Source: Caulobacter sp. FWC26
GTDB taxonomy: Bacteria; Pseudomonadota; Alphaproteobacteria; Caulobacterales; Caulobacteraceae
NCBI RefSeq assembly: GCF_002742645.2
Contig: NZ_CP033875.1
Coordinates: forward strand, 3,326,001-3,390,000
Reading direction: 5' to 3'
DNA length: 64,000 bases
A program made the position numbers and the translations under genes. The notes beneath the pieces are model-generated. The model did no database searches. It was not told the DNA's origin and was given only the letters and a program-made list of their open reading frames with translations. The first letter of the stretch is position 1, and each line of letters opens with the position of its first letter. Of this stretch, positions 1-64,000 are shown one piece after another.

Positions 1-25
1 CGAACAAGGGACGGGGGAGACGGGG

Positions 26-2128
26 ATGAAGTGGATCCTGCGCGGGATCGGCGGGCTGCTGGCGCTTGTGGTGATCGCGGCCCTGGCCCTGATCGCCATC
101 GATCGCTCCAGCCTGCCCAGGGCGCCCAGCCGGCAAGCGCTGCTCGACAAGGCCAAGCTCTACGACGTCCGGATCCGCCGCGACGAATGGGGCGTGCCGC
201 ACGTGCTGGGCGCCACCGACGCCGATGCGGCCTTCGGCCTTGGCTACGCCCAGAGCGAGGACGACTTCGAGACCCTGCAGGATGTGGTGCTGGCCACGCG
301 CGGCGTGCTGGCCCGCAGCAAGGGCGCCAGCGCCGCGCCGACCGACTATGTGGTCTCGCTGCTGGAGGTCTGGCCGACCGTCGACAAGCACTATGACGCG
401 TTGCCGGCGGACCTGCGCGCGATCATGGAGGCCTATGCCGATGGGGTCAGCCTCTATGTCGCCAAACATCCGGAGAAGGCCAAGCCCGGCCTTCTGCCCG
501 TCACCGGCAAGGACGTCGCCGCCGGCTTCATCTTCAAGCAGCCCTTTTTCTACGGCCTGGACGGCGAGCTGCGCCGGATCACCGCCCCGGCGACAAAGGG
601 ACCACCGCCCAAGGGGTCCAACGGGCTTGCGACGGCCCCCTCGCGCAGCGTCGACGGCGCCACGCGGCTGTTGGTGAACTCCCACCAGCCCTACACCGGC
701 CCGGTCGCCTGGTACGAAGCCGTCGTTCAGAGCGGCCAGGGCTGGCACGTGGCCGGCGGCTTCTTTCCCGGTTCGCCGTTCATGTTGCACGGACACAACG
801 CAACGCTCGGCTGGGCCAACACCGTCTCCAAGCCCGACCTGGTCGACGTCTATCGTCTCACCATCAACCCGGCCAACAAGAACCAGTACCGGCTGGACGG
901 CCAGTGGAAGGATTTCGACAAGCGTTATGTCACCCTGCGCGTGAAGCTTTTGGGCCCCATCGTCCTGCCGGTCCGCAAGGCGGTGCTGCGCTCCGCGCAC
1001 GGGCCGGTGCTGGAGACCAAGCAAGGCGTCTTCGCCATCCGCTATGCGGGCATGGGCGAGTGGCGCCAGCCGCTGCAGTACTGGCGGCTCAACCGGGCGC
1101 GGACCCTCGAGGACTGGCGCGCCGCGATCGCCACCCACGCCATCCCCAGCCTGAACTACGTCTATGCCGACGCGGCCGGAAACATCGGCTTCGTGCACAA
1201 CGGCCAATACCCGAACCGCAAGGCCAAGGCCGACTGGAGCGGCGTGTTGCCCGGCGATCGCTCCGACCTGATCTGGCAAGGCTATTTGCCCGTCGAGCAG
1301 AGCCCGCAACTGTGGAATCCGAAGTCGGGCCTCGTCTTCAACTCCAACAACACGCCCTTCGAGGCCAGCGAGGCGGCCGATAACCTCAAGCCGGCGGACT
1401 TCCCGGCGTCCATGGGCCTGCAGACCAACATGACCAACCGCGCCTGGCGGGCCCTGGAGACCTTCGGCGCCGACCGTGCGATCACCGAGGCCAGCTTCCG
1501 CGCCCACAAGTTCGACGTCGCTTTCAGCGATCGTTCCAGCGTCATGGCGATGGTGCGCGAGGTGCTCGCGGTCGATCCCAAGGGCGACGCCGACCTCGCC
1601 GAGGCCCAGGAGATCCTGCGCGCCTGGAACAAGCAGGCCGACCGCGCCAACCGCGGCGCGGCCCTGGCCGCGCTGATGAGCCAGCCGATCCTCTTCGCCA
1701 ACACGAACGGCGACCCGGCGCCCGCGCCGATCGACAGCCTGCGTGCGGCGATCAAGACGCTGAAGACCCACTTTGGCCGCCTGGATCCGGAGTGGGGCGA
1801 GGTCAATCGAATCCGACGCGGCAAGGTCGATCTGCCGATCGACGGCGCCGCCGACACCTTCCGCTCGGTCTGGGGCAAGCCCCAGAAGGACGGGACCACC
1901 ACCGCCGACGGCGGCGACACGCTCGTGATGTTCGTGACTTGGGACAAGGCGGGCGGGCTGCGATCGGAGAGCATCCACCAGTTCGGCTCGGCGACCCTGG
2001 ACGCGACCTCGCCGCACTACGCCGACCAGACGCCGCTGTTCGTGGCCATGAAGACCAAGCCTGTGCGCTTCACAGAGGACCAGCTGAAGGGCCACATCAA
2101 GATCGATTACCGCCCTGGCGAGCGCTGA
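26..2128 (+). CDS. Penicillin acylase family (Ntn-hydrolase) protein
   Basis: A 700-residue protein of the penicillin amidase / acyl-homoserine-lactone acylase family. These enzymes cleave amide bonds and mature by self-cleavage in the periplasm. Residues 5-25 form a hydrophobic N-terminal segment (signal peptide or anchor). The probable autocatalytic nucleophile is Ser198 in a GSNG motif (codon 617-619), preceded by a short linker as expected before the beta chain. The motif HGHNATLGW near residue 255 is typical of the beta subunit. A GGGGGAGA ribosome site precedes ATG 26. The length is usual for the family. The substrate cannot be read from sequence; both beta-lactam and acyl-homoserine-lactone members exist. 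The gene stands alone, upstream of the crystallin pair. Confidence 0.85.
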   Translation: MKWILRGIGGLLALVVIAALALIAIDRSSLPRAPSRQALLDKAKLYDVRIRRDEWGVPHVLGATDADAAFGLGYAQSEDDFETLQDVVLATRGVLARSKGASAAPTDYVVSLLEVWPTVDKHYDALPADLRAIMEAYADGVSLYVAKHPEKAKPGLLPVTGKDVAAGFIFKQPFFYGLDGELRRITAPATKGPPPKGSNGLATAPSRSVDGATRLLVNSHQPYTGPVAWYEAVVQSGQGWHVAGGFFPGSPFMLHGHNATLGWANTVSKPDLVDVYRLTINPANKNQYRLDGQWKDFDKRYVTLRVKLLGPIVLPVRKAVLRSAHGPVLETKQGVFAIRYAGMGEWRQPLQYWRLNRARTLEDWRAAIATHAIPSLNYVYADAAGNIGFVHNGQYPNRKAKADWSGVLPGDRSDLIWQGYLPVEQSPQLWNPKSGLVFNSNNTPFEASEAADNLKPADFPASMGLQTNMTNRAWRALETFGADRAITEASFRAHKFDVAFSDRSSVMAMVREVLAVDPKGDADLAEAQEILRAWNKQADRANRGAALAALMSQPILFANTNGDPAPAPIDSLRAAIKTLKTHFGRLDPEWGEVNRIRRGKVDLPIDGAADTFRSVWGKPQKDGTTTADGGDTLVMFVTWDKAGGLRSESIHQFGSATLDATSPHYADQTPLFVAMKTKPVRFTEDQLKGHIKIDYRPGER

Positions 2129-2213
2129 ACGATCGAGCTGAGCCGTTCAGCCGCCGTTCAGGCGCGGCGCGGCTAGGTTACATCAACGATCACGCCTCGG
2201 TTGGGGGAACATC

Positions 2214-2816
2214 ATGCGTAAGACCTTCGCGCTCGCGGCCTTCTCCGTCCTGGCCATGGCCAGCGCGGCCTCGGCCCAGGCGCCCTATTGGAACGGCCGC
2301 TACGATGACCCGCCGCGCGGCTCCTATACCCGCTCCTGCCGCGAGATCACGGCCTTCAACGGTCAGGTCTGGGCGCGCTGCCAGACCGATCGGGGCGGTT
2401 GGGAATGGAGCAGCGCGCGCGCTCGCGATTGCGGCGGCCAGGGCCTGGAAAACCGTGATGGCCGCCTGCAATGCGCCGGCTTCGTGGGTCCTGGCCCCGG
2501 CCCGGGCGGCGGCGGTTGGAACGGTGGCGGCGGACGCCCGCCCTACGGCGGCGGCGGCGGCGGTTATCGCGGCGACATCCTGATGTTCGAGGACGCCGGT
2601 TACCAAGGCCGCGTCTACGAGGTGATGGGCGACACGCCCGATCTCGACGTCGCGCGCTTCAACGACAAGGCCTCGTCCATCCGCATCGTGCGCGGTCAGT
2701 GGGAAATCTGCGAGCACGCCAACTACCAGGGCCGCTGCAGCCGCCTAGACGCCGATCAATACGTTCTTCCGCGCGAGTGGAACGACGCCATCAGCTCCAT
2801 CCGCCGCATTCGCTGA
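2214..2816 (+). CDS. Secreted beta/gamma-crystallin family protein
   Basis: A 200-residue exported protein with a signal peptide ending near ASAQA (residue 23). An N-terminal Cys-containing part (CREI, CQTDRGGW, CGGQG, CAGF) resembles CVNH-type lectin repeats. A Gly-rich linker (about residues 95-122) follows, then a beta/gamma-crystallin domain with two Greek-key motifs (ILMFEDAGYQGR and WEICEHANYQGRC). Crystallin domains often bind calcium and lie outside the cytoplasm. The next gene encodes a second crystallin protein only 11 bases downstream, so the two probably form an operon. No enzymatic motif is visible. The CVNH reading is tentative. Confidence 0.8.
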   Translation: MRKTFALAAFSVLAMASAASAQAPYWNGRYDDPPRGSYTRSCREITAFNGQVWARCQTDRGGWEWSSARARDCGGQGLENRDGRLQCAGFVGPGPGPGGGGWNGGGGRPPYGGGGGGYRGDILMFEDAGYQGRVYEVMGDTPDLDVARFNDKASSIRIVRGQWEICEHANYQGRCSRLDADQYVLPREWNDAISSIRRIR

Positions 2817-2827
2817 GGGAGGCCTCC

Positions 2828-3244
2828 ATGCGCAAGACCGCATTCCTGATCACCTGCGGCGCCCTGGCGCTGCTGACCACCCAGGCCCTGGCGCAAGATC
2901 GCGACTGGGACCGCCGCGACCACCGCTACGAGCAGCGGGATGACCGTTATGACCGTCGCGACGACCGGCGGGACGACCGCCGCGATCGCTGGGGCGGCGG
3001 CGGGGTCGTGCTGTTCGAGCACCGCGACTTCTACGGCGACGCCCGGCCGATCCGGGGCGACATGCCCGATCTGGCGCGGATCGGCTTCAATGACCGCGTC
3101 TCCTCGATACGGATCTCGCGGGGGGCCTGGGAGTTCTGCGAGCACGCCTACTTCCAGGGACGCTGTTGGGTGTACGACTACGATGTCGGGGTGCTGCCCA
3201 ATCGACAGAACGACCGCTTCAGCTCGGTCCGCCGGGTTCGCTGA
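2828..3244 (+). CDS. Secreted beta/gamma-crystallin family protein
   Basis: A 138-residue protein starting at ATG 2828, behind a GAGGGAGG ribosome site. A signal peptide (cleavage after ALAQ) is followed by a highly charged Asp/Arg repeat tract (about residues 21-52, built of RDDR/YDRR units), then a crystallin domain with paired Greek-key signatures (VVLFEHRDFYGDAR and WEFCEHAYFQGRCW). The C-terminal half closely resembles the preceding gene, suggesting tandem duplication with an exchanged N-terminal module. The charged tract could bind polyanions or metal; that is inference. Confidence 0.8.
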   Translation: MRKTAFLITCGALALLTTQALAQDRDWDRRDHRYEQRDDRYDRRDDRRDDRRDRWGGGGVVLFEHRDFYGDARPIRGDMPDLARIGFNDRVSSIRISRGAWEFCEHAYFQGRCWVYDYDVGVLPNRQNDRFSSVRRVR

Positions 3245-3327
3245 CCGCCCGGCCGCGCCCGGCCCTTGAAGCTCGGCGCGGCCCATGGCTAAGGTCGCCG
3301 CGATCCCGTCCAAGGTGGAGTTTTCGG

Positions 3328-3465
3328 ATGCGTAAGTTGGTTGTCCTCGCCGTCGCCGCCTCGGCGCTGCTCGTTTCGGCCTGCAACACCATCGAAGGCG
3401 TTGGCCGTGACGTCTCGTCGGCCGGCAAGGCCGTCAGCGGCGCCGCGCGCGACGCCAAGCACTAG
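3328..3465 (+). CDS. Entericidin EcnA/EcnB-like small lipoprotein
   Basis: A 45-residue lipoprotein precursor. The signal sequence ends in a lipobox (VSAC, Cys at residue 19), followed by CNTIEGVGRDV and an Ala/Gly/Lys-rich helix (AGKAVSGAARDAK), the hallmark of the entericidin family. Family members are small outer-membrane-associated lipoproteins linked to envelope stress or toxin-antidote pairs in enterobacteria; their role in Caulobacter is unknown. A GGTGGAG ribosome site sits just upstream. Confidence 0.85.
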   Translation: MRKLVVLAVAASALLVSACNTIEGVGRDVSSAGKAVSGAARDAKH

Positions 3466-3535
3466 CCGCTCAAGGCTATAGCTCTGGGCCATGCGACGGC
3501 GGGTCGCCCTTTTCTCGCCGTCGCTGCAGGCGCAT

Positions 3536-3928
3536 ATGGACGCCATGTCTGAGCCTCATCCCTCCGCGTCCGTGTTCACAGGCCTCAAGCGCGGCCTTCA
3601 GCACCGCTGCCCCAACTGTGGCGAGGGCCGGCTGTATCGGCGCTATCTGAAGGTGGAGCCGGTCTGCGAGGCATGCGGCCACGAACTGGGCCTCTATCCC
3701 GCCGATGACGGTCCGGCCTATTTCACGATCCTGCTGGTCGGCCACGTCATCGTGGCGCCCATGCTGATCTTCCCGTGGATCTGGGAAGCCTCGCCGTGGC
3801 TGGTGGCGCCGCTGACCCTGATCCCCCTGACGACCCTGACCCTGGTCGCGCTGCCCCGCGTGAAGGGCGCCGTGATCGGCATGCTGTGGGCCATCAAGAT
3901 CCGCAAGGCGGAAGACGCGCCGACCTGA
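3536..3928 (+). CDS. DUF983 family membrane protein
   Basis: About 130 residues from ATG 3536 (ATG 3545 is also possible; an upstream ATG at 3491 would add an unconserved leader). A CPNCGEG...CEACG zinc-ribbon-like cysteine set is followed by two hydrophobic segments (YFTILLVGHVIVAPMLIF and LVAPLTLIPLTTLTLVALP) and a conserved RVKGA-IG-LWAIK end. This is the DUF983 arrangement, found mainly in alphaproteobacteria and of unknown function. Confidence 0.8.
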   Translation: MDAMSEPHPSASVFTGLKRGLQHRCPNCGEGRLYRRYLKVEPVCEACGHELGLYPADDGPAYFTILLVGHVIVAPMLIFPWIWEASPWLVAPLTLIPLTTLTLVALPRVKGAVIGMLWAIKIRKAEDAPT

Positions 3929-4032
3929 CGGAACCTTTCCGGTCGGAACCGACAAGCGGCGCCGCGAATTCCGAACCCATGACCTCGCGTCGCCACGGTG
4001 GCTGACGCGGGCTCGGAGGGAACTCTCGGACC

Positions 4033-4188
4033 ATGCTTGGCACGATCCTTATCATCATCCTGATCCTGGCCCTGATCGGCGCGCTGCCCACCTGGGGCCA
4101 CAGCCGCTCGTGGGGCTACTTCCCCAGTGGGGGCCTTGGCCTGATCCTCGTGATCCTCATTATCCTGGTGCTGATGGGCAGAATCTAG
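4033..4188 (+). CDS. DUF3309 family small membrane protein
   Basis: A 51-residue protein. Two hydrophobic stretches (MLGTILIIILILALIGALP and GLGLILVILIILVLMG) surround the motif WGHSRSWGYFPSGG. This matches the DUF3309 family of very small membrane proteins common in Proteobacteria and often stress-associated. A GGAGGGAA ribosome site lies about 8 bases before ATG 4033. Confidence 0.8.
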   Translation: MLGTILIIILILALIGALPTWGHSRSWGYFPSGGLGLILVILIILVLMGRI

Positions 4189-4251
4189 CACCGCCTTGCC
4201 CTGACACGACGTTCGCCTAATCTCCCCCTTCGAACTGAGGGGGGAGATTTC

Positions 4252-5685
4252 ATGACGGCGACAGCCGAGGCCACGCGCCTCACGCCGATGGCCAGGGCCC
4301 GGGCGATCCTGGGCGGCTCGGCCGGCAATCTAGTCGAATGGTACGACTGGTTCGCCTACGCCGCCTTCACCCTCTATTTCGCGCCCGCCTTCTTTCCTAA
4401 GGGCGACCAGACCGTCCAGCTGCTGCAGGCGGCGGCGGTCTTCTTCCTGGGGTTCGTCGCGCGCCCGATCGGCGCCTGGCTGATGGGCCTCTATGCCGAT
4501 CACGCGGGTCGCCGCGCGGCGCTGTCGGTTTCTGTGGCGCTGATGTGTGGCGGCGCCCTGATCATCGCCGTCACCCCGGACTTCAAGACCATAGGCCTGT
4601 GGGCCCCCGCCATCCTGCTGTTCGCCCGCGTGCTGCAAGGGCTGTCGGTCGGCGGCGAGTATGGGGCCAGCGCCACCTATATGAGCGAGATGGCGGGGAA
4701 GGCCCGCCGCGGCTTCTGGTCAAGCTTCCACTATGTGACCCTGATCGCTGGCCAGCTGCTGGCGCTGGGCGTTCTGATCATTCTGCAACGCACCCTGGGC
4801 GAAGAGGCCCTGAAGGCCTGGGCCTGGCGGGTTCCGTTCATCATCGGCGCCCTGCTGGCGGTCGTGGTGTTCTGGATCCGTCGCGGGCTTGAGGAGAGCA
4901 TCTCGTTCAAGCGGCCCGCGCAGAGTGAGACCCTGTCCCGGACCCAGGTCGCCAGTGCGGCCGTGTTCTTGCTGCTGACCATCGTCGCGGCCGCCCTGGG
5001 GCTTACCGGCGGACCATCGGCGAAGGCCGCCCAGTATCTGGGCGCGGCGTTCCTGGTCCTGTTCTTCGTCTCGCTGATCGTGCCGCTGATCCGCCGCCAT
5101 CCGCGCGAGAGCCTGCTGATCATGGGCCTGACCGCCGGCGGGTCGCTGACCTTCTATGTCTACACGACCTATATGCAGAAGTTCCTGGTCAACACCGCCG
5201 GGTTCAGCAAGGCGGAGGCGTCCGAGGTCAGCGCCCTCAGCCTGATCGCCTTCATGCTGATGCAGCCGCTGGCCGGCTGGTTGTCGGACCGCTTTGGCCG
5301 CAAGCCGATGCTGATCATCGCGTTTGGGGGCGGCGCCCTGACCATCTGGCCGATCATGACCGCCATCAGCCAGTCAACCTCGGTCGGTGTGGCCCTGGCC
5401 CTGATCCTCGCCGGCGTCGCGTTTCAGTCCTGCTACACCTCGATCAGCGCCGTGGTGAAGGCCGAGATGTTCCCGGCGGAGATCCGCGCCCTGGGCGTCG
5501 CCCTGCCCTACGCCCTGGCCAACGTCCTGTTCGGCGGCACCGCCGAGATGGTCGCCCTGGCCTTCAAGCATGAGAACCTGGAAAGTACGTTCTATCTGTA
5601 TGTCGCCGCGGTGATGACCGTGGGACTGCTCTGTTCGGTCATCCTCAAGGACACCAGTCGCCACAGCCTCATCCATGAGGACTAA
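4252..5685 (+). CDS. MFS transporter, metabolite:H+ symporter (KgtP-like)
   Basis: A 477-residue permease with about 12 hydrophobic segments. The N-terminus (GGSAGNLVEWYDWFAYAAF), the RPIGAWLMG and YADHAGRR motifs between helices 2 and 3, and the second-half signature WLSDRFGRKP mark the metabolite:H+ symporter group, which includes alpha-ketoglutarate permease KgtP and proline/betaine carriers. The substrate is probably a dicarboxylate or similar organic acid. A GGGGGGAGA ribosome site precedes ATG 4252. The central loop is longer than in E. coli KgtP. Confidence 0.85.
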   Translation: MTATAEATRLTPMARARAILGGSAGNLVEWYDWFAYAAFTLYFAPAFFPKGDQTVQLLQAAAVFFLGFVARPIGAWLMGLYADHAGRRAALSVSVALMCGGALIIAVTPDFKTIGLWAPAILLFARVLQGLSVGGEYGASATYMSEMAGKARRGFWSSFHYVTLIAGQLLALGVLIILQRTLGEEALKAWAWRVPFIIGALLAVVVFWIRRGLEESISFKRPAQSETLSRTQVASAAVFLLLTIVAAALGLTGGPSAKAAQYLGAAFLVLFFVSLIVPLIRRHPRESLLIMGLTAGGSLTFYVYTTYMQKFLVNTAGFSKAEASEVSALSLIAFMLMQPLAGWLSDRFGRKPMLIIAFGGGALTIWPIMTAISQSTSVGVALALILAGVAFQSCYTSISAVVKAEMFPAEIRALGVALPYALANVLFGGTAEMVALAFKHENLESTFYLYVAAVMTVGLLCSVILKDTSRHSLIHED

Positions 5686-5725
5686 GCCAGTTTTCCGACT
5701 CTCAGGCTGCGTCTAGACTTCACCC

Positions 5726-6478
5726 ATGCCGTTGCTCGACATCATCGCCCTCACCGTCTTCGCGTGCTGCTGGATGCTGTACGAGACGATGCTCAAGCGC
5801 CTTGGCGAGGGCGGCGGCGTGCTGAACACCGACATGACGGTGATCCGCCGCCGGTGGATGCAGGAGATGGCGGTGCGTGAGGTGGCGCTGCTGGACGGCC
5901 AACTCCTGGGTCACGCGATCAATTCAGCGAGCTTTTTCGCCTCTTCGAACCTGATCCTGATCGCCGCCGCCGCAGGCGTGCTGTTCGGCGGCGACACCGC
6001 CCTGAAGAGCGTCGAGGGCCTGGCCGTCCTGGCCAAGACGACGCCGTTGATGTTCCAGATCAAGCTGGGCCTTGTGCTGGTGGCGCTGGCGCGGGGTCTG
6101 CTCGACTTCATCTGGGCCATTCGCCAGATGAACTACTGCTTGGCCGCAATCGGCGCGACGCCGATGTGGTCCCCGCCCTCCGTGCTGGCGGAATACGCCG
6201 AGGCGGCTGGCGGAATCCTGAACCCCGCCCTGTCCGCGTTCAATGCAGGTGTCCGGGCCTACTACTTCGCGCTGGCGGCGGCGGTCTGGCTGCTCGGGCC
6301 GCTGCCCTTCCTGATCGCGACGCTGGGCGCGATGGGCTTACTGCTGTGGCGACAGCGTCGGAGCCGCGCCTCAATGGCGGTCCGTAAGGTCCGGCAAATC
6401 CTGGAGCGACAACCGGTGGTGCACGGCCCGCACCACGCAGGTCGTTCGGCGGCAGAGGCGCCCGAAGACCGGGTCTAA
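5726..6478 (+). CDS. DUF599 family membrane protein
   Basis: A 250-residue inner-membrane protein with about four hydrophobic segments. It shows the DUF599 features: an N-terminal Y-x-x-M helix, NTDMTVIRRRWMQEM, DGQLLGHAINSASFFASSNLILIAA and a C-terminal FIWAIRQMNYC-AAIGA block. Family function is unknown. The C-terminal 30 residues are basic and not conserved. It is followed by about 580 bases without a gene. Confidence 0.8.
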   Translation: MPLLDIIALTVFACCWMLYETMLKRLGEGGGVLNTDMTVIRRRWMQEMAVREVALLDGQLLGHAINSASFFASSNLILIAAAAGVLFGGDTALKSVEGLAVLAKTTPLMFQIKLGLVLVALARGLLDFIWAIRQMNYCLAAIGATPMWSPPSVLAEYAEAAGGILNPALSAFNAGVRAYYFALAAAVWLLGPLPFLIATLGAMGLLLWRQRRSRASMAVRKVRQILERQPVVHGPHHAGRSAAEAPEDRV

Positions 6479-7056
6479 CGGCTCTGACGCTCGTCCCAAG
6501 TTGGAAGCTGAACCCTAGGAACGGGGTTAACCACGCCGCGTTGACAAGACAGCGAACCAGCGCCGCCCAGATGCAATAAGCCCCGCCGGTGACTCGGTCT
6601 CCGGCGGGGCTAATGGGAAGTCTTGTGGGTAGACCCTCCCTACATAGCGCAACCGGCGCCGGTTCGCAACCGTTCTGCTACGAGAATCCGACACTTCGCC
6701 GTGAATTCGGAGTGCAACTTCCGCTATTGCCGGAGGGCTGTCAGATTCCTGACGGCGGGGTCAAAATATCAAAGCCCACAAAACGACGAGCCGAACCAGC
6801 AAAGCACAGCTCTCAATTTGAAAATCTCTCAGAGAGAATAGCGACCTAAACGGAAAATCGAAAGATCAACTCTAGCCGCGAACTGTAGTCCAGAAAAACG
6901 AGAACTATGCCGGTTAAGATTTTAGACGAACAAATCAGGCAATAGCGGGGCGGGATGTCTGGGCATTTTCTCGCCGCTCACGCGAGAATCTTGCGTGGCG
7001 CTTCGCGTCGCCATAACACACCCCGCCCGCGCACACGCTATGCGCGCATAGCCCCC
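6479..7056. other. Non-coding stretch with hairpin, palindrome and AT-rich segment
   Basis: No convincing gene was found. The stretch holds a strong GC hairpin (6580-6610), a perfect 14-base palindrome AACCGGCGCCGGTT at 6651-6664, and an AT-rich segment (about 6760-6960) unlike the surrounding DNA. Short ORFs here (for example 6589-6849) have no ribosome site and cross the hairpin. The hairpin and the sequence around it could belong to a small RNA, but this is not proven. Confidence 0.5.
6580..6610. terminator. GC-rich hairpin, terminator-like
   Basis: A perfect 10-base-pair stem GCCCCGCCGG / CCGGCGGGGC with an 11-base loop. On the minus strand the stem is followed by TTATTGC, a weak T-rich tail; on the plus strand by TAATGGG. 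It could end the DUF599 transcript or a small minus-strand transcript. Confidence 0.45.
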
Positions 7057-8592
7057 TTACAGGCCGAGCGCGGTCCAGATCGGCAAGACATTGTCTTCCC
7101 ACGCTTTGGCTTGCGCCTTCAGTTCGGTGAGATTGTCCTCGCCCTGCAGGGTGACCCCCTCCTTCACGATCGACTGCCCCTGCGCGCTCAGAGTCTGATA
7201 CGCGAAGGTGGCCCAGTCGTCGGCGGTCTTGCCGCCTTGCTCCCGGCTCAGCCAGAACAGTTGGGAGAACCGCGGCGCAGTCACACCTCCGCCCGTGACC
7301 GGCGAAGCGAAGTGGGCGATCTCGCCCGTCGACAAGGACCGCCCAGCGATCGCGGTGTTCAGCGCCTTCGTGCGGGTTTTCGCCGCGTCGCTATCGGCAT
7401 CGGCCACCACGGAAGACAGGACGCCCAGCCCCAACAGAACCGTCAGAGCCGAAGTGATCTGCGGGAACTGGATATTGCTCTTGGCGAGTTGGGTCTCGAT
7501 TTCGGCGACCGAATGCGGACGGTGATCCAGCAGCAGGTCGAAGAGCGGGCGGTAGACCGTATCGACCAGGTTCGCCTCGCCCAGAATGCCCCTGACCTTG
7601 GTCGGCAGGTCCTTTTCCGCCACGGTCAGAATGACCCGCTCTTGGCGTATGGCGCTCGCCTGCTCATGCACCGACAACTGGCGTACGCCGCGAACCCAAT
7701 AGTCTCTGCGGAACTGCTGATTGGTGCAGAAATCGCGGAGCGTTTCGCGAAGCGAGCCATTGGGTACGCCCTTCATGAACTCCGACTGCTGCGGCGTCAG
7801 GTTCAGTTCGTGCAGGAGGTCCAGGACGTGGGCCGAACACGCAAAGCCCACCTTGGCGTCGCCCAGCCACTTCTCGACGTCCGAGAAGTACATCGGGTGC
7901 CAGTCGCGGTTCATGTACTCGTGCGCGAGATAATGCCGATCCTGCTCCTTGATGCGCTTCAATCGGTCGGCGCCGCCGGGATTGGCCTTCGCGTAGAGCG
8001 GATCCAGCCCCAGGAACTGCTCGATGAAGTTCAGCGCGGCGTCGGTCTGACCGATCACGCCCTGCCCCGGCGCACCCATGACGTCGGCATGATGCTTCAT
8101 AAGGTGACGGATCGGCGCCGAGGCCGACCAGCCCGGCAAGGTGTTGTACGAGATGTAGAGCACGCCGCCCGGTCGCAGCTTGCGGCGGATGAAGTCGACC
8201 AGCACATGCCGGTTGGCGTCCGAGATCCAGGTCCAGATGCCGTGCAGGCCGATGAAGTCGAAATCCGGCAAGTCGGCGCGATTGCAGAACTCGGCGAAAG
8301 CCTCGTCATACAGCTTGGCGTCCGCGCCCGAGAGCCGCCCCATCTCGGCGGCGAAGGCCGCATGAGCCGGGTTGAAGTCAGTGCCGTACCACTTGACGCC
8401 CGGCTGAGCCGCGGCGTGGATCGACACCGACAGGCCCTGACCAAATCCCAGTTCGCAAGCGTTCTCGATCTTGGGCGCGTGGCGCCCCACCAGCAGGAGC
8501 GGGAGCCGGCTCCGCAGCGGGTTCAGCTCGCCATAATAGCCGTATGTATAATTGACGTCCGTGACATAGCCGGCGCTCCACTCAGTCGACAC
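7057..8592 (-). CDS. SAM-dependent methyltransferase with regulatory domain
   Basis: A 511-residue class I methyltransferase. The SAM-binding motif I is ELGFGQG (residues 47-53), with an acidic residue Asp72 after the next strand (YGTDFNP). The sequence GLHGIWTWIS and the RPGG turn follow the Rossmann fold. The central part (about 215-300) matches the methyltransferase regulatory domain family (PF10119), and the C-terminal part is a winged-helix-like region. The target is unknown. It is divergent from a glycosyltransferase and close to S-layer and O-antigen genes, so modification of a surface sugar or protein is plausible but inferred. Confidence 0.8.
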   Translation of the reverse strand: MSTEWSAGYVTDVNYTYGYYGELNPLRSRLPLLLVGRHAPKIENACELGFGQGLSVSIHAAAQPGVKWYGTDFNPAHAAFAAEMGRLSGADAKLYDEAFAEFCNRADLPDFDFIGLHGIWTWISDANRHVLVDFIRRKLRPGGVLYISYNTLPGWSASAPIRHLMKHHADVMGAPGQGVIGQTDAALNFIEQFLGLDPLYAKANPGGADRLKRIKEQDRHYLAHEYMNRDWHPMYFSDVEKWLGDAKVGFACSAHVLDLLHELNLTPQQSEFMKGVPNGSLRETLRDFCTNQQFRRDYWVRGVRQLSVHEQASAIRQERVILTVAEKDLPTKVRGILGEANLVDTVYRPLFDLLLDHRPHSVAEIETQLAKSNIQFPQITSALTVLLGLGVLSSVVADADSDAAKTRTKALNTAIAGRSLSTGEIAHFASPVTGGGVTAPRFSQLFWLSREQGGKTADDWATFAYQTLSAQGQSIVKEGVTLQGEDNLTELKAQAKAWEDNVLPIWTALGL

Positions 8593-8757
8593 GCGTGCGT
8601 TCCTTGAAATCTAGTGGTCTCGAAGCCCGGCGATTAGTCCTTTGCGCGCGGCGACTTGGCAATCGAATTTCGGCACCGAAGCTTTTTTGACGTATTTCGA
8701 TCCCGGCTCGCTATAGATCGACGGTCAGATTTCACATCCAGCTCCGCGCCAATACAC

Positions 8758-10047
8758 ATGATCTCTCGCTTGCTGACCCTCTGGCGCGGCCTGCCCGCTC
8801 CGATCCGCCGGTCGGCCCACCTGACCGTTGGCGCGCCCAGGATGGCGGCGGACGCCGTGTCGGCGTGTTGGCGAAACTATCTGTCGGCCCGAGAACGGCG
8901 ACGGGCCTTCGCGGGGGCCAAGCGCGTCTTGCGCCGCCGCCCGTCGGACACCTCGGGTCCGGTGACTGTCGTCGGCTTCCACGGCGCAGTGCATGGCCTT
9001 GGCGAGGGCGCCAGACTGCTTCTCAGGGGACTGGCCGACGCCGGCGTCGACGTCCGCGCGTTGGACCTTTCTGAGCGGGTAGGCTTCCCAGTCGACATGC
9101 CTGTGACGACGCCGCCGCCGGGCGAGACAGAGCGGGGCGTGGTCATCTCGCACGTCAATCCGCCCGAACTGATCGAGTGGGTGCTGCAAACCGAGGCGGC
9201 CTTCCTGCGCGAACGCCGCCACATCGGCTACTGGGCCTGGGAGTTGGAGGAAGCGCCGGCGGATTGGCTGCCGGCCTTCGATTTCGTTGACGAGGTGTGG
9301 ACGCCTTCGGAATTCGCTGCGGACGCCATTCGACGGATCGCACCGAAGCACATCAAGGTCTCCGCCGCGCCCTACCCGATCTACCTTAACGCCCGCCCGC
9401 CCGCCGATCGCGGTCGGTTCGGTCTGCCCGAGGATCGGGTGGTGGTGTTCACCGCCTTTGATCTGAGGTCGACCGCCCAACGGAAAAACCCGCGCGCCGC
9501 GCTGGCCGCCTTCCAGCGCGCCAATCGGCAACTTGGCGGGCCGGCGCTGCTGATCTGCAAGGTGGTGGGCGGCGACCTCTATCCCGAAATGCTGGCCGCA
9601 CTCGCCGCCGAGGTCGCCGACGACCCTTCGGTCCGGCTGATGACGGACAATCTGACAAGCGAAGAGATGGCGGTGCTGACCGCCAGCGTCGACATCGTTC
9701 TCTCGCTGCACCGATCCGAGGGCTACGGGCTTTTGCTGGCGGAGGCCATCTGGCAGGGCAAGGCGACCGTCGCTACGGGCTGGTCCTCGAACGTCGAGTT
9801 CATGGACCAGTGCTCGAGCGCGTTGGTGCGCTTCGAACTGGTTCCGGTGGCGGGCGACGGCCCGATCTATCGCTCCGGACGATGGGCGGACGCCGATGTG
9901 GCCCATGCGGCCGAACAGCTCGCCGCCCTGATCGCGGACAAGACCTTGCGCGAGCAATGGTCGGCCGCGACCGCACGAAACAAGCATGTTTCGTTCGATC
10001 GCGACGCCTGGATCACGCTGATGGGCGAGCGGCTTCCAAGATCCTAG
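8758..10047 (+). CDS. Glycosyltransferase (GT4-like)
   Basis: 429 residues from ATG 8758. An upstream ATG at 8656 would add an unlikely leader. The Gly-rich loop (VHGLGEGARLLLRGL) lies in the acceptor-binding half and the donor-binding half carries LSLHRSEGYGLLLAEAIWQGKATVATGWSSN, the E-x7-E region typical of retaining GT-B enzymes. It probably adds a sugar to LPS or exopolysaccharide. It converges with the rsaF-type gene (end 10065), only 17 bases away. Confidence 0.8.
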   Translation: MISRLLTLWRGLPAPIRRSAHLTVGAPRMAADAVSACWRNYLSARERRRAFAGAKRVLRRRPSDTSGPVTVVGFHGAVHGLGEGARLLLRGLADAGVDVRALDLSERVGFPVDMPVTTPPPGETERGVVISHVNPPELIEWVLQTEAAFLRERRHIGYWAWELEEAPADWLPAFDFVDEVWTPSEFAADAIRRIAPKHIKVSAAPYPIYLNARPPADRGRFGLPEDRVVVFTAFDLRSTAQRKNPRAALAAFQRANRQLGGPALLICKVVGGDLYPEMLAALAAEVADDPSVRLMTDNLTSEEMAVLTASVDIVLSLHRSEGYGLLLAEAIWQGKATVATGWSSNVEFMDQCSSALVRFELVPVAGDGPIYRSGRWADADVAHAAEQLAALIADKTLREQWSAATARNKHVSFDRDAWITLMGERLPRS

Positions 10048-10064
10048 CCGACGCCCCTGGCGCT

Positions 10065-11672
10065 CTATCCCTTCGGCGCCGTCGTCATGGGCGCGTCGCT
10101 GTCCTTCAGGGTCGGAAGGTCGTTGATCGACGGCGGCGGCTCCACCTTGTCCGCCGAAACGGGCTTGGCGGGCAGCTCCGACGACTGCGGACGGATCGGC
10201 GTGGTGTCGCCCGCTTCGGGCTTCTTTGCCGCCAGCGGCAGCGAAACCTTGTCCAGGGTCTGGACGATCAGATCCGTGGGCAGCATGCCGCGGTAACGAA
10301 CCTTCTTGAAGTTGCGCTCCGGATCATACGGGGCGATCCCCGGCGCCAGGTTGCCGACTTCCAGCGTACCGATCTGCGACAGCAGCTGGACGCGCGAGAC
10401 ATACTCGTTGGCCCGGCTACGGACGAAGCCGAGCTGGGAATTCTGCAGTTCGGCCTGCGCGTTCAGGACCTCGATCGTGCTGCGCAGGGCAAAGCGCTCT
10501 TCCTCACGAACGCCATAGAAGGCGATCGTGTTGGCCTTCATTTCCTCTTCGATCGTGACCAGCGAGCGGCGCGCCGCGACCAGTTGCTCCCAAGCCTCCG
10601 ACACGCTGTAGACCATGTTGCGGCGAGCATCGTCGATCAGCAGCTTGTCGCGATTGTTCTCTTCCAGGGTCTGCCGGATCGTCGAATTGATCTGGCCGGC
10701 GGAGAACAGGGGCTGGGTCAGGGTCACGCTGGCGGAGATCGCATCCTCGCGGTTACGGATCTTGGCGCTGTAGGGATAGGTCGGCGCGTTGCGGTAGTCG
10801 AAGCGCGCCGAGACGCTGAAGAGCCTTTGAGCGCTGGCCTCGGCCACGCCCAGCCGTGAGGCCTTTTCCGTAAAGATCGCCGACAGCACGACCGGGTTGT
10901 TGGCTTCGGCCTGATTGTAGGCCTCGTCGAGCGCCTTCGGCAGGTCGTCGATGTCCGGCTCGGGGTCGAGTTCGGTCGGCAAGTGTCCGACGAGCGCCGC
11001 GTAGTTGGCGATGCTCAGATTCAGTTGAGCCTGGGCGTTGACGACCTGGGTGCTCGCCGAGGCAAGCCGCGCCTTGGCCTGCTGTACGTCGGTCAGGGTC
11101 ACCTGGCGAACGGCGTACTTGTCCTCGGTGTCCTGGAGTTGCTTGCGCAGCCATGCTTCGCCGCCGAGGCTGATGCGCAGGATCTCGCGGTCTCGACGCA
11201 CCGTGACATAGGCGTTCGTGACCCGAACCAGCAGATCCATCTCGATCCGACGCAGGCTTTCGCGTGACGCCTTGATCTTGGCCTCAACACCTTCCAACCG
11301 CGCCGCGTAACGGCCGTTGGTATAGAGCGATTGCGACAGGCCGAGTTGGTTCACCTGGCTCGCCGCCTCCAAGCCTAGGGGCTTGTTGCTACCAAACGGG
11401 GTCGTGCTCGGCCCCTTCAGGTAGCCATAGACCTCCGCGACCTGGGCGTTGGCCTGAAGGCCGTAGGCCGCGCGGGCCTGGGTATAGTTCTCGTCAAGCG
11501 CGCGCAGGGCGGCGCGCTGGGCCTGGATGTTCGGATTGCTCTGGTAAGCGGCGGTGATCGCGTCCGCCAGCGTCTCGGCGCTCGCAACCTGAGCGCCGCC
11601 GGCGACCGCGCAAGCCGCGACGATACCGATCACGGACGCCCGGATGGACAGGGTTTTAGCAAACACTCGCAT
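10065..11672 (-). CDS. rsaFa: TolC-family outer membrane protein of S-layer type I secretion (RsaF)
   Basis: A 535-residue outer-membrane efflux protein with a signal peptide (cleavage near VASAE, residue 33). It has two TolC repeats of long coiled-coil helices, beginning with LADAITAAYQSNPNIQAQRAALRALDENYTQARA, and a Pro/Ser-rich C-terminal tail. In C. crescentus RsaFa works with RsaD and RsaE to export RsaA, and its gene follows the O-antigen genes downstream of rsaE. The same order is seen here, which supports the name. It would form the trimeric outer-membrane channel. A second paralogue (RsaFb) is expected elsewhere in the genome. Confidence 0.88.
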   Translation of the reverse strand: MRVFAKTLSIRASVIGIVAACAVAGGAQVASAETLADAITAAYQSNPNIQAQRAALRALDENYTQARAAYGLQANAQVAEVYGYLKGPSTTPFGSNKPLGLEAASQVNQLGLSQSLYTNGRYAARLEGVEAKIKASRESLRRIEMDLLVRVTNAYVTVRRDREILRISLGGEAWLRKQLQDTEDKYAVRQVTLTDVQQAKARLASASTQVVNAQAQLNLSIANYAALVGHLPTELDPEPDIDDLPKALDEAYNQAEANNPVVLSAIFTEKASRLGVAEASAQRLFSVSARFDYRNAPTYPYSAKIRNREDAISASVTLTQPLFSAGQINSTIRQTLEENNRDKLLIDDARRNMVYSVSEAWEQLVAARRSLVTIEEEMKANTIAFYGVREEERFALRSTIEVLNAQAELQNSQLGFVRSRANEYVSRVQLLSQIGTLEVGNLAPGIAPYDPERNFKKVRYRGMLPTDLIVQTLDKVSLPLAAKKPEAGDTTPIRPQSSELPAKPVSADKVEPPPSINDLPTLKDSDAPMTTAPKG

Positions 11673-11727
11673 TTCCTAGACTTCCGGCGCAGGACCGACG
11701 TAGGGCCTTCAACCTAATATTTGTGGC

Positions 11728-12765
11728 TTAATCAAGAAGACGACGGACCGTCTCTTCCCATGTGACATTCTTGTCGCGCCAAAGATCGCGCGCCGCCTTC
11801 CCCAGCGATATCGCCCGCCCCCGGTCTGCGGTCAAACCTTCGAGGGCCTCGGCCAAGGCTTGGGGCGTTGGCTCGGCGACCGCGCCGGTGTCGGCGCTGA
11901 CAATCTCCAGCAGCCCGCCGGAGTCGGTCACAGTGAGCACGGCCTTGCCCGCAGCGAAAGCCTCCATCGTCACATAGCCCACACTGTCCTCGTCAAAGGG
12001 CAGATAGGCGCAGACCAGCGCCCCATTGGCCCAGCGCGCGATGTCGGCGCGGGGATGGAAACCGAAGCGCAGATCGACGCGGTCCTTCAGGTCCAGGTCC
12101 TCGACCAGCTTGGTCAGGCGGTCGGCGTAGGCCTGGTTCTCCGGCGGACCCGCGATCACCAGGCGCAGGCTTCCCGGCAGCAAGGCCAGGGCCTCGATCA
12201 GCAGATGCTGACGCTTGCCCGCCGCGACCCGACCGCCGGCGAAGACGTAGTCGCCATGCTCGCCGCCGGTAAACAGCTCCCCGTCGTTCAAGGGCGGATA
12301 AAGCACCTCGCTGCTCACCCCGTTGAACCTCATCAAGCGGTTCTGGGTGACGGGAGAATTGCAGTAGATCTTGCGGCACTCGGCGAAGCAGGCGTTGTCG
12401 GCGGCGTGAATCGCGGCCTTCACCGCCCTGCCCGTGTCGTCGAAATCCAGATGGCTCTGGCCCGCTTCCGAAAGGTCATAAGCCTGGCGGAACTGGTGCA
12501 ACAGCCACAGCACCTTCTGGTGGTGCGGGATCAGATAGGCCGGGAACTTCAGCCCGATCACGCGATCCACGTTGTAGAGCCGCATGCCCTTGGAGATCAG
12601 CATCTCCTCAACCAGCCGCTCGGCCGGTTCCCAGGTGAACGGGACACGGGCAAGCTCGGACTGCACGCCGGGCGTGGCGTTCAGGCGGCGGACCAGATGG
12701 TCGGCCAGCTCCTCGGCGCCGCCGCGCTGGAACGGCGCGGCATTGTTGACGACCAGAACCTTCAT
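11728..12765 (-). CDS. GT4 glycosyltransferase, O-antigen assembly
   Basis: A 345-residue GT-B enzyme. The N-terminus MKVLVVNNAAPFQRGGAEELADHLVRRL is the usual Gly-rich acceptor-side start of family GT4. The donor side contains FAGGRVAAGKRQHLLIEAL and MEAFAAGKAVLTVTDSGG. It lies 10 bases downstream of a paralogue of identical length (start 13813), so the pair arose by duplication. Both probably add perosamine or a linked sugar to the smooth LPS that anchors the S-layer. Exact linkage cannot be told from sequence. Confidence 0.85.
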   Translation of the reverse strand: MKVLVVNNAAPFQRGGAEELADHLVRRLNATPGVQSELARVPFTWEPAERLVEEMLISKGMRLYNVDRVIGLKFPAYLIPHHQKVLWLLHQFRQAYDLSEAGQSHLDFDDTGRAVKAAIHAADNACFAECRKIYCNSPVTQNRLMRFNGVSSEVLYPPLNDGELFTGGEHGDYVFAGGRVAAGKRQHLLIEALALLPGSLRLVIAGPPENQAYADRLTKLVEDLDLKDRVDLRFGFHPRADIARWANGALVCAYLPFDEDSVGYVTMEAFAAGKAVLTVTDSGGLLEIVSADTGAVAEPTPQALAEALEGLTADRGRAISLGKAARDLWRDKNVTWEETVRRLLD

Positions 12766-12775
12766 GCGGGCGTTC

Positions 12776-13813
12776 TCACGAGGTCAGGCGCTCCACCACG
12801 GTGCTCCAGTCGATCTTCATCTCGGCCAGCCGGTTCAGCGAAGCGGTCCCCATCTTGGCCACAGCGAGCTTGTCGGCATGCAGCCGGTCGAACTGCTCAG
12901 CCAAGGCGCGTGCATCCGGCGCGCTGATCAGACCGTTACGGCCATGCTCGACCAGTTCCAGCACCCCGCCGGAGTCGGTTGTCGTGATCACCGGCTTGCG
13001 GGCGTGGGCGCCTTCCAGCGAGGGATAGCCGTAGCTGTCCTCGTCCTTGGGCAGATAGGCCACGGCCAAGGCCTGCTTGAGCATATCGGCCTTCTCTTCC
13101 TCGCTGATCCAGCGATCCTCGAGAATGACCCGATCCGCCACGCCCAGGTCGTGGGTCATCTTCACCAGCTGGCGGCCATACTCGGGACTGGACGCCGTGC
13201 CCGCCAGACGCAGCTTCACGCCGGTCTTCACGTACTGCATGGCCTCGATCATCAGCGCCTGGCGCTTGTGCGGCTCCAGCCGAGAGATGGCGACGATCTC
13301 GTCGCCATAACCGGTGTGGCTGAAGCGTTCGGGCTGATAGATCGGCGGGTAAAGCGGCGTGGCGTCCAGGCCATTGAAGGCCTTCAAGCGGTCGGCCACC
13401 ACCTGGGAGTTGGTGAACACCGCCCGCGCCTCGGAAATCGCCTGGGTGTCCAGCGCGCGGAGATTGTCGCGAACGGCGCGGTAGTGCGCGTCGTCAGGCA
13501 TGCCGCGATAGGGCGTGTCCCAAAGGTCGTAGAAGGTGCGGATATGGTGGATGAACCACAGCACCTTGTTCGGGTGGTCCACCACATAGGCCGGCGGCCG
13601 GAAGCAGATCACCCGGTCGCACCACTGCGTCAGGTCCATCATCCGCCAAGCGGCGATCTGGTGCAGGATCTCGTTCGGATCGTCGACAAACGGCAGATAG
13701 AAGCGCTCGACCTCGTGGCCGGCCTCGACCAGCTTTTCCTCGAGCCACTCGACGATGAAGCGCGCCCCGCCGTTGATGAACGGCACGATCGAGGACAGCA
13801 GGACGATGCGCAT
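12776..13813 (-). CDS. GT4 glycosyltransferase, O-antigen assembly
   Basis: A 345-residue GT-B enzyme with MRIVLLSSIVPFINGGARFIVEWL at the N-terminus and SRLEPHKRQALMIEAM and LEGAHARKPVITTTDSGG in the donor half. It starts three bases after the end of the perosamine synthase gene, clearly in the same operon. It is a paralogue of the next gene downstream. The natural role is transfer of perosamine-type sugar in O-antigen synthesis, by context. Confidence 0.85.
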   Translation of the reverse strand: MRIVLLSSIVPFINGGARFIVEWLEEKLVEAGHEVERFYLPFVDDPNEILHQIAAWRMMDLTQWCDRVICFRPPAYVVDHPNKVLWFIHHIRTFYDLWDTPYRGMPDDAHYRAVRDNLRALDTQAISEARAVFTNSQVVADRLKAFNGLDATPLYPPIYQPERFSHTGYGDEIVAISRLEPHKRQALMIEAMQYVKTGVKLRLAGTASSPEYGRQLVKMTHDLGVADRVILEDRWISEEEKADMLKQALAVAYLPKDEDSYGYPSLEGAHARKPVITTTDSGGVLELVEHGRNGLISAPDARALAEQFDRLHADKLAVAKMGTASLNRLAEMKIDWSTVVERLTS

Positions 13814-13816
13814 CGG

Positions 13817-14932
13817 CTAGACCAGCACCTGATCCAGCGCCGCGACGACGCGGTCGATGTCGGCCTCGCTCAGCCCGGCGTGGGTCGGCAGGTTCAGGCC
13901 ATCCGCGCCGCAGGCTTCGGCGACCTTCAGGTCGTCCGTGGCCAGATGGGCGTAAGGCGGCATGATGTGCATCGGATGGAACACAGGGCGGCTCTCGATG
14001 CCCATCGCCTCCAGATCCTTGATCACCTGGTCGCGAGAGGTCGAAAGGCCTTCGCCCAGCCGCACCGTGTACATCCAGAACACGTGACGGCCGGTCGACT
14101 CCACGTGGGGCTTGATCACCCGGTTGCCCAGACGCGCCAGCTTCTGTTCGTACCAGGCCACCACCTTTTCGCGCGCGGCCAGGTGCTCGTCGACCCGTTC
14201 CAGCTGCGCCAAGCCGATCGCGGCCTGGATGTTGGTCATGCGATAGTTGAAGCCAACGACGGGAAACCAGTAGCGGCGGTTCGGGTCCATGCCCTGGCTG
14301 CGGTACAGGCGCATCGTCGCGGCCAGTTCATCGTTGTTCGTCGTGATCATCCCGCCCTCGCCGGTGGTGATGATCTTGTTGCCGAAGAAGCTGAAGGTCG
14401 CGCAGTCGCCCAGCGCGCCGGACATCTTGCCCTTGTAGGACGCGCCGACGGCTTCAGCAGCGTCCTCGATGACCATCAGGCCGTGCTTCTTGGCGATCTC
14501 CAGGATCGGGTCCATGTCGGCGACCTGGCCGTAAAGGTGCACCGGCATGATGGCCTTGGTGCGCGGCGTGATCTTGGCCTCGATCAGCGCGGGATCGATG
14601 TTGAAGGTGCGCGGATCGTTGTCGACCAGCACCACCGTACCGCCGCAATAGGTCACCGCGTTGCACGAGGCGATATAGGTCAGGCTGGGGATGATCACCT
14701 CGTCGCCCGGCCCGATCCCCATGGCCACCAGCGCGAGATGCAAGGCCGTCGTGCCGTTGTTGCAGGCGATCGCGTGCTTCACGCCGCAGTAGTCGGCGAA
14801 GGCGCGTTCGAAATCGGTGATGAAGCGGCCCGCCGACGAGATCCACGTCGAGTCCAGGCACTCCAGCACGTAATCGCGCTCGTTGCCGTCCAGGCGCGGC
14901 GCGGCGACGGAAATGCGCGGCAGGTCACTCAC
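13817..14932 (-). CDS. per: GDP-perosamine synthase (PLP aminotransferase)
   Basis: A 371-residue DegT/DnrJ/EryC1 aminotransferase. It converts GDP-4-keto-6-deoxymannose to GDP-perosamine using glutamate. The PLP-binding lysine is Lys186 (in FFGNKIITTGEGG), the same number as in the characterised C. crescentus enzyme. Asp157/Ala/Ala (EDAAEA) stacks and binds the cofactor pyridine nitrogen. The start overlaps the end of the N-acetyltransferase gene by four bases, so translation is coupled. The product is the O-antigen building block for S-layer attachment. Confidence 0.93.
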   Translation of the reverse strand: MSDLPRISVAAPRLDGNERDYVLECLDSTWISSAGRFITDFERAFADYCGVKHAIACNNGTTALHLALVAMGIGPGDEVIIPSLTYIASCNAVTYCGGTVVLVDNDPRTFNIDPALIEAKITPRTKAIMPVHLYGQVADMDPILEIAKKHGLMVIEDAAEAVGASYKGKMSGALGDCATFSFFGNKIITTGEGGMITTNNDELAATMRLYRSQGMDPNRRYWFPVVGFNYRMTNIQAAIGLAQLERVDEHLAAREKVVAWYEQKLARLGNRVIKPHVESTGRHVFWMYTVRLGEGLSTSRDQVIKDLEAMGIESRPVFHPMHIMPPYAHLATDDLKVAEACGADGLNLPTHAGLSEADIDRVVAALDQVLV

Positions 14933-15575
14933 GAACGGTCTCCTTTGATCTTGGCCGGCACGCCGATCGCGAGGACCGCGTCCGGAAGGTCACGCACGAC
15001 GACGCCCCCGGCGCCGACGATCGTATCGGCGCCGATCGACACGCCGGGTATGGCCCGGGCGCCCACGCCGAGAAAAGCCCGCTCCCCCACGGTCACCCCC
15101 CCGGCCAGCGCCGAGGCGGGCCCCAGATGGCAGGCTTCGGCCAGGCGGCAGTCATGATCCACCACGGCCCCGGTATTGATGATCGCCAGATCGTCGATCC
15201 GGCTGTCGGCATTGATCGCAACCCCCGCCATCACCGCGATCCCCTCGCCCAGACGCGCAGTCGGCGAGATCACGGCCGAAGGATGGATGGCGTTGACCAG
15301 CGAAAACCCTTGCTCGCGCGCTTTGCGCCCCAGCTTCTGACGAAGCCGGTTGTCGCCGATCGCCACGAACAGTCTCGAAAACCCCTTCTCGCGCAGCCCC
15401 GGCAGCGCCAGGTCGTCGCCCACCACGGGAACGCCCAGAACCTGGCGGGGCGTCGGATCGGCGTCGACGATGGCGGCCACCGTCTCCCCGCGAGCCCGCA
15501 AGCTCTCGATGGCCACCTTGGCGTGGCCGCCGCCGCCGATGATGACGACGCCCCCGATGTCGAGGGTGGCGCTCA

Positions 15576-15576
<1 letters not shown>
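14929..15576 (-). CDS. perB: GDP-perosamine N-acetyltransferase (NeuD/PglD-type left-handed beta helix)
   Basis: A 215-residue acetyltransferase. The N-terminal nucleotide-sugar-binding Rossmann part (VVIIGGGGHAKVAIESL) is followed by hexapeptide repeats of a left-handed beta helix (about residues 98-205). His141, in VVDHDC, is the expected catalytic base and matches PerB of C. crescentus. It uses acetyl-CoA to make GDP-N-acetylperosamine. The start overlaps the gmd stop by one base and the end overlaps per by four, so the three genes form one tight biosynthetic operon. Confidence 0.9.
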
Positions 15577-16649
<1,073 letters not shown>

Positions 16650-16692
16650 TCATCCGAAAAGCATGGGAAATCAGGCTGTTGAAATCCCGAAA

Positions 16693-18003
16693 CTACTCCT
16701 CGCGCATCGTGGTGCGCAGGGTGTCCCGCAGCGGCGAGAACAGGTACTGCAGCACGGTGCGCTCGCCGGTCGGGACGATGACCTGAGCCGGCATGCCGGC
16801 GGTGACGCGGCTCCGCAGGTTCGGCGGCAACTGCTTGATGTCCACCGTCACCACGCCCAGGAAGTACGACACCTTGCCTTCCGGATCGGTCAGGCGGTCG
16901 TGCGAGATCGAGATGATCTTGCCGTTCAGGATCGGCACCTCGCGCGAGTGGAACGACGGCAGGCGCACCTCGGTGACCATGCCCTCATGGATGTTGTCGA
17001 CGTCGGTCGGCGCAAACTGGGCGTGGATCTCGAAGCTGCGCTCGTCGGGCGCGATATCGACCAGCGCTTCGGCCGGACGCACCACGGCGCCTTCGGTGAA
17101 GAAGCGCAGGGCCTGGGCCACGCCGTTCACCGGCGAGACGATGTTGACGCGGCGCTGGGCGTCGGCGGCGACGACTTCGCGTTCGCTGACCTCGGCCAGC
17201 TTGACGCGGGTCTCGGCGATCGCCTCGCTGACCTGTTCGAAGAACTGCTGACGGATCTGGCGGATCTTCAGCTGGGTCTCGCCCATGCCCTGGATGGCCT
17301 TGGCCCGGTCAGCGGTGAGCTTGCCGATGGCGCCCGACAGCGAGGCCTGCTCGCGCTCCAGCGCCAGCAGGCGCGGCCGGGGCACCAGGCCCTTGTCGTA
17401 GATCTTGCGCAGATCGCCCAGCTCATCCTGGATGAAGCCGAGTTGCTCCTTGAGCCCCTGGATCTGACGGTCGATGCCGTCGATCTCGCTCTTGAACTGA
17501 TCGCGCTGGGCGTTGAACAGGTCGACCTGGCCCTGGATGGTCTGGCGGCGTTCGACGAACTGCGACTGTTCGTCGGCGAGGGCGCGGGCCACCACCGGGT
17601 CGGCGCGCTGGGTCAGGAGCTCGGCCGGGAAGCTGATGGTCGGGCGCTGATCGCGCTCGGCGACGAGACGGGCCTCGAGGGCGCGGAAGGCGACGTACTG
17701 GGCGCGGGTGATGCCGGCGGCGGCGTTCACCTGGGTCGGGTCCAGCTGGAACAGCACCTGCCCGGCCTTCACCCGCTCGCCTTCGCGCACTAGGATCTTG
17801 CTGAGCATGCCGCCTTCCAGGTGCTGGATGGTCTTGCGGTTGGCGGTCGTGGTGACAACGCCGTTGGCGATCACGGCGCTGTCCAGCGGCGCGAAGGCGG
17901 CCCAGCCCAGGACCCCCACGAAGGTGAAGGCGATGACGGCATAGCCGATGCGGGCGATGCCTTTGTAGTTGTCGGTCGGACGCTTGATCTGAGCGGGCTT
18001 CAT
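16693..18003 (-). CDS. rsaE: Type I secretion membrane fusion protein RsaE (HlyD family)
   Basis: A 436-residue periplasmic adaptor. A short cytoplasmic N-terminus is followed by one transmembrane helix (about residues 19-42) and a lipoyl half-motif (IQHLEGGMLSKILVREGERVKAGQVL). Long coiled coils span about 95-290, then the second lipoyl half and the beta-barrel domain with a conserved GMPAQVIVPTGERTVLQYLFSPL end. It links the ABC transporter RsaD to the RsaF channel. It follows rsaD by 61 bases. Confidence 0.93.
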   Translation of the reverse strand: MKPAQIKRPTDNYKGIARIGYAVIAFTFVGVLGWAAFAPLDSAVIANGVVTTTANRKTIQHLEGGMLSKILVREGERVKAGQVLFQLDPTQVNAAAGITRAQYVAFRALEARLVAERDQRPTISFPAELLTQRADPVVARALADEQSQFVERRQTIQGQVDLFNAQRDQFKSEIDGIDRQIQGLKEQLGFIQDELGDLRKIYDKGLVPRPRLLALEREQASLSGAIGKLTADRAKAIQGMGETQLKIRQIRQQFFEQVSEAIAETRVKLAEVSEREVVAADAQRRVNIVSPVNGVAQALRFFTEGAVVRPAEALVDIAPDERSFEIHAQFAPTDVDNIHEGMVTEVRLPSFHSREVPILNGKIISISHDRLTDPEGKVSYFLGVVTVDIKQLPPNLRSRVTAGMPAQVIVPTGERTVLQYLFSPLRDTLRTTMREE

Positions 18004-18064
18004 GTGAGCTTGAGCCTAAGAGGCGCCAGGGAACCGGCGCCGGTAAAACGGGGAACGGCGGACG

Positions 18065-19798
18065 TCAGTTCGCGCGCTGCGGCGCGGGGATCGGCGGCTG
18101 GGGCGGCTGGGGCGGCTGCGCGCCCATCAGCTTGGCCAGCATGACGTCCCGCTCGCCGAAGTCCGAGATCACCCCCTGATTGATGACCATGATGTAGTCG
18201 GCCTGGCTCAGGATGTTGACCTTGTGCGTGGCGAACACGACCGTGCGGCCGGCGGCCTTCAGCTTGGCCATCGCCTGGGTCAGGGCCGCCTCGCCCACCT
18301 GGTCGAGGCTGGCGTTCGGTTCGTCTAGCACGATCAGCGCCGGCTGGCGGAACAGGGCGCGGGCCAGGGCCAGGCGCTGGCGCTGGCCGCCCGACAGCGA
18401 GGCGCCGCCTTCGCCGATGGCGGTGTCGTAGCCGTCCGGCAGGGCCTGGATCATCTCGTGGACGCCGGCCATCTTGGCGGCCTCGATCACGTCATTGGCC
18501 TCGAACTCGCCGAAGCGGGCGATGTTCTGGGCCACGGTGCCGGAGAACAGCTCGATGTCCTGCGGCAGGTAGCCGATGTGGCGGCCCAGCTTTTCGGGGT
18601 CCCACTGGCGCAGGTCGTAGCCGTCGAGACGGATCACGCCCGCCGCGCAGGGCCACACGCCGACGATGCCGCGCAGCAGCGAGGACTTGCCCGCCGCGCT
18701 GGGGCCGACGATGGCCAGGGCCGTGCCGGCGTCGAGGCGGAAGCTGGCCTGGCGCATGGTCGGGGCCTGGGCGCCGGGCGGGACGATCGAGGCGGCCTCG
18801 GCCGACAGGACGCCGCGCGGTTCGGGCAGGTCCATGTGATCGGTGCGGTCGGCCTCGGCGCGGAGCATGGCCTGCAGGCGGTCCCACGAGCCGCGGGCGC
18901 CGATGAAGCCCTTCCACTGGCCGATGGCGCCTTCGATGGGGGCCAGGGCGCGACCCACCAGGATCGAGCCGGCGATCATCGAGCCGGGCGAGATCTCGCC
19001 CTTGATGGCCAGATAGGCGCCGCCGCCCAGGATCAGGGTCTGGACGATCTGGCGGAACACCTTGATGCCCGACATCACCGCGCCGCCGGCGTCGCTGGCG
19101 GCGGCCTGCCAGGCCACCTGCTCGTCGCGCCGCACGCGCCAGCGCGCCTGCAGCCCGCCCCACATGCCCATGGCCTTCATGACCTCGGCGTTGCGCAGCG
19201 TGGCGCTGGCGTCGTTCTGAGCGGCGATCGAGGCCATGGTGGCCAGCGTCACCGGATTGTTGGTGGCCCGGTCGTTCATCACCGCCAGGCCGAAGGTGAT
19301 GATGCTGGCGATGATGGCCAAAACGCCGAAGAACGGGTGCAGGATCCACGAGACGATGATGAACACCGGCGTCCAGGGCGCGTCGCAGAAGGCGATCAGG
19401 CCGCCGGTCATGAACTCGCGGACGGAGTCCATGTCACGGAACGCCTGCCCGCCGGAGCCGCGCTTGTTCAGGGTGGAGTCGAGCACCGACTTGAAGATCG
19501 GGTCGCGGGCCATGGCGTCGAACTTGAGCCCGCCGCGCACCAGCACCTGGGTGCGCAGTGCTTCCAGCGCGCCATAGACCAGGAACAGGAAGACGCAGAT
19601 CAGGGTCAGCACGACCAGGGTCGAGACGTTGCGGCTGCTGAGCACGCGGTCATAGACCTGCAGCATGTACAGCGGGCTGACCAGGGCCAGGATGTTGATG
19701 AAGAAGCTGAACACCATGGCCGCGATCAGCGCGGGCCGCATGGCCACCACGGCCATATCGAGGACGGTGGGCTTATCGACGCGACGGGAGAAAATCAT
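18065..19798 (-). CDS. rsaD: Type I secretion ABC transporter RsaD (permease/ATPase)
   Basis: A 577-residue PrtD-type half-transporter. Transmembrane helices occupy about residues 20-300. The ATPase half has Walker A GPSAAGKSS (365-373), signature LSGGQRQR (468-475) and Walker B LIVLDEP (488-494). There is no N-terminal C39 or CLD domain, as usual for PrtD/RsaD exporters. The C-terminus is Pro/Gln-rich (PQPPQPP). It energises export of RsaA. It lies downstream of rsaA behind a strong terminator, so only part of the rsaA transcription would continue into it, or it has its own promoter in 19799-19985. Confidence 0.94.
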   Translation of the reverse strand: MIFSRRVDKPTVLDMAVVAMRPALIAAMVFSFFINILALVSPLYMLQVYDRVLSSRNVSTLVVLTLICVFLFLVYGALEALRTQVLVRGGLKFDAMARDPIFKSVLDSTLNKRGSGGQAFRDMDSVREFMTGGLIAFCDAPWTPVFIIVSWILHPFFGVLAIIASIITFGLAVMNDRATNNPVTLATMASIAAQNDASATLRNAEVMKAMGMWGGLQARWRVRRDEQVAWQAAASDAGGAVMSGIKVFRQIVQTLILGGGAYLAIKGEISPGSMIAGSILVGRALAPIEGAIGQWKGFIGARGSWDRLQAMLRAEADRTDHMDLPEPRGVLSAEAASIVPPGAQAPTMRQASFRLDAGTALAIVGPSAAGKSSLLRGIVGVWPCAAGVIRLDGYDLRQWDPEKLGRHIGYLPQDIELFSGTVAQNIARFGEFEANDVIEAAKMAGVHEMIQALPDGYDTAIGEGGASLSGGQRQRLALARALFRQPALIVLDEPNASLDQVGEAALTQAMAKLKAAGRTVVFATHKVNILSQADYIMVINQGVISDFGERDVMLAKLMGAQPPQPPQPPIPAPQRAN

Positions 19799-19985
19799 GC
19801 GCTGCTTTCAAGTCGGCCACCATTTCGGCGCCGCTTACGTTTGGTCGGGGCTGTTCATCACGCAAATGTGGCGGGATCGCGCCCGCCCGCCGCTAAATCA
19901 CAGTTTGTGACAAGCGACAAGCCGCCGGGCGTTTGCGCGCGAGCCGCGCGTCGCCCACTCCCCTGAGACGCGACCCTTCCCGCAT

Positions 19986-20020
19986 AAAAAGACCCCGCCG
20001 TTCCGAAGAACGACGGGGTC
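19986..20020 (-). terminator. Rho-independent terminator of rsaA
   Basis: Read on the minus strand: a 13-base-pair stem with one G-U type pair (arms 20020-20008 and 20003-19991), a UUCG tetraloop and a run of five T. It lies 47 bases after the rsaA stop. It explains how a very abundant S-layer mRNA can be kept apart from the secretion genes. Confidence 0.92.
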
Positions 20021-20066
20021 CGATAGTCCAGCTCGGGCCGAAGCCCGAGCCGTTCCCGGTTGCCGA

Positions 20067-23000
20067 TTAGGCACCCAGGGTGAGGTTGGCCGCACCGATG
20101 CCACCAACGGCGACGCCGTTGAAGGTACCGACGAGGAAGATCTCGTCCGCGGTGATCGCCGTGTTAGCGGTGGCAGCGCTCGAGTTGTAGAAGTACAGGT
20201 AAGCGTTACCGTTGTCGTAGGCCACGATGTAGCCGGTGTCGCCGGCGTTGGCGGCCGTCAACGTACCGACGTTAGCGATCAGAGCGGTACCGTCGGTGCC
20301 CGCACCGATCACAGCGGTCGTGCCGCCGAGGTCGAAGTTGAACACCGTGACGTCAGCGGTCGCGGAAGCGACGTTGGCGTTACCGGCAGCACCGATCACT
20401 TGCAGAACCGGTTGGACGCCCACGCCGGTAGCAGCGGTGGTGGCGTTGAGGTCCAGCTGGATCTTATCGTTGTTGACGTTGAAGTTGTTGATCACGTCAC
20501 GGTCGGCAACCGCGACGATACCGTTGCTACCACCCGCGTTCGTGCCATCGCTGAACACGATCGTGTCAACGGTGGTACCCGTGGCGTTCAGCGTAACCGT
20601 GTCGATGTCAGCACCACCCGTGAAGGTGACCGCACCGGTGCCGGTGACGGTGACCGAGTCGGTGCCAGCGGCGCCGACGAAGGTCAGAGCGCCCGCGCCC
20701 GAAACAGTGGCCGAGTCGTTACCAGCACCGCCGTTGAAAGTCACAGCGCCCGAAGAGGCATGGCTCAGAACGTCGTTACCGGCGTCACCGTTCACGGTGC
20801 CGTTACCGGCGCCCGTCACGTTGACAGTGTCGACAGCGCCACCGGCGTTACCGTTGAACGTGAACGCGGCCGTGCTCGAGAAGTTCGCCGTCGTCGCCGC
20901 GTTAGCAGCGTTAACGGTCTGAGCAGCAGCGCCCGTACCCGTAAAGGTAGCAGCACCCGAGAGCGTCACGGTCGAAGCAAAACCAGACGTCACCGCCGTG
21001 GTATTGGCGTTGATCGTGATGGTGCCCGTTTGCGTGGCGTTGATGTTGACGGTTTCGATACCCGTCGAAGCCGTGTTCAGGTTGATGGTGCCAGCGTCCG
21101 CCGTGATGTTCAGCACGTCGGTGGTGGCGGCGCCGCCACGGATAGCCAGAGCCTTAGCACCCGAGTTAGCCGTGAAGGTCGTCGCCGTAGCCGAACCCGT
21201 GATCGTCACCGTGTTGTTCAAGGCAACGTTCGTCAGGTCGAGAGCGCCACCAGTCGTCAGCGTCACAGCAACGGTGCCACCGCCGGCGCTGGTGATGCCG
21301 CCCGTCATCCCGGCAACCTTAGCAGCCGTGGTGTTGACGCTGACAGTGCCGTTCGACGAGTCAGCGCTGAACGTCGTGATACCCGAACCCAGACCGTCCG
21401 AACCCGCGGTCGCACCCTGGATCGTATAGGCAACACCAGCCGCAGCAGCAGCGATGGCGACCGATTCGAAGTTGCTGACGCTCGTCAGGTTCAGCGTACC
21501 GCCGTTGGCAATGCCGCCGGTGGCCACGTTGAAGACGTCGACATCGGTACCGCTGGTGCCGCCGTCGAACGACGCGCCGGTGGCTTCAACGAACGCCTTG
21601 GTGGCGCCATTGACGACGTCCACGCCGCCGCCCAGAGAAACCGCACCACCGGTGGCGAAGTTGGTCAGGGTGACGGTGTCGGCGCCGGTGCCGCCCGTGA
21701 TGTTCTTGATGGTCGAAGCCGCAGCGGCCGACACGGTGTTCGTGCCGTTGGCCAGGGTCAGACCTTCGAAGTTCGTCACGGCCGCCGCGATGGCGACAGT
21801 GCCGGCGTCCGAAACAACCAGGACGTCGTTCGTACCAGCGGCAGCGTTCAGGGCAACGGCGCCGTTCAGGTTGGCGATCGTGGTCGTCACGGTGTCGTTG
21901 TCATTCGTGGTGACGCCGGTGGCGCCCGTCTGGGTCGTCAGGTTCACGTTGGCCGCCAGCGCGTTCAGCGTGATCGAGTTACCCGTCAGGCCCAGGCTCA
22001 GATCACCGGCGGTGATCGTGCTGTTGCCGGTCAGAATGACGCGGAAGTCGCTCTGGTCCAGCTGGCCGTTCGAGTCGAGGTCGAGCCACAGGGTGTTGGT
22101 GTCAGCCTGGAACACGGCTTGAACGCCATCGGTCGTAACGGTGGTCAGAGCGCCCTGAGCCAGAGCGAACGACGAACGCACGCCGACGAACTGCACGCCG
22201 CTGGTCAGGCCGAGGCCGATCAGGTCGAGCTTGTCGGTGCCCGACACGAAGTCGGTGATGGTGTCGGTCGACTTGTCGGTCGACTGAGCCAGCGCCGTGT
22301 AGATCACGGTGTCGGCGCCAGCGCCGAGGGTGATCGTGTCGCCGCCGGTGGCGGTGCCCGAGTTGGTGACAACCAGACGGTCAGCGCCCGAACCCAGCTT
22401 GATCGTCGCGCCGCCAACGGCGGTCGTGATCGTGGTGGCGGTGAAGTCGATCTTACCCGTGACGGTCGAAGCGTCGAAGCTGGTCAGAGCCGCGCCACCG
22501 ACAGCGCCGGTGAACGTGACATTGGCGTCGCTGGCCAGCGTGATCGACGTCGCGTTAGCGGCGGTCAGACCAGCCGAGGTCAGGGTGCCTTGACCGGCGA
22601 CAGCAGCGTCGTCAGCCACGTTGACCTTGATGACATCCCAGTTGGCGGCCGTGATGGCGCCAACAGCGTCAGCGGCGCCGACCTTGTTGATGTTCAGCGT
22701 CAGGTTGTCGGCAGCGCCGTTGGTCGCCAGACCGGCCGACAGGGTTTGACCGACGGTGCCAGCGTCTTGCGAGACCGTGAGGGTCGCACGAGCGTTGGTG
22801 ATCGTGGTCGCGCCTTGCAGGCTGGCGCCGTTGGCTTGGCCGGTGCTGGTGTAGTTGACGGTGTCGATCGAGGCGAAGTTCGCCAGGTTGACGTTGCCCG
22901 TGCCGCCGCCCGAAACTTCGAGGACTTCAACGGCCGTCAGGACGCCGCCGGTGCTGCCGGTGGCCACGGCTTGGCTCAGGACGACCGTGTCGGTGCCCGC

Positions 23001-24542
23001 GCCGCCGTTGAACGAGTCGCCGGTGGCGAAGCCGTTCGAGAAGTCAGCGCGGTCAGCGCCCGTACCACCCGTGACGGTCGCGTTGACGGCGCCCGAGTTG
23101 GTCATGACGACGTTGATGCCGCCGGTGTTCTTCGAACCGTCGACGGTGCCGGTGGCGCCGGCGAAGGTCAGGGCGTCGATCTTCACGCCGTTCGCGCCGT
23201 CGATGTTGACGGTGGTCAGGGTGTTCGAGACCAGAGCCGTCAGGTTCGAGGTCGTGGTGCCCGAACCCGTCACGTTGAAGATTTCAACGCCGTTGACGGT
23301 CACGGCCGACTTCGAAGCCGTACCAGCCGCTTGAGCCGGGTCGAACACGTTTTCCAGAACCAGGGCTTGGCTCGTGGTCGTGCCGGCGACGACGGCGGCG
23401 TTGTAGTTGACGGTCGTGTTGACGGTGGCCGTCGACTGGCTGGTGTTGCGCACGACCAGGGTCGCGGCTTCATTCAGGCCCGTCAGGGTCAGGTCGAACG
23501 AGCTGTCGTCGTTGACGATGCGCGTAGCGCCAGTGACGCCCGACATGTCGAAGGTGGTGCCGCCCACAGCGCCAGCGCCAGCGTCGCTGGTGATGTTGTA
23601 GACTTCGATACCGGCGGCCTTGAAGCCGGCTTGGTTCACCGCGACGTTGCCGTTCGAGGCGTAGTTCAGGGTGTCGACGCCAGCGCCGCCCGTCAGGCTG
23701 TCAGCAGCCGACAGGGTGGTGTTGGTGGCGACGAAGGTGTCAGCGCCAGCAGCGCCGTTCAGCGTGTCAGCAGCCGTGGTTAGCGTCAGGGTTTGAGCAA
23801 CCGGGCTCACGCCGTAGTTGTCGAACAGCGAGATGCCGCTGGCGTTGTCGGCGGTCAGAGCGCCGTCGTCAGCCAGGTCCTTCACCAGGTTGTTGGCGGC
23901 GGTCGCGTACGAGCCGAGGCCAGCGCCGTTGTTGAAGATCGTGGCTTGATAGATGATTTCGCCAACGATGGCGGCCTTGACGGCCAGCGAGACGTCAGCC
24001 GCGGCCAGGCCCGGGACGTTCGCCTTCACGAAGGCTTCGAAGTAAGCGATCGACGAAGCGCTCGACAGGAAGGCCACGGCGTTGGCGACGTTGACGCCAG
24101 CGGCGGCAGCGGCGGCGTTGCCGATGATCACGTTGTAGGCAGCGGCGGTGGCGTCAGCGACCGACGACGAACCGTAGGCGGCGGTGAAGCTGGCCTTGGC
24201 GGTCGGGTTTTGCAGAGCCAGCGAAACGGCTTGCGCGATGAAGCGGTTTTCGCCGTTCAGGCCGGCTTGGGCGCCCGAACCGGTGTAAGCGGCGTTCAGA
24301 GCCTTCAGACCGGCGACGCTCGGAGCGAAGCCGAGGAAGAACTGGTACGACTGGACGCTGACGGCCGTCGTGACGTCCGAGCCCATGTCAATGGCCGACT
24401 GCAGCGCTTGAGCGTCGCTCAGCGTGCCGGTGGCGTTCTGGTTGGCGATGCTCTGAAGGCCGGTCAGCTGAGCGGCCGTCGGAGCAGTGCCAGCGTTCGC
24501 GTTCGTGAAGAACGTCGACAGCTGGGTGATCGTATAAGGCAT
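20067..24542 (-). CDS. rsaA: S-layer protein RsaA, long variant
   Basis: A 1491-residue protein from ATG 24542, supported by the GGGAGACA ribosome site six bases upstream. The reading frame stays open further upstream but that part overlaps the promoter. Residues 1-240 resemble the LPS-anchoring domain of C. crescentus RsaA (MPYTITQLSTFFTNAN start, VQSYQFFLGFAPS, AVAFLSSAS). The rest is Thr/Ala/Val/Gly/Asn-rich beta structure, without Cys. RTX-like GGxGxD nonapeptides occur near 264, 284, 492, 513, 740 and again near the C-terminus. DTITDFVSGTDKLDL (760-774) and an EF-hand-like DLDSNGQLDQSDF (821-833) end the first half. A second half (about 860-1491) repeats the pattern and closes with RDVINNFNVNNDKIQLDLN and a type I secretion tail ending NLTLGA. 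The C. crescentus protein has 1026 residues. Confidence 0.93.
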   Translation of the reverse strand: MPYTITQLSTFFTNANAGTAPTAAQLTGLQSIANQNATGTLSDAQALQSAIDMGSDVTTAVSVQSYQFFLGFAPSVAGLKALNAAYTGSGAQAGLNGENRFIAQAVSLALQNPTAKASFTAAYGSSSVADATAAAYNVIIGNAAAAAAGVNVANAVAFLSSASSIAYFEAFVKANVPGLAAADVSLAVKAAIVGEIIYQATIFNNGAGLGSYATAANNLVKDLADDGALTADNASGISLFDNYGVSPVAQTLTLTTAADTLNGAAGADTFVATNTTLSAADSLTGGAGVDTLNYASNGNVAVNQAGFKAAGIEVYNITSDAGAGAVGGTTFDMSGVTGATRIVNDDSSFDLTLTGLNEAATLVVRNTSQSTATVNTTVNYNAAVVAGTTTSQALVLENVFDPAQAAGTASKSAVTVNGVEIFNVTGSGTTTSNLTALVSNTLTTVNIDGANGVKIDALTFAGATGTVDGSKNTGGINVVMTNSGAVNATVTGGTGADRADFSNGFATGDSFNGGAGTDTVVLSQAVATGSTGGVLTAVEVLEVSGGGTGNVNLANFASIDTVNYTSTGQANGASLQGATTITNARATLTVSQDAGTVGQTLSAGLATNGAADNLTLNINKVGAADAVGAITAANWDVIKVNVADDAAVAGQGTLTSAGLTAANATSITLASDANVTFTGAVGGAALTSFDASTVTGKIDFTATTITTAVGGATIKLGSGADRLVVTNSGTATGGDTITLGAGADTVIYTALAQSTDKSTDTITDFVSGTDKLDLIGLGLTSGVQFVGVRSSFALAQGALTTVTTDGVQAVFQADTNTLWLDLDSNGQLDQSDFRVILTGNSTITAGDLSLGLTGNSITLNALAANVNLTTQTGATGVTTNDNDTVTTTIANLNGAVALNAAAGTNDVLVVSDAGTVAIAAAVTNFEGLTLANGTNTVSAAAASTIKNITGGTGADTVTLTNFATGGAVSLGGGVDVVNGATKAFVEATGASFDGGTSGTDVDVFNVATGGIANGGTLNLTSVSNFESVAIAAAAAGVAYTIQGATAGSDGLGSGITTFSADSSNGTVSVNTTAAKVAGMTGGITSAGGGTVAVTLTTGGALDLTNVALNNTVTITGSATATTFTANSGAKALAIRGGAATTDVLNITADAGTINLNTASTGIETVNINATQTGTITINANTTAVTSGFASTVTLSGAATFTGTGAAAQTVNAANAATTANFSSTAAFTFNGNAGGAVDTVNVTGAGNGTVNGDAGNDVLSHASSGAVTFNGGAGNDSATVSGAGALTFVGAAGTDSVTVTGTGAVTFTGGADIDTVTLNATGTTVDTIVFSDGTNAGGSNGIVAVADRDVINNFNVNNDKIQLDLNATTAATGVGVQPVLQVIGAAGNANVASATADVTVFNFDLGGTTAVIGAGTDGTALIANVGTLTAANAGDTGYIVAYDNGNAYLYFYNSSAATANTAITADEIFLVGTFNGVAVGGIGAANLTLGA

Positions 24543-24609
24543 GTTGCCTGTCTCCCAAAATAAATCCCACACCCCCTGCGACCGTTTGGCGCGCATGGGA
24601 GCAGAGATG

Positions 24610-24638
24610 CCTATAGAGCAAACGTCATACGTCGACAA
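24610..24638 (-). promoter_or_regulatory. rsaA promoter (-35 TTGTCG, -10 TATAGG)
   Basis: On the minus strand TTGTCG (24638-24633) is separated by 17 bases from TATAGG (24615-24610). The sequence from here to the start codon closely resembles what I recall of the C. crescentus rsaA promoter and leader, including the GGTCGCAGGGGGTGTGGG stretch. The leader is about 65 bases and ends in GGGAGACA. Confidence 0.8.
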
Positions 24639-24654
24639 TAGCCGAAATCGCGCC

Positions 24655-24686
24655 GTACAGCATTTTCGTAACCGGTACAGCAAAAT
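24655..24686. repeat. Paired direct repeats upstream of the rsaA promoter
   Basis: GTACAGCATTTT (24655-24666) and GTACAGCAAAAT (24675-24686) are spaced 20 bases start to start, about two helical turns. They lie just upstream of the rsaA -35 box, between rsaA and the divergent XRE gene. They could bind a regulator, possibly the XRE protein. That is inference. Confidence 0.4.
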
Positions 24687-24796
24687 GGCTATATAGCGTT
24701 CCTTGTACCCCCCTTCGGAATGCGCTATAGGATAATGCGAATTCGCCCGTCGCGCGGGCTGTCTCGCGCGTCGCCCGGCTAGCAAGGCTTTATAAT

Positions 24797-25096
24797 ATGT
24801 ACGGCAACCCACAACGTCGCAGCGCCCCGGAGGTCCAGGACCTTCGCCGCGAAGGCGGTCGATGGCTGAAGGAGATGCGCGAGGCCGCCGGCCTGTCGCA
24901 GCGCCAGCTGGCCGCAAAGGTCGGCGCCGACTATTACACCTTCATCTCGCAGCTGGAGACCGGCCGCGGCCGCATTCCGCCGGACCGCTATCGGGACTGG
25001 GCGGCGGCTCTGGGCACGCCGGAGCGAGCGTTCGTGCGGGAGCTGATGCGGTTTTACGATCCCATCACCTACGAAATCCTGTTCGGCGAAGAATAG
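24797..25096 (+). CDS. XRE-family helix-turn-helix regulator
   Basis: A 99-residue protein with a Cro/CI-type HTH at about residues 22-76 (LKEMREAAGLSQRQLAAKVGADYYTFISQLETGRG). The C-terminal 23 residues (VRELMRFYDPITYEILFGEE) are acidic and aromatic. It is divergent from rsaA, with a 254-base shared intergenic region, which makes it a candidate regulator of the S-layer gene or of its own downstream partner. The bases before ATG 24797 are AT-rich and lack a strong ribosome site. Confidence 0.8.
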   Translation: MYGNPQRRSAPEVQDLRREGGRWLKEMREAAGLSQRQLAAKVGADYYTFISQLETGRGRIPPDRYRDWAAALGTPERAFVRELMRFYDPITYEILFGEE

Positions 25097-25167
25097 TTCG
25101 TTTAGGGTAACGCCCGACTGTCCGGGGGGACGGTCGCCTTCTCAACGCGTGGGGAACCGTCCGACGC

Positions 25168-26706
25168 ATGGCCGCACAGGTCCTTTCGTTCTTTCAGCGC
25201 GCGCCGCGCATCCAGCCGAGTCACAGCGACTGGACGCAGCAGGAGCTGGCTGAGTTCTACCGTGTGGAGAGCGCGCTGATCCGCGCCGGCATCCGCGTCG
25301 GCACCGACCGCGGGATGAGCGACGAGAACGACCCCTGGTTCATCTTCTATCGCGCCGACGACAACGAGGTGGTGATCCACTTCGCGCGGATCGACGGCGA
25401 GTACATCATCGCGGGTCCGGCGTATGAAGAAGTCGCGCGTGGCTTCGACTTCAGCGCCCTGGTGCGCACCATGGTTGCCCGCCACCCGCTGATTAAGCGT
25501 CCCGAGCGCGGCGACAACGTGTCGATCCACCCGGCCGCCCTGCTGGTGGCGATCGTCGGCACCGCCTTCTTCAAGAGCGGCGAGGCGCGCGCGGCCGAGA
25601 GCGGCGCGTCCAACCCGCCCGCCACCGCCCACCGCCCCACCCTGCTGAGCACCAGCTCGCCGGCCAGCATCACCGGCGGCGCGGCCGCCGTGCCGCAGGT
25701 CGGCGTCTCGGCCCAGGTCCCGGTCAGCCAGGCCGTGATGATCCTGGCCGCGGCGATGATGGCGGCCGAGATCAAGGTCGACTCGACCAGCCTCGCCCCG
25801 GCCGCGCGCGACGCCATCGCCGAAGCGGCGGCGGCGCTGGACTTCAGCGACCACACCGTCGACGGCACGATCAACCTGGCGACGCGCTCGGTCAGCACGA
25901 CGCCGGTCACCGCCCCGGCGCCCACGCCGGCCGAGACGGTGTCTTCGGTGCTGGCGCTGGTGGCGCTGCTGAGCACCTTGCCGACGCCGGAGCAGACCTT
26001 CGCGCATGCCGACAGCGGCGCGGCGAATACCGTGGCTTCGGCCGGGCTGGAAAGCGCGGCTCAGAACCTGTCGCAGATCGGCCAGTGGACCATCGACGTG
26101 CGTTTCGCCGCGAGCGGCTCGGCCGAGGTCGAAGCGGTGCATCTGGTGCGCACCCTGGTGGCCGGCGCCGCGTCGGAGCAGGTGGCGGTCATCCAGGTGG
26201 AGAAGCTGCCGCAGATCCTGCTCGACATGATCGAGCGCGGACCGCACTACGGCGTGGTCACCGATCCCAGCGCGCCGGTCAGCGGCACGCCCAGCACGCC
26301 GATCCCCGCGCCGCCGGTCGAAACGCCGCCTCCGGCGCAGGACAATGCGCCCGCGCCGGTGGACAACGCGGCGCCGACTCCGACGCCGGTCGACCCGACG
26401 CCGCCGCCGGTGTCCGTGGATCCGACCCCCGCGCCCGTCGCACAGCCGAAGCCGGCTCTGCCGGCGTTCAGCGGTTTCGCCAGCCAGGAGCTGGTCAAGC
26501 AGTTCGTCGACTACTTCATCGCACACACCGACCAGGTGTCGATGATGCTGAAGGGCCTGCAGGTCGTGATCTTCGACAGCCGCGTGACGAGCGCGCCCGA
26601 GACGATCGACCACATGACCAGCATGACGTTCACCTTCTTCGACGGCAGCTCGGTCAATCTGGTGGGCGCGCAGTCGGCGTTCCTGCACCACGACGGCCTG
26701 ACCTGA
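25168..26706 (+). CDS. Unknown protein with Pro-rich linker
   Basis: A 512-residue protein I do not recognise. Residues 1-115 look globular (DWTQQELAEFYRVESALIRAGI, DPWFIFYRADDNEVVIHFARIDGEYIIAG). A hydrophobic segment near 125-137 (AALLVAIVGTAFF) may be a membrane anchor. About 140-340 is Ala-rich and 365-430 is a Pro/Thr/Val-rich linker. The last 75 residues (SQELVKQFVDYFIAHTDQVSMMLKGLQVVIFD) look folded. It follows the XRE gene by 71 bases in the same direction. It may be a surface or envelope protein of the S-layer neighbourhood, but no function is claimed. Confidence 0.7.
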   Translation: MAAQVLSFFQRAPRIQPSHSDWTQQELAEFYRVESALIRAGIRVGTDRGMSDENDPWFIFYRADDNEVVIHFARIDGEYIIAGPAYEEVARGFDFSALVRTMVARHPLIKRPERGDNVSIHPAALLVAIVGTAFFKSGEARAAESGASNPPATAHRPTLLSTSSPASITGGAAAVPQVGVSAQVPVSQAVMILAAAMMAAEIKVDSTSLAPAARDAIAEAAAALDFSDHTVDGTINLATRSVSTTPVTAPAPTPAETVSSVLALVALLSTLPTPEQTFAHADSGAANTVASAGLESAAQNLSQIGQWTIDVRFAASGSAEVEAVHLVRTLVAGAASEQVAVIQVEKLPQILLDMIERGPHYGVVTDPSAPVSGTPSTPIPAPPVETPPPAQDNAPAPVDNAAPTPTPVDPTPPPVSVDPTPAPVAQPKPALPAFSGFASQELVKQFVDYFIAHTDQVSMMLKGLQVVIFDSRVTSAPETIDHMTSMTFTFFDGSSVNLVGAQSAFLHHDGLT

Positions 26707-26834
26707 GGCGCCGCGCGCCGGCTCACCCCGCCGCGCCGCCCGCTATCCCTCGCCTCGCGACCATGCGCCTGCCATAGTGCGGCCGATCCGGCTTTCATCG
26801 TCGGACGCCGTCGCTCCAGTTCACGAGAATTCCC

Positions 26835-28226
26835 TTGCGTCCGCCACGCCTTGATCTTGCGATACGATCCGCCATGGCGCCCGCGCCGTCGTGGAGCGCC
26901 GAGGTCGCGCCGTCGGGCGCCGAGCAAGCCCCCTCGCCCGCCGATGGCGCACCGACGGCCGCAGCCGCGCCGGGGCGTCGCCGTCTGGCGCTACCTCGCC
27001 GGATCGCCGCCCGACTGTTCGGCCGCGTCGCCGACTATGGGCGGCGATATCTGCAGGCCCCCGTACTACATGAACTGGGCGAGCAACGCGCGCTGAGCCA
27101 TGCCTTGCTGGACGAGCTGCGCCATACGCGGCTTCACGTCGTTCAGCTCGAGCGACAACTGGAAGCGCTGGCGGTCGAGCACGGCCGATCCGTCTCGGCC
27201 CTGGCCGCTCTGGCCAACGGTCATGGCCAGCAGCTGACCGCAATGCTGGCGGCGCAGGACGCCTTGGCCTTGCGGCAGGAGCGCATGGCCGAAGAGCAGG
27301 GCCAGATCGCGCGGACGCACTCGGAGCGCCTGTTCGCGATCGAGGGGATCGCCGCGACCTCCGTCACCCATCTTGAGACCCTGCCCGCCCTGTTCGGCCC
27401 GCGCTTCGATGAGCTGGAGATCAAGCAGCGGCCGCTGATCGCCTATGACGACGAGTCGATGGCGATCCGCATGCGCGACGGCTACGTGATGGCGCCGCGC
27501 CATTTGCCGACCTTCGTCACCATGCTGGCCAACGCCACCAGCCGAGGCCTCGAGCCGGGGACCGGCGACGTGCTGCGTCGCCTGATCCAGCCGGGCATGG
27601 TGGTGGCCGATGTCGGCGCCAATATCGGCCTCCTCACCCTGGTCATGGCCTGGGCGACCGGCCCCAGCGGTCGCGTCATCGCCTTCGAGCCGGAGGCCGT
27701 GCCCCGCTCAAACCTCGAAAAAATGAAACATCTCAATGGCCTGTCTTGGGTCGAGGTGCGCGATCAGGCCGTGGGCGAAAGCGCTGGTCGCCTGACGTTC
27801 CACGTCAGCGACATCATCGGCCACAGCTCGCTCTACGCCCTGCCCGACGCTGAGGAAGCCCGCACCGTCGAGGTCGAGGTCGTGCGCCTGGACGACGTGG
27901 CGCCGGCCCAGCGGCTGGATGTGGTCAAGATCGACGTCGAGGGCGCCGAGCTGGACGTTCTGGCCGGCATGAAGGGCGTGATCGCCAAGAACCCGGACTT
28001 GGCTGTCGTCGCCGAGTTTGGGCCCGAGCACTTGAAGCGGGTCGGCCAGACGCCGGCCCAGTGGTTCAAGGCGTTCGGCGACGCGGGCTTCACCCCCTAC
28101 ATGATCGACGAGACCCGCAGCGACTGCGTAAAGACCAACGCCAAGGCCGCCGCCAAGGTCGTTTCGGCCAACATCGCCTTCGTGCGCGCCGGCGGCGACG
28201 CCGAGAAGCGCCTGCTGAACCGCTAG
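26835..28226 (+). CDS. FkbM-family methyltransferase with coiled-coil N-terminus
   Basis: Up to 463 residues; starts at 26835 or 26874 are both possible because residues 1-50 are low-complexity. About residues 75-175 are long helices, probably coiled coil. The methyltransferase part begins near 225, with SAM motif VVADVGANIGLLTLVMA (about 255-271), FEPEAVPRSNLEK and the family hallmark VVKIDVEGAELDVLAGM. FkbM enzymes usually O-methylate sugars or polyketides. It precedes a glycosyltransferase by only 9 bases, which suggests methylation of a cell-surface glycan. Confidence 0.83.
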   Translation: MRPPRLDLAIRSAMAPAPSWSAEVAPSGAEQAPSPADGAPTAAAAPGRRRLALPRRIAARLFGRVADYGRRYLQAPVLHELGEQRALSHALLDELRHTRLHVVQLERQLEALAVEHGRSVSALAALANGHGQQLTAMLAAQDALALRQERMAEEQGQIARTHSERLFAIEGIAATSVTHLETLPALFGPRFDELEIKQRPLIAYDDESMAIRMRDGYVMAPRHLPTFVTMLANATSRGLEPGTGDVLRRLIQPGMVVADVGANIGLLTLVMAWATGPSGRVIAFEPEAVPRSNLEKMKHLNGLSWVEVRDQAVGESAGRLTFHVSDIIGHSSLYALPDAEEARTVEVEVVRLDDVAPAQRLDVVKIDVEGAELDVLAGMKGVIAKNPDLAVVAEFGPEHLKRVGQTPAQWFKAFGDAGFTPYMIDETRSDCVKTNAKAAAKVVSANIAFVRAGGDAEKRLLNR

Positions 28227-28235
28227 GACCGCCCG

Positions 28236-29540
28236 ATGAAGATCTGCTGGGTGACGCCCTTCGTCCTGCGCTCGTCCATTGGCCGTGTCAGCGCCGAGGT
28301 CGCCAAGCAGCTCGCCGCGCGCGGGCACCAGGTCGAGATCCTGCGCTGCGAGGACCAGAACGATCCGGCCGAGCCGCTGCATCCGACCGCCCTGCCCGTC
28401 CACCACTGGCGTAGCTACGATCTGAACCGCCTGCGGGCCGAGTTCGACGTCGTCGTGGTCAATATCGGCGACAACTATCCCTTCCACGCCGGCGTCTTCG
28501 CGATCTTGGACGCCGCGCCGTGCCTAGGGATCTTTCACGACTTCTACATCTACAACCTGTTCTCGGGCTGGCTGTACTACAACGGCCTGGACTATCGGCG
28601 TCACGACGCCGAGATCGTGGCCACCTACGGGCCGGCCGCGCAGCCGTACGCGGTGGCCGTGCGCTCGGGCCAGATGCTGGACATGGGCGAGATCGCCCAG
28701 CACCTGCCGATGACCGAATGGCTGGCGGGCCGCTGCGAGGCCGCGTTGGCGCACGCTCATTTCTACGCGCCGAAGCTGGAAGCCGTTTGCCTTGGCCCCG
28801 TCGCGGTGACGCCGCTGTGCTGCCCCGATCGCGCGACCCCGCCGGGACCGCCCAAGGCGAAGTCGCAGCTCACCATCACGACCGTCGGCGTGATGAACCC
28901 CAACAAGCGAGTCGCCGACGTCATCCAGGCGCTGGGCGGATCCGAGGCGCTGAAGGCCTGCGTCTACCGCCTGGTCGGGCCGATCTCCGATGAAGAGCGC
29001 ACGCGGCTCGAAGCGCTCGCGCTTGAGGTCGGCTTCGAGAACCTGGTCATCGACGGCGCCGTGGACGACGACACCCTGGACCGACGCCTGGACGAGGCCG
29101 ACATCATGGTCGCGCTGCGCAAGCCGGTGCTGGAAGGCGCTTCGGGCTCGGCCTGCGAAGGCATGCTCAGCGGCCGCCCGACGGTGGTCGCCCGCGCCGG
29201 CTTCTACGGCGAACTGCCCGACGACCTCGTGTTCAAGATCGACGGTGACATCGCGGTCGACGAGCTGCGATCGACGCTGGAGCGACTGGTTTCCGACGAC
29301 GCCCTGCGGCGCGACACCGGCAAGGCCGCCCGGGCCTGGGCGCTTGAGACCCTCAACGCCGCGCGATACGCCGAAGCGGTCGAGACCCTGGCGCAAGCCG
29401 AAGTCACCAGCCGCCCGCTGCTAGCGGTTGGCCGGCGCATCGGAGGCGAACTGAAAGCCATGGGCCTGCCGGCGGAAGACCCCGCCGCGGCGCGCATCGG
29501 GGCGACCTTGCAGAAGCTCTTCGCGCCCTTGCCGCAGTAG
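28236..29540 (+). CDS. Glycosyltransferase (GT4-like)
   Basis: A 434-residue GT-B enzyme. The N-terminus MKICWVTPFVLRSSIGRVSAEVAKQLAARGHQVEIL is an acceptor-side Rossmann start. The donor side has TITTVGVMNPNKRVADVIQALGG and EGASGSACEGMLSGRPTVVARAGFYGELP. It is co-directional with the FkbM methyltransferase and probably acts on the same surface glycan. Donor and acceptor are unknown. Confidence 0.8.
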   Translation: MKICWVTPFVLRSSIGRVSAEVAKQLAARGHQVEILRCEDQNDPAEPLHPTALPVHHWRSYDLNRLRAEFDVVVVNIGDNYPFHAGVFAILDAAPCLGIFHDFYIYNLFSGWLYYNGLDYRRHDAEIVATYGPAAQPYAVAVRSGQMLDMGEIAQHLPMTEWLAGRCEAALAHAHFYAPKLEAVCLGPVAVTPLCCPDRATPPGPPKAKSQLTITTVGVMNPNKRVADVIQALGGSEALKACVYRLVGPISDEERTRLEALALEVGFENLVIDGAVDDDTLDRRLDEADIMVALRKPVLEGASGSACEGMLSGRPTVVARAGFYGELPDDLVFKIDGDIAVDELRSTLERLVSDDALRRDTGKAARAWALETLNAARYAEAVETLAQAEVTSRPLLAVGRRIGGELKAMGLPAEDPAAARIGATLQKLFAPLPQ

Positions 29541-29551
29541 AGCGCCCCGGT

Positions 29552-31051
29552 TCAGGCGCTCTTGCTGACCGGCGGCGCGCAATAGTGATCGAGGAACGCC
29601 TGGTGTTGCGGCAGCCGCGACACGGCGCCGGCGATGTTGCGTTTCAGGTCGTCCAGCGCCTGCATCAACTGCTGCGGCGGCATCATCCGACCCATGTGGT
29701 GATAGGTCCTGGGCATGATCCGCTGCCCCAGCATCACCTGCAGCCAGGAATCGACCTGGAACAGCTCGCCCGGGGCCTGGAAAACATGGCCGCTCTCCTG
29801 GAACAGAGCGATCCGGTGGGCCAGGCTGTCGGGAATATCCATGGTCCGCACGCGGTCCCAGAACGCGCTGTCGGTGCGTTCGGTCACCTTGTAGTGCAGG
29901 ATGATGAAGTCGCGGATTTTCTCCAGCTCGTCATCAGCCTGGCGGTTGTAGCGATCGACGACCGCCTGACTGATCCCGCCGAACGGGAAGAGCTGCATCA
30001 ACCGTGTCACGCCGATCGTGATCAAGTGGATCGAGGTTGACTCCAGGGGTTCGACGAAGCCGCTGGAGAGGCCCAGCGCCACGACGTTCTTGTCCCAGGT
30101 CTTGCGACGGCGGCCGGTGCGGTAGCGGATCAGACGCGGCGAGATCAGGGTCTCGCCCTCGATCTCGCGGGTCAGCATGTCCATCGCCTCGTCGTCCGAC
30201 ATGTGATCGCTGCAATAGACGAGCCCATTGCCAACGCGATGCTGCAGCGGGATCTTCCAGCGCCAGCCGGCGCGATGGGCAATGGCGCGGGTGTAGGGAA
30301 CCGCCGGCTCGGTAGAGCGGGTCTGGACCGCCAGCGCGCTGTTGGTCGGCAGCCAGTGGCTCCAGTCTTCGTAGCCCGCCTGTAGGGTCTGCTCGATGAG
30401 CAGGCCCCTAAAGCCCGTGCAGTCGATAAACAGGTCGCCCTCGACCAACTGGCCGGACTCCATGACCAGGGCGTCGACGAAACCGTCCGTTTCCCGCTGG
30501 CGGACGCTAGCGATCTTGCCCTCGACGCGGCGGACGCCGTCCGCTTCCGCCATCTTGCGCAGGAACTGCCCATAGAGGCCGGCGTCCAGGTGATAGGCGT
30601 AGTTCAGCGGGCTCTCCTCGCCCGTATAGAACCGCTGGGCCTCGGCCGCCTTCAGCTCGAAGCAGTAGTCGCCCAGATCGCGCCCGAACCCTTGAGCCAC
30701 GGCCTCCAGCCAGAAGTGATGAAAGCCGCCCATCCAGGTGGATTTTCCCACTTGGCCGAACGAGTGGATGTAGCGGTCGCCGATCTCGCCCCAGTTCTCG
30801 AACGAGATACCGAGCTTGAAGGTCGCCTGGGTGGCCCGCATGAACTCGGCTTCGTCGATGCCCAGGAGGGCGTTGAAGGTGCGCGCCGTCGGAATGGTCG
30901 ACTCGCCCACCCCGACGGTGCCGATGTCCTCGGACTCCACCAGGGTGATGTCGAGCAGCGAACCCAGCTGGCGGCCCAGCGCCGCTGCGGCCATCCAGCC
31001 GGCCGTGCCGCCCCCGGCGATCACCACCTTGCGGACCCGTTGGGACTCCAT
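29552..31051 (-). CDS. Tryptophan-halogenase-family flavoprotein
   Basis: About 499 residues from ATG 31051 (MESQRVRK). This start is chosen over ATG 31072 because AGAGGAAG lies seven bases before it. Flavin-binding GGGTAGWMAAAALG, the GVGESTIPT motif, the conserved Lys of ATFKLGI (equivalent to the active-site Lys of PrnA) and the WRWKIPLQHR motif (the W-x-W-x-I-P signature) are all present. In Caulobacter and Xanthomonas such genes travel with TonB receptors, SapC and cupin genes; real halogenation there is not shown. It is the last gene of this cluster. Confidence 0.87.
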   Translation of the reverse strand: MESQRVRKVVIAGGGTAGWMAAAALGRQLGSLLDITLVESEDIGTVGVGESTIPTARTFNALLGIDEAEFMRATQATFKLGISFENWGEIGDRYIHSFGQVGKSTWMGGFHHFWLEAVAQGFGRDLGDYCFELKAAEAQRFYTGEESPLNYAYHLDAGLYGQFLRKMAEADGVRRVEGKIASVRQRETDGFVDALVMESGQLVEGDLFIDCTGFRGLLIEQTLQAGYEDWSHWLPTNSALAVQTRSTEPAVPYTRAIAHRAGWRWKIPLQHRVGNGLVYCSDHMSDDEAMDMLTREIEGETLISPRLIRYRTGRRRKTWDKNVVALGLSSGFVEPLESTSIHLITIGVTRLMQLFPFGGISQAVVDRYNRQADDELEKIRDFIILHYKVTERTDSAFWDRVRTMDIPDSLAHRIALFQESGHVFQAPGELFQVDSWLQVMLGQRIMPRTYHHMGRMMPPQQLMQALDDLKRNIAGAVSRLPQHQAFLDHYCAPPVSKSA

Positions 31052-31074
31052 GGCTTCCTCTTTTCTGGACATGG

Positions 31075-32109
31075 CTATCGGTTCAGCCGGTCGATCAGCC
31101 AGGCGCGCAGGCGTCGGGCCTTGAACTCGTCCAGCGGGCCCAACGGCCCGCGCGCCGCCTCGGGCAGATGCGCGCCAGCCCGCTCACCGGGGCCGAACAC
31201 GTAATAGTCGAACAGAGCCTTCCAGCCCCGCTTCTCGAAATCCGGCCGGTCGCGCAGGCTGAGCAGGCCGTGCAGCAGCGTGGTCATCGGCGTATCGACA
31301 AAGGCCGGCGCGGCGTTCCACCAGTAGTTCATCAGCACGTTGAAGTCGCCCAACGCCTCGACCTGGTGCCACCACAGCGCGGGGTAGACCAGCACGTCGC
31401 CCGGCTCCATCTCGGCGACCTGAGCGCTGGCCAGGGCCTCGCGGAACAGCGGGTGACGGTCGAAATCCGGGTTCTGGAAGTTGACCATGCTGACGACCTG
31501 ACCGCCCGGCGTTGGCTCGAGCGGCCCAGGGTACAGGTTGGCCACCTGATCGGGCGGAAACAGCGTGAAACGACGGCGGCCCACCGCGCAGACGGCGATG
31601 TTGTTGGACATGTCGTAGTGGGCGGCCGCAACGGTTCGGTTGCCGATCCAGATCCCCGCCATGGGCGGCTGCGGACCATAGACCTCGGGACCCAGGTCCA
31701 GATCGTTCTCGACCTTCAGGCTCGGGAAATAGGCGTCGAGATCAGTGGAGCCGATATAGATCGACGGCGCGTCGTCACGGCCCTCGACAGCCTCGATACG
31801 CCCCAGAAGATCCTCCAGGCTCGCGCGTTCGGCCTTGAAGTTCAGGCCCGTGAGGGCCTGGTCATAGAAGAAACGGCCCTTGATGCCCGGGTCGCCCGTA
31901 TAGCCCACCACTCGGACGCCGCGACCATGGGCGCGGATATAGTCGCGAGCGGCGTGAGGCGATTGAAGCCCAGCCTGCACGATGGGCCAGTCCCCCACCA
32001 GGCCCTTGAACAGCATCGGCGTCTGTCCGGCGAGCACGGCGTCGAACGGGATCTCGGCCGGCGTCGCCACCGTGGCCTCGACCGTGCGCTTCGCCGTCAG
32101 CGCGGTCAT
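31075..32109 (-). CDS. Cupin-like (JmjC/cupin_8) domain protein
   Basis: 344 residues from ATG 32109, which overlaps the SapC stop codon by four bases (ATGA). A longer in-frame start would overlap SapC further. The cupin core has AAHYDMSNNIAVCAVGRRRFTLFPPDQVANLYPGP and PGDVLVYPALWWHQVEAL, giving the H-x-D...H iron site of 2-oxoglutarate-dependent hydroxylases. The substrate is unknown. It is translationally coupled between SapC and the halogenase-like gene. Confidence 0.87.
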   Translation of the reverse strand: MTALTAKRTVEATVATPAEIPFDAVLAGQTPMLFKGLVGDWPIVQAGLQSPHAARDYIRAHGRGVRVVGYTGDPGIKGRFFYDQALTGLNFKAERASLEDLLGRIEAVEGRDDAPSIYIGSTDLDAYFPSLKVENDLDLGPEVYGPQPPMAGIWIGNRTVAAAHYDMSNNIAVCAVGRRRFTLFPPDQVANLYPGPLEPTPGGQVVSMVNFQNPDFDRHPLFREALASAQVAEMEPGDVLVYPALWWHQVEALGDFNVLMNYWWNAAPAFVDTPMTTLLHGLLSLRDRPDFEKRGWKALFDYYVFGPGERAGAHLPEAARGPLGPLDEFKARRLRAWLIDRLNR

Positions 32110-32828
32110 GCCAGACTGGCCCGGCGACGGTTCTTGCGAGCGATCAGCTCCTCGATATTGCCCATCGACGAGACGACCCACTGGGCGGCGCGCAGCAGGC
32201 CAGACTGATGCAGCCGCTCCAGCGCCTCGCCGGTCAGCGCGTTGAGCCGATCCGGCGCGATCGTGAAGACATCGGGCACGTCGTAGCTGGCGTGATCGTC
32301 GAGCTTGATCTCAATGTCGATCGGCTCGATCAGGCCGTACTGCTCGAAGGCGGCGAACATCGGGCCAGCGATCTCCAGCCCGTCGTGGATCTGGCCCAGG
32401 GTCTGGCTGATGCTCTGCAGATAGGGCGAATTACCCCCCGCCGGCAGGAACAGGCGCTCGCCCTCCGTTCGGCTCACGCGCGGATGATCAAGATCGACAT
32501 GGATCATCGGCCGAGGCTGGCCGCCGCGTTCGTCGCGTTGCAAGGCGATTGAAAAGGGTCCGCGACGCTGCACGGCCGGGATGTAACGCGCGTTCCAGCC
32601 CGTCTCGTCGAGAAAAAGGTTTTCGTCCCGGTCCAGCCCCAGCAGCGCCACAGCCTGATAGGCGCCCGAAGGGTCCTTGAGGATCAGGATCGGATATTCG
32701 CGCTGCGCGGCTTCGAACTCGGTTGGCAACAGCAGGGTCTGGTTAACGCCATCGCCGAAGTCGACGCCGTGGGCCGCGATCACCCGCAGATCAGCATGAT
32801 CGACATTGTTAAGAAGCACACGGTTCAT
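32106..32828 (-). CDS. SapC family protein
   Basis: A 240-residue protein with the SapC-like features LLLPTEFEAAQREYPILILKD, ALLGLDRDENLFLDETGWNARYIPAVQRRGPF and LGLIEPIDIEI. The family was named after a Campylobacter S-layer-associated gene, but in Caulobacterales it mainly accompanies TonB receptors and halogenase-like genes. Function is unsettled. It lies 90 bases after the TonB receptor and overlaps the cupin gene. Confidence 0.87.
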   Translation of the reverse strand: MNRVLLNNVDHADLRVIAAHGVDFGDGVNQTLLLPTEFEAAQREYPILILKDPSGAYQAVALLGLDRDENLFLDETGWNARYIPAVQRRGPFSIALQRDERGGQPRPMIHVDLDHPRVSRTEGERLFLPAGGNSPYLQSISQTLGQIHDGLEIAGPMFAAFEQYGLIEPIDIEIKLDDHASYDVPDVFTIAPDRLNALTGEALERLHQSGLLRAAQWVVSSMGNIEELIARKNRRRASLA

Positions 32829-32870
32829 GAACGCCCACCCACACTGGATACGCTGACTTCAAAGGAATAA

Positions 32871-32896
32871 TGGGGCCGCCGCAAGCGGCGACCCCA
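32871..32896 (-). terminator. Hairpin between TonB receptor and SapC
   Basis: An 11-base-pair stem with one G-U type pair (TGGGGCCGCCG / CGGCGACCCCA) and a CAAG loop; on the minus strand it is followed by TTATTCC. The T-tail is weak, so it may be a partial terminator or an mRNA-stabilising stem that lets the receptor be made in excess of the downstream proteins. Confidence 0.55.
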
Positions 32897-32918
32897 TCCT
32901 TGCTTCTAGGACTTCCGA

Positions 32919-35900
32919 CTAGAAGCGGTAGCGCGCGCCCAGGAGGATGCGGCGATCCAGCTCTTGAGCGAACCACAGCTGGTTCGGATCGCGAGCGTAG
33001 GTCCGCAGGCTTTCCTTGGTCAGGTTGATGCCTTCCAGCGAGATCGCCAGCTTCGGCGTCACGTCGTAGCTGACGTTGATGTCCAGCTGGCCAAAGGGCG
33101 CGACATAGACCGGGTTCCGCGAGCCGCCACGGTTGGTGGCTTGCAGGAACTTGTCACGCCAGTTGTAGGCGACCCGGGCCGAGATCCCGTTCTTGTCGTA
33201 GATCAGGGTCGCGTTGGCCGTGTCCGACAGACCCAGCAGCGCGAACTGATCTTGCGACGGGCTTGCGCCGTTGTCGAAGCTCACATCGCCGCGCACCATC
33301 GTGTACGCCCCCGACACACCAAAGCCGGTGTCGCCGAAGAAGTGCTGCGCGGCGATTTCGAAGCCGTGGATCTTGCCGGTCTTGTTGTTGATCGGCTTGG
33401 AGACCTGGAAGTTGAACAGCGGATCGGTGCTGTTGGGCGAGATATCCACCGCCGCCAGGATCTGGTCCACGAAGGCCTGGTTCAGGTCGCCCGTGACGCC
33501 ACGGTTGGCCTGGAACTGAGCCTGGGCTGCGGCCGCCGAACCGGTGGTCTGCAGCAGGGCCGTCATCGTGAACAGGTTCACGTCGGTCTGGTCGGCGCCG
33601 ATGGCCGTCAGGATCGCCTTGGCGTTACCCGAACGGGTGCCCGCCGCGCCGGAGCTGACGTCACGCAGACCAAACAGGTTCTGCGAAACGGTGCCGGTGC
33701 CCACGAAGTTGTTCACGCGCTTCTCGAAGAAGCCGGCCGTGATGTAGCTGCTGGGCTTGTAGTACCACTCGAGCGAGACGTCGAAGTTGTCGGAGATCAG
33801 CGGCTCCAGGTCCGGGTTGCCGCTGGTGCCAAGCGGAATAGCGCCGTTGGCCACCGGACGGTTGGGCGTGCCCGCCGTTTGAGCGGCGAACAGGTTGCCA
33901 TAGTCCGGACGCGCAATCGTGCGGCTGAACGAGAAGCGACCGACGAGGTTTTCGCGGAGGTCGACGCTGAAATCCAGGGCCGGCAGCAGGTTCGAGTACT
34001 TGCCCTCGCCGGCCAGCGGCGCGTAGGTCGCCGAGGTGTCGAGACGGAAGTCGTTGTCCGCCGTCCAGACGATCGCGCTGGGCGTGCGCACCAGCGAGGT
34101 CGAGGTGACCTCGGTCTCCTCATAGCGGACACCCGTCACCAGAGTGGCCGGCATACCGCCCAATTCCGACTTCCAGGTCACCTGCGCGTAGCCGGCCAGG
34201 ATGTCTTCGTCGACGCGGTTGTTGGCCTGACCCGTGATCGCCACGGCGTTGCCGCGGGCGACATAGGCCTTCGACATCGCGTTGTAGAGGTCGATGGCGT
34301 CAGCGCGGAACGACACCAGGCCGGCGCCGCTTTGCTTCAGATCGAACTCGTTGAACTGGCAGGCCATGCAGAAGGCCTTGACCAGGCCCGGGGCGAACTG
34401 CGCCACGTCGCGGGGGTTCGAGATCCCCCAGCTGCCCAGATCCTGCTGCGTCGAGCTGCCCGCCTGCACCATCTTCGACGTGCGGTAGTTAAAGCCGAAA
34501 TCAAAGCGGCTGCCGTTGTCGTCGAGGTCGTAGGTGACGTCGGCGCGGATTTCCTTGATCTCGTGCTGCTGGCTGTTTGTCCAGGTACGGGCCACCTGGC
34601 TGCCCAGGTCGCCGGCGTCCAGAGCGCCATTGCCGTTGCCGCGCGGAGCCGCGTCGTTGATCGTGATCGACTGGACCGGAACCTTGCCGCTGTAGTCCAC
34701 CGAGTGCGACGAAACGATCGGCGCGCCGATGGAAACGGTGGTCGAGCTGGTGCCGTTCGACGAGTGCGGACCGGAGTCGGCCTTCGAGATGTGGCCGTCC
34801 AGCTTGACGCGCAGACGGTCGGACAGGTCCCATTCTGCGCTCAGGCCGTAGGACTTCAGGGTGTCTTCGTTGCTGCGGTACTGCTGCTCGAAGCCCATGT
34901 CCTTGGTGCCGCTGAGCTGTTCTTGCAGCAGCACGGCGGTCGCGACGACGGGGTTGTTGTCGAAGGTGACCTTGTCGAACGGACGGTTGAACCAGTTGGT
35001 GCTGTCGTTGCGGCGCTCGAACGACTTGTTCACGGCGTACAGAGCGTCAGCCGTGATCGTCAGGTTCTCGGTCGGACGATACTGCGCGGTCAGCTGACCG
35101 TTGATCCGCTCACGCTCGCCTTGCGAGAAGTGGTAGCGGCTGTCGTTCGGAATGGCGACCAGGGTCGAGCCGCTGGACGGCGCGCCGGTGATCTGGGTGG
35201 CGCCGCCGTTGCGGACGAAGCCGTTGGCCGGATTGATGAAATCCGCGTAGGTGCGGATGTTCCAATCGTTCGACGTCACGCTACGGCTGGTGAAGTCGCG
35301 CTTCTGGTAGGCGCCGAACAGCGCCACGCCGAACTTCTCGCTCTCGTCGGTCCAGTTCAGCAGGCCCGAGACTTCTGGCGTGATCTTGCTGCCGCCATCA
35401 TCGACCTTCTTGTCCATGCTCTGGTCATAGACGGCCTTGACGCCGAGGCTGCCCGTCAGGCCCGGCTTGCCCTCCAGCGGGCGACGGGTCTTGACGTTGA
35501 TCGCCGCGCCAATGCCGCCCGACGGCACCGACGCGCGACCGGTCTTGTAGACTTCCAGCGTAGTGACGCCTTCGGAGGCGAGGTTCGAGAAGTCGAACGA
35601 ACGGCTCGTGCCGCCGGCGGTGTCGGACGACTGGTCGCCGCCGACAGTGGCCACGTTGGCCGTCGGCATGGTGCGGCCGTTCAGGGTGACGAGGTTGAAG
35701 CCGCCGCCGAAGCCGCGAACCGTGACCTGCGAGCCTTCGCCGTTGGTCCGATCGATCGACACGCCGGTGATCCGCTGCAGGGATTCAGCCAGGTTGGTGT
35801 CTGGGAACTTGCCCATGTCTTCGGCGGAGATGGCGTCGACGACGCCCGAGTTGGTCCGCTTGATCTCGATCGACCGCTCCAGCGAAGCGCGGATGCCGGT

Positions 35901-36020
35901 GATGATGACCTGATCGACGGTGTTGTCTTGAGCCTGCTGGGCCAGCACCGGGCTGGCGAACATGGCCGCCGTGATGGCGACGCACGAGGCAGACGCATGC
36001 AAGCGACGAAGCCGCTTCAT
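32919..36020 (-). CDS. TonB-dependent receptor (Xanthomonas/Caulobacter type)
   Basis: A 1033-residue outer-membrane receptor. The signal peptide ends at VLAQQA (about residue 28). A TonB box VDQVIITGIRASLERSIEIK is followed by the plug domain (DMGKFPDTNLAESLQRITGVSIDR, VTVRGFGGGFNLVTLNGR) and a barrel that ends in the aromatic LLGARYRF. This is the subfamily (TIGR01782) expanded in Caulobacter and often used for plant-derived sugars. It heads the SapC/cupin/halogenase cluster. A LacI-type palindrome lies about 160 bases upstream. Confidence 0.9.
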   Translation of the reverse strand: MKRLRRLHASASCVAITAAMFASPVLAQQAQDNTVDQVIITGIRASLERSIEIKRTNSGVVDAISAEDMGKFPDTNLAESLQRITGVSIDRTNGEGSQVTVRGFGGGFNLVTLNGRTMPTANVATVGGDQSSDTAGGTSRSFDFSNLASEGVTTLEVYKTGRASVPSGGIGAAINVKTRRPLEGKPGLTGSLGVKAVYDQSMDKKVDDGGSKITPEVSGLLNWTDESEKFGVALFGAYQKRDFTSRSVTSNDWNIRTYADFINPANGFVRNGGATQITGAPSSGSTLVAIPNDSRYHFSQGERERINGQLTAQYRPTENLTITADALYAVNKSFERRNDSTNWFNRPFDKVTFDNNPVVATAVLLQEQLSGTKDMGFEQQYRSNEDTLKSYGLSAEWDLSDRLRVKLDGHISKADSGPHSSNGTSSTTVSIGAPIVSSHSVDYSGKVPVQSITINDAAPRGNGNGALDAGDLGSQVARTWTNSQQHEIKEIRADVTYDLDDNGSRFDFGFNYRTSKMVQAGSSTQQDLGSWGISNPRDVAQFAPGLVKAFCMACQFNEFDLKQSGAGLVSFRADAIDLYNAMSKAYVARGNAVAITGQANNRVDEDILAGYAQVTWKSELGGMPATLVTGVRYEETEVTSTSLVRTPSAIVWTADNDFRLDTSATYAPLAGEGKYSNLLPALDFSVDLRENLVGRFSFSRTIARPDYGNLFAAQTAGTPNRPVANGAIPLGTSGNPDLEPLISDNFDVSLEWYYKPSSYITAGFFEKRVNNFVGTGTVSQNLFGLRDVSSGAAGTRSGNAKAILTAIGADQTDVNLFTMTALLQTTGSAAAAQAQFQANRGVTGDLNQAFVDQILAAVDISPNSTDPLFNFQVSKPINNKTGKIHGFEIAAQHFFGDTGFGVSGAYTMVRGDVSFDNGASPSQDQFALLGLSDTANATLIYDKNGISARVAYNWRDKFLQATNRGGSRNPVYVAPFGQLDINVSYDVTPKLAISLEGINLTKESLRTYARDPNQLWFAQELDRRILLGARYRF

Positions 36021-36444
36021 AGCCGTTCCCCCTAATTAGCCCTCTCTGGGGCGCTGTTTTTGTTACGGTCCGGAAGCATTCCCGGAGCGCTCTTCCCGCT
36101 CGCGCACGCCAGGCGATAACCCACGCACGAGAGACCAGTTAGCGGTAACATCGGTATCGAATGGCCGCAATGGCCAATTGACAGCGCTAGCAATCTTTTT
36201 TCGGCTCAGTTTCAGCGCGGATTTTTTGACGAGGATGTCGAAAGAGCCCACCCGCCCAGCACGACCTGGGCGCACTTTGTTTCCATGGCGCCGCTTAGGT
36301 TGCGTCCCATTTCGTGGCCGTAACCGATTACACGCGGTCAATGTCGCGCGTCGGTTTCGCCTTGCGGGGGGAATTCTATCGTCAGCCAAGACGCGCCATG
36401 GGCCGGCGCACCCGACGTCGCAGCGTCGAAGTCCTGACGCCGGC
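36021..36444. other. Intergenic region upstream of the TonB receptor
   Basis: A 424-base gap with no convincing gene. It should carry the promoter of the TonB receptor (minus strand). It includes a LacI-type palindrome at 36178-36193, AT-rich tracts (36192-36200 and 36222-36230), and GTAACCGATTAC (36320-36331), another near-palindrome. Confidence 0.6.
36178..36193. promoter_or_regulatory. Candidate LacI-family operator
   Basis: TTGACAGCGCTAGCAA is an imperfect 16-base palindrome with an AGCGCT core and TTG/CAA ends, the general pattern of LacI/GalR-family operators. Its place 158-173 bases before the receptor start fits control of a carbohydrate uptake gene. No LacI gene is in the window. 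Confidence 0.4.
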
Positions 36445-38073
<1,629 letters not shown>

Positions 38074-38159
38074 GGGCGCCCTGCTATAGCGCGCGGGGCC
38101 GGAACGCTAGAGCCTCTCTGGTTCGCCGATCGCCAGACGACGCGCGACAGGCGCGGGCT

Positions 38160-38969
38160 TCACGGCCGCTCGCCCCGCGCGATCCGCGACTCGATCTCGG
38201 CGAGAACGGGACCCAGCTGGGCGACGCTTTCGACCACATAGTGGGCTCCAGCCTCCCGCAGGACCACATCGGCGGCCCGGATCCGTTGGGCCCGGTCGTC
38301 GGCGGGTAGCGCCGCCAGGCTGTCCTGGTCCAGACCCACGCCGTTGCCAGACGCCGAGAGACCCACGGTCCAGGCCCCAACCTCGCGCCCCTCGGCGATC
38401 CCGACGACCGCGTCGTCCACCTTGACGCAGGCGCGGGCCGGCCACGCGCCGAGCTCGACCAGGGCTTTCCACATCATCAGCGGCGAGGGCCGCCCCGCCG
38501 CCGTCTCGCCGGCGCAAACCACCGCCTCGGGCGCGTAGCCCTGGCGCGCGGCCAAGGGGAGAATGTCGGCCATCATGGGCCGGGTGTAGCCGGTGGTCGA
38601 ACCGATCCTGACGCCCCGGGCGCTCAGCACGGCGGCGATCTCGGCGGCGCCGGGGATGAGTTGGGCGCAGTCGCGGGCGGCCGCGCGCATGAGGGGTTCG
38701 ACCGCGTCATGCAGCCGGTCGACGTCGACCTCGGTCGGCGGCGCGCCGTGGCGTTCGCGCCAGAGCGCCGCGATGCGGGGCGCGGCCAGCAGCGCGCGCA
38801 CGTGGTCCCGTTTGGCCTTGCCCATGTCGGCGCGCGCCTCGGCCTCGGAGACCTCGATCCCCGCCTCGGCGAAGACATCGCGCAGGGCCAGGACGGGCGC
38901 CCGGCAGCCGAAGTCGATCATGGTGCCGGCCCAGTCGAAGACCACGGCTTGAAGGGTGCTGACCATCAC
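38160..38969 (-). CDS. phnX: Phosphonoacetaldehyde hydrolase
   Basis: A 269-residue HAD-superfamily enzyme that breaks the C-P bond of phosphonoacetaldehyde to acetaldehyde and phosphate. The nucleophile Asp12 lies in FDWAGT, which has the phosphonatase-specific Ala-Gly. Lys53 (in MGKAKRDH) is the Schiff-base lysine, at the same number as in the Bacillus cereus enzyme. The start overlaps the stop of the FAD oxidoreductase gene by four bases, so the two are coupled. Confidence 0.9.
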   Translation of the reverse strand: MMVSTLQAVVFDWAGTMIDFGCRAPVLALRDVFAEAGIEVSEAEARADMGKAKRDHVRALLAAPRIAALWRERHGAPPTEVDVDRLHDAVEPLMRAAARDCAQLIPGAAEIAAVLSARGVRIGSTTGYTRPMMADILPLAARQGYAPEAVVCAGETAAGRPSPLMMWKALVELGAWPARACVKVDDAVVGIAEGREVGAWTVGLSASGNGVGLDQDSLAALPADDRAQRIRAADVVLREAGAHYVVESVAQLGPVLAEIESRIARGERP

Positions 38970-40102
38970 GAAGCGGCTCCTGGGGTTACCGGGTCGAACA
39001 GACCCGAAATGACGTCTTCGGCCAGGCCAAAGGCGGTCGACGCTCCGGTGCCGCCCGTCACGGTCACAAGGCGAACGCCCGGCATGGGGCTTTCCACGAG
39101 ACTATGCCGGTTGGCCGAGGCGTAAGTGCCCGTCCAGCGCTCCAGCACCGGCGGCGGAGCCTGGCCGAACACGGCGGCGAACTCGTCGAGGATCAGCGCG
39201 TCGACATCCTCGCGGCTGAACGGATCGGGCGTGGGGGCGTAGTGGTGGCTGTCGCCCACCACCAGCGAGCCGTCGGCGCTCTGCGCGACGATCAGGTGGA
39301 CGCCATGCTCCAGATGCGCGCCCTGCTCGCTCTTCAGCCGCGCTGACAGCGCCCGGGCCTGCGGCAGGTCGGCATAGCCGAGATAGCGGATCAGGCCGAG
39401 GTCGGACATCACCGGGGCCGGCAGGCGCCAACCCGGATCGGCCAGGCGCATCATCTGCAGCTTGCAGCGCGTGACCCCGGCGCGGGCGAAGCTGTCGGGG
39501 AACAAGGTGATCAGGTCATCCCCGGGACAGACCACGATCGCCTCCGCCAGCACCGGTCCGGCGGCGGTCTCCAGTCGTCCGGTCTCGACGCCGCGCACGG
39601 CCACCCCGCGTAGGAAGGTGACCCCATGCGCGGCTTCAAGCCATGCGGCCAGACGGGGAATAGCGGTGCGGGATTCGACCCGTAGATCCACTGCGCTGGT
39701 CAGCGCGCCCAGAACCTCGCCCCGGACGGGCAGCCGGTCGGTCAGCGCGTCGGCGTCCCGCCAGGCGCATCCGTCGGCCATCTCGGTTTCAAGGAAGGCC
39801 TCCAGCACCGCGCGCGCTTCGGGCCGGCGCGCCACCATGGTCAAGCCGCGTTGCAGCACCGCGATCCCGGCCGGGCCGGCGATCTCGTCCCAGATCTGCG
39901 CCGAGCGCCGCGCCCGCCGCCAGACCTCGCCACGCGCCTGCCCGGTCACCGTCACGAAGCCGAAGTTGCGCACCGAGGCGCCATTGGCCTGGAAATCGCG
40001 GTCGATGACCACCACGCGCTTGCCCAGGCGCGCGGCGGCCAGGGCGTGGGCCAGGCCCACGATACCGGCGCCGACGACGGCGAAATCGAACGGTTGTCGC
40101 AC
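38966..40102 (-). CDS. FAD-dependent oxidoreductase of phosphonate catabolism (TIGR03364-type)
   Basis: A 378-residue DAO-fold flavoprotein. The FAD site is FAVVGAGIVGLAHALAAARLG (residues 7-27), with an acidic end at VVVIDRD. The NGASVRNFGFVTVTGQ segment and the C-terminal TVTGGTGASTAFGLAEDVI are typical of the TIGR03364 family, which sits next to phosphonate genes. It probably oxidises 2-aminoethylphosphonate or its N-methyl derivative to phosphonoacetaldehyde for PhnX. No PhnW transaminase is in the window, which supports this reading. Confidence 0.82.
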   Translation of the reverse strand: MRQPFDFAVVGAGIVGLAHALAAARLGKRVVVIDRDFQANGASVRNFGFVTVTGQARGEVWRRARRSAQIWDEIAGPAGIAVLQRGLTMVARRPEARAVLEAFLETEMADGCAWRDADALTDRLPVRGEVLGALTSAVDLRVESRTAIPRLAAWLEAAHGVTFLRGVAVRGVETGRLETAAGPVLAEAIVVCPGDDLITLFPDSFARAGVTRCKLQMMRLADPGWRLPAPVMSDLGLIRYLGYADLPQARALSARLKSEQGAHLEHGVHLIVAQSADGSLVVGDSHHYAPTPDPFSREDVDALILDEFAAVFGQAPPPVLERWTGTYASANRHSLVESPMPGVRLVTVTGGTGASTAFGLAEDVISGLFDPVTPGAAS

Positions 40103-40310
40103 TGCGATGGTCCCCGGCGTTCAAGCGGCGCGATCGTCGCCCGGAAGGGCCTCTCCGCGAAAGGCGGGACCGTCATGCGCCGCCGTGAGGCTGAACGCCA
40201 AGCGTTTGCCCTTATGGGCGGCATAGGCCGGACCTATCGAACCGCCGACCGGCTGCGCTGGGCGCCCCGTCACGGCGACGTCATGCGCCGCGCCTAGGGC
40301 TCTCCAGATC

Positions 40311-41201
40311 ATGGCCGCCAACTACCAGCACCTGCGCACCTTTCACGCGATTGCGCTCGAAGGCAGCGTAACCCGCGCCGCGCGCCGGCTGAACGTCGCC
40401 CAGCCCACGCTTTCGCAACAACTGAAGGCGCTCGAGGAGCGCCACGGCGTCACACTGTTCGAGAGCCGCCGCGCGCCGCTCAGGCTGACCGAAGCGGGAC
40501 GCGAGCTGTTCGCCCTGACCGAGCGCCTGTTCGCTGCGGCCGCGGATGTCGACGACATGCTGGGCGAAGCGGTCGGCGTGCGCGGCGGCGTGCTGCGGAT
40601 CGGCGGCGACAGCCCGCCCCAGGTGGCGCGCCTGGTGGCGGCCTTTCGCGCGCAACATCCGGGGGCGCGGGTGCAGGTGCGGATGGGCAATGCGCGGGAG
40701 ACCATGCGCTGGCTGGGCGCGGCCGAGATCGACGCCGCCATCGCCAGCGACCCGCCGGCGGACGGCCAGTTCACCTACGACCCTCTCTACACGGACAGCC
40801 TGAGCGTCGCCCTGCCGATCGGCCATCCCCTGGCCGCCCTGGACGCCACCCCCATCGAGCGGCTCGCCGCCGAGACCCTGCTGCTCCGCGAGCCCACCTC
40901 CAAGACCCGCGCCTTCACCGAACAGGCTCTGGGCGCGGCCGGGATCGAGGTGCGCGAGACCCTGGAGCTGCACTGCCGCGAAACGATCCGCGAGGCGGTG
41001 GCCCTGGGACTTGGGGTGAGCCTGTTCTGCTCGTCGGAATGTCCCCCAGACCCCCGCATCGCCTACCGCCCCCTCGCCAGCCCGATCCGCCAACACCCCC
41101 TGCGCGGCTACCTCGTCTGCCAACAAGACCGCCGCCGCAGCACGCTCATCCGCTCGCTCCGAGCGATCGCGAAGGCGTTGAGCGAGGCGTTGGAGGAATG
41201 A
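40311..41201 (+). CDS. LysR-family regulator of the phosphonate genes
   Basis: A 296-residue LysR protein. The N-terminal HTH (HLRTFHAIALEGSVTRAARRLNVAQPTLSQQLKALEERHG) is followed by a substrate-binding domain (about 90-290) with LRIGGDSPPQVARLV. It is divergent from the FAD oxidoreductase/phnX pair, the normal arrangement for a LysR activator. An aminoethylphosphonate-type inducer is inferred from context. Confidence 0.87.
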   Translation: MAANYQHLRTFHAIALEGSVTRAARRLNVAQPTLSQQLKALEERHGVTLFESRRAPLRLTEAGRELFALTERLFAAAADVDDMLGEAVGVRGGVLRIGGDSPPQVARLVAAFRAQHPGARVQVRMGNARETMRWLGAAEIDAAIASDPPADGQFTYDPLYTDSLSVALPIGHPLAALDATPIERLAAETLLLREPTSKTRAFTEQALGAAGIEVRETLELHCRETIREAVALGLGVSLFCSSECPPDPRIAYRPLASPIRQHPLRGYLVCQQDRRRSTLIRSLRAIAKALSEALEE

Positions 41202-41363
41202 TGATCGGGGTAGTAGTGGCGGTGAGAGAGTCCGCCAAACCAGTATTCCCATACCGCATCACAGCGTCCCACAAAGACCCACTATCACGTTGATTATAAT
41301 GGACTAATTTTCGCGCCTGTGTCACTCTGCCCCTCAGCTACCCACCCGATCCTGAGTACAAAA

Positions 41364-41481
41364 TGGGACCGAAAGTGGGACCCGAAGTGGGGCCGAAAAT
41401 GAGAGCCGGCGAATTTCGCCGGCACGACAGGCCGGGGCTGCCGGAAGTGGGACCGAGCGGCTTCTGCAAAGTGGGGCCGAA
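41364..41481 (+). repeat. Five short direct repeats upstream of the integrase
   Basis: Five copies of a GTGGGRCCGAA-type unit (one with an extra C, one starting TGGG) occur at 41364, 41375, 41387, 41447 and 41471, all in the same orientation. Between copies three and four is a perfect 8-base inverted repeat GCCGGCGA / TCGCCGGC (41405-41423). This pattern resembles integrase arm-type or regulator binding sites at one end of an integrated element. No tRNA gene was seen beside it. Confidence 0.6.
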
Positions 41482-41499
41482 CTAAGCTGGAGGCTTGGC

Positions 41500-42693
41500 A
41501 TGGGACGTTCACTTCACAAGCTGACCGCGATTCAAGCCGCGAAGCTCAACAAGCCAGGCCGCCATTCCGACGGCGGCGGCCTCTATTTGTCGATCGATGA
41601 AAGCGGGCGTCGGCGTTGGGTGTTCATGTACACGCGAGCCGGCAAGCGAGTTGAACTTGGGCTTGGAGGCCGGCGCGACTTTTCCCTGGCGGACGCGCGC
41701 GCGGAAGCGGCAACTTTACGTGCGATGCTGGCGTCGGGCGCCGACCCCAAGGTCGAGCGCGCTAGGGATGACAAAGTCCAGACCTTCGGCGCCTGCGCCG
41801 ACGCTTATGTCGAGGCCATGCAGCCTTCGTGGCGCAACGCCAAGCACGCCGCACAATGGAAGATGACGCTCACCAAGTACGCCGCGCCGATCCGCGAGCG
41901 CCCGGTCAACGACATCACCACTCAGGACGTTCTGGATGTCCTTCAACCGCTGTGGACACGCACGCCCGAGACGGCCGAGCGCCTACGGGGGCGGATAGAA
42001 AATGTCTTGGATGCGGCGAAGGCCAAAGGATTGCGCACTGGTGAGAACCCGGCGCGGTGGCGGGGCCATTTGAACCAACTCCTACCCAAACGGCAGCGCT
42101 TGAGGCGCGGGCACCATGCGGCATTGCCCTACGACCTCATGCCCGAGTTTATGGCCAATCTCCGCACGCGCAGTGCGGTTGCAGCTCGTGCCTTGGAGTT
42201 CTTGATTCTAACTGGCGCGAGATCGGGTGAAGTGCTGGGCGCGACTTGGGATGAGATCGATCTCCAAAAGGAGATCTGGACGGTGCCCGCCGATCGCATG
42301 AAGGCCGGCCGCGAACATCGCGTTCCCCTCTCAGGCCGCGCCATGAAAATCGTCGCCGAGCGACTTGAGGCTGGCTCGGTCGGTCATGTTTTCCGAGGCG
42401 CGCCATCGGCGTCGGCGTTGTCCTCCATGGCCATGGCGATGCTGCTGCGGAGAATGAAAAGCGACATCACCGTGCACGGCTTCCGGTCCACGTTCCGAGA
42501 TTGGGCCTCGGAAACGACGGGCTTCTCCCACGAGGTTTGCGAGATGGCCTTAGCCCATACAATCGCCAATAAGGCGGAGGCCGCCTATCGTCGCGGCGAC
42601 CTGTTCGACAAGCGCCGTAAGTTGATGGAAGCGTGGGCCGGATATTGTTCAGGTGGGACAAAGCAAAGAGTGGTCCCCTTGCTCCGAGCCTAA
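41500..42693 (+). CDS. Tyrosine-type integrase of a genomic island
   Basis: A 397-residue P4/DUF4102-type recombinase. The N-terminal arm-binding domain (LTAIQAAKLNKPGRHSDGGGLYLSI) is followed by a core-binding SAM-like domain (about 95-195) and the catalytic domain. Catalytic residues are complete: Arg241 (TGARSGEVLG), His326-x-x-Arg329, His353 and the nucleophile Tyr363. It marks the left part of the island. A C-terminal fragment of a close relative lies at 63353-63729. Confidence 0.92.
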   Translation: MGRSLHKLTAIQAAKLNKPGRHSDGGGLYLSIDESGRRRWVFMYTRAGKRVELGLGGRRDFSLADARAEAATLRAMLASGADPKVERARDDKVQTFGACADAYVEAMQPSWRNAKHAAQWKMTLTKYAAPIRERPVNDITTQDVLDVLQPLWTRTPETAERLRGRIENVLDAAKAKGLRTGENPARWRGHLNQLLPKRQRLRRGHHAALPYDLMPEFMANLRTRSAVAARALEFLILTGARSGEVLGATWDEIDLQKEIWTVPADRMKAGREHRVPLSGRAMKIVAERLEAGSVGHVFRGAPSASALSSMAMAMLLRRMKSDITVHGFRSTFRDWASETTGFSHEVCEMALAHTIANKAEAAYRRGDLFDKRRKLMEAWAGYCSGGTKQRVVPLLRA

Positions 42694-42881
42694 GAAATTT
42701 TTCCGGGGCAAATTTGCGTCAACAGGCGCCTTTGGCGTACCTCCAGAAACGAGACACACTGCTCTAGACCCGAATACGGTGCCACTCTGACTTGGGGCGT
42801 GCCAATATCGTAGGTGAAGATCGGTTCCTTGGCCGCCAGTTCGCTGACGACGCGCATCACCTGCTGCAGGTTATCAGCCAC
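42690..42881 (-). CDS. Small hypothetical protein
   Basis: A 63-residue ORF with a GTG start seven bases after the DUF3644 stop, on the same strand. It begins MADNLQQVMRVVSELAAKEPIFTYDIG and ends as it meets the integrase stop codon. The composition is protein-like but I recognise no family. It may be a real operon member or the remnant of a longer gene cut at the integrase border. Confidence 0.4.
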   Translation of the reverse strand: MADNLQQVMRVVSELAAKEPIFTYDIGTPQVRVAPYSGLEQCVSFLEVRQRRLLTQICPGKIS

Positions 42882-42888
42882 CTTGTAA

Positions 42889-43234
42889 CTAGGCTGCGGG
42901 GGCCTGTCGCCGATAAAGGTCCGGGTGCTGCTGGCACTCTTCCAGCACCCGGTTCACCCATGGCTCATACCAGCACCACGTATTCCCGACCGCCACAGCC
43001 CCATAGCCTTTGGCCGGGTCTTTCGCACTCAACCGCTTCCACAGTTTCGTGTGGCTATCCATGGTGAAACGGTTCCAGCCCTCAGCACGGACCTTCTTCA
43101 CCACTTCGCCTGGCAGGTACTTGCGCTTCTCGACTTCCTTCAGCGCCATTTGGAATTTGTCGTCGATTTCAGAGCCGGGCGGAACGATTTCAACGGCAAG
43201 GTCTGCGCCGGGGGCCCGGTTGGCCGTGCGGTGG
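42889..43234 (-). pseudogene. 3' part of DUF3644 gene, cut off by the IS3 insertion
   Basis: This is the C-terminal part of the gene whose 5' part is at 47058-48029. Read on the minus strand from 43230, the frame gives RTANRAPGADLAVEIVPPGS and continues without a stop to 42889 (113 residues). An ATG at 43149 opens an 86-residue ORF that might look like a separate gene. The 4-base target duplication GTGG (43231-43234) is the insertion scar. Joining the halves without the IS gives one 437-residue protein. The C-terminal part contains TKLWKRLSAKDPAKGYGAVAVGNTW and may bind nucleic acid; that is a guess. Confidence 0.8.
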
Positions 43235-43295
43235 TGACCTGCCCCTGATTTTTTCCTCCACGCGGAGCTAGAGTTCGGCCCTTGAGAGGACGGAC

Positions 43296-43508
43296 ATGAA
43301 GCGAGCGAGATTTACGGAAGAGCAGATCATCGGGATCCTGCGGGAGAACGAGGCTGGGGCGAAGGCGGGTGAGCTGGCCCGCAAGCACGGCGTGTCGGAA
43401 GGCACGATCTACGCCTGGAAGGCCAAGTTCGGCGGCATGAGCGTGTCGGAGGCCCAGCGGCTGAAGACGCTGGAGGACGAGAACCGGCGGCTCAAGTCGT
43501 TGCTGGCC
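43296..43508 (+). pseudogene. IS3 OrfA, 5' part
   Basis: The first 71 residues of the IS3 HTH protein (MKRARFTEEQIIGILRENEAG..., with a helix-turn-helix and the start of the leucine zipper) are intact. After LKSLLA the reading frame runs into IS21 sequence, so the track continues artificially to 43565. The missing end ([18 protein letters not shown]) is at 46058-46118. Confidence 0.88.
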
Positions 43509-43605
43509 TGTGTTCCGGCTTGCAAAACTAACCCCCTTCTCGGGGAGATAGGCGTCCAAAGTTGACCCCCTATCCTTGAGGCTTTGATGGCCAGATCGGC
43601 GGCTT

Positions 43606-45144
43606 GTGGAGCTGCGGATCGAGACAGGGATGTTGGTATTGGAGACGGTGGCGAAGATCCGGCGCGAGCATTTCGCGCGGGGTAAGGGCGTGAAGACGAT
43701 CGCGCGGGAGATGGGCCTGGCGCGCAACACGGTGCGCAAGGTCTTGAGATCGGGAGAGACCTCTCTGGTCTACGAGCGGCGCGAGCAGCCGCACCCCAAG
43801 CTTGGGACCTTCATCGAGCGCCTGGAGGGCATGTTGGAGGCCAATGCCTCGGGCCCTCGTAAAGACCGGCTGACGCTGACACGGATCGCCGACCTACTAA
43901 GTCGTGAGGGATACGACGGTAGCTATGATGCGGTTCGGCGCTACGCGAGCCGCTGGGCTGATCAGCGCCGGGGCGTCAGCTCGCCGGTCGAGGCCTTCGT
44001 GCCCCTGAGCTTCGCGCCGGGCGACGCCTACCAGTTCGACTGGAGCCACGACCAGGTGGAGATCGGCGGCACGCCGCTGACGGTGAAGGTGGCCCACCTG
44101 CGGCTCAGCCACAGCCGCCGCTTCTACATCCGGGCCTATCCGCGCGAGACCCAGGAGATGGTGTTCGACGCCCATGCCCGGGCCTTCGCGCTGTTTGGCG
44201 GTGTCACCCGGCGGGGCATCTACGACAACATGAAGACCGCCGTGGAGGCGGTGTTCGCCGGCAAGACCCGGCGCTTCAACCGGCGCTTCGAGCAGATGTG
44301 CTCCCACTACCTGATCGAGCCTGTGGCCTGCACCCCGGCCTCGGGCTGGGAGAAGGGCCAGGTGGAGAACCAGGTCGGCTACGCCCGCGACAACATCTTC
44401 AAGCCGCGCCCTCGGTTCAGGACCCTGGAGGAGCTGAACGGCTGGCTGGAAGCCGAGTGCGAGCGCCGGGCCCGCAACGACCGTCACCCCGAGTATCGCG
44501 ACCGCACAGTCCAGGAGGTGTTCGAGGCTGAGCGGCCGTTCCTGGCGCCGTTCGTAGGGCCCTTCGACGGCTTCCACCAGGTCGAGGCCGTCGCCCAGGC
44601 CACCTGCCTGATCAACTTCGACCGCAACCGCTACTCGGTGGAGGCCAGGGCGGCGCGCCGGGCGGTGCAGATCCGAGCCTATGCCGACCGGGTCATGGTC
44701 CTGTGCGACGGCGAGGTCGTGGCCGATCATCCCCGCGGCTTTGGGCGCGACCACACCGTCTATGACCCCTGGCACTATCTGCCTGTCCTGGCACGCAAGC
44801 CTGGGGCGCTGCGCAACGGCGCGCCGTTCCAGGACTGGTCTCTGCCGCCCGCCCTGACCCGGCTGCGCAAGCGACTGGGCTCGGGCGACGAGGCCGATCG
44901 GCGCTTCGTTCGGGTGCTGGCCAGCGTCCTCGACGACGGCCTGGACGCCGTGGACGACGCGGTCCGCGAGGCCCTCGACGCCGGCGCCGCCAGTGACGAG
45001 GTGATCCTCAACATCCTGGCCCGACGGCGCGAACCGCCCAGGCCCGAGGCGATCACCACGTCACAGGCCTTGGCCTTGCGTCATCCGCCGATCGCCGACT
45101 GCGCCCGCTACGACCTGCTGCGAGGTCCCCGTGCAGCGGCATGA
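43606..45144 (+). CDS. istA: IS21 transposase IstA
   Basis: A 512-residue DDE transposase with a GTG start; ATG 43630 is the alternative. An N-terminal HTH ([28 protein letters not shown]) is followed by the catalytic Asp145 (YQFDWSHD), Asp207 (IYDNMK) and Glu254 ([11 protein letters not shown]). The gene appears intact and overlaps istB by 14 bases. Confidence 0.93.
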
Positions 45145-45859
45145 GATGATCGAGGCCCTGGGTCAGCTGGGCCTGAAGGGCATGGCCGCCGCGTTCGACG
45201 ACGCGGTGACCACGGGCCTGCAGCGCAACCGCACCGCCTTGGAGATGCTGGCCGACCTGCTCAAGGCCGAGACCGCGCACCGCCAGGCCGCCTCCATCCG
45301 CTACCGGATCACCGCCGCCAAGCTGCCGGCGATGAAGGATCTGGCGCGCTTCACCTTCGACGGCTCGCCGATCAATGAGGGCCTGGTCCGCGCCCTGCAC
45401 AGCGGCTCGTTCCTGGCCGATCACCGCAACATCGTCCTGGTCGGCGGCACGGGCACCGGCAAGACCCACCTGGCCATCGCCATCACCGCCAACGTCGTGC
45501 GGGCCGGCGCCCGTGGCCGCTACTTCAACACCGTCGATCTGGTGAACCGCCTTGAGGACGAGGCCCGGCGCGGCAAGACCGGCGCCTTGGCCGCCCAGCT
45601 CTCACGTCTGGACGTCGTGGTGCTCGACGAGCTGGGCTACCTGCCGTTCGCCCAGTCCGGCGGCCAGCGCCTGTTCCACCTGATCAGCAAGCTCTACGAG
45701 CGCACCTCGGTGATCATCACCACCAACCTGACCTTCGGGGAGTGGCCCACCGTCTTCGGCGACGCCAAGATGACCACGGCGCTGCTCGACCGCCTGACTC
45801 ATCACTGCGACATCGTCGAGACCGGCAATGACAGCTGGCGGCTCAGGAACCGCGCCTGA
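45131..45859 (+). CDS. istB: IS21 helper ATPase IstB
   Basis: A 242-residue AAA+ ATPase that assists IstA in target selection. Walker A is GGTGTGKT (105-112), Walker B is [10 protein letters not shown] near 162, and sensor ITTNLTF follows. It overlaps istA, as in other IS21 elements. Intact. Confidence 0.93.
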
Positions 45860-46057
45860 CCGGCGCGCCCAGCGTCATCCACAACTTGTTCAACCTCCCC
45901 CAGACCCCCTCCGGGCAGCTGAAAGATCAGTGGCTCACTAGGCGGCGACGCGCTGCGCTAGCTGACCGCTACGCGCCTCGCCGCCGGTCCGGGAACAGAG
46001 CGTAGAGGGGTCAACTTTGGACGCATATTGGGGGTCAGCTTTGGACGCCGTTTGACA

Positions 46058-46121
46058 TGCTGGCCGACGCGATGCTCGACAAGGCGGCGTTGAACGAGCT
46101 GCTCTCAAAAAAATGGTAGGG
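46058..46121 (+). pseudogene. IS3 OrfA, 3' part with frameshift signal
   Basis: Continues OrfA as [18 protein letters not shown] and a TAG stop at 46117-46119. The A7 run at 46107-46113 just before orfB is the usual slippery site for the -1 frameshift that makes the OrfAB fusion transposase. Confidence 0.75.
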
Positions 46122-47039
46122 CCCGCCGCCATGCGCGAAGGCGTCGCTCATCTGCGGACGGTGTTCGAGATCAGCGAGCGGCGGGCCTGCTCCATCGTCA
46201 AGGCGGACCGCAAGATGGTGCGCTACCGATCGCGCCGCCCGCCGGATACCGAGCTTCGCGAGCGTCTGCGCGGCCTGGCCGCCGAGCGCCGGCGGTTCGG
46301 CTATCGACGGCTGTTCGTCCTGCTGCGTCGGGAGGGCGAGCTTTCCGGCAAGAACCGCATTTACCGGCTCTACCGCGAGGAGGGCCTGACGGTGCGCAAG
46401 CGTCGGGCTCGCCGCCGCGCCATCGGCACACGGGCGCCGATCCTGGTGGAAGCCAAGGCCAACGCCCGCTGGTCGCTGGACTTCGTGCACGATCAGTTCG
46501 CGGGCGGGCGCCGGTTCAGGGTTCTCAATGTGGTCGACGACGTCACCCGGGAATGTCTGGCGGCGATCCCTGACACTTCGATCTCGGGCCGGCGCGTGGC
46601 GCGGGAGCTGTCGTCGCTGATCGCTCGACGCGGCCGGCCCGGGATGATCGTCAGCGACAACGGCACGGAGTTCACCTCGACGGCCATTCTGGCCTGGGCG
46701 GAGGATCATCGCGTCGCCTGGCATTATATCGCGCCGGGCAAGCCCACTCAGAACGGCTTCGTGGAGAGTTTCAACGGCCGGATGCGCGATGAACTGCTCA
46801 ACGAGAGCCTGTTCTTCAATCTCGACCACGCCCGCCAGAAGCTCGCCGCCTGGGCCGAAGACTACAACACCCGCCGGCCGCACTCGTCGATCGGCTACCA
46901 GACCCCGGCGGCCTATGCCGCGCTCCTGAACGCAACTGGCCGACCCGCTGCGCAATGTGGAAGCTCCACGGCTCGGCCTGTTGCTACAACCGCGCCATCG
47001 GGCGTAACCAATGCCGAGACTCTGGTCCGCGCTGGATGA
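46113..47039 (+). CDS. IS3-family transposase OrfB
   Basis: A 308-residue DDE integrase-fold protein, normally made as an OrfAB fusion by frameshifting. Catalytic Asp123 (WSLDFVHD), Asp182 (SDNGTEFTS) and Glu218 (FVESFNGR) are present, with HTH_21 at the N-terminus ([16 protein letters not shown]). Because orfA is broken by IS21, the full transposase can no longer be made from this copy. Confidence 0.9.
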
Positions 47040-47057
47040 AAGATCAGAGGCAGGTCA

Positions 47058-48029
47058 GTGGACCATGAAGACCCGGTAGGCGAATCTCGGATCGGCTTGC
47101 TGTTCGAGCGTCAGGTTCTGCTCGAAGCCCTCCATGCGCGTGACGATGTGACCAGGCAGGCCGCTCGCCTTCTTGAGAAGCGCCCTCTGGTCTGGGCTGA
47201 AGGTGACGAACTGGAGGGCGATCGGTAGGCGACGCTCCAAGCCATACTGTGCGCCGAACTGCGATTTGATCGTGTCATTGAAGTTGATGCAGCAGGCCTG
47301 AAGCTTGGCGCTGACCGTGTCGTCGATCCGGCTGGTCGACCGATGCTCGATCTCATGCCGCAGTTCGAGAAGGAAGTTTAGATTGTCTGCCGCGCCGCGT
47401 TCGACTGGGCAGCGGTCGTGTTTGAGACATTGGGCGAGCTCCCAGTATTTGTCTGCCCCGCCGGGCGTCTTCATCACGACCTTCTCGCCGTTCTGGGTGC
47501 GTGTATGGCGATAGTCGATGCCCTCTCGTTTGAACCAAGCATGCAGCAGATAGGTCCAGGCGATCACCGCCGTCACGATGAACAGTTCGGCCCGAAAGGT
47601 GAGGCCTGCGCTATTGAACGTATGAACCGCCGAGATCATGGCCTCGCGCGCCTTGATCAACAGTTCGTCGCCTCGGATGCTCAGACCCGTTTCGGCATCG
47701 ATTTCAGGCCACGAAGCTATGAAGCCGTCCAACTCCTCGACGGTCGCGGCCCTGACAGCCGTGTGCTTCGACTTGGTTCTGATCTCTGCGATGGCCCGAT
47801 GGTTCACCGACCGGGTAGGTCTTGTGAAGTAGGCTAGGATGTCCTGATCGTTTGGCCATCGACCGTGATCAATCATGGCCTTGATCAGTGCGATCTCCCA
47901 GCGCTCCAGGGAATTGCCGCGCCGACGGACAGGTGTCTTTGGCTTTGCCGGTGCCGGTGCCGGAGCCGGTGCCGGCGCGGGAGGGGCTGGGACCGCTGGC
48001 GGCGCGTGACCGGCGAACGGCGTCTTCAT
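47058..48029 (-). pseudogene. 5' part of DUF3644 domain gene, disrupted by IS3
   Basis: 324 residues from ATG 48029, which overlaps the stop of the restriction-modification gene by four bases (ATGA). A Pro/Ala linker (about 10-35) is followed by RRRGNSLERWEIALIKAMI, probably an HTH-like segment (DQDILAYFTRPTRSVNHRAIAEI). Next is the DUF3644 core LLIKAREAMISAVHTFNSAGLTFRAELFIVTAVIAWTYLLHAWFK, then KYWELAQCL and NLNFLLELRHEIEHRS. The frame ends in a TGA supplied by the IS inverted repeat. The rest of the gene is at 42889-43230. DUF3644 proteins are often found in defence islands. Confidence 0.85.
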
Positions 48030-51000
48030 CCCGCGATCACCGCGTCGGGTTCGCCGGCCAACAGGGCGTTGATCCACGCGAGCGCGAGGTCGCGGCTGCG
48101 GTAGCGACCGCCCCATTTGGCTCTTTCCTCGCGCTCCACGATAGGGAATGTCGAGTAGATGTAGCTGATGTCGTCTCGGCTGCCGGCCGGGTCGGCGGGA
48201 TCGTAGACGCCGTAGAGGATAAAGTAGAGAGCATCCAGCTTCGCACGCAGGTTCAGGCGCCGGTCTTCGTCCCAGACGAACGGCGGCAGGACCTCGCCCT
48301 CCCCGTCCACGTGACCTAGGTCCTGAGCGAAAGGCGCTAGATCGTGAGCCGTGTAGCTCAGTTCGAGAACGGCCTCACGCACGATCTCGCGTGCGGTTTT
48401 AATCCCAATGGCGCGATCGTAGGCGGCGGGCGGGACAACGGGCAGCTGCTCGACGATATACCAGTTGAGGCTTGTCCCCTGAACCTTGGACCTTGCCACG
48501 TAGTCGAACACGACGGCGTCGAGATTAGCGAGGAGTAGAGCGGCGTCCGCAGAGGAGAACGCGCCATCTCGCGAAAGGATAAGTGGTGCCTTATTTCCGA
48601 AGCCGGACTTTGGCACCATAGCCGCGATCATGGTGCGAGCGTCGGTTGCTCGCGCTATATCACGGAACGCGATCACGGCCTCTTGACTAATAGATTTGTT
48701 AACCTCGTTCGCGGCCACCCAATACTGCGGCTCCGGCATGAAAGCCGGGTCCGCCTTCTGCTCGTTCGTGACTTCGCCGCTGAGCGCCGCGTTGTGGACG
48801 TTGGCAGCATTGACGGTGACGGATGCGGCCCGGTGGTCGAATTGATGGATCATTCGTCCGGCGTAAAGCGGCAGCCAGTCCCCGGACGCCGAACGGAACC
48901 GGTTGCCGCCGATGGGCCAGGCACCTTCGCGCTCTTCCAACTCCGCTCGCGTCCGAAAAAGGTGGCTGTCGTTGGTCATGTGGAACATGGTGGCGTAGCG
49001 AACAGGCCATGCCGCCACGGCCTCGGCACCCGATCGGTCCACCAGCACCGGAAGCCGCTGGTAGATGGCCGTGGTCAGCGCCATGTCGCGCCGCGACCGG
49101 AAGATGGGCGCAGTCCCGGTGTTGGGGTTCACGGCAGCAAAGTCGACAGCGGCTATCGGGAAGGCGCGGTCTTGGTTTCGCAGTTCATCCAGCGAATGGA
49201 GGTAGAAGGCACAGGTTGCGGCTTCGAACCTACGACCAGGACTGAAGGACAATACACAGAATTTGAAGCTGGCGTGAACGTCTGGGAAGAAAATCTTGCG
49301 GTTTTCAAAGTCGTAGAGCGCCTTCAGCCGCCCTTCAGTCGCCACGCCGCGAAAGAAGGCGCTCGCCGAGAGGTCGGAGGCTATTCCGCTAGGGGTAAGC
49401 AAGCCAACCATGCCGGCCGGTTTCACCAAAGCCTGCGCGCGCTCGACGAATAGGCTGTAGAGGTTGATGTCGCCCCGGCTGAGCAGAGGGTAGTGACCCG
49501 ACGCCCGCGCCATTCGAGCCGTATCCAGCGCCCGCGCCTCGGCCTTCTCGAAATCAGCGTGAAGTGGGTCGTCGGCCTTCTTAAGCGCGGCGATCATCTT
49601 TGTACGGTCCGAAGCTCACTGTGCCAGCGCAATCTCGGGTCTACGCGCCGCGAACCATTCGACCTGTTGCAGTTTGATCCGGTCCCAGGGCGGATTGCCG
49701 ACGACGGCGTCAAAACCACCGTGCCGCTCATGATCGTCCCAGTGGTCCCACACGCCGGGGAAGGCGATCTGCCAGTTCAGGAAACGCTCTTCAGCAATCA
49801 GTTCGCGAGCGCGGCGCCAGATGTTGGTAAAGGCCTCGAAATCTTCCTTCTTCGATCGCCGCCGCTCGGGCTCGCCACGACCGCGCGCTATGGCTAGAGC
49901 ATCGCCAAACTGGCCGTCCAGCCAAAGCCGAATTAGGCTCTTCTCAGCCCTGTTCAGATTCAGCCAATCCAGGGCGTGCATGAACCTGACGAAGCTATCT
50001 AATGGACCGACCTGGGCTTCCACGTCGGTCCACATGGCGGCGGATCGGTGCGCCTCGGCGATCTCAGCGTCGGTGGCCAACTCGATCGTCTTCATCGCCA
50101 GCGCCTGGCGCTGGGCGTTCTTAAGAGCTTCGTCGTAGAGCAGTGGAGCGCCGAAGGAGTGGGCTTTATCGATTGCATCGCGCACCCATAGACCAAACAA
50201 GCTGTCGCCAGCGTGCAAGTGGTGATCGATAAACGATAGGGGGGCACCGACGGTGAAGGTGTGAAGCCACAGGGCGACTTTCGCGAGTTCGACCGCCATA
50301 GGGTTCTTGTCGACGCCGTAAACGCAGCGCTTTAGCACCATGCGCCGAACGATGTGGCGGTCGTCTAACTGAGCCTCGTCGATCGCCCACCCGGCGGCCC
50401 TGGCGTTCTTAAGGATGGTGGCACGAATGTCGTCGATCTTTTCGGCCAAGGGCGAAACATAGCCGACCTCCGCGCCCAAGGCGGCGGCCTCGGCCATGGC
50501 GTCCAGGACGTGGTCGGCCAATGTGTCGACTAGGCTCACCAAGAAGTGCCCCGATCCCATCGCCGGATCGCAGACGCGCAACGACAAAATCGCCTCTGCG
50601 GCGTCGGCGTCTTTCAGCGCGCGGCGACGGACACGCTCATCATCGTTCTCCGACAAGCCGGCGAGGGCCGCATGGAACGCATTGCGGCGCTCGTGGACGA
50701 GCGGCTCCAACGTTTCGTCCAGGATCAGACCGACTAGTTCATCGGGCGTATAGTAGCTGCCCGAGTTCTTCCGGGCGAAAAGGTTAGGTCGAACGGTCAG
50801 GTGCCCCGCTTCCCCAACCAAACCTTCCCGAACGATCTCAAACTCCAGCAGCCGTTCATAGATCGAGCCCAACTGCTGGACTGACAGGTCGCGGTAGTTG
50901 ATGTACCGGCGTTGGCCGGTCGATCGCTCGAAGGACAGGGCGTCAAGGGCGGGCGCCATGACGCTGTCAGCGATCCGAGCGCCCGAAAGCAGGGTCGTGC

Positions 51001-52129
51001 CCGAAGTCGCGAACAAGCCGCCGTTGTAAGGCGGGATGCCGATCGACGAGTCACCTTTGTCGACGATACGAGACAGGTCGGAGATGTGCCCCCAGACCTT
51101 GGCGGCGGTCGATGAGAAAGTGTCGCCATTGGTGACTCGCTCGCCAATTTCGAGGCGAACCGGTCGGAGCGCGTAGTCGTCATACCGCTCGTCGTTGACA
51201 GGCAGTAGATCCCGGTCCTCGGCGTAAAGCAAGAAGAGCAACCTGTAGAGCAGGATCAGAGCTGCATCCCGCACGTCATCCAGGGACGCCTCTGGCGCGG
51301 ACTCTGCCAGTGCGCGGGCCAGGCTGGGAAAGACTTGGTCGAAGACCACCTGCGCGAGGCTGGCCGCGACCCTCTCTTCATAGAAGGCAGCCTCGGACTT
51401 GGCGCGCTCGTGGAACGTCTTTTGGTCGACCCCGGTCGGCAAGAATGCCTCGCGGCCGAACATGACTGCGAAGACGCGCAGCCAATGATCTTTGGCTTCG
51501 TCGTCGATAAGCAGATCGTCGCCAATAAGACCCAGCACGCGGCCGAGATCGATCTCAAGAAACTCCTCCGAGATCGACCGAGCACCGGCCCAGTAGAGCC
51601 TCCAGCGCGGCCCGTTGGTTAGGACACCCCAGCGCAACTTGCCGCTTGTCAGGTCGTCGATGCGCCGCAGGTAGCGCAACATCTGCGTCGACGGCGCAGT
51701 AGTCTCATTACGCCCCGACGCGCGGTCGAGGGGTCTTGCCCAACGCTTGCTCTCAACGACAGCGAGACCGTGATCGTAGCGCCGCCACTGCTCTGGCAAG
51801 GCGTTGGCGGCGGCCTTGGCGGCGGCATCCGCGAACAGCAGGCCGTCCGGTACGTCGTCGCGACCGCTGACTGTGAGGTTCTGTTGGCGCAGGGACTCCG
51901 ACCAGCCCAGCGCGGCCAGCACGGGCCAGATGAAGTCGTCTTCAGTCTGGCTCTCATTGGTCTTAGCACTCTGGGGAAAAGCTTTAGCGATCCGGTCCAA
52001 GTTGCCTCGGAGGGTCGTCACATCGACGGCCTGATACGCCGGCGACGACTTGATCGCCTCGACCAAGTAGTCCGTGCTAAAGAGACTTCCAGCGGTGAAA
52101 AGTCCAGAATCGACCAAGCGCGCACCCAT
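48026..52129 (-). pseudogene. Type IIG (Eco57I-like) restriction-modification gene with an in-frame TGA
   Basis: A single reading frame of 1368 codons, broken only by TGA at 49618-49616. The upstream part (837 residues, 49616-52129) carries a nuclease-like site (PDG at 94-96, ESK at 126-128) and methyltransferase motif I DPAMGSGHFL (521-530). It ends after motif IV NPPW (812-815). The downstream part (48026-49597) continues in the same frame with ASDRTKMIAAL, target-recognition sequence and a C-terminal conserved block, and would restart at ATG 49597. Related enzymes run through here with a sense codon. The gene is probably inactive unless TGA is read through or is a sequencing error. It forms an operon with the DUF3644 gene. 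Confidence 0.85.
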
Positions 52130-52221
52130 TTGCTCTATGGTTTAGAGGCGGAGGCGACGTTGGAAAAGCAACAACCGCAGCGCTCTGCTAAAGTCTCAAC
52201 AACTTGGCGCCACGAGGTTGG

Positions 52222-52348
52222 TTAGGCGGAAATGCCATCATCCTTGGCGGGACCTAGGCGGTATGCGGCTGGATCGGCGATCCAGCGATTGATCGCGGAC
52301 TCATGCCAGCCCGCACCGTGAGCGCTGATCGGGACCTGGCGAGGAAAA
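52222..52348 (-). pseudogene. AlpA-family regulator remnant, 5' end lost
   Basis: The minus strand encodes FPRQVPISAHGAGWHESAINRWIADPAAYR and stops at TAA 52224-52222. It is very similar to the intact AlpA gene at 63726-63926. The first half is replaced by the IS6 inverted repeat at 52349. AlpA-type proteins usually control integrase or excision genes of islands. Confidence 0.8.
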
Positions 52349-52359
52349 GGGTGCTGTCA

Positions 52360-53743
52360 TCTGTGGACGGCCCCTGATCTGCAAGAGGTAAGTTCGGGTT
52401 TGAAGGGGTGATCTGCGGGGTGCGGACATCTGTCCGGCCTGTTGGCGCGGTGTCGATGACCGCTGGCCCTGATGGAGTCCGCGGGTCGGGTCCCTAATCA
52501 GTCTATCGGGCTTGGAAGCTCCGCCAGCACCTCGGGTCAGCCCGCCTGCGGCCGCGTTCAGATCGTCACCGTCATTCCCATTCGTCCCTCTGCAGCTTGG
52601 GGCGACGGCTCCGTGGCCGCCGCGATCTCGGTCAGGCCATGGCAGGCGGCCTGTAAGCCTCTCCTCGGGTCATGACCGCCCAGGCGATGCGGGCGGTCTT
52701 GTTGGCCATGGCCACGGTGACCACACGGGCGGGGCGTCGTTCGAGCAGGGCGCGGGCCCAGTCGGCCGAGGCCAGGGACACGCCTGTTCGGATGCGCCGG
52801 ATGACCGAGGTCGCTCCGACCACCAGAAGCTTGCGCAGATAGCCGTCACCCATCTTGGAGATGCGACCTAGCCGATCCTTGCCGCCGGAGGAGTTCTGTC
52901 GGGGAACCAGGCCCAGAAAGGCGGCGAACTCCCGGCCGGATCGGAACAGGGAGGGATCGGTGACGCTGGCCGACAGGGCCGTGGCGCTGATGATCCCGAC
53001 GCCGGGGATGGTCGCCAGCCTCTGGCTGATCTGGTCCTGGCGATGCCAGGCCAGCGGCCGACGTTCGAGTTGATGAATCTGGACCGCCAGGGTCTGGAGT
53101 TGATCCGCCAGCATCACCAGGGTTGATCGCGCCAGGTCGGGCAGAACCTCATCGCCCGCCGCTCGCACCCGGTTGACCAACTCCGCGACCCGCCCAGCGC
53201 CTTGAGGCGCGATCAGCCCGAACTCGGCGCAGTGGCTGCGGATGGCGTTGATAAGCATGGTGCGCTGACGCACCAGCAGTTCCCGTGTCCGATGCAAGGT
53301 CAGTATCGCCTGGCGCTCCGCGCTCTTGACCGGCACGAACCGCATGGTCGGCCGCGTCACGGCTTCGCAGATCGCCTCGGCGTCGGCGGCGTCGTTCTTC
53401 TGTCGGCGGACATAGGGCTTCACATAGTTGGGCGGCATCAGCCGGACCTCATGACCCAAGGCCGCCAGTTCCCGGGCCCAGTTGTGCGCCGTCGCGCAGG
53501 CCTCCATCCCGATCTGGCAGGCCGGAAAGCTGTCGAAGAACTCCAACACCTCCGACCTGCGCAACTTCCTGCGCAAGGTGACGGTTCCAGCGTCATCGAC
53601 GCCGTGAACCTGAAACACGCTCTTGGCCAGATCCAGGCCGATTGTCATAGTCTTCATGGTGGATGGCTCCCGCCGCTGTGGCTGCTTCAACGACAACCAC
53701 TCTATGGCGCTCTCGACGCCGGACGCAGGGGCCGTCCACACCA
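52360..53743 (-). mobile_element. IS110/IS1111-family element
   Basis: Bounded by a 15-base subterminal inverted repeat TGTGGACGGCCCCTG (52362-52376) / CAGGGGCCGTCCACA (53726-53740). Subterminal repeats like this are seen in the IS1111 group. The exact ends are uncertain by a few bases because a shared TCA lies at both junctions. About 250 non-coding bases lie between its left end and the transposase stop. Confidence 0.8.
52632..53657 (-). CDS. IS110-family transposase
   Basis: A 341-residue transposase from ATG 53657. The N-terminal RuvC-like DEDD domain starts TIGLDLAKSVFQVHG (Asp9) and has KNDAADAEAICEAV. The C-terminal transposase_20 domain has LATIPGVGIISATAL and SGREFAAFLGLVPRQNSSGGKDRLGRISKMGDGYLR with its conserved serines. 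It appears intact. Confidence 0.92.
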   Translation of the reverse strand: MKTMTIGLDLAKSVFQVHGVDDAGTVTLRRKLRRSEVLEFFDSFPACQIGMEACATAHNWARELAALGHEVRLMPPNYVKPYVRRQKNDAADAEAICEAVTRPTMRFVPVKSAERQAILTLHRTRELLVRQRTMLINAIRSHCAEFGLIAPQGAGRVAELVNRVRAAGDEVLPDLARSTLVMLADQLQTLAVQIHQLERRPLAWHRQDQISQRLATIPGVGIISATALSASVTDPSLFRSGREFAAFLGLVPRQNSSGGKDRLGRISKMGDGYLRKLLVVGATSVIRRIRTGVSLASADWARALLERRPARVVTVAMANKTARIAWAVMTRGEAYRPPAMA

Positions 53744-53755
53744 TCAGTCTAACGC

Positions 53756-54106
53756 TAACCGGTCTCCGCATCATGGTGCGGCCAAGCCCGTTGGCGGAGA
53801 CTGAGTTTGAAACCGCTATCGTTTAAGCGCCACCGTTTTCCGGCCGACGTCATCAGATACGCCGTCTGGCTATATTTCCGATTTAGCTTGAGCCTCCGCG
53901 ACGTCGAAAGCCTCCTCGCCGAGCGCGGAATCGAGGTCAGCTACGAGACGATCCGGTGCTGGACCAAGAAGTTCGGCCCCGCCATCGCCAGGCGGTTGAA
54001 GAAACTTCGCCCCTCCCCTTCGCCCCGCTGGCATCTGGACGAAGTGGTCTGCCGGATCGGCGGACGGCACATGTACCTCTGGCGCGCGGTCGACGACGAA
54101 GGCGAG
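53756..54106 (+). repeat. 351-base direct repeat, copy 1 (IS6 5' part)
   Basis: Appears identical by eye to 62452-62802, in the same orientation and 8696 bases apart. It covers the IS6 left region and the first 100 codons of its transposase. Such direct repeats allow deletion or circularisation of the DNA between them. Confidence 0.85.
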
Positions 54107-54499
54107 GTTTTGGAGCTGCTGGTGCAGCGCCGCCGCGATACGAGGGCAGCTCGCAAATTCCTCGAACGACTACTGCGCCGCCAGCCGATCGAGCCCGAAA
54201 CCATCACGACGGACGGCCTGTCGTCCTACTCGGCGGCCCTGCGGGCGCTGGATTTGGAGCACCTTCATCGGCCAGGTCGGCTCCGGGAGAACAATCGTGC
54301 CGAGAACTCTCACCTGCCCGTCCGGCAACGGGAGCGAAGAATGCAAGGCTTAAAAAATCAGCCCTCAGCCCAGCGCTTCCTGTCCACCCACGCCGCCGTC
54401 TACAATACCTTCTCCGTTCAGCGACATCTGATCAGCCGCCCCAACCTTCGCCGCTTCCGCGCCGAGGCTCATGCCGCTTGGGCGAAGGCCACCGCCTGA
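53807..54499 (+). CDS. IS6-family transposase
   Basis: A 230-residue IS26-like DDE transposase. A short HTH part (SLSLRDVESLLAERGIEVSYETIRCW) precedes the catalytic Asp78 (WHLDEV), Asp136 (TTDGLSSY) and Glu167 (NNRAENSH). It looks complete and so could act on both IS6 copies in trans. Confidence 0.92.
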   Translation: MKPLSFKRHRFPADVIRYAVWLYFRFSLSLRDVESLLAERGIEVSYETIRCWTKKFGPAIARRLKKLRPSPSPRWHLDEVVCRIGGRHMYLWRAVDDEGEVLELLVQRRRDTRAARKFLERLLRRQPIEPETITTDGLSSYSAALRALDLEHLHRPGRLRENNRAENSHLPVRQRERRMQGLKNQPSAQRFLSTHAAVYNTFSVQRHLISRPNLRRFRAEAHAAWAKATA

Positions 54500-54693
54500 A
54501 ACGACTAAGTATTGGCTCGCTTCGACTTGTCGCGGTTAACCTGACAGCACCCCGTGCTCCTCGCCTCCGCTAGCTTGCCGCTTGTTCAGGCGCTGGCGCG
54601 CTTTCTTCCCTCCGTGCGGTCGATATCGAGCCGGGGGACATTTTTCTTACGGCATCGAAGCCCTGCTGCGTCCTACGATCAGGAGGCTTCAGC

Positions 54694-55206
54694 ATGCCAG
54701 CGTCGGCCATGAGAACACCGCTTGAGCAAGTCGTCATCGACTACTCGGGACCGCTCGCGCGCTTTTTCCAGCGACGCATCCGGGCCGGCCAGGAGGCGGA
54801 CGATCTCGTCCAGGAAGTGTTTGGGCGATTGGCCCGGCAAAACCTCTCAACGGTCGACAACCTCCACGGCTACATCTTCCAGATCGCCGCCAACGTTCTG
54901 CGCGATCAGGCGCGCCGGGCCAGCACCCGCGCCTTCATTGTCGCGCAGTCTGGTGATTTCGACGCCGAGGACCAGACAAGCTTCTCGCCAGAACGGGTGC
55001 TGCAAAGCCGCGAAACCCTGCAGAGCCTGGTTTCGGCGCTCTACGAACTGCCCCCCTCCGTTCGCAACGTTTTCAGCCAGTATCACTTCGACGGGGTCTC
55101 CCAAGTGGAGATCGCCCGGCGGATGGGCATGTCCTTGAGCACCGTCGAAAAGCAGATGGCCAAGGCCAACGCCCACCTCCTCAAGCGTCTGCGGAAGATC
55201 CTATGA
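54694..55206 (+). CDS. ECF sigma factor (FecI-like)
   Basis: A 170-residue RNA polymerase sigma factor. Region 2 is at about 20-75 (QEADDLVQEVFGRLARQN) and region 4 at about 110-165 (LPPSVRNVFSQYHFDGVSQVEIARRMGMSLSTVEKQMAKA). It is followed by FecR, with a four-base overlap, as in iron-citrate-type cell-surface signalling. It would drive the TonB receptor and its partners when the receptor is occupied. Confidence 0.9.
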   Translation: MPASAMRTPLEQVVIDYSGPLARFFQRRIRAGQEADDLVQEVFGRLARQNLSTVDNLHGYIFQIAANVLRDQARRASTRAFIVAQSGDFDAEDQTSFSPERVLQSRETLQSLVSALYELPPSVRNVFSQYHFDGVSQVEIARRMGMSLSTVEKQMAKANAHLLKRLRKIL

Positions 55207-56237
55207 ACAGGACGCCGGACATGGATCAGATCGAGGCCGACGCCGCTGCCTGGGACGCGCGACTGCGGCGCGGCGATGCGACCGAGCGCGAGCGCATCGC
55301 CTTCCAGGCTTGGTTGCTGGAAGCCGAAGAGCATCGCCATGCTCACGAACGCCTGCAAGCCGCCCTGTTCGCGCTTCGCGCACAGGCCGACCTGCCCGAG
55401 CTCAGCGCCTTGCGCGACGCTGCACGCCAGAGCGCCAGGCGCATGGATCGCTGGCGTTTCGCCTTCGGCGCCTGTGCGGCCGCGGCGCTGGTCCTGGCGG
55501 TGGGCCTGGCCTTCAACATCAATCGCGGCGCGGAGGCATGGGCCGTCCTGCACGGCGCCAAGATCTACGCCACCACCTTGAACGAACGGACGCAGATCGT
55601 CCTCGCCGACGGCTCTGCGGTGACGCTGGACTCGAACACACGCCTGGCGGCTCGGCTGAGCCCGGATCGCCGGGACATCACCCTGCTTTCGGGCCGCGCC
55701 CTCTTCCACGTCGCCAAGGATCGCCAGCGCCCGTTCGTGGTCCGCGCGCGCGATCGCACCGTGACGGCTCTTGGCACCGTCTTCGACGTCGGTCTCTCGC
55801 CCCGCAGCCTGCGGGTGACGCTGCTGGAGGGACGCGTGGCTGTCCGCTCCGTACAGGCCGGCGGCGTTTCCCGGGAGTTGGCGCCGCGCCAGGAATTCGT
55901 TGAGCGCGACCGCGCCAGCGCGGTCGTGCGGATCGTGGACCCGGACAAGGCGCTTGGCTGGGTCGATGGCCAGATCTTCTTCGAGAACGACACGCTGGCG
56001 CAGGCCGCTGACGAGATGAACCAATACTCGCGCCTGAAGATCGTGGTCGATCCGGCCATCGCGGATCTGAAGATCAACGGCATGTTCCGAGCCGGCAACC
56101 AAACCGGCTTTGTCGGCGCGCTGCAAACGACCATGCCCGTCGAGGTCCGTCCCGACGAGCACGGCCAACTCTTGGTCACGAGACGGCCCAGCGCCGTTCG
56201 TGACGCCGCGATCGTCGGAGACGCAAGTGAGCAATAA
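55203..56237 (+). CDS. FecR-family anti-sigma regulator
   Basis: A 344-residue single-pass membrane protein. The cytoplasmic N-terminal sigma-binding part has the DUF4880 motif (AAAWDARLRRGDATERERIAFQAWL). A transmembrane helix at about 85-105 is followed by the periplasmic FecR domain (DGSAVTLDSNTRLAARLS, RDITLLSGRALFHVAKD) and a C-terminal STN-like end. It passes the signal from the receptor's N-terminal domain to the sigma factor. Confidence 0.9.
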   Translation: MNRTPDMDQIEADAAAWDARLRRGDATERERIAFQAWLLEAEEHRHAHERLQAALFALRAQADLPELSALRDAARQSARRMDRWRFAFGACAAAALVLAVGLAFNINRGAEAWAVLHGAKIYATTLNERTQIVLADGSAVTLDSNTRLAARLSPDRRDITLLSGRALFHVAKDRQRPFVVRARDRTVTALGTVFDVGLSPRSLRVTLLEGRVAVRSVQAGGVSRELAPRQEFVERDRASAVVRIVDPDKALGWVDGQIFFENDTLAQAADEMNQYSRLKIVVDPAIADLKINGMFRAGNQTGFVGALQTTMPVEVRPDEHGQLLVTRRPSAVRDAAIVGDASEQ

Positions 56238-58119
56238 GCAGGAAGACAAGCGGCTGGGCATGTCTGCCCGGGTCAGCCGGCGCGACGTCGTCAACGGAAT
56301 CCTCGCCGGTAGCGGCGCGGCGTTGATGTCAGGCTGCGCGACCGGCGCCGACGCGGCCGAGGCCGCAGGTCCCGTGCGCGACGCCTTCACAGGTCGGGGC
56401 GGCGTGGGCGACTACGCCCTGTCGAACGGCAACACCCAGGCAGTGATCAACGCCGCGCACAGGGTGCGCGACATGACCTTTGACGAGCTGCCGTCGGCCG
56501 ACGACAGCGAACAGGTCGACCTGGTGATCGTTGGCGGCGGTCCGGCCGGTCTCCTGACCGCCTTCGACTACGCAAATCTGACCGGCGGCAAGAAGACCAG
56601 CCTGATCCTGGAGAACCATCCGGTCTTCGGCGGCGCGTCCAAGCAGAACGATTTCCTGGTCAACGGCGTTCGCCTGACCGGCCCCCAGGCGGCGAACGAT
56701 TTTGGCGTACCGGCAAAGGGGTCGGGCGCGATCCTGGACAGGGTGTTCGACGACCTGGCCCTGCCGCGCGAGTACGACTTCGCCAGCTTCGATCCCAAGT
56801 TCAAGCCGCTGCGCTTTGCCTGGGACAACTACACCAACATGGACGGCTTCGGTGAGCGCCTGGTCGACATCGGCTACCATTTCAACGCCACGGACGGCGC
56901 CCCCTCGCCTCGCCTGGAACGAAACATCTGGGACGACGATCTGGCTCGCACGCCGTTCTCGCCCGAACTCCGCCGCCAGCTGCTGGCCTGGCGCGCCAAC
57001 GCCGGCGGAACCTCCAACCTCACTCCCGAGCAGCTCGATGGGATGAGCTACGCCCACTACCTTGAGGTGGTGAAAGGGTACGACCCGGCGGTGACGCGGG
57101 TGGCGCGCCCGCCCATAGCCTTGCTCACCGGCCTAGGCATGGGCGCGGTGTCGGCGCTTGCCGCCAGCCGCTACGTCACCAACAACGCCCGTCAGACCAT
57201 GTCCTTCCCGGGCGGCAACAGCGGCATGGTGCGGCCACTGATCAAGAGAATGTTCCCCGGCGCCATCGGCGGCGAGGACACCTTCGCCGACATCCAGAGC
57301 AAGCCGATCAATTTCGCAGCCTTCGACCGTCCTGGCCAACCAACCCGGCTGCGGCTGGGCGCGACGGCGGTCAAGGTCAGCCATGCCGACAAGGCCGGGC
57401 AGGAGGGCGGTGTCCTCGTGGTCTACGAGAAGGACGGTCGTCTTCATCAGGTGCGCGCCAAGGCCGTGGTCATGGCCAGCGGCGGCTGGGTGAACCGCAG
57501 GGTACTGACCGACATGCCCGCCGATATCGCCTCAGCCTATGGCGAGTTCATCCATGGCCCGGCCCTGGTCATCAACGTCGCCCTGACCAACTGGCGGGCG
57601 ATGTACGACCTGGGCGTGACGGCGCTGCGCTGGTTCGACGACGCCAACATGCTGGGCTTTAGCGGCAACATCCGCGCGCCGATGCTCGTGGACGGCATGA
57701 CGCCGCCGCTGGATCCCGACAAGCCTGCGCTCTTCACGATGTACATGGGCGTCTACCCCGTCGAGGGCGAGGACGCGCGGGCGCAAACCGCGGCCAGCCG
57801 CACCAGGCTCCTGGGAACGCCCTACGCCACCTACGAGCGGATCGTGCGCCAGCAGCTGGCGACGATCCTGGCTGGAACCCGCTTTGATCCAGCCAAGGAC
57901 ATCGCCGGCATCGTCATCAACCGATGGGGCCATGCCCGTGTCGTACAGCCTCCCGGCTTCTTCCTGGGCAAGGACGGTAAGCCGAGCCCTCTGAAGGTCG
58001 TCGCCAAGGGCTACGGGCGCGTGATCATCGCTCACTCCGAACTCAACGGCGCCCAGAACGCCCGCGGTGCCTTCGAACACGGCGCGCGCGCGGCCAAGGA
58101 AGCCGCGGCGCTGACGTGA
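56227..58119 (+). CDS. Spermidine-dehydrogenase-like FAD amine oxidoreductase, Tat-exported
   Basis: 630 residues from GTG 56227, overlapping fecR by 11 bases. This start keeps the family N-terminus KRLGMSARVSRRDVVNGI, close to the Tat/GM-RRDFLNG start of spermidine dehydrogenases. Arg18-Arg19 form the Tat motif and Cys37 (LMSGC) could be a lipidation site. The FAD site is VDLVIVGGGPAGLLTAF (97-113). NHPVFGGASKQNDF and a long substrate domain follow. It probably oxidises a polyamine or related amine in the periplasm. The exact substrate is inferred from family resemblance only. Confidence 0.75.
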   Translation: MSNKQEDKRLGMSARVSRRDVVNGILAGSGAALMSGCATGADAAEAAGPVRDAFTGRGGVGDYALSNGNTQAVINAAHRVRDMTFDELPSADDSEQVDLVIVGGGPAGLLTAFDYANLTGGKKTSLILENHPVFGGASKQNDFLVNGVRLTGPQAANDFGVPAKGSGAILDRVFDDLALPREYDFASFDPKFKPLRFAWDNYTNMDGFGERLVDIGYHFNATDGAPSPRLERNIWDDDLARTPFSPELRRQLLAWRANAGGTSNLTPEQLDGMSYAHYLEVVKGYDPAVTRVARPPIALLTGLGMGAVSALAASRYVTNNARQTMSFPGGNSGMVRPLIKRMFPGAIGGEDTFADIQSKPINFAAFDRPGQPTRLRLGATAVKVSHADKAGQEGGVLVVYEKDGRLHQVRAKAVVMASGGWVNRRVLTDMPADIASAYGEFIHGPALVINVALTNWRAMYDLGVTALRWFDDANMLGFSGNIRAPMLVDGMTPPLDPDKPALFTMYMGVYPVEGEDARAQTAASRTRLLGTPYATYERIVRQQLATILAGTRFDPAKDIAGIVINRWGHARVVQPPGFFLGKDGKPSPLKVVAKGYGRVIIAHSELNGAQNARGAFEHGARAAKEAAALT

Positions 58120-58213
58120 TCCTCCGCGTCCGCCTGTCCGACTAGTCCCACGCCGCCGCGCGCACTCGCACGCGGCGGCTTTTCTTTTCACCCACCGAAC
58201 TGGAGAACAGACA

Positions 58214-58687
58214 ATGCGTATAGCCGCATCTCTTACCGCCCTCGCCCTCCTTTGCGGGGCCTCGACGGCCTCGGCCCAGGAGGTCGTCCGGCACGGCCGC
58301 GAAGGGGCGATGCTGCTGGAAAGCGTCGAGCTCGGCGCCGGCGCCAAGACCATCATCCTCGGCGGTTATGCGGCCGCCCCGCTCGATCCCAACGACCGCT
58401 CCAAGGGCTTTGGCGACACGAAGGCCCAAACGATCAGCACACTGAAGAAGATGCAGGCAGTGCTCGAGAAGCGCGGCTACAAGATGTCCGACATGGTCAA
58501 GATGAACATCTTCGTGGTCGCCGATCCGGCGCTCGGCAAGGCCGACTACGCGGGGGTCAACGCCGGCTTCAAGGAGTTCTTCCTCACCACGGCCAACCCC
58601 AATACGGTCGCCCGCACCGCCTTGGAGATCAAGGCTATGCAGAGCCCGGATCTCTATGTCGAGATCGAAGGCTGGGCCTCCCGCTAA
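58214..58687 (+). CDS. Exported RidA-family protein
   Basis: A 157-residue RidA/YjgF protein with a clear signal peptide (cleavage after ASAQ, residue 22). Most RidA proteins are cytoplasmic, so export is notable. Family features are GKADYAGVNAGFKEFF and the ARTALEIKAM segment, whose Arg matches the RidA catalytic arginine. RidA deaminates reactive imines. It lies 94 bases after the amine oxidoreductase and would clear the imine product in the same compartment. Confidence 0.83.
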   Translation: MRIAASLTALALLCGASTASAQEVVRHGREGAMLLESVELGAGAKTIILGGYAAAPLDPNDRSKGFGDTKAQTISTLKKMQAVLEKRGYKMSDMVKMNIFVVADPALGKADYAGVNAGFKEFFLTTANPNTVARTALEIKAMQSPDLYVEIEGWASR

Positions 58688-58717
58688 CACACGCTAGACA
58701 CCCAAGGCCGAAAACGC

Positions 58718-58749
58718 GATCGCCGCCCGAAAGGGCGGCGATCTTCGTT
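58718..58749 (+). terminator. Terminator of the sigma/FecR/oxidoreductase/RidA operon
   Basis: An 11-base-pair perfect stem GATCGCCGCCC / GGGCGGCGATC with a GAAA loop, followed by TTCGTTT. It lies 30 bases past the RidA stop and faces the convergent TonB receptor gene. Confidence 0.85.
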
Positions 58750-58826
58750 TCCAATGGAGCGAGCGGCTGGGGGTGGTCTTAGCGAGGGGACCTCGCACGT
58801 TCCAACGCCTGGAAACAAACTCCACA

Positions 58827-58860
58827 CGCCCATCCGCGATCGCTCTATCGCGGATGGGCG
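58827..58860 (-). terminator. Terminator-like hairpin of the TonB receptor gene
   Basis: A 14-base-pair perfect stem CGCCCATCCGCGAT / ATCGCGGATGGGCG with a 6-base loop, just beyond the receptor stop at 58880. On the minus strand GTGTGGAGTTTG follows, only moderately T-rich. Confidence 0.7.
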
Positions 58861-58879
58861 GGCTCAGGTGGAGGCGTGA

Positions 58880-61800
58880 TCAGAAGCGGAAGCGCGCTCC
58901 GACGCGATATGCCCGCCCCAGAAGATCGTACTGGCTGGTGGTGCCGAAGGCGTAGGCCACACTGAACAGACCGGGGATCGGATTGGGATCGCGGTCGAGC
59001 AGGTTTTCCACGACGCTGAAGACAGTCACGTTCCGGCCCGCGATCTTCAGATCATAGTTCTGCGCGAGCTCCACATAGGCCGCCGAGCCGAAGTGATTGA
59101 TCTCGTCGGCCACGCCCTGGGCATTGGTGCTGGCGAAGTTGCTGAGACGCCCGCCCCCTAGATAGCGCACCGAAACCGTCGTGCGGCTGGGACCATAGGT
59201 ATAGGTGCCCGTAAGCAGACCGTTCCATTTCATCGTACCGGGCAGGCCAAGCTGATCCGTCAACGTTCCGGCCAGCGCCGTCTCGTTCTTCAGGGTGTTG
59301 GAGGCCAGAAGACGAAGGTCGACCGAGCCCCTCAAGCTGTCGCTGAAGCTGGAAAGGTCGGCGCGATACGAGAACTCATAGTCGACCCCTTCCACCGCCT
59401 GCTTCTGGGCGTTGACGCCGCCGATATAGATGGTCGCGCCTTCGATGCCGCGGCTGCCGGGCACGCGGATGATCGAGGCGCAAGACGCCGGGTCTTGCTG
59501 CACGCCCGCGCCGTAGCACTGGTTGATCAGCTGCTGCGCGCCGATGGCCACGATCGCGTTGCCGATCTCGATCTTGTACCAATCGACCGAGGCGCTGAAG
59601 CCCGGCAGCCAATGCGGCCGATAGACGAGGCCCGCGGTCCAGGTCTTGGCCACCTCGGGCGCCAAGTTCGGGTTGCCGCCGCTGATCGTGTAGGTGGACA
59701 CAGTCGGACCGCCCGGCTGGCTGGCGTCGACGAAGGTGTTCTGAAACGCCGTGCCAGCGGCGAAGAGATCGCTGAGGTTGGGCGCCCTGATGTCACGCGA
59801 GCGGGTGCCGCGCAGACGCAGGTCGTTATTCACCTCCCAGGTCAGCCCTGCCTTCCAGGTCGTGACCGCGCCGCTGGTCGAGTAGTCGGTGCGCCGGACC
59901 GCACCGTTGAAGTCTACGCTCTTGAAGAACGGAACGTCCTTGATCAGCGGGACCAGCGCTTCGCCGAACACTTCCTTGACGGTGTAGCTGCCTTGCGAGG
60001 CGCTGAAGTTGCCGGTGTACCAGGCCGATTGCAGCGACAGAGGATCGGCCGTCGCCGTAAATTGCTCCTTGCGATACTCAAAGCCCGCAGCGATCGACAC
60101 CGGACCCGCCCAGGTGGAGAACGGCTCGTACTGAGCGTCGATGGCCCAAACATCCTGCTGGATATCCAAATCCTGCCGCGCTTGCAGACCTTCCTTGACG
60201 CCCAGGACCCAGTTGATCGCTTCGATGCCAGGGGCGCCGATCCCGAAGATGTTCAAGGGCACGCAGCCATTGCTGGCATTGCTCAGTTGCGACCGACAGA
60301 TCGCCTGCCCGGCTGGCACGCCGGCCACTCCGCCCACGGCGGGATTGGCGATAACGTCGATGGCCTGATTGTAGCGGGCGACGATCGGATTGTTGTCGCG
60401 CGTGTACCAGACATCGCTATCGCCCCGCTGATAGTAGGCGCTCCACTTCCCGGTCTCCAGGAAACGACCTTCCAGCGCGGCCAGGTAGCGGTTCTGGCGG
60501 CGATAGTAGCCCGCCTCCCCGCCGTGGCCGCCCGGCGTGACCAGATCATAGTTGAGACGCCCCATCGTGAAGCCGGCCAAGTTGTTGGCGACCATCGCCT
60601 GGCGGACCGTGGCGGGGATGAATGGATTGTCGATACTGACATTGATGTTGGCCATTCGGTTGTACTGGGACGACCAGTTGGACGCATCGGAGCCACCGCG
60701 CGAGGCCTCGAAGATAGCGGTGACGCTGTCAGTCAGCTCGTAACTGGCGCGACCGTAGACAGCCCAGTTCTTCACCGGCGGCAGCAGCGGCCAGATGCGC
60801 GCGATGTCCTCGACCGTGCCACCAGCCTGATAGTCCCCGCTCTGGATCGGTCCGAAGGTGAACTGGCCCACCTGGGCGTTCTCGCCGAACATCAGCCCGC
60901 GCAGGGGGCCGCTCGTGATCAGCCCGCCCGGAGTCGCACGGCCATAACCGATGTCATTGCGAACGATCCGCCCCGGTTGACCATTGGTGGCGGTCCAGGC
61001 GGGATTGGCGATCATCCGGAAGCCCGGCTGATACCAGTCCCGGCTCATGACGGAATCTACGCCCTTCCCGTCGAAATAGTTCCCGCTCAGCAGCAGGTGA
61101 CCGCGACCGCCCGCGAACTTGGCGCCAAACGCCAGGTCGGCCGTATAGGTCTCACTGTCGCCCTCTTCGGCGACACCGGCGCTGGCGGAACCTTTCAGGC
61201 CGGTGAAGCGGGTGTCGAGAACGAAGTTGACCACGCCAGCCACCGCATCCGAGCCATAGGCCGCCGAAGCGCCGCCCGTGACGATGTCCACCCGCTGGAG
61301 CAGATTGGTGGGGAGCAGGTTGATGTCGACGGCCGAGTTAAGACCCGCGGAAACCACCCGGCGTCCGTCCAGCAGGACCAAGGTCCGCGTCGGCCCCAGA
61401 TTCCGGGCGTTGAGCAGGTTGGCGCCGCCGCCGGTGGTGCCGGCGCTCAAGGTCGTCGTACGTGGCGACGTCGGCTGTCCCATCTGCGGCAATTGGTTGA
61501 TGTAGTCGGCAACGTTGGTCGGCGCCCGGCTCTCGAGCGCCTCCTGCCCCAGCACCGTGGTCGGGGTCGGCGCCTGATAGCCGTCACGAACAATGCGCGA
61601 GCCCGTGACCATCACCTCTTCGACGACCTGCGGCGCGCTATCGTCAGAGGGCGGATCGCTCACGGCCTGTGAGACCGGCGCGGCCTGACCATAGCTGATC
61701 TTTTCGAGCAAGGCTGAGGCGCTCCGCGCCGTGGCGACGGGCGGCGCGCTCACTGCCGTGGAGGGCGCTTGCGTACGGCCGAGGGTCACGACCGCACCTC

Positions 61801-62086
61801 GATCGGAGGCTGGCTGCAGGCCCGTGCCCTTGAGCAACGCGTTCAGCGCCGCGCGCGGCTCCAGACGTCCCTGCACGCCCGCCGTACGCCGGCCCGCGAC
61901 CAGAGCGCTCGGGACCATCATCTCCTGGTTCGCCTGCCGCGCGAAGGTGCTCAGCGCAACACTCAGCTCTCCAGGAGCGATATTGAACTCCCGCACCCGC
62001 TCGCCGGCCGCCACGGGCGTCGCCGCCAGCGAAATCGCGAGCGCCGTCGCCGAACAGCCGCCATAGATCGAAAGCCTGTTACGCAT
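58880..62086 (-). CDS. FecA-type TonB-dependent receptor with signalling domain
   Basis: A 1068-residue outer-membrane receptor. A signal peptide (cleavage near VAAG, residue 27) is followed by an STN signalling domain (about 32-105: REFNIAPGELSVALSTFARQANQEMMV ... GRLEPRAALNALLKGTGL). A linker with EEVMVTGSRIV (TonB box region) leads to the plug (LGQEALESRAPTNVADYINQLPQMG) and the barrel ending YRVGARFRF. The STN domain fits the convergent ECF sigma/FecR pair. It is the uptake channel of this module. Confidence 0.9.
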   Translation of the reverse strand: MRNRLSIYGGCSATALAISLAATPVAAGERVREFNIAPGELSVALSTFARQANQEMMVPSALVAGRRTAGVQGRLEPRAALNALLKGTGLQPASDRGAVVTLGRTQAPSTAVSAPPVATARSASALLEKISYGQAAPVSQAVSDPPSDDSAPQVVEEVMVTGSRIVRDGYQAPTPTTVLGQEALESRAPTNVADYINQLPQMGQPTSPRTTTLSAGTTGGGANLLNARNLGPTRTLVLLDGRRVVSAGLNSAVDINLLPTNLLQRVDIVTGGASAAYGSDAVAGVVNFVLDTRFTGLKGSASAGVAEEGDSETYTADLAFGAKFAGGRGHLLLSGNYFDGKGVDSVMSRDWYQPGFRMIANPAWTATNGQPGRIVRNDIGYGRATPGGLITSGPLRGLMFGENAQVGQFTFGPIQSGDYQAGGTVEDIARIWPLLPPVKNWAVYGRASYELTDSVTAIFEASRGGSDASNWSSQYNRMANINVSIDNPFIPATVRQAMVANNLAGFTMGRLNYDLVTPGGHGGEAGYYRRQNRYLAALEGRFLETGKWSAYYQRGDSDVWYTRDNNPIVARYNQAIDVIANPAVGGVAGVPAGQAICRSQLSNASNGCVPLNIFGIGAPGIEAINWVLGVKEGLQARQDLDIQQDVWAIDAQYEPFSTWAGPVSIAAGFEYRKEQFTATADPLSLQSAWYTGNFSASQGSYTVKEVFGEALVPLIKDVPFFKSVDFNGAVRRTDYSTSGAVTTWKAGLTWEVNNDLRLRGTRSRDIRAPNLSDLFAAGTAFQNTFVDASQPGGPTVSTYTISGGNPNLAPEVAKTWTAGLVYRPHWLPGFSASVDWYKIEIGNAIVAIGAQQLINQCYGAGVQQDPASCASIIRVPGSRGIEGATIYIGGVNAQKQAVEGVDYEFSYRADLSSFSDSLRGSVDLRLLASNTLKNETALAGTLTDQLGLPGTMKWNGLLTGTYTYGPSRTTVSVRYLGGGRLSNFASTNAQGVADEINHFGSAAYVELAQNYDLKIAGRNVTVFSVVENLLDRDPNPIPGLFSVAYAFGTTSQYDLLGRAYRVGARFRF

Positions 62087-62224
62087 GTTGCATCCCCGAT
62101 AGCTGAGAGGCCCACGGCCTTTTCAATTCGGGGGACGCAGCACCGTCACAATCCCGCCAAAAAAAGATTCACGCGGGGCCCAACCGCGCCCGTCAGCCCC
62201 CTCGGCGCCCATGACATAGGCGCC

Positions 62225-62431
62225 TATGCAAGACGTCTTGCCGCTCGCCAAACAGAGCTGGTCCGGGCGCTGACCAAGTTCACCCCACCCCTGCCCGGCT
62301 ATCACCCCTACTACCCGAACCACCTCCAGGCCTCGCCGGCCTTCAAGCTATTGGTCGAGGCGCTAAGGGCGCAGGTGGCATGCGCCATTCGCCGCAATGC
62401 GCGCACGTCAGGAATCGATAACCGTCGGGAA
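62225..62431 (+). pseudogene. Possible C-terminal remnant of a LysR-family gene
   Basis: One plus-strand frame reads LVRALTKFTPPLPGYHPYYPNHLQASPAFKLLVEALR, which resembles the end of a LysR substrate-binding domain. No start, no HTH part and no own stop codon are present; the frame is cut by the IS6 inverted repeat. The rest of 62087-62224 is the promoter region of the TonB receptor. Confidence 0.35.
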
Positions 62432-62802
62432 GAGCGCTGTCAGTCCAACGGTAACCGGTCTCCGCATCATGGTGCGGCCAAGCCCGTTGGCGGAGACTGA
62501 GTTTGAAACCGCTATCGTTTAAGCGCCACCGTTTTCCGGCCGACGTCATCAGATACGCCGTCTGGCTATATTTCCGATTTAGCTTGAGCCTCCGCGACGT
62601 CGAAAGCCTCCTCGCCGAGCGCGGAATCGAGGTCAGCTACGAGACGATCCGGTGCTGGACCAAGAAGTTCGGCCCCGCCATCGCCAGGCGGTTGAAGAAA
62701 CTTCGCCCCTCCCCTTCGCCCCGCTGGCATCTGGACGAAGTGGTCTGCCGGATCGGCGGACGGCACATGTACCTCTGGCGCGCGGTCGACGACGAAGGCG
62801 AG
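62432..62802 (+). mobile_element. Truncated second IS6-family copy
   Basis: Starts at the inverted repeat GAGCGCTGTCAG and keeps only the left end plus the first 100 codons of the transposase (62503-62802). From 62452 on it appears identical to the copy at 53756-54106. It is cut by an IS3 element whose terminal repeat TGACGTGACCCCCATTTCTC begins at 62803. Its transposase fragment has Asp78 but lacks the other two catalytic acids. Confidence 0.88.
62452..62802 (+). repeat. 351-base direct repeat, copy 2
   Basis: Partner of 53756-54106, same orientation. Together they bracket the sigma/FecR/amine-oxidoreductase/RidA/TonB-receptor module. Confidence 0.85.
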
Positions 62803-63360
62803 TGACGTGACCCCCATTTCTCATCCAGCGATAACGAGAGTCCTGGGTTGATTTGACCTTGCCCCCAACCTTGGACCAGGTCGGGCCGGGATTTCTCGCC
62901 GGTCAGGCGCCGGGCGGGCCATATGGCCCGGCGCCGTTCATCAGCTCGATCGGGCACTTGTCGCCAATCGCGCGGTGGGGACGATGTTCATTATAGTCCC
63001 TACGCCAAGCCTCGCATTTTGAACGGGCGTCGTCGAGGGACATGAACCAGGCGGTGTTCAGGCATTCGGCCCGGACCTTGCCGTTGAAGGATTCCGCGAA
63101 GGCGTTGTCCGTCGGCTTGCCAGGCCGGCTGAAGTCCAAGGTGACGCCGCGCTGATAGGCCCAAAGATCCAAGTCACGGGAGACAAATTCCGGGCCGTTG
63201 TCGACCCGTATGGTCTTGGGATAACCCACCACCTTGCCGGCCCGATCGAGGGTCTCGACAACGTCGTGAGCCTTGTAGGCGAAGCGGGGATCCAGGGCCG
63301 GCGAGAACCGGCTGAAGGTGTCGATGACCGCCAGAATGCGGATCTTGCGGCCATCGCGTT
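62803..63360 (-). mobile_element. Truncated IS3-family element (right end)
   Basis: Has one terminal repeat at 62803 and the last 153 residues of the transposase on the minus strand (stop at 62903). The reading frame is open to about 63360, starting in RDGRKIRILAVIDTFSRF. DNGPEFVSR and AESFNGKVRAECLN give the second Asp and the Glu of the DDE triad; the first Asp is missing. The sequence then switches abruptly into integrase DNA. It is a different IS3 group member from the one at 43235. Confidence 0.85.
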
Positions 63361-63729
63361 CCCCTCTCGGGCCACGTGATGAACATCATCGCGGAACGAC
63401 TTGAGGCTGGGTCGGTTGGTCATGTTTTCCCAGGCGCGACGTCCACGCCGGCGCTGTCCCACATGGCCATGGCGATGCTGCTGCGGAGAATGAAAAGCGA
63501 CATCACCGTCCACGGCTTCAGGTCAACGTTCCGCGATTGGGCCTCGGAAACGACGGGCTTCTCGCACGAGGTGTGCGAGATGGCCTTAGCCCATACAATC
63601 GCCAACAAGGCGGAGGCCGCCTACCGGCGCGGCGACCTGTTCGACAAGCGCCGCAAGCTGATGGAAGCGTGGGCTGGCTACTGCTCTACCCCGAAGAGCG
63701 GAAAGGTCGTGGCCTTGCGCCAGGGTTAG
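63353..63729 (+). pseudogene. C-terminal fragment of a second tyrosine integrase
   Basis: About 125 residues starting in HRVPLSGHVMNIIAERLEAG and ending SGKVVALRQG. It matches residues 273-385 of the integrase at 41500 closely and keeps HGFR, the second His and Tyr. The Arg-containing first catalytic block is gone, so it is inactive. An ATG at 63376 makes a 117-residue ORF, but this is only the remains of the gene. Confidence 0.88.
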
Positions 63730-63926
63730 CCGACATCCGGCCGGTAGTTCGCCGGATCGGCAATCCAGCGATTGATCGCGGACTCCCGCCACCCCGCACC
63801 GTGAACGCTGATCGGGACCTGGCGAGGAAAGGTGCCCTCGCCGATCTTCCGATAGAGGGTCGAGCGGCTGAGGCCCGTGCGCGCCAGCACGGTCTTGAGG
63901 CGGACGATGCGGTCGAGATCGGCCAT
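63726..63926 (-). CDS. AlpA-family phage/island regulator
   Basis: A 66-residue winged-helix protein from ATG 63926, with GTGGAG upstream; a GTG at 63941 would add five residues. MADLDRIVRLKTVLARTGLSRSTLYRKIGEGTFPRQVPI is the AlpA (PF05930) signature, followed by GWRESAINRWIADPANYRPD. AlpA proteins switch on excision of P4-like islands. The stop overlaps the convergent integrase fragment by four bases, the usual integrase/alpA arrangement. Confidence 0.88.
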   Translation of the reverse strand: MADLDRIVRLKTVLARTGLSRSTLYRKIGEGTFPRQVPISVHGAGWRESAINRWIADPANYRPDVG

Positions 63927-63965
63927 CGTTTCAAGCTCCACAGACTGGGATCTGAAGGCATTCGA

Positions 63966-64000
63966 TGAGCCAGAATTGGATTGCTCGCCGCTGGCGGCAA
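63966..64000 (+). CDS. Possible start of a gene running off the window
   Basis: ATG 63966 opens a frame MSQNWIARRWRQ that continues to the window end. GAAGG lies six bases upstream. It is divergent from alpA, where island genes often begin. Too short to identify. Confidence 0.25.

Follow-up and report, generated by a model that had tools for sequence, protein, structure and literature searches.

A split DUF3644/HEPN gene with nested insertion sequences, next to an interrupted restriction-modification gene in Caulobacter sp. FWC26

Overview

In a 64,000-nucleotide stretch of the genome of Caulobacter sp. FWC26 (hereafter the window, meaning the whole of the DNA analysed; positions count from its first base), we find the remains of what is very probably a two-gene defence locus, itself probably acquired horizontally. 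This locus appears to have decayed through the insertion of an IS3-family element into a DUF3644 gene, the insertion of an IS21-family element into that IS3, and an in-frame stop codon in the adjoining restriction gene (Table 1). The meaning of this is mainly a correction of annotation, in that two frames belong to one interrupted DUF3644 gene, and two frames upstream of them belong to one interrupted restriction gene. The membership of DUF3644 in the HEPN superfamily, as given in PMC3710099, and its listing by PADLOC as a candidate for defence were already known; novelty is confined to this particular case, the nested elements, the damage to a second gene and the module layout predicted here. 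The locus provides a good example of how a defence locus decays. The split gene is most likely an ordinary pseudogene, and holds no surprise.

Table 1. Features of the locus, in window coordinates
Feature	Position	Strand	Evidence or remark
Tyrosine integrase beside the locus	41500..42693	+	PF22022, PF13356, PF00589
DUF3644 gene, last 113 codons and stop	42889..43230	-	C-terminal module, tentatively a winged helix; PDLC04948 218-321, P0001, model match
Target-site duplication GTGG, left copy	43231..43234	.	Read in the sequence; single copy in L010
IS3-family element	43235..47057	+	Transposase families, ends; 3823 bp as found
IS3 orfA start, broken by IS21	43296..43508	+	PF01527; start of IS21
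IS21 target-site duplication TGCTGGCC (8 bp), left copy	43501..43508	.	Read in the sequence
Nested IS21-family element	43509..46057	+	2549 bp, TG...CA ends, IstA and IstB families
IstA transposase of IS21	43606..45144	+	NF033546
IstB helper ATPase of IS21	45131..45859	+	NF038214
IS21 target-site duplication TGCTGGCC (8 bp), right copy	46058..46065	.	Read in the sequence
IS3 orfB (DDE transposase)	46113..47039	+	NF033516, rve
DUF3644 gene, first 324 codons	47058..48029	-	Holds the N-terminal helical module and all of the HEPN/DUF3644 domain; PF12358, PDC-S19, P0001
Target-site duplication GTGG, right copy	47058..47061	.	Shared with the end of the first part, as its final four coding bases
Single-chain restriction-modification gene (type IIG/DrmMI-like)	48026..52129	-	Intact relative P0121
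In-frame TGA in restriction-modification gene	49616..49618	-	23 codons after the NPPW motif

Two frames of one interrupted gene

An earlier note on this DNA had proposed that a frame starting at 48029 stops at the end of an IS3 element on a TGA belonging to the element, and that it resumes at 43230, so that 324 and 113 codons would join into one of 437 codons ending at 42889. Both the coordinates and the arithmetic are right; the closing TGA (47055-47057) consists of the last three bases of the IS3-family element. The further proposal that the two open reading frames are halves of one gene, alignable end to end with uninterrupted homologues, is borne out by full-length relatives that span both parts. 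Among these, the natural protein P0001 (435 aa) continues across the junction as FMVH/RTANRAP with no gap and no added residue, and shows 98-99% identity to the first part in the window and 99% to the second (P0001 residues 322-435). It is two residues shorter than 324 plus 113, a difference that comes from a proline-alanine repeat close to the N-terminus. The PADLOC profile PDLC04948 (325 positions) is likewise matched consecutively, at 13-215 by the first part and at 218-321 by the second. Moreover, the empty site that the note had predicted, with a single copy of the duplication, is present in another species: the DNA of a relative from Brevundimonas albigilva at about 95% (L010) is uninterrupted at this site and has one CCAC, the complement of GTGG.

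This arrangement is widely shared among the records that were fetched, being the best 80 of the 112 that match the first part. The second part follows within 45 bases of the first and in the same frame in 78 of the 80; in L038 a portion of it lies 139 bases downstream in another frame, and L025 has no second part. Over P0001 residues 40-415, the gene is uninterrupted in 76 of the 80, with L025, L038, L045 and L079 as the exceptions. One could still regard the two window frames as distinct genes with an IS between them, given that they lie 3.8 kb apart and that an ATG at 43149 is available to the second. However, single natural proteins cover both frames, one PADLOC profile takes them in one after the other, and the L010 DNA is without interruption. 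Two unrelated genes beside an IS are thus ruled out by the spanning relatives and the uninterrupted DNA, leaving this reading practically no probability, and the comparison of sequences confirms that both frames are one interrupted gene. The splitting of genes by insertion sequences that leave a target duplication is routine.

Nested insertion sequences

The IS3 element and its GTGG duplication are as the note described them, but an IS21-family element, which the note does not mention, is nested inside the IS3. Subtracting the IS21 and one copy of the 8-bp duplication from the length of the IS3 leaves 1266 bp. The outer element has orfA and orfB with a DDE core, terminal inverted repeats (18 of 26 positions identical, ungapped) and a short target duplication, which places it in the IS3 family. 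The inner element has IstA and IstB, TG...CA ends and a duplication as in the IS21 family, where about 4-8 bp serves as the criterion. We take the transposase families, the ends and the duplication lengths found here to be what would be expected of these two families; unlike in the known elements, the IS21 here lies within the orfA of an IS3.

The genome holds seven copies of the IS21, identical over all 2549 bases, with six on contig C3 and the seventh on C1. Outside the locus, three copies are flanked by exact duplications (7, 8 and 9 bp), a fourth by one matching at 7 of 8 positions, and the remaining two (L088 and L089) by none. A search with the initial 276 bases of the IS3 gives a single occurrence in the genome, along with one relative at 75%. 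Because the IS21 is present in seven identical copies and the start of the IS3 only once, the most likely order is that the IS3 inserted earlier and that a recently active IS21 entered it later, although the pair may also have reached the locus already nested. As the IS21 sits within orfA, the IS3 is probably unable to produce its own transposase. Relatives of the IS21 are also present on plasmids.

The DUF3644 protein

The first part of the gene has DUF3644 (PF12358) as its sole Pfam match, with 189.3 bits against a cut-off of 27.6, and for the second part no Pfam match was found (E up to 0.001). PADLOC catalogues DUF3644 as the defence candidate PDC-S19, and both parts match its profile PDLC04948, for which no cut-off is given, in order; P0001 matches PDC-S19 as well (E 9.6e-112 over residues 119-425). 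The window copy departs from PDC-S19 in being split, and the N-terminal module of P0001, at about residues 41-104, lies beyond the match. DUF3644 was placed in HEPN in 2013 (PMC3710099); in the literature searched, it is in this paper that DUF3644 is named, and the name PDC-S19 was not found.

The protein carries an R-x4-H motif (R222 and H227 in P0001 numbering), which agrees with the R-x4-6-H of HEPN proteins. In an alignment of 63 rows, 62 extend over the motif and 61 of these have it; in the remaining one (L028), a P replaces the H. In addition, the predicted fold of P0001 is HEPN-like, with residues 109-268 matching HEPN structures, HepT, Csm6 and LsoA among them. By sequence, no solved structure was matched in searches at E 1 and at E 0.001. 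Taken with the motif, the predicted fold suggests a HEPN-type RNase, for which we predict a layout of an N-terminal helical module, the HEPN core, a linker and a C-terminal module that may tentatively be called a MerR-like winged helix. The motif and the predicted fold are shared with HEPN RNases such as HepT toxins, Csm6, LsoA and PrrC/RloC. In contrast to PrrC/RloC, the DUF3644 parts show no match to an ABC ATPase (Pfam, E up to 0.001), and no nucleotidyltransferase family was found among the proteins scanned. Instead, the window DUF3644 tentatively carries the C-terminal winged helix.

The neighbouring restriction-modification gene

Directly upstream, and overlapping the DUF3644 start with its stop as ATGA, lies a restriction-modification gene that is read as one frame of 837 codons and another of 529. 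An intact relative, P0121 (1367 aa, on 8 public contigs), is collinear with both frames at 99.2% and 98.3% identity, and has one residue at the position of the window TGA. In PADLOC, it scores 277.9 bits for DrmMI and 256.6 bits for type IIG. Residues P94 D95, E126, K128, G525 S526 G527 and N812 P813 P814 W815 are invariant in all 12 aligned relatives, which were chosen from 120 listed. The P-D...E-x-K residues we take to be a nuclease-type motif, and G525 S526 G527 and NPPW to be motifs of an adenine methyltransferase. Nuclease and adenine methyltransferase motifs are thus combined in one chain, as in type IIG enzymes, with the window copy being interrupted. While P0121 resembles both type IIG enzymes and the DrmMI of DISARM, the window copy differs from them by its in-frame stop and is, judging from the reading frame, most likely dead. 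Other DISARM (drm) proteins were not seen among the 25 best families per protein for the 10 window proteins scanned with PADLOC.

Course of decay and alternative readings

We propose that the original locus, probably acquired horizontally, would have held two genes, one for a single-chain restriction-modification enzyme and, after it, one for a DUF3644/HEPN protein. An IS3-family element would have entered the DUF3644 gene, duplicating 4 bp, and an IS21-family element that IS3, duplicating 8 bp; the restriction gene would have gained an in-frame stop. In the intact protein, the HEPN core would probably cleave RNA on phage infection, and the modules at its ends could serve in recognition or regulation, sensing or positioning. 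The intact DUF3644 protein would be an RNase acting in phage defence; in PADLOC, the family is catalogued as a candidate only.

That these lesions were made by assembly or base-calling errors is very unlikely. For the insertion sequences, an artefact is improbable because exact duplications are found at both nesting levels, and because the genome is in 3 contigs and is listed as 100% complete. These arguments apply to the insertion sequences only; in the restriction gene, the lesion amounts to one codon, which a base-call error may have produced. A different question is whether the 324-residue protein, which lacks the C-terminal module and has its HEPN core intact, could still be an active RNase, or one of altered activity. 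The truncated frame retains the HEPN core in full, including the stretch whose model matches HEPN structures, as well as the entire DUF3644 domain, and the insertion point, after P0001 residue 322, falls within a stretch of pLDDT under 50 (318-336). However, the C-terminal part is probably under selection, since it is in frame in 78 of 80 relatives and, across 63 aligned rows, 12 of its positions show conservation of at least 90%. Furthermore, the stop in the upstream gene may lower expression through polarity. A working truncation thus seems quite unlikely, and from its sequence the split DUF3644 gene is likely no longer functional.

The adjoining genes also raise the possibility that DUF3644 is a latent RNase which the restriction enzyme keeps in check, in the way that a type I system does PrrC, with the two forming one two-step defence. 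The ATGA overlap in the window fits this, as does the finding of a restriction-enzyme relative next to DUF3644 in 5 of the 80 records (L002, L004, L007, L008 and L010), and PMC3710099 describes restriction operons that contain HEPN genes, PrrC among them. Unlike for PrrC, however, the overlapping neighbour here is a single-chain enzyme and not of type I (hsdMSR). No relative of the restriction enzyme was found in the other 75 records, 16 of the 80 having under 4.2 kb before the match, which could hide one. The restriction gene of L010 carries an internal stop as well as a change of frame, and that of L002, a metagenome assembly, seems to lack residues 144-1316, whereas DUF3644 is uninterrupted in both. 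These natural cases speak against silencing, arguing that DUF3644 does not need this restriction enzyme to stay silent. In a survey of 385 genomes of the class, in which a few first-look candidates were scored per genome, DUF3644 matches were found in 17, several of them weak or only N-terminal, and matches to the restriction enzyme, with E no higher than 1e-40, in 14. Both were found in only two, the genome of the window and G125, where they are on different contigs, for which reason an obligate pair was rejected. A latent RNase of this kind is therefore rather unlikely. It is also unlikely that Brevundimonas and relatives have a two-tier defence in which the HEPN RNase of the DUF3644 gene, carrying a MerR-like winged-helix module, backs up the single-chain restriction enzyme. 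Here, both tiers would have been lost by independent lesions, and the restriction tier, broken in the window, in L010 and in L002, would be the more expendable. Rather, two relatives have an uninterrupted DUF3644 gene whose restriction neighbour is broken, which suggests that DUF3644 is a gene independent of the restriction enzyme, and that the two probably form a unit only loosely.

Genomic setting

By its 16S, the genome of the window is 100% identical to G003, of the same genus, and 95% identical to Brevundimonas lutea over 1398 of 1400 bases; shorter 16S pieces agree with B. albigilva at 97% over 402 bases and with the genome of L026 at 98% over 226. Synteny with the closest match found in the same genus (G008, 93.5%) ends at 41194, and with two more distant relatives (G020 and G005) it ends at 41170 and 41172, respectively. 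A clean island with two ends could not be drawn, as the window to the right of 41194 matched nothing in the 14 kb fetched from G008. ARAGORN found no tRNA in the window, no Rfam family reached its gathering score there, and no attachment site was seen among the 20 listed of 50 direct-repeat families between 41100 and 54800. A 63-aa frame at 42690-42881 was considered as a third gene of the operon and rejected, with one weak match (E 0.39, L048) in 80 loci.

The neighbours of DUF3644 elsewhere were scanned from crude calls of open reading frames at the 75 loci that have no relative of the restriction enzyme, giving 68 upstream and 66 downstream frames, with the downstream ones scanned by PADLOC only. 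Among the families listed (the first 25), PADLOC matched type I specificity subunits in 3 and RmrA in 2 of the 68 upstream frames, and mad2 in 4 and Lit in 2 of the 66 downstream frames; Gabija and others were matched once each. In the Pfam scan, the upstream frames also included commonplace genes, with PhoX phosphatases, a sulfatase and a BCCT transporter among them, and the setting of DUF3644 is therefore mixed. Relatives of DUF3644 are found on 28 plasmid records, 12 of which cover at least 80% of the protein. Together with the pairing, the genome survey and the neighbours, these records point to DUF3644 being a mobile and independent gene, probably of defence. Two viral contigs carry relatives as well.

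Mobile elements around the two-gene locus

The IS21-family element nested within the IS3 that splits the DUF3644 gene is one of seven copies in this genome that are identical over 2549 bases, one of them on another contig (C1), and this identity suggests a recent burst of the element. At two of the seven copies (L088 and L089) a target duplication is absent, which could be the result of recombination between IS21 copies. Due to the position of the IS110-type and IS240-type genes, transposase or integrase genes flank the two-gene locus on both sides. Furthermore, another place in this genome holds a 73% relative of the segment upstream of the tyrosine integrase gene, and as such there may be a second, related integrative element.

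Features and their coordinates
Feature	Position	Remark
IS21-family element	window 43509-46057	six other places in the genome (L085-L090)
IS110-type and IS240-type transposase genes	window 52632-54499	upstream of the restriction gene
Segment upstream of the integrase gene	window 41217-41490	relative at G000:C3:1546177-1546450
Reduced restriction gene	L002:7366-7914	Brevundimonas metagenome contig
DUF3644 relative with R-x4-P	L028:7983-9239	

Variants of the two genes in other genomes

In L002, an uninterrupted DUF3644 gene adjoins a restriction gene that is reduced to residues 2-143 and 1317-1367 (numbering of the intact 1367-aa relative P0121). In the L028 relative, otherwise full-length, the H of the R-x4-H motif is replaced by P, possibly a sequencing error or the mark of an inactive catalytic site.

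The DUF3644 N-terminal module (within residues 7-122 of the uninterrupted protein P0001) is also matched by itself in other genomes (L097, L098, L111, L113, L114, L115 and L116), within open frames of 282-519 residues for which no match to the HEPN part was reported. Judged by these matches, it is perhaps a module common to other proteins.
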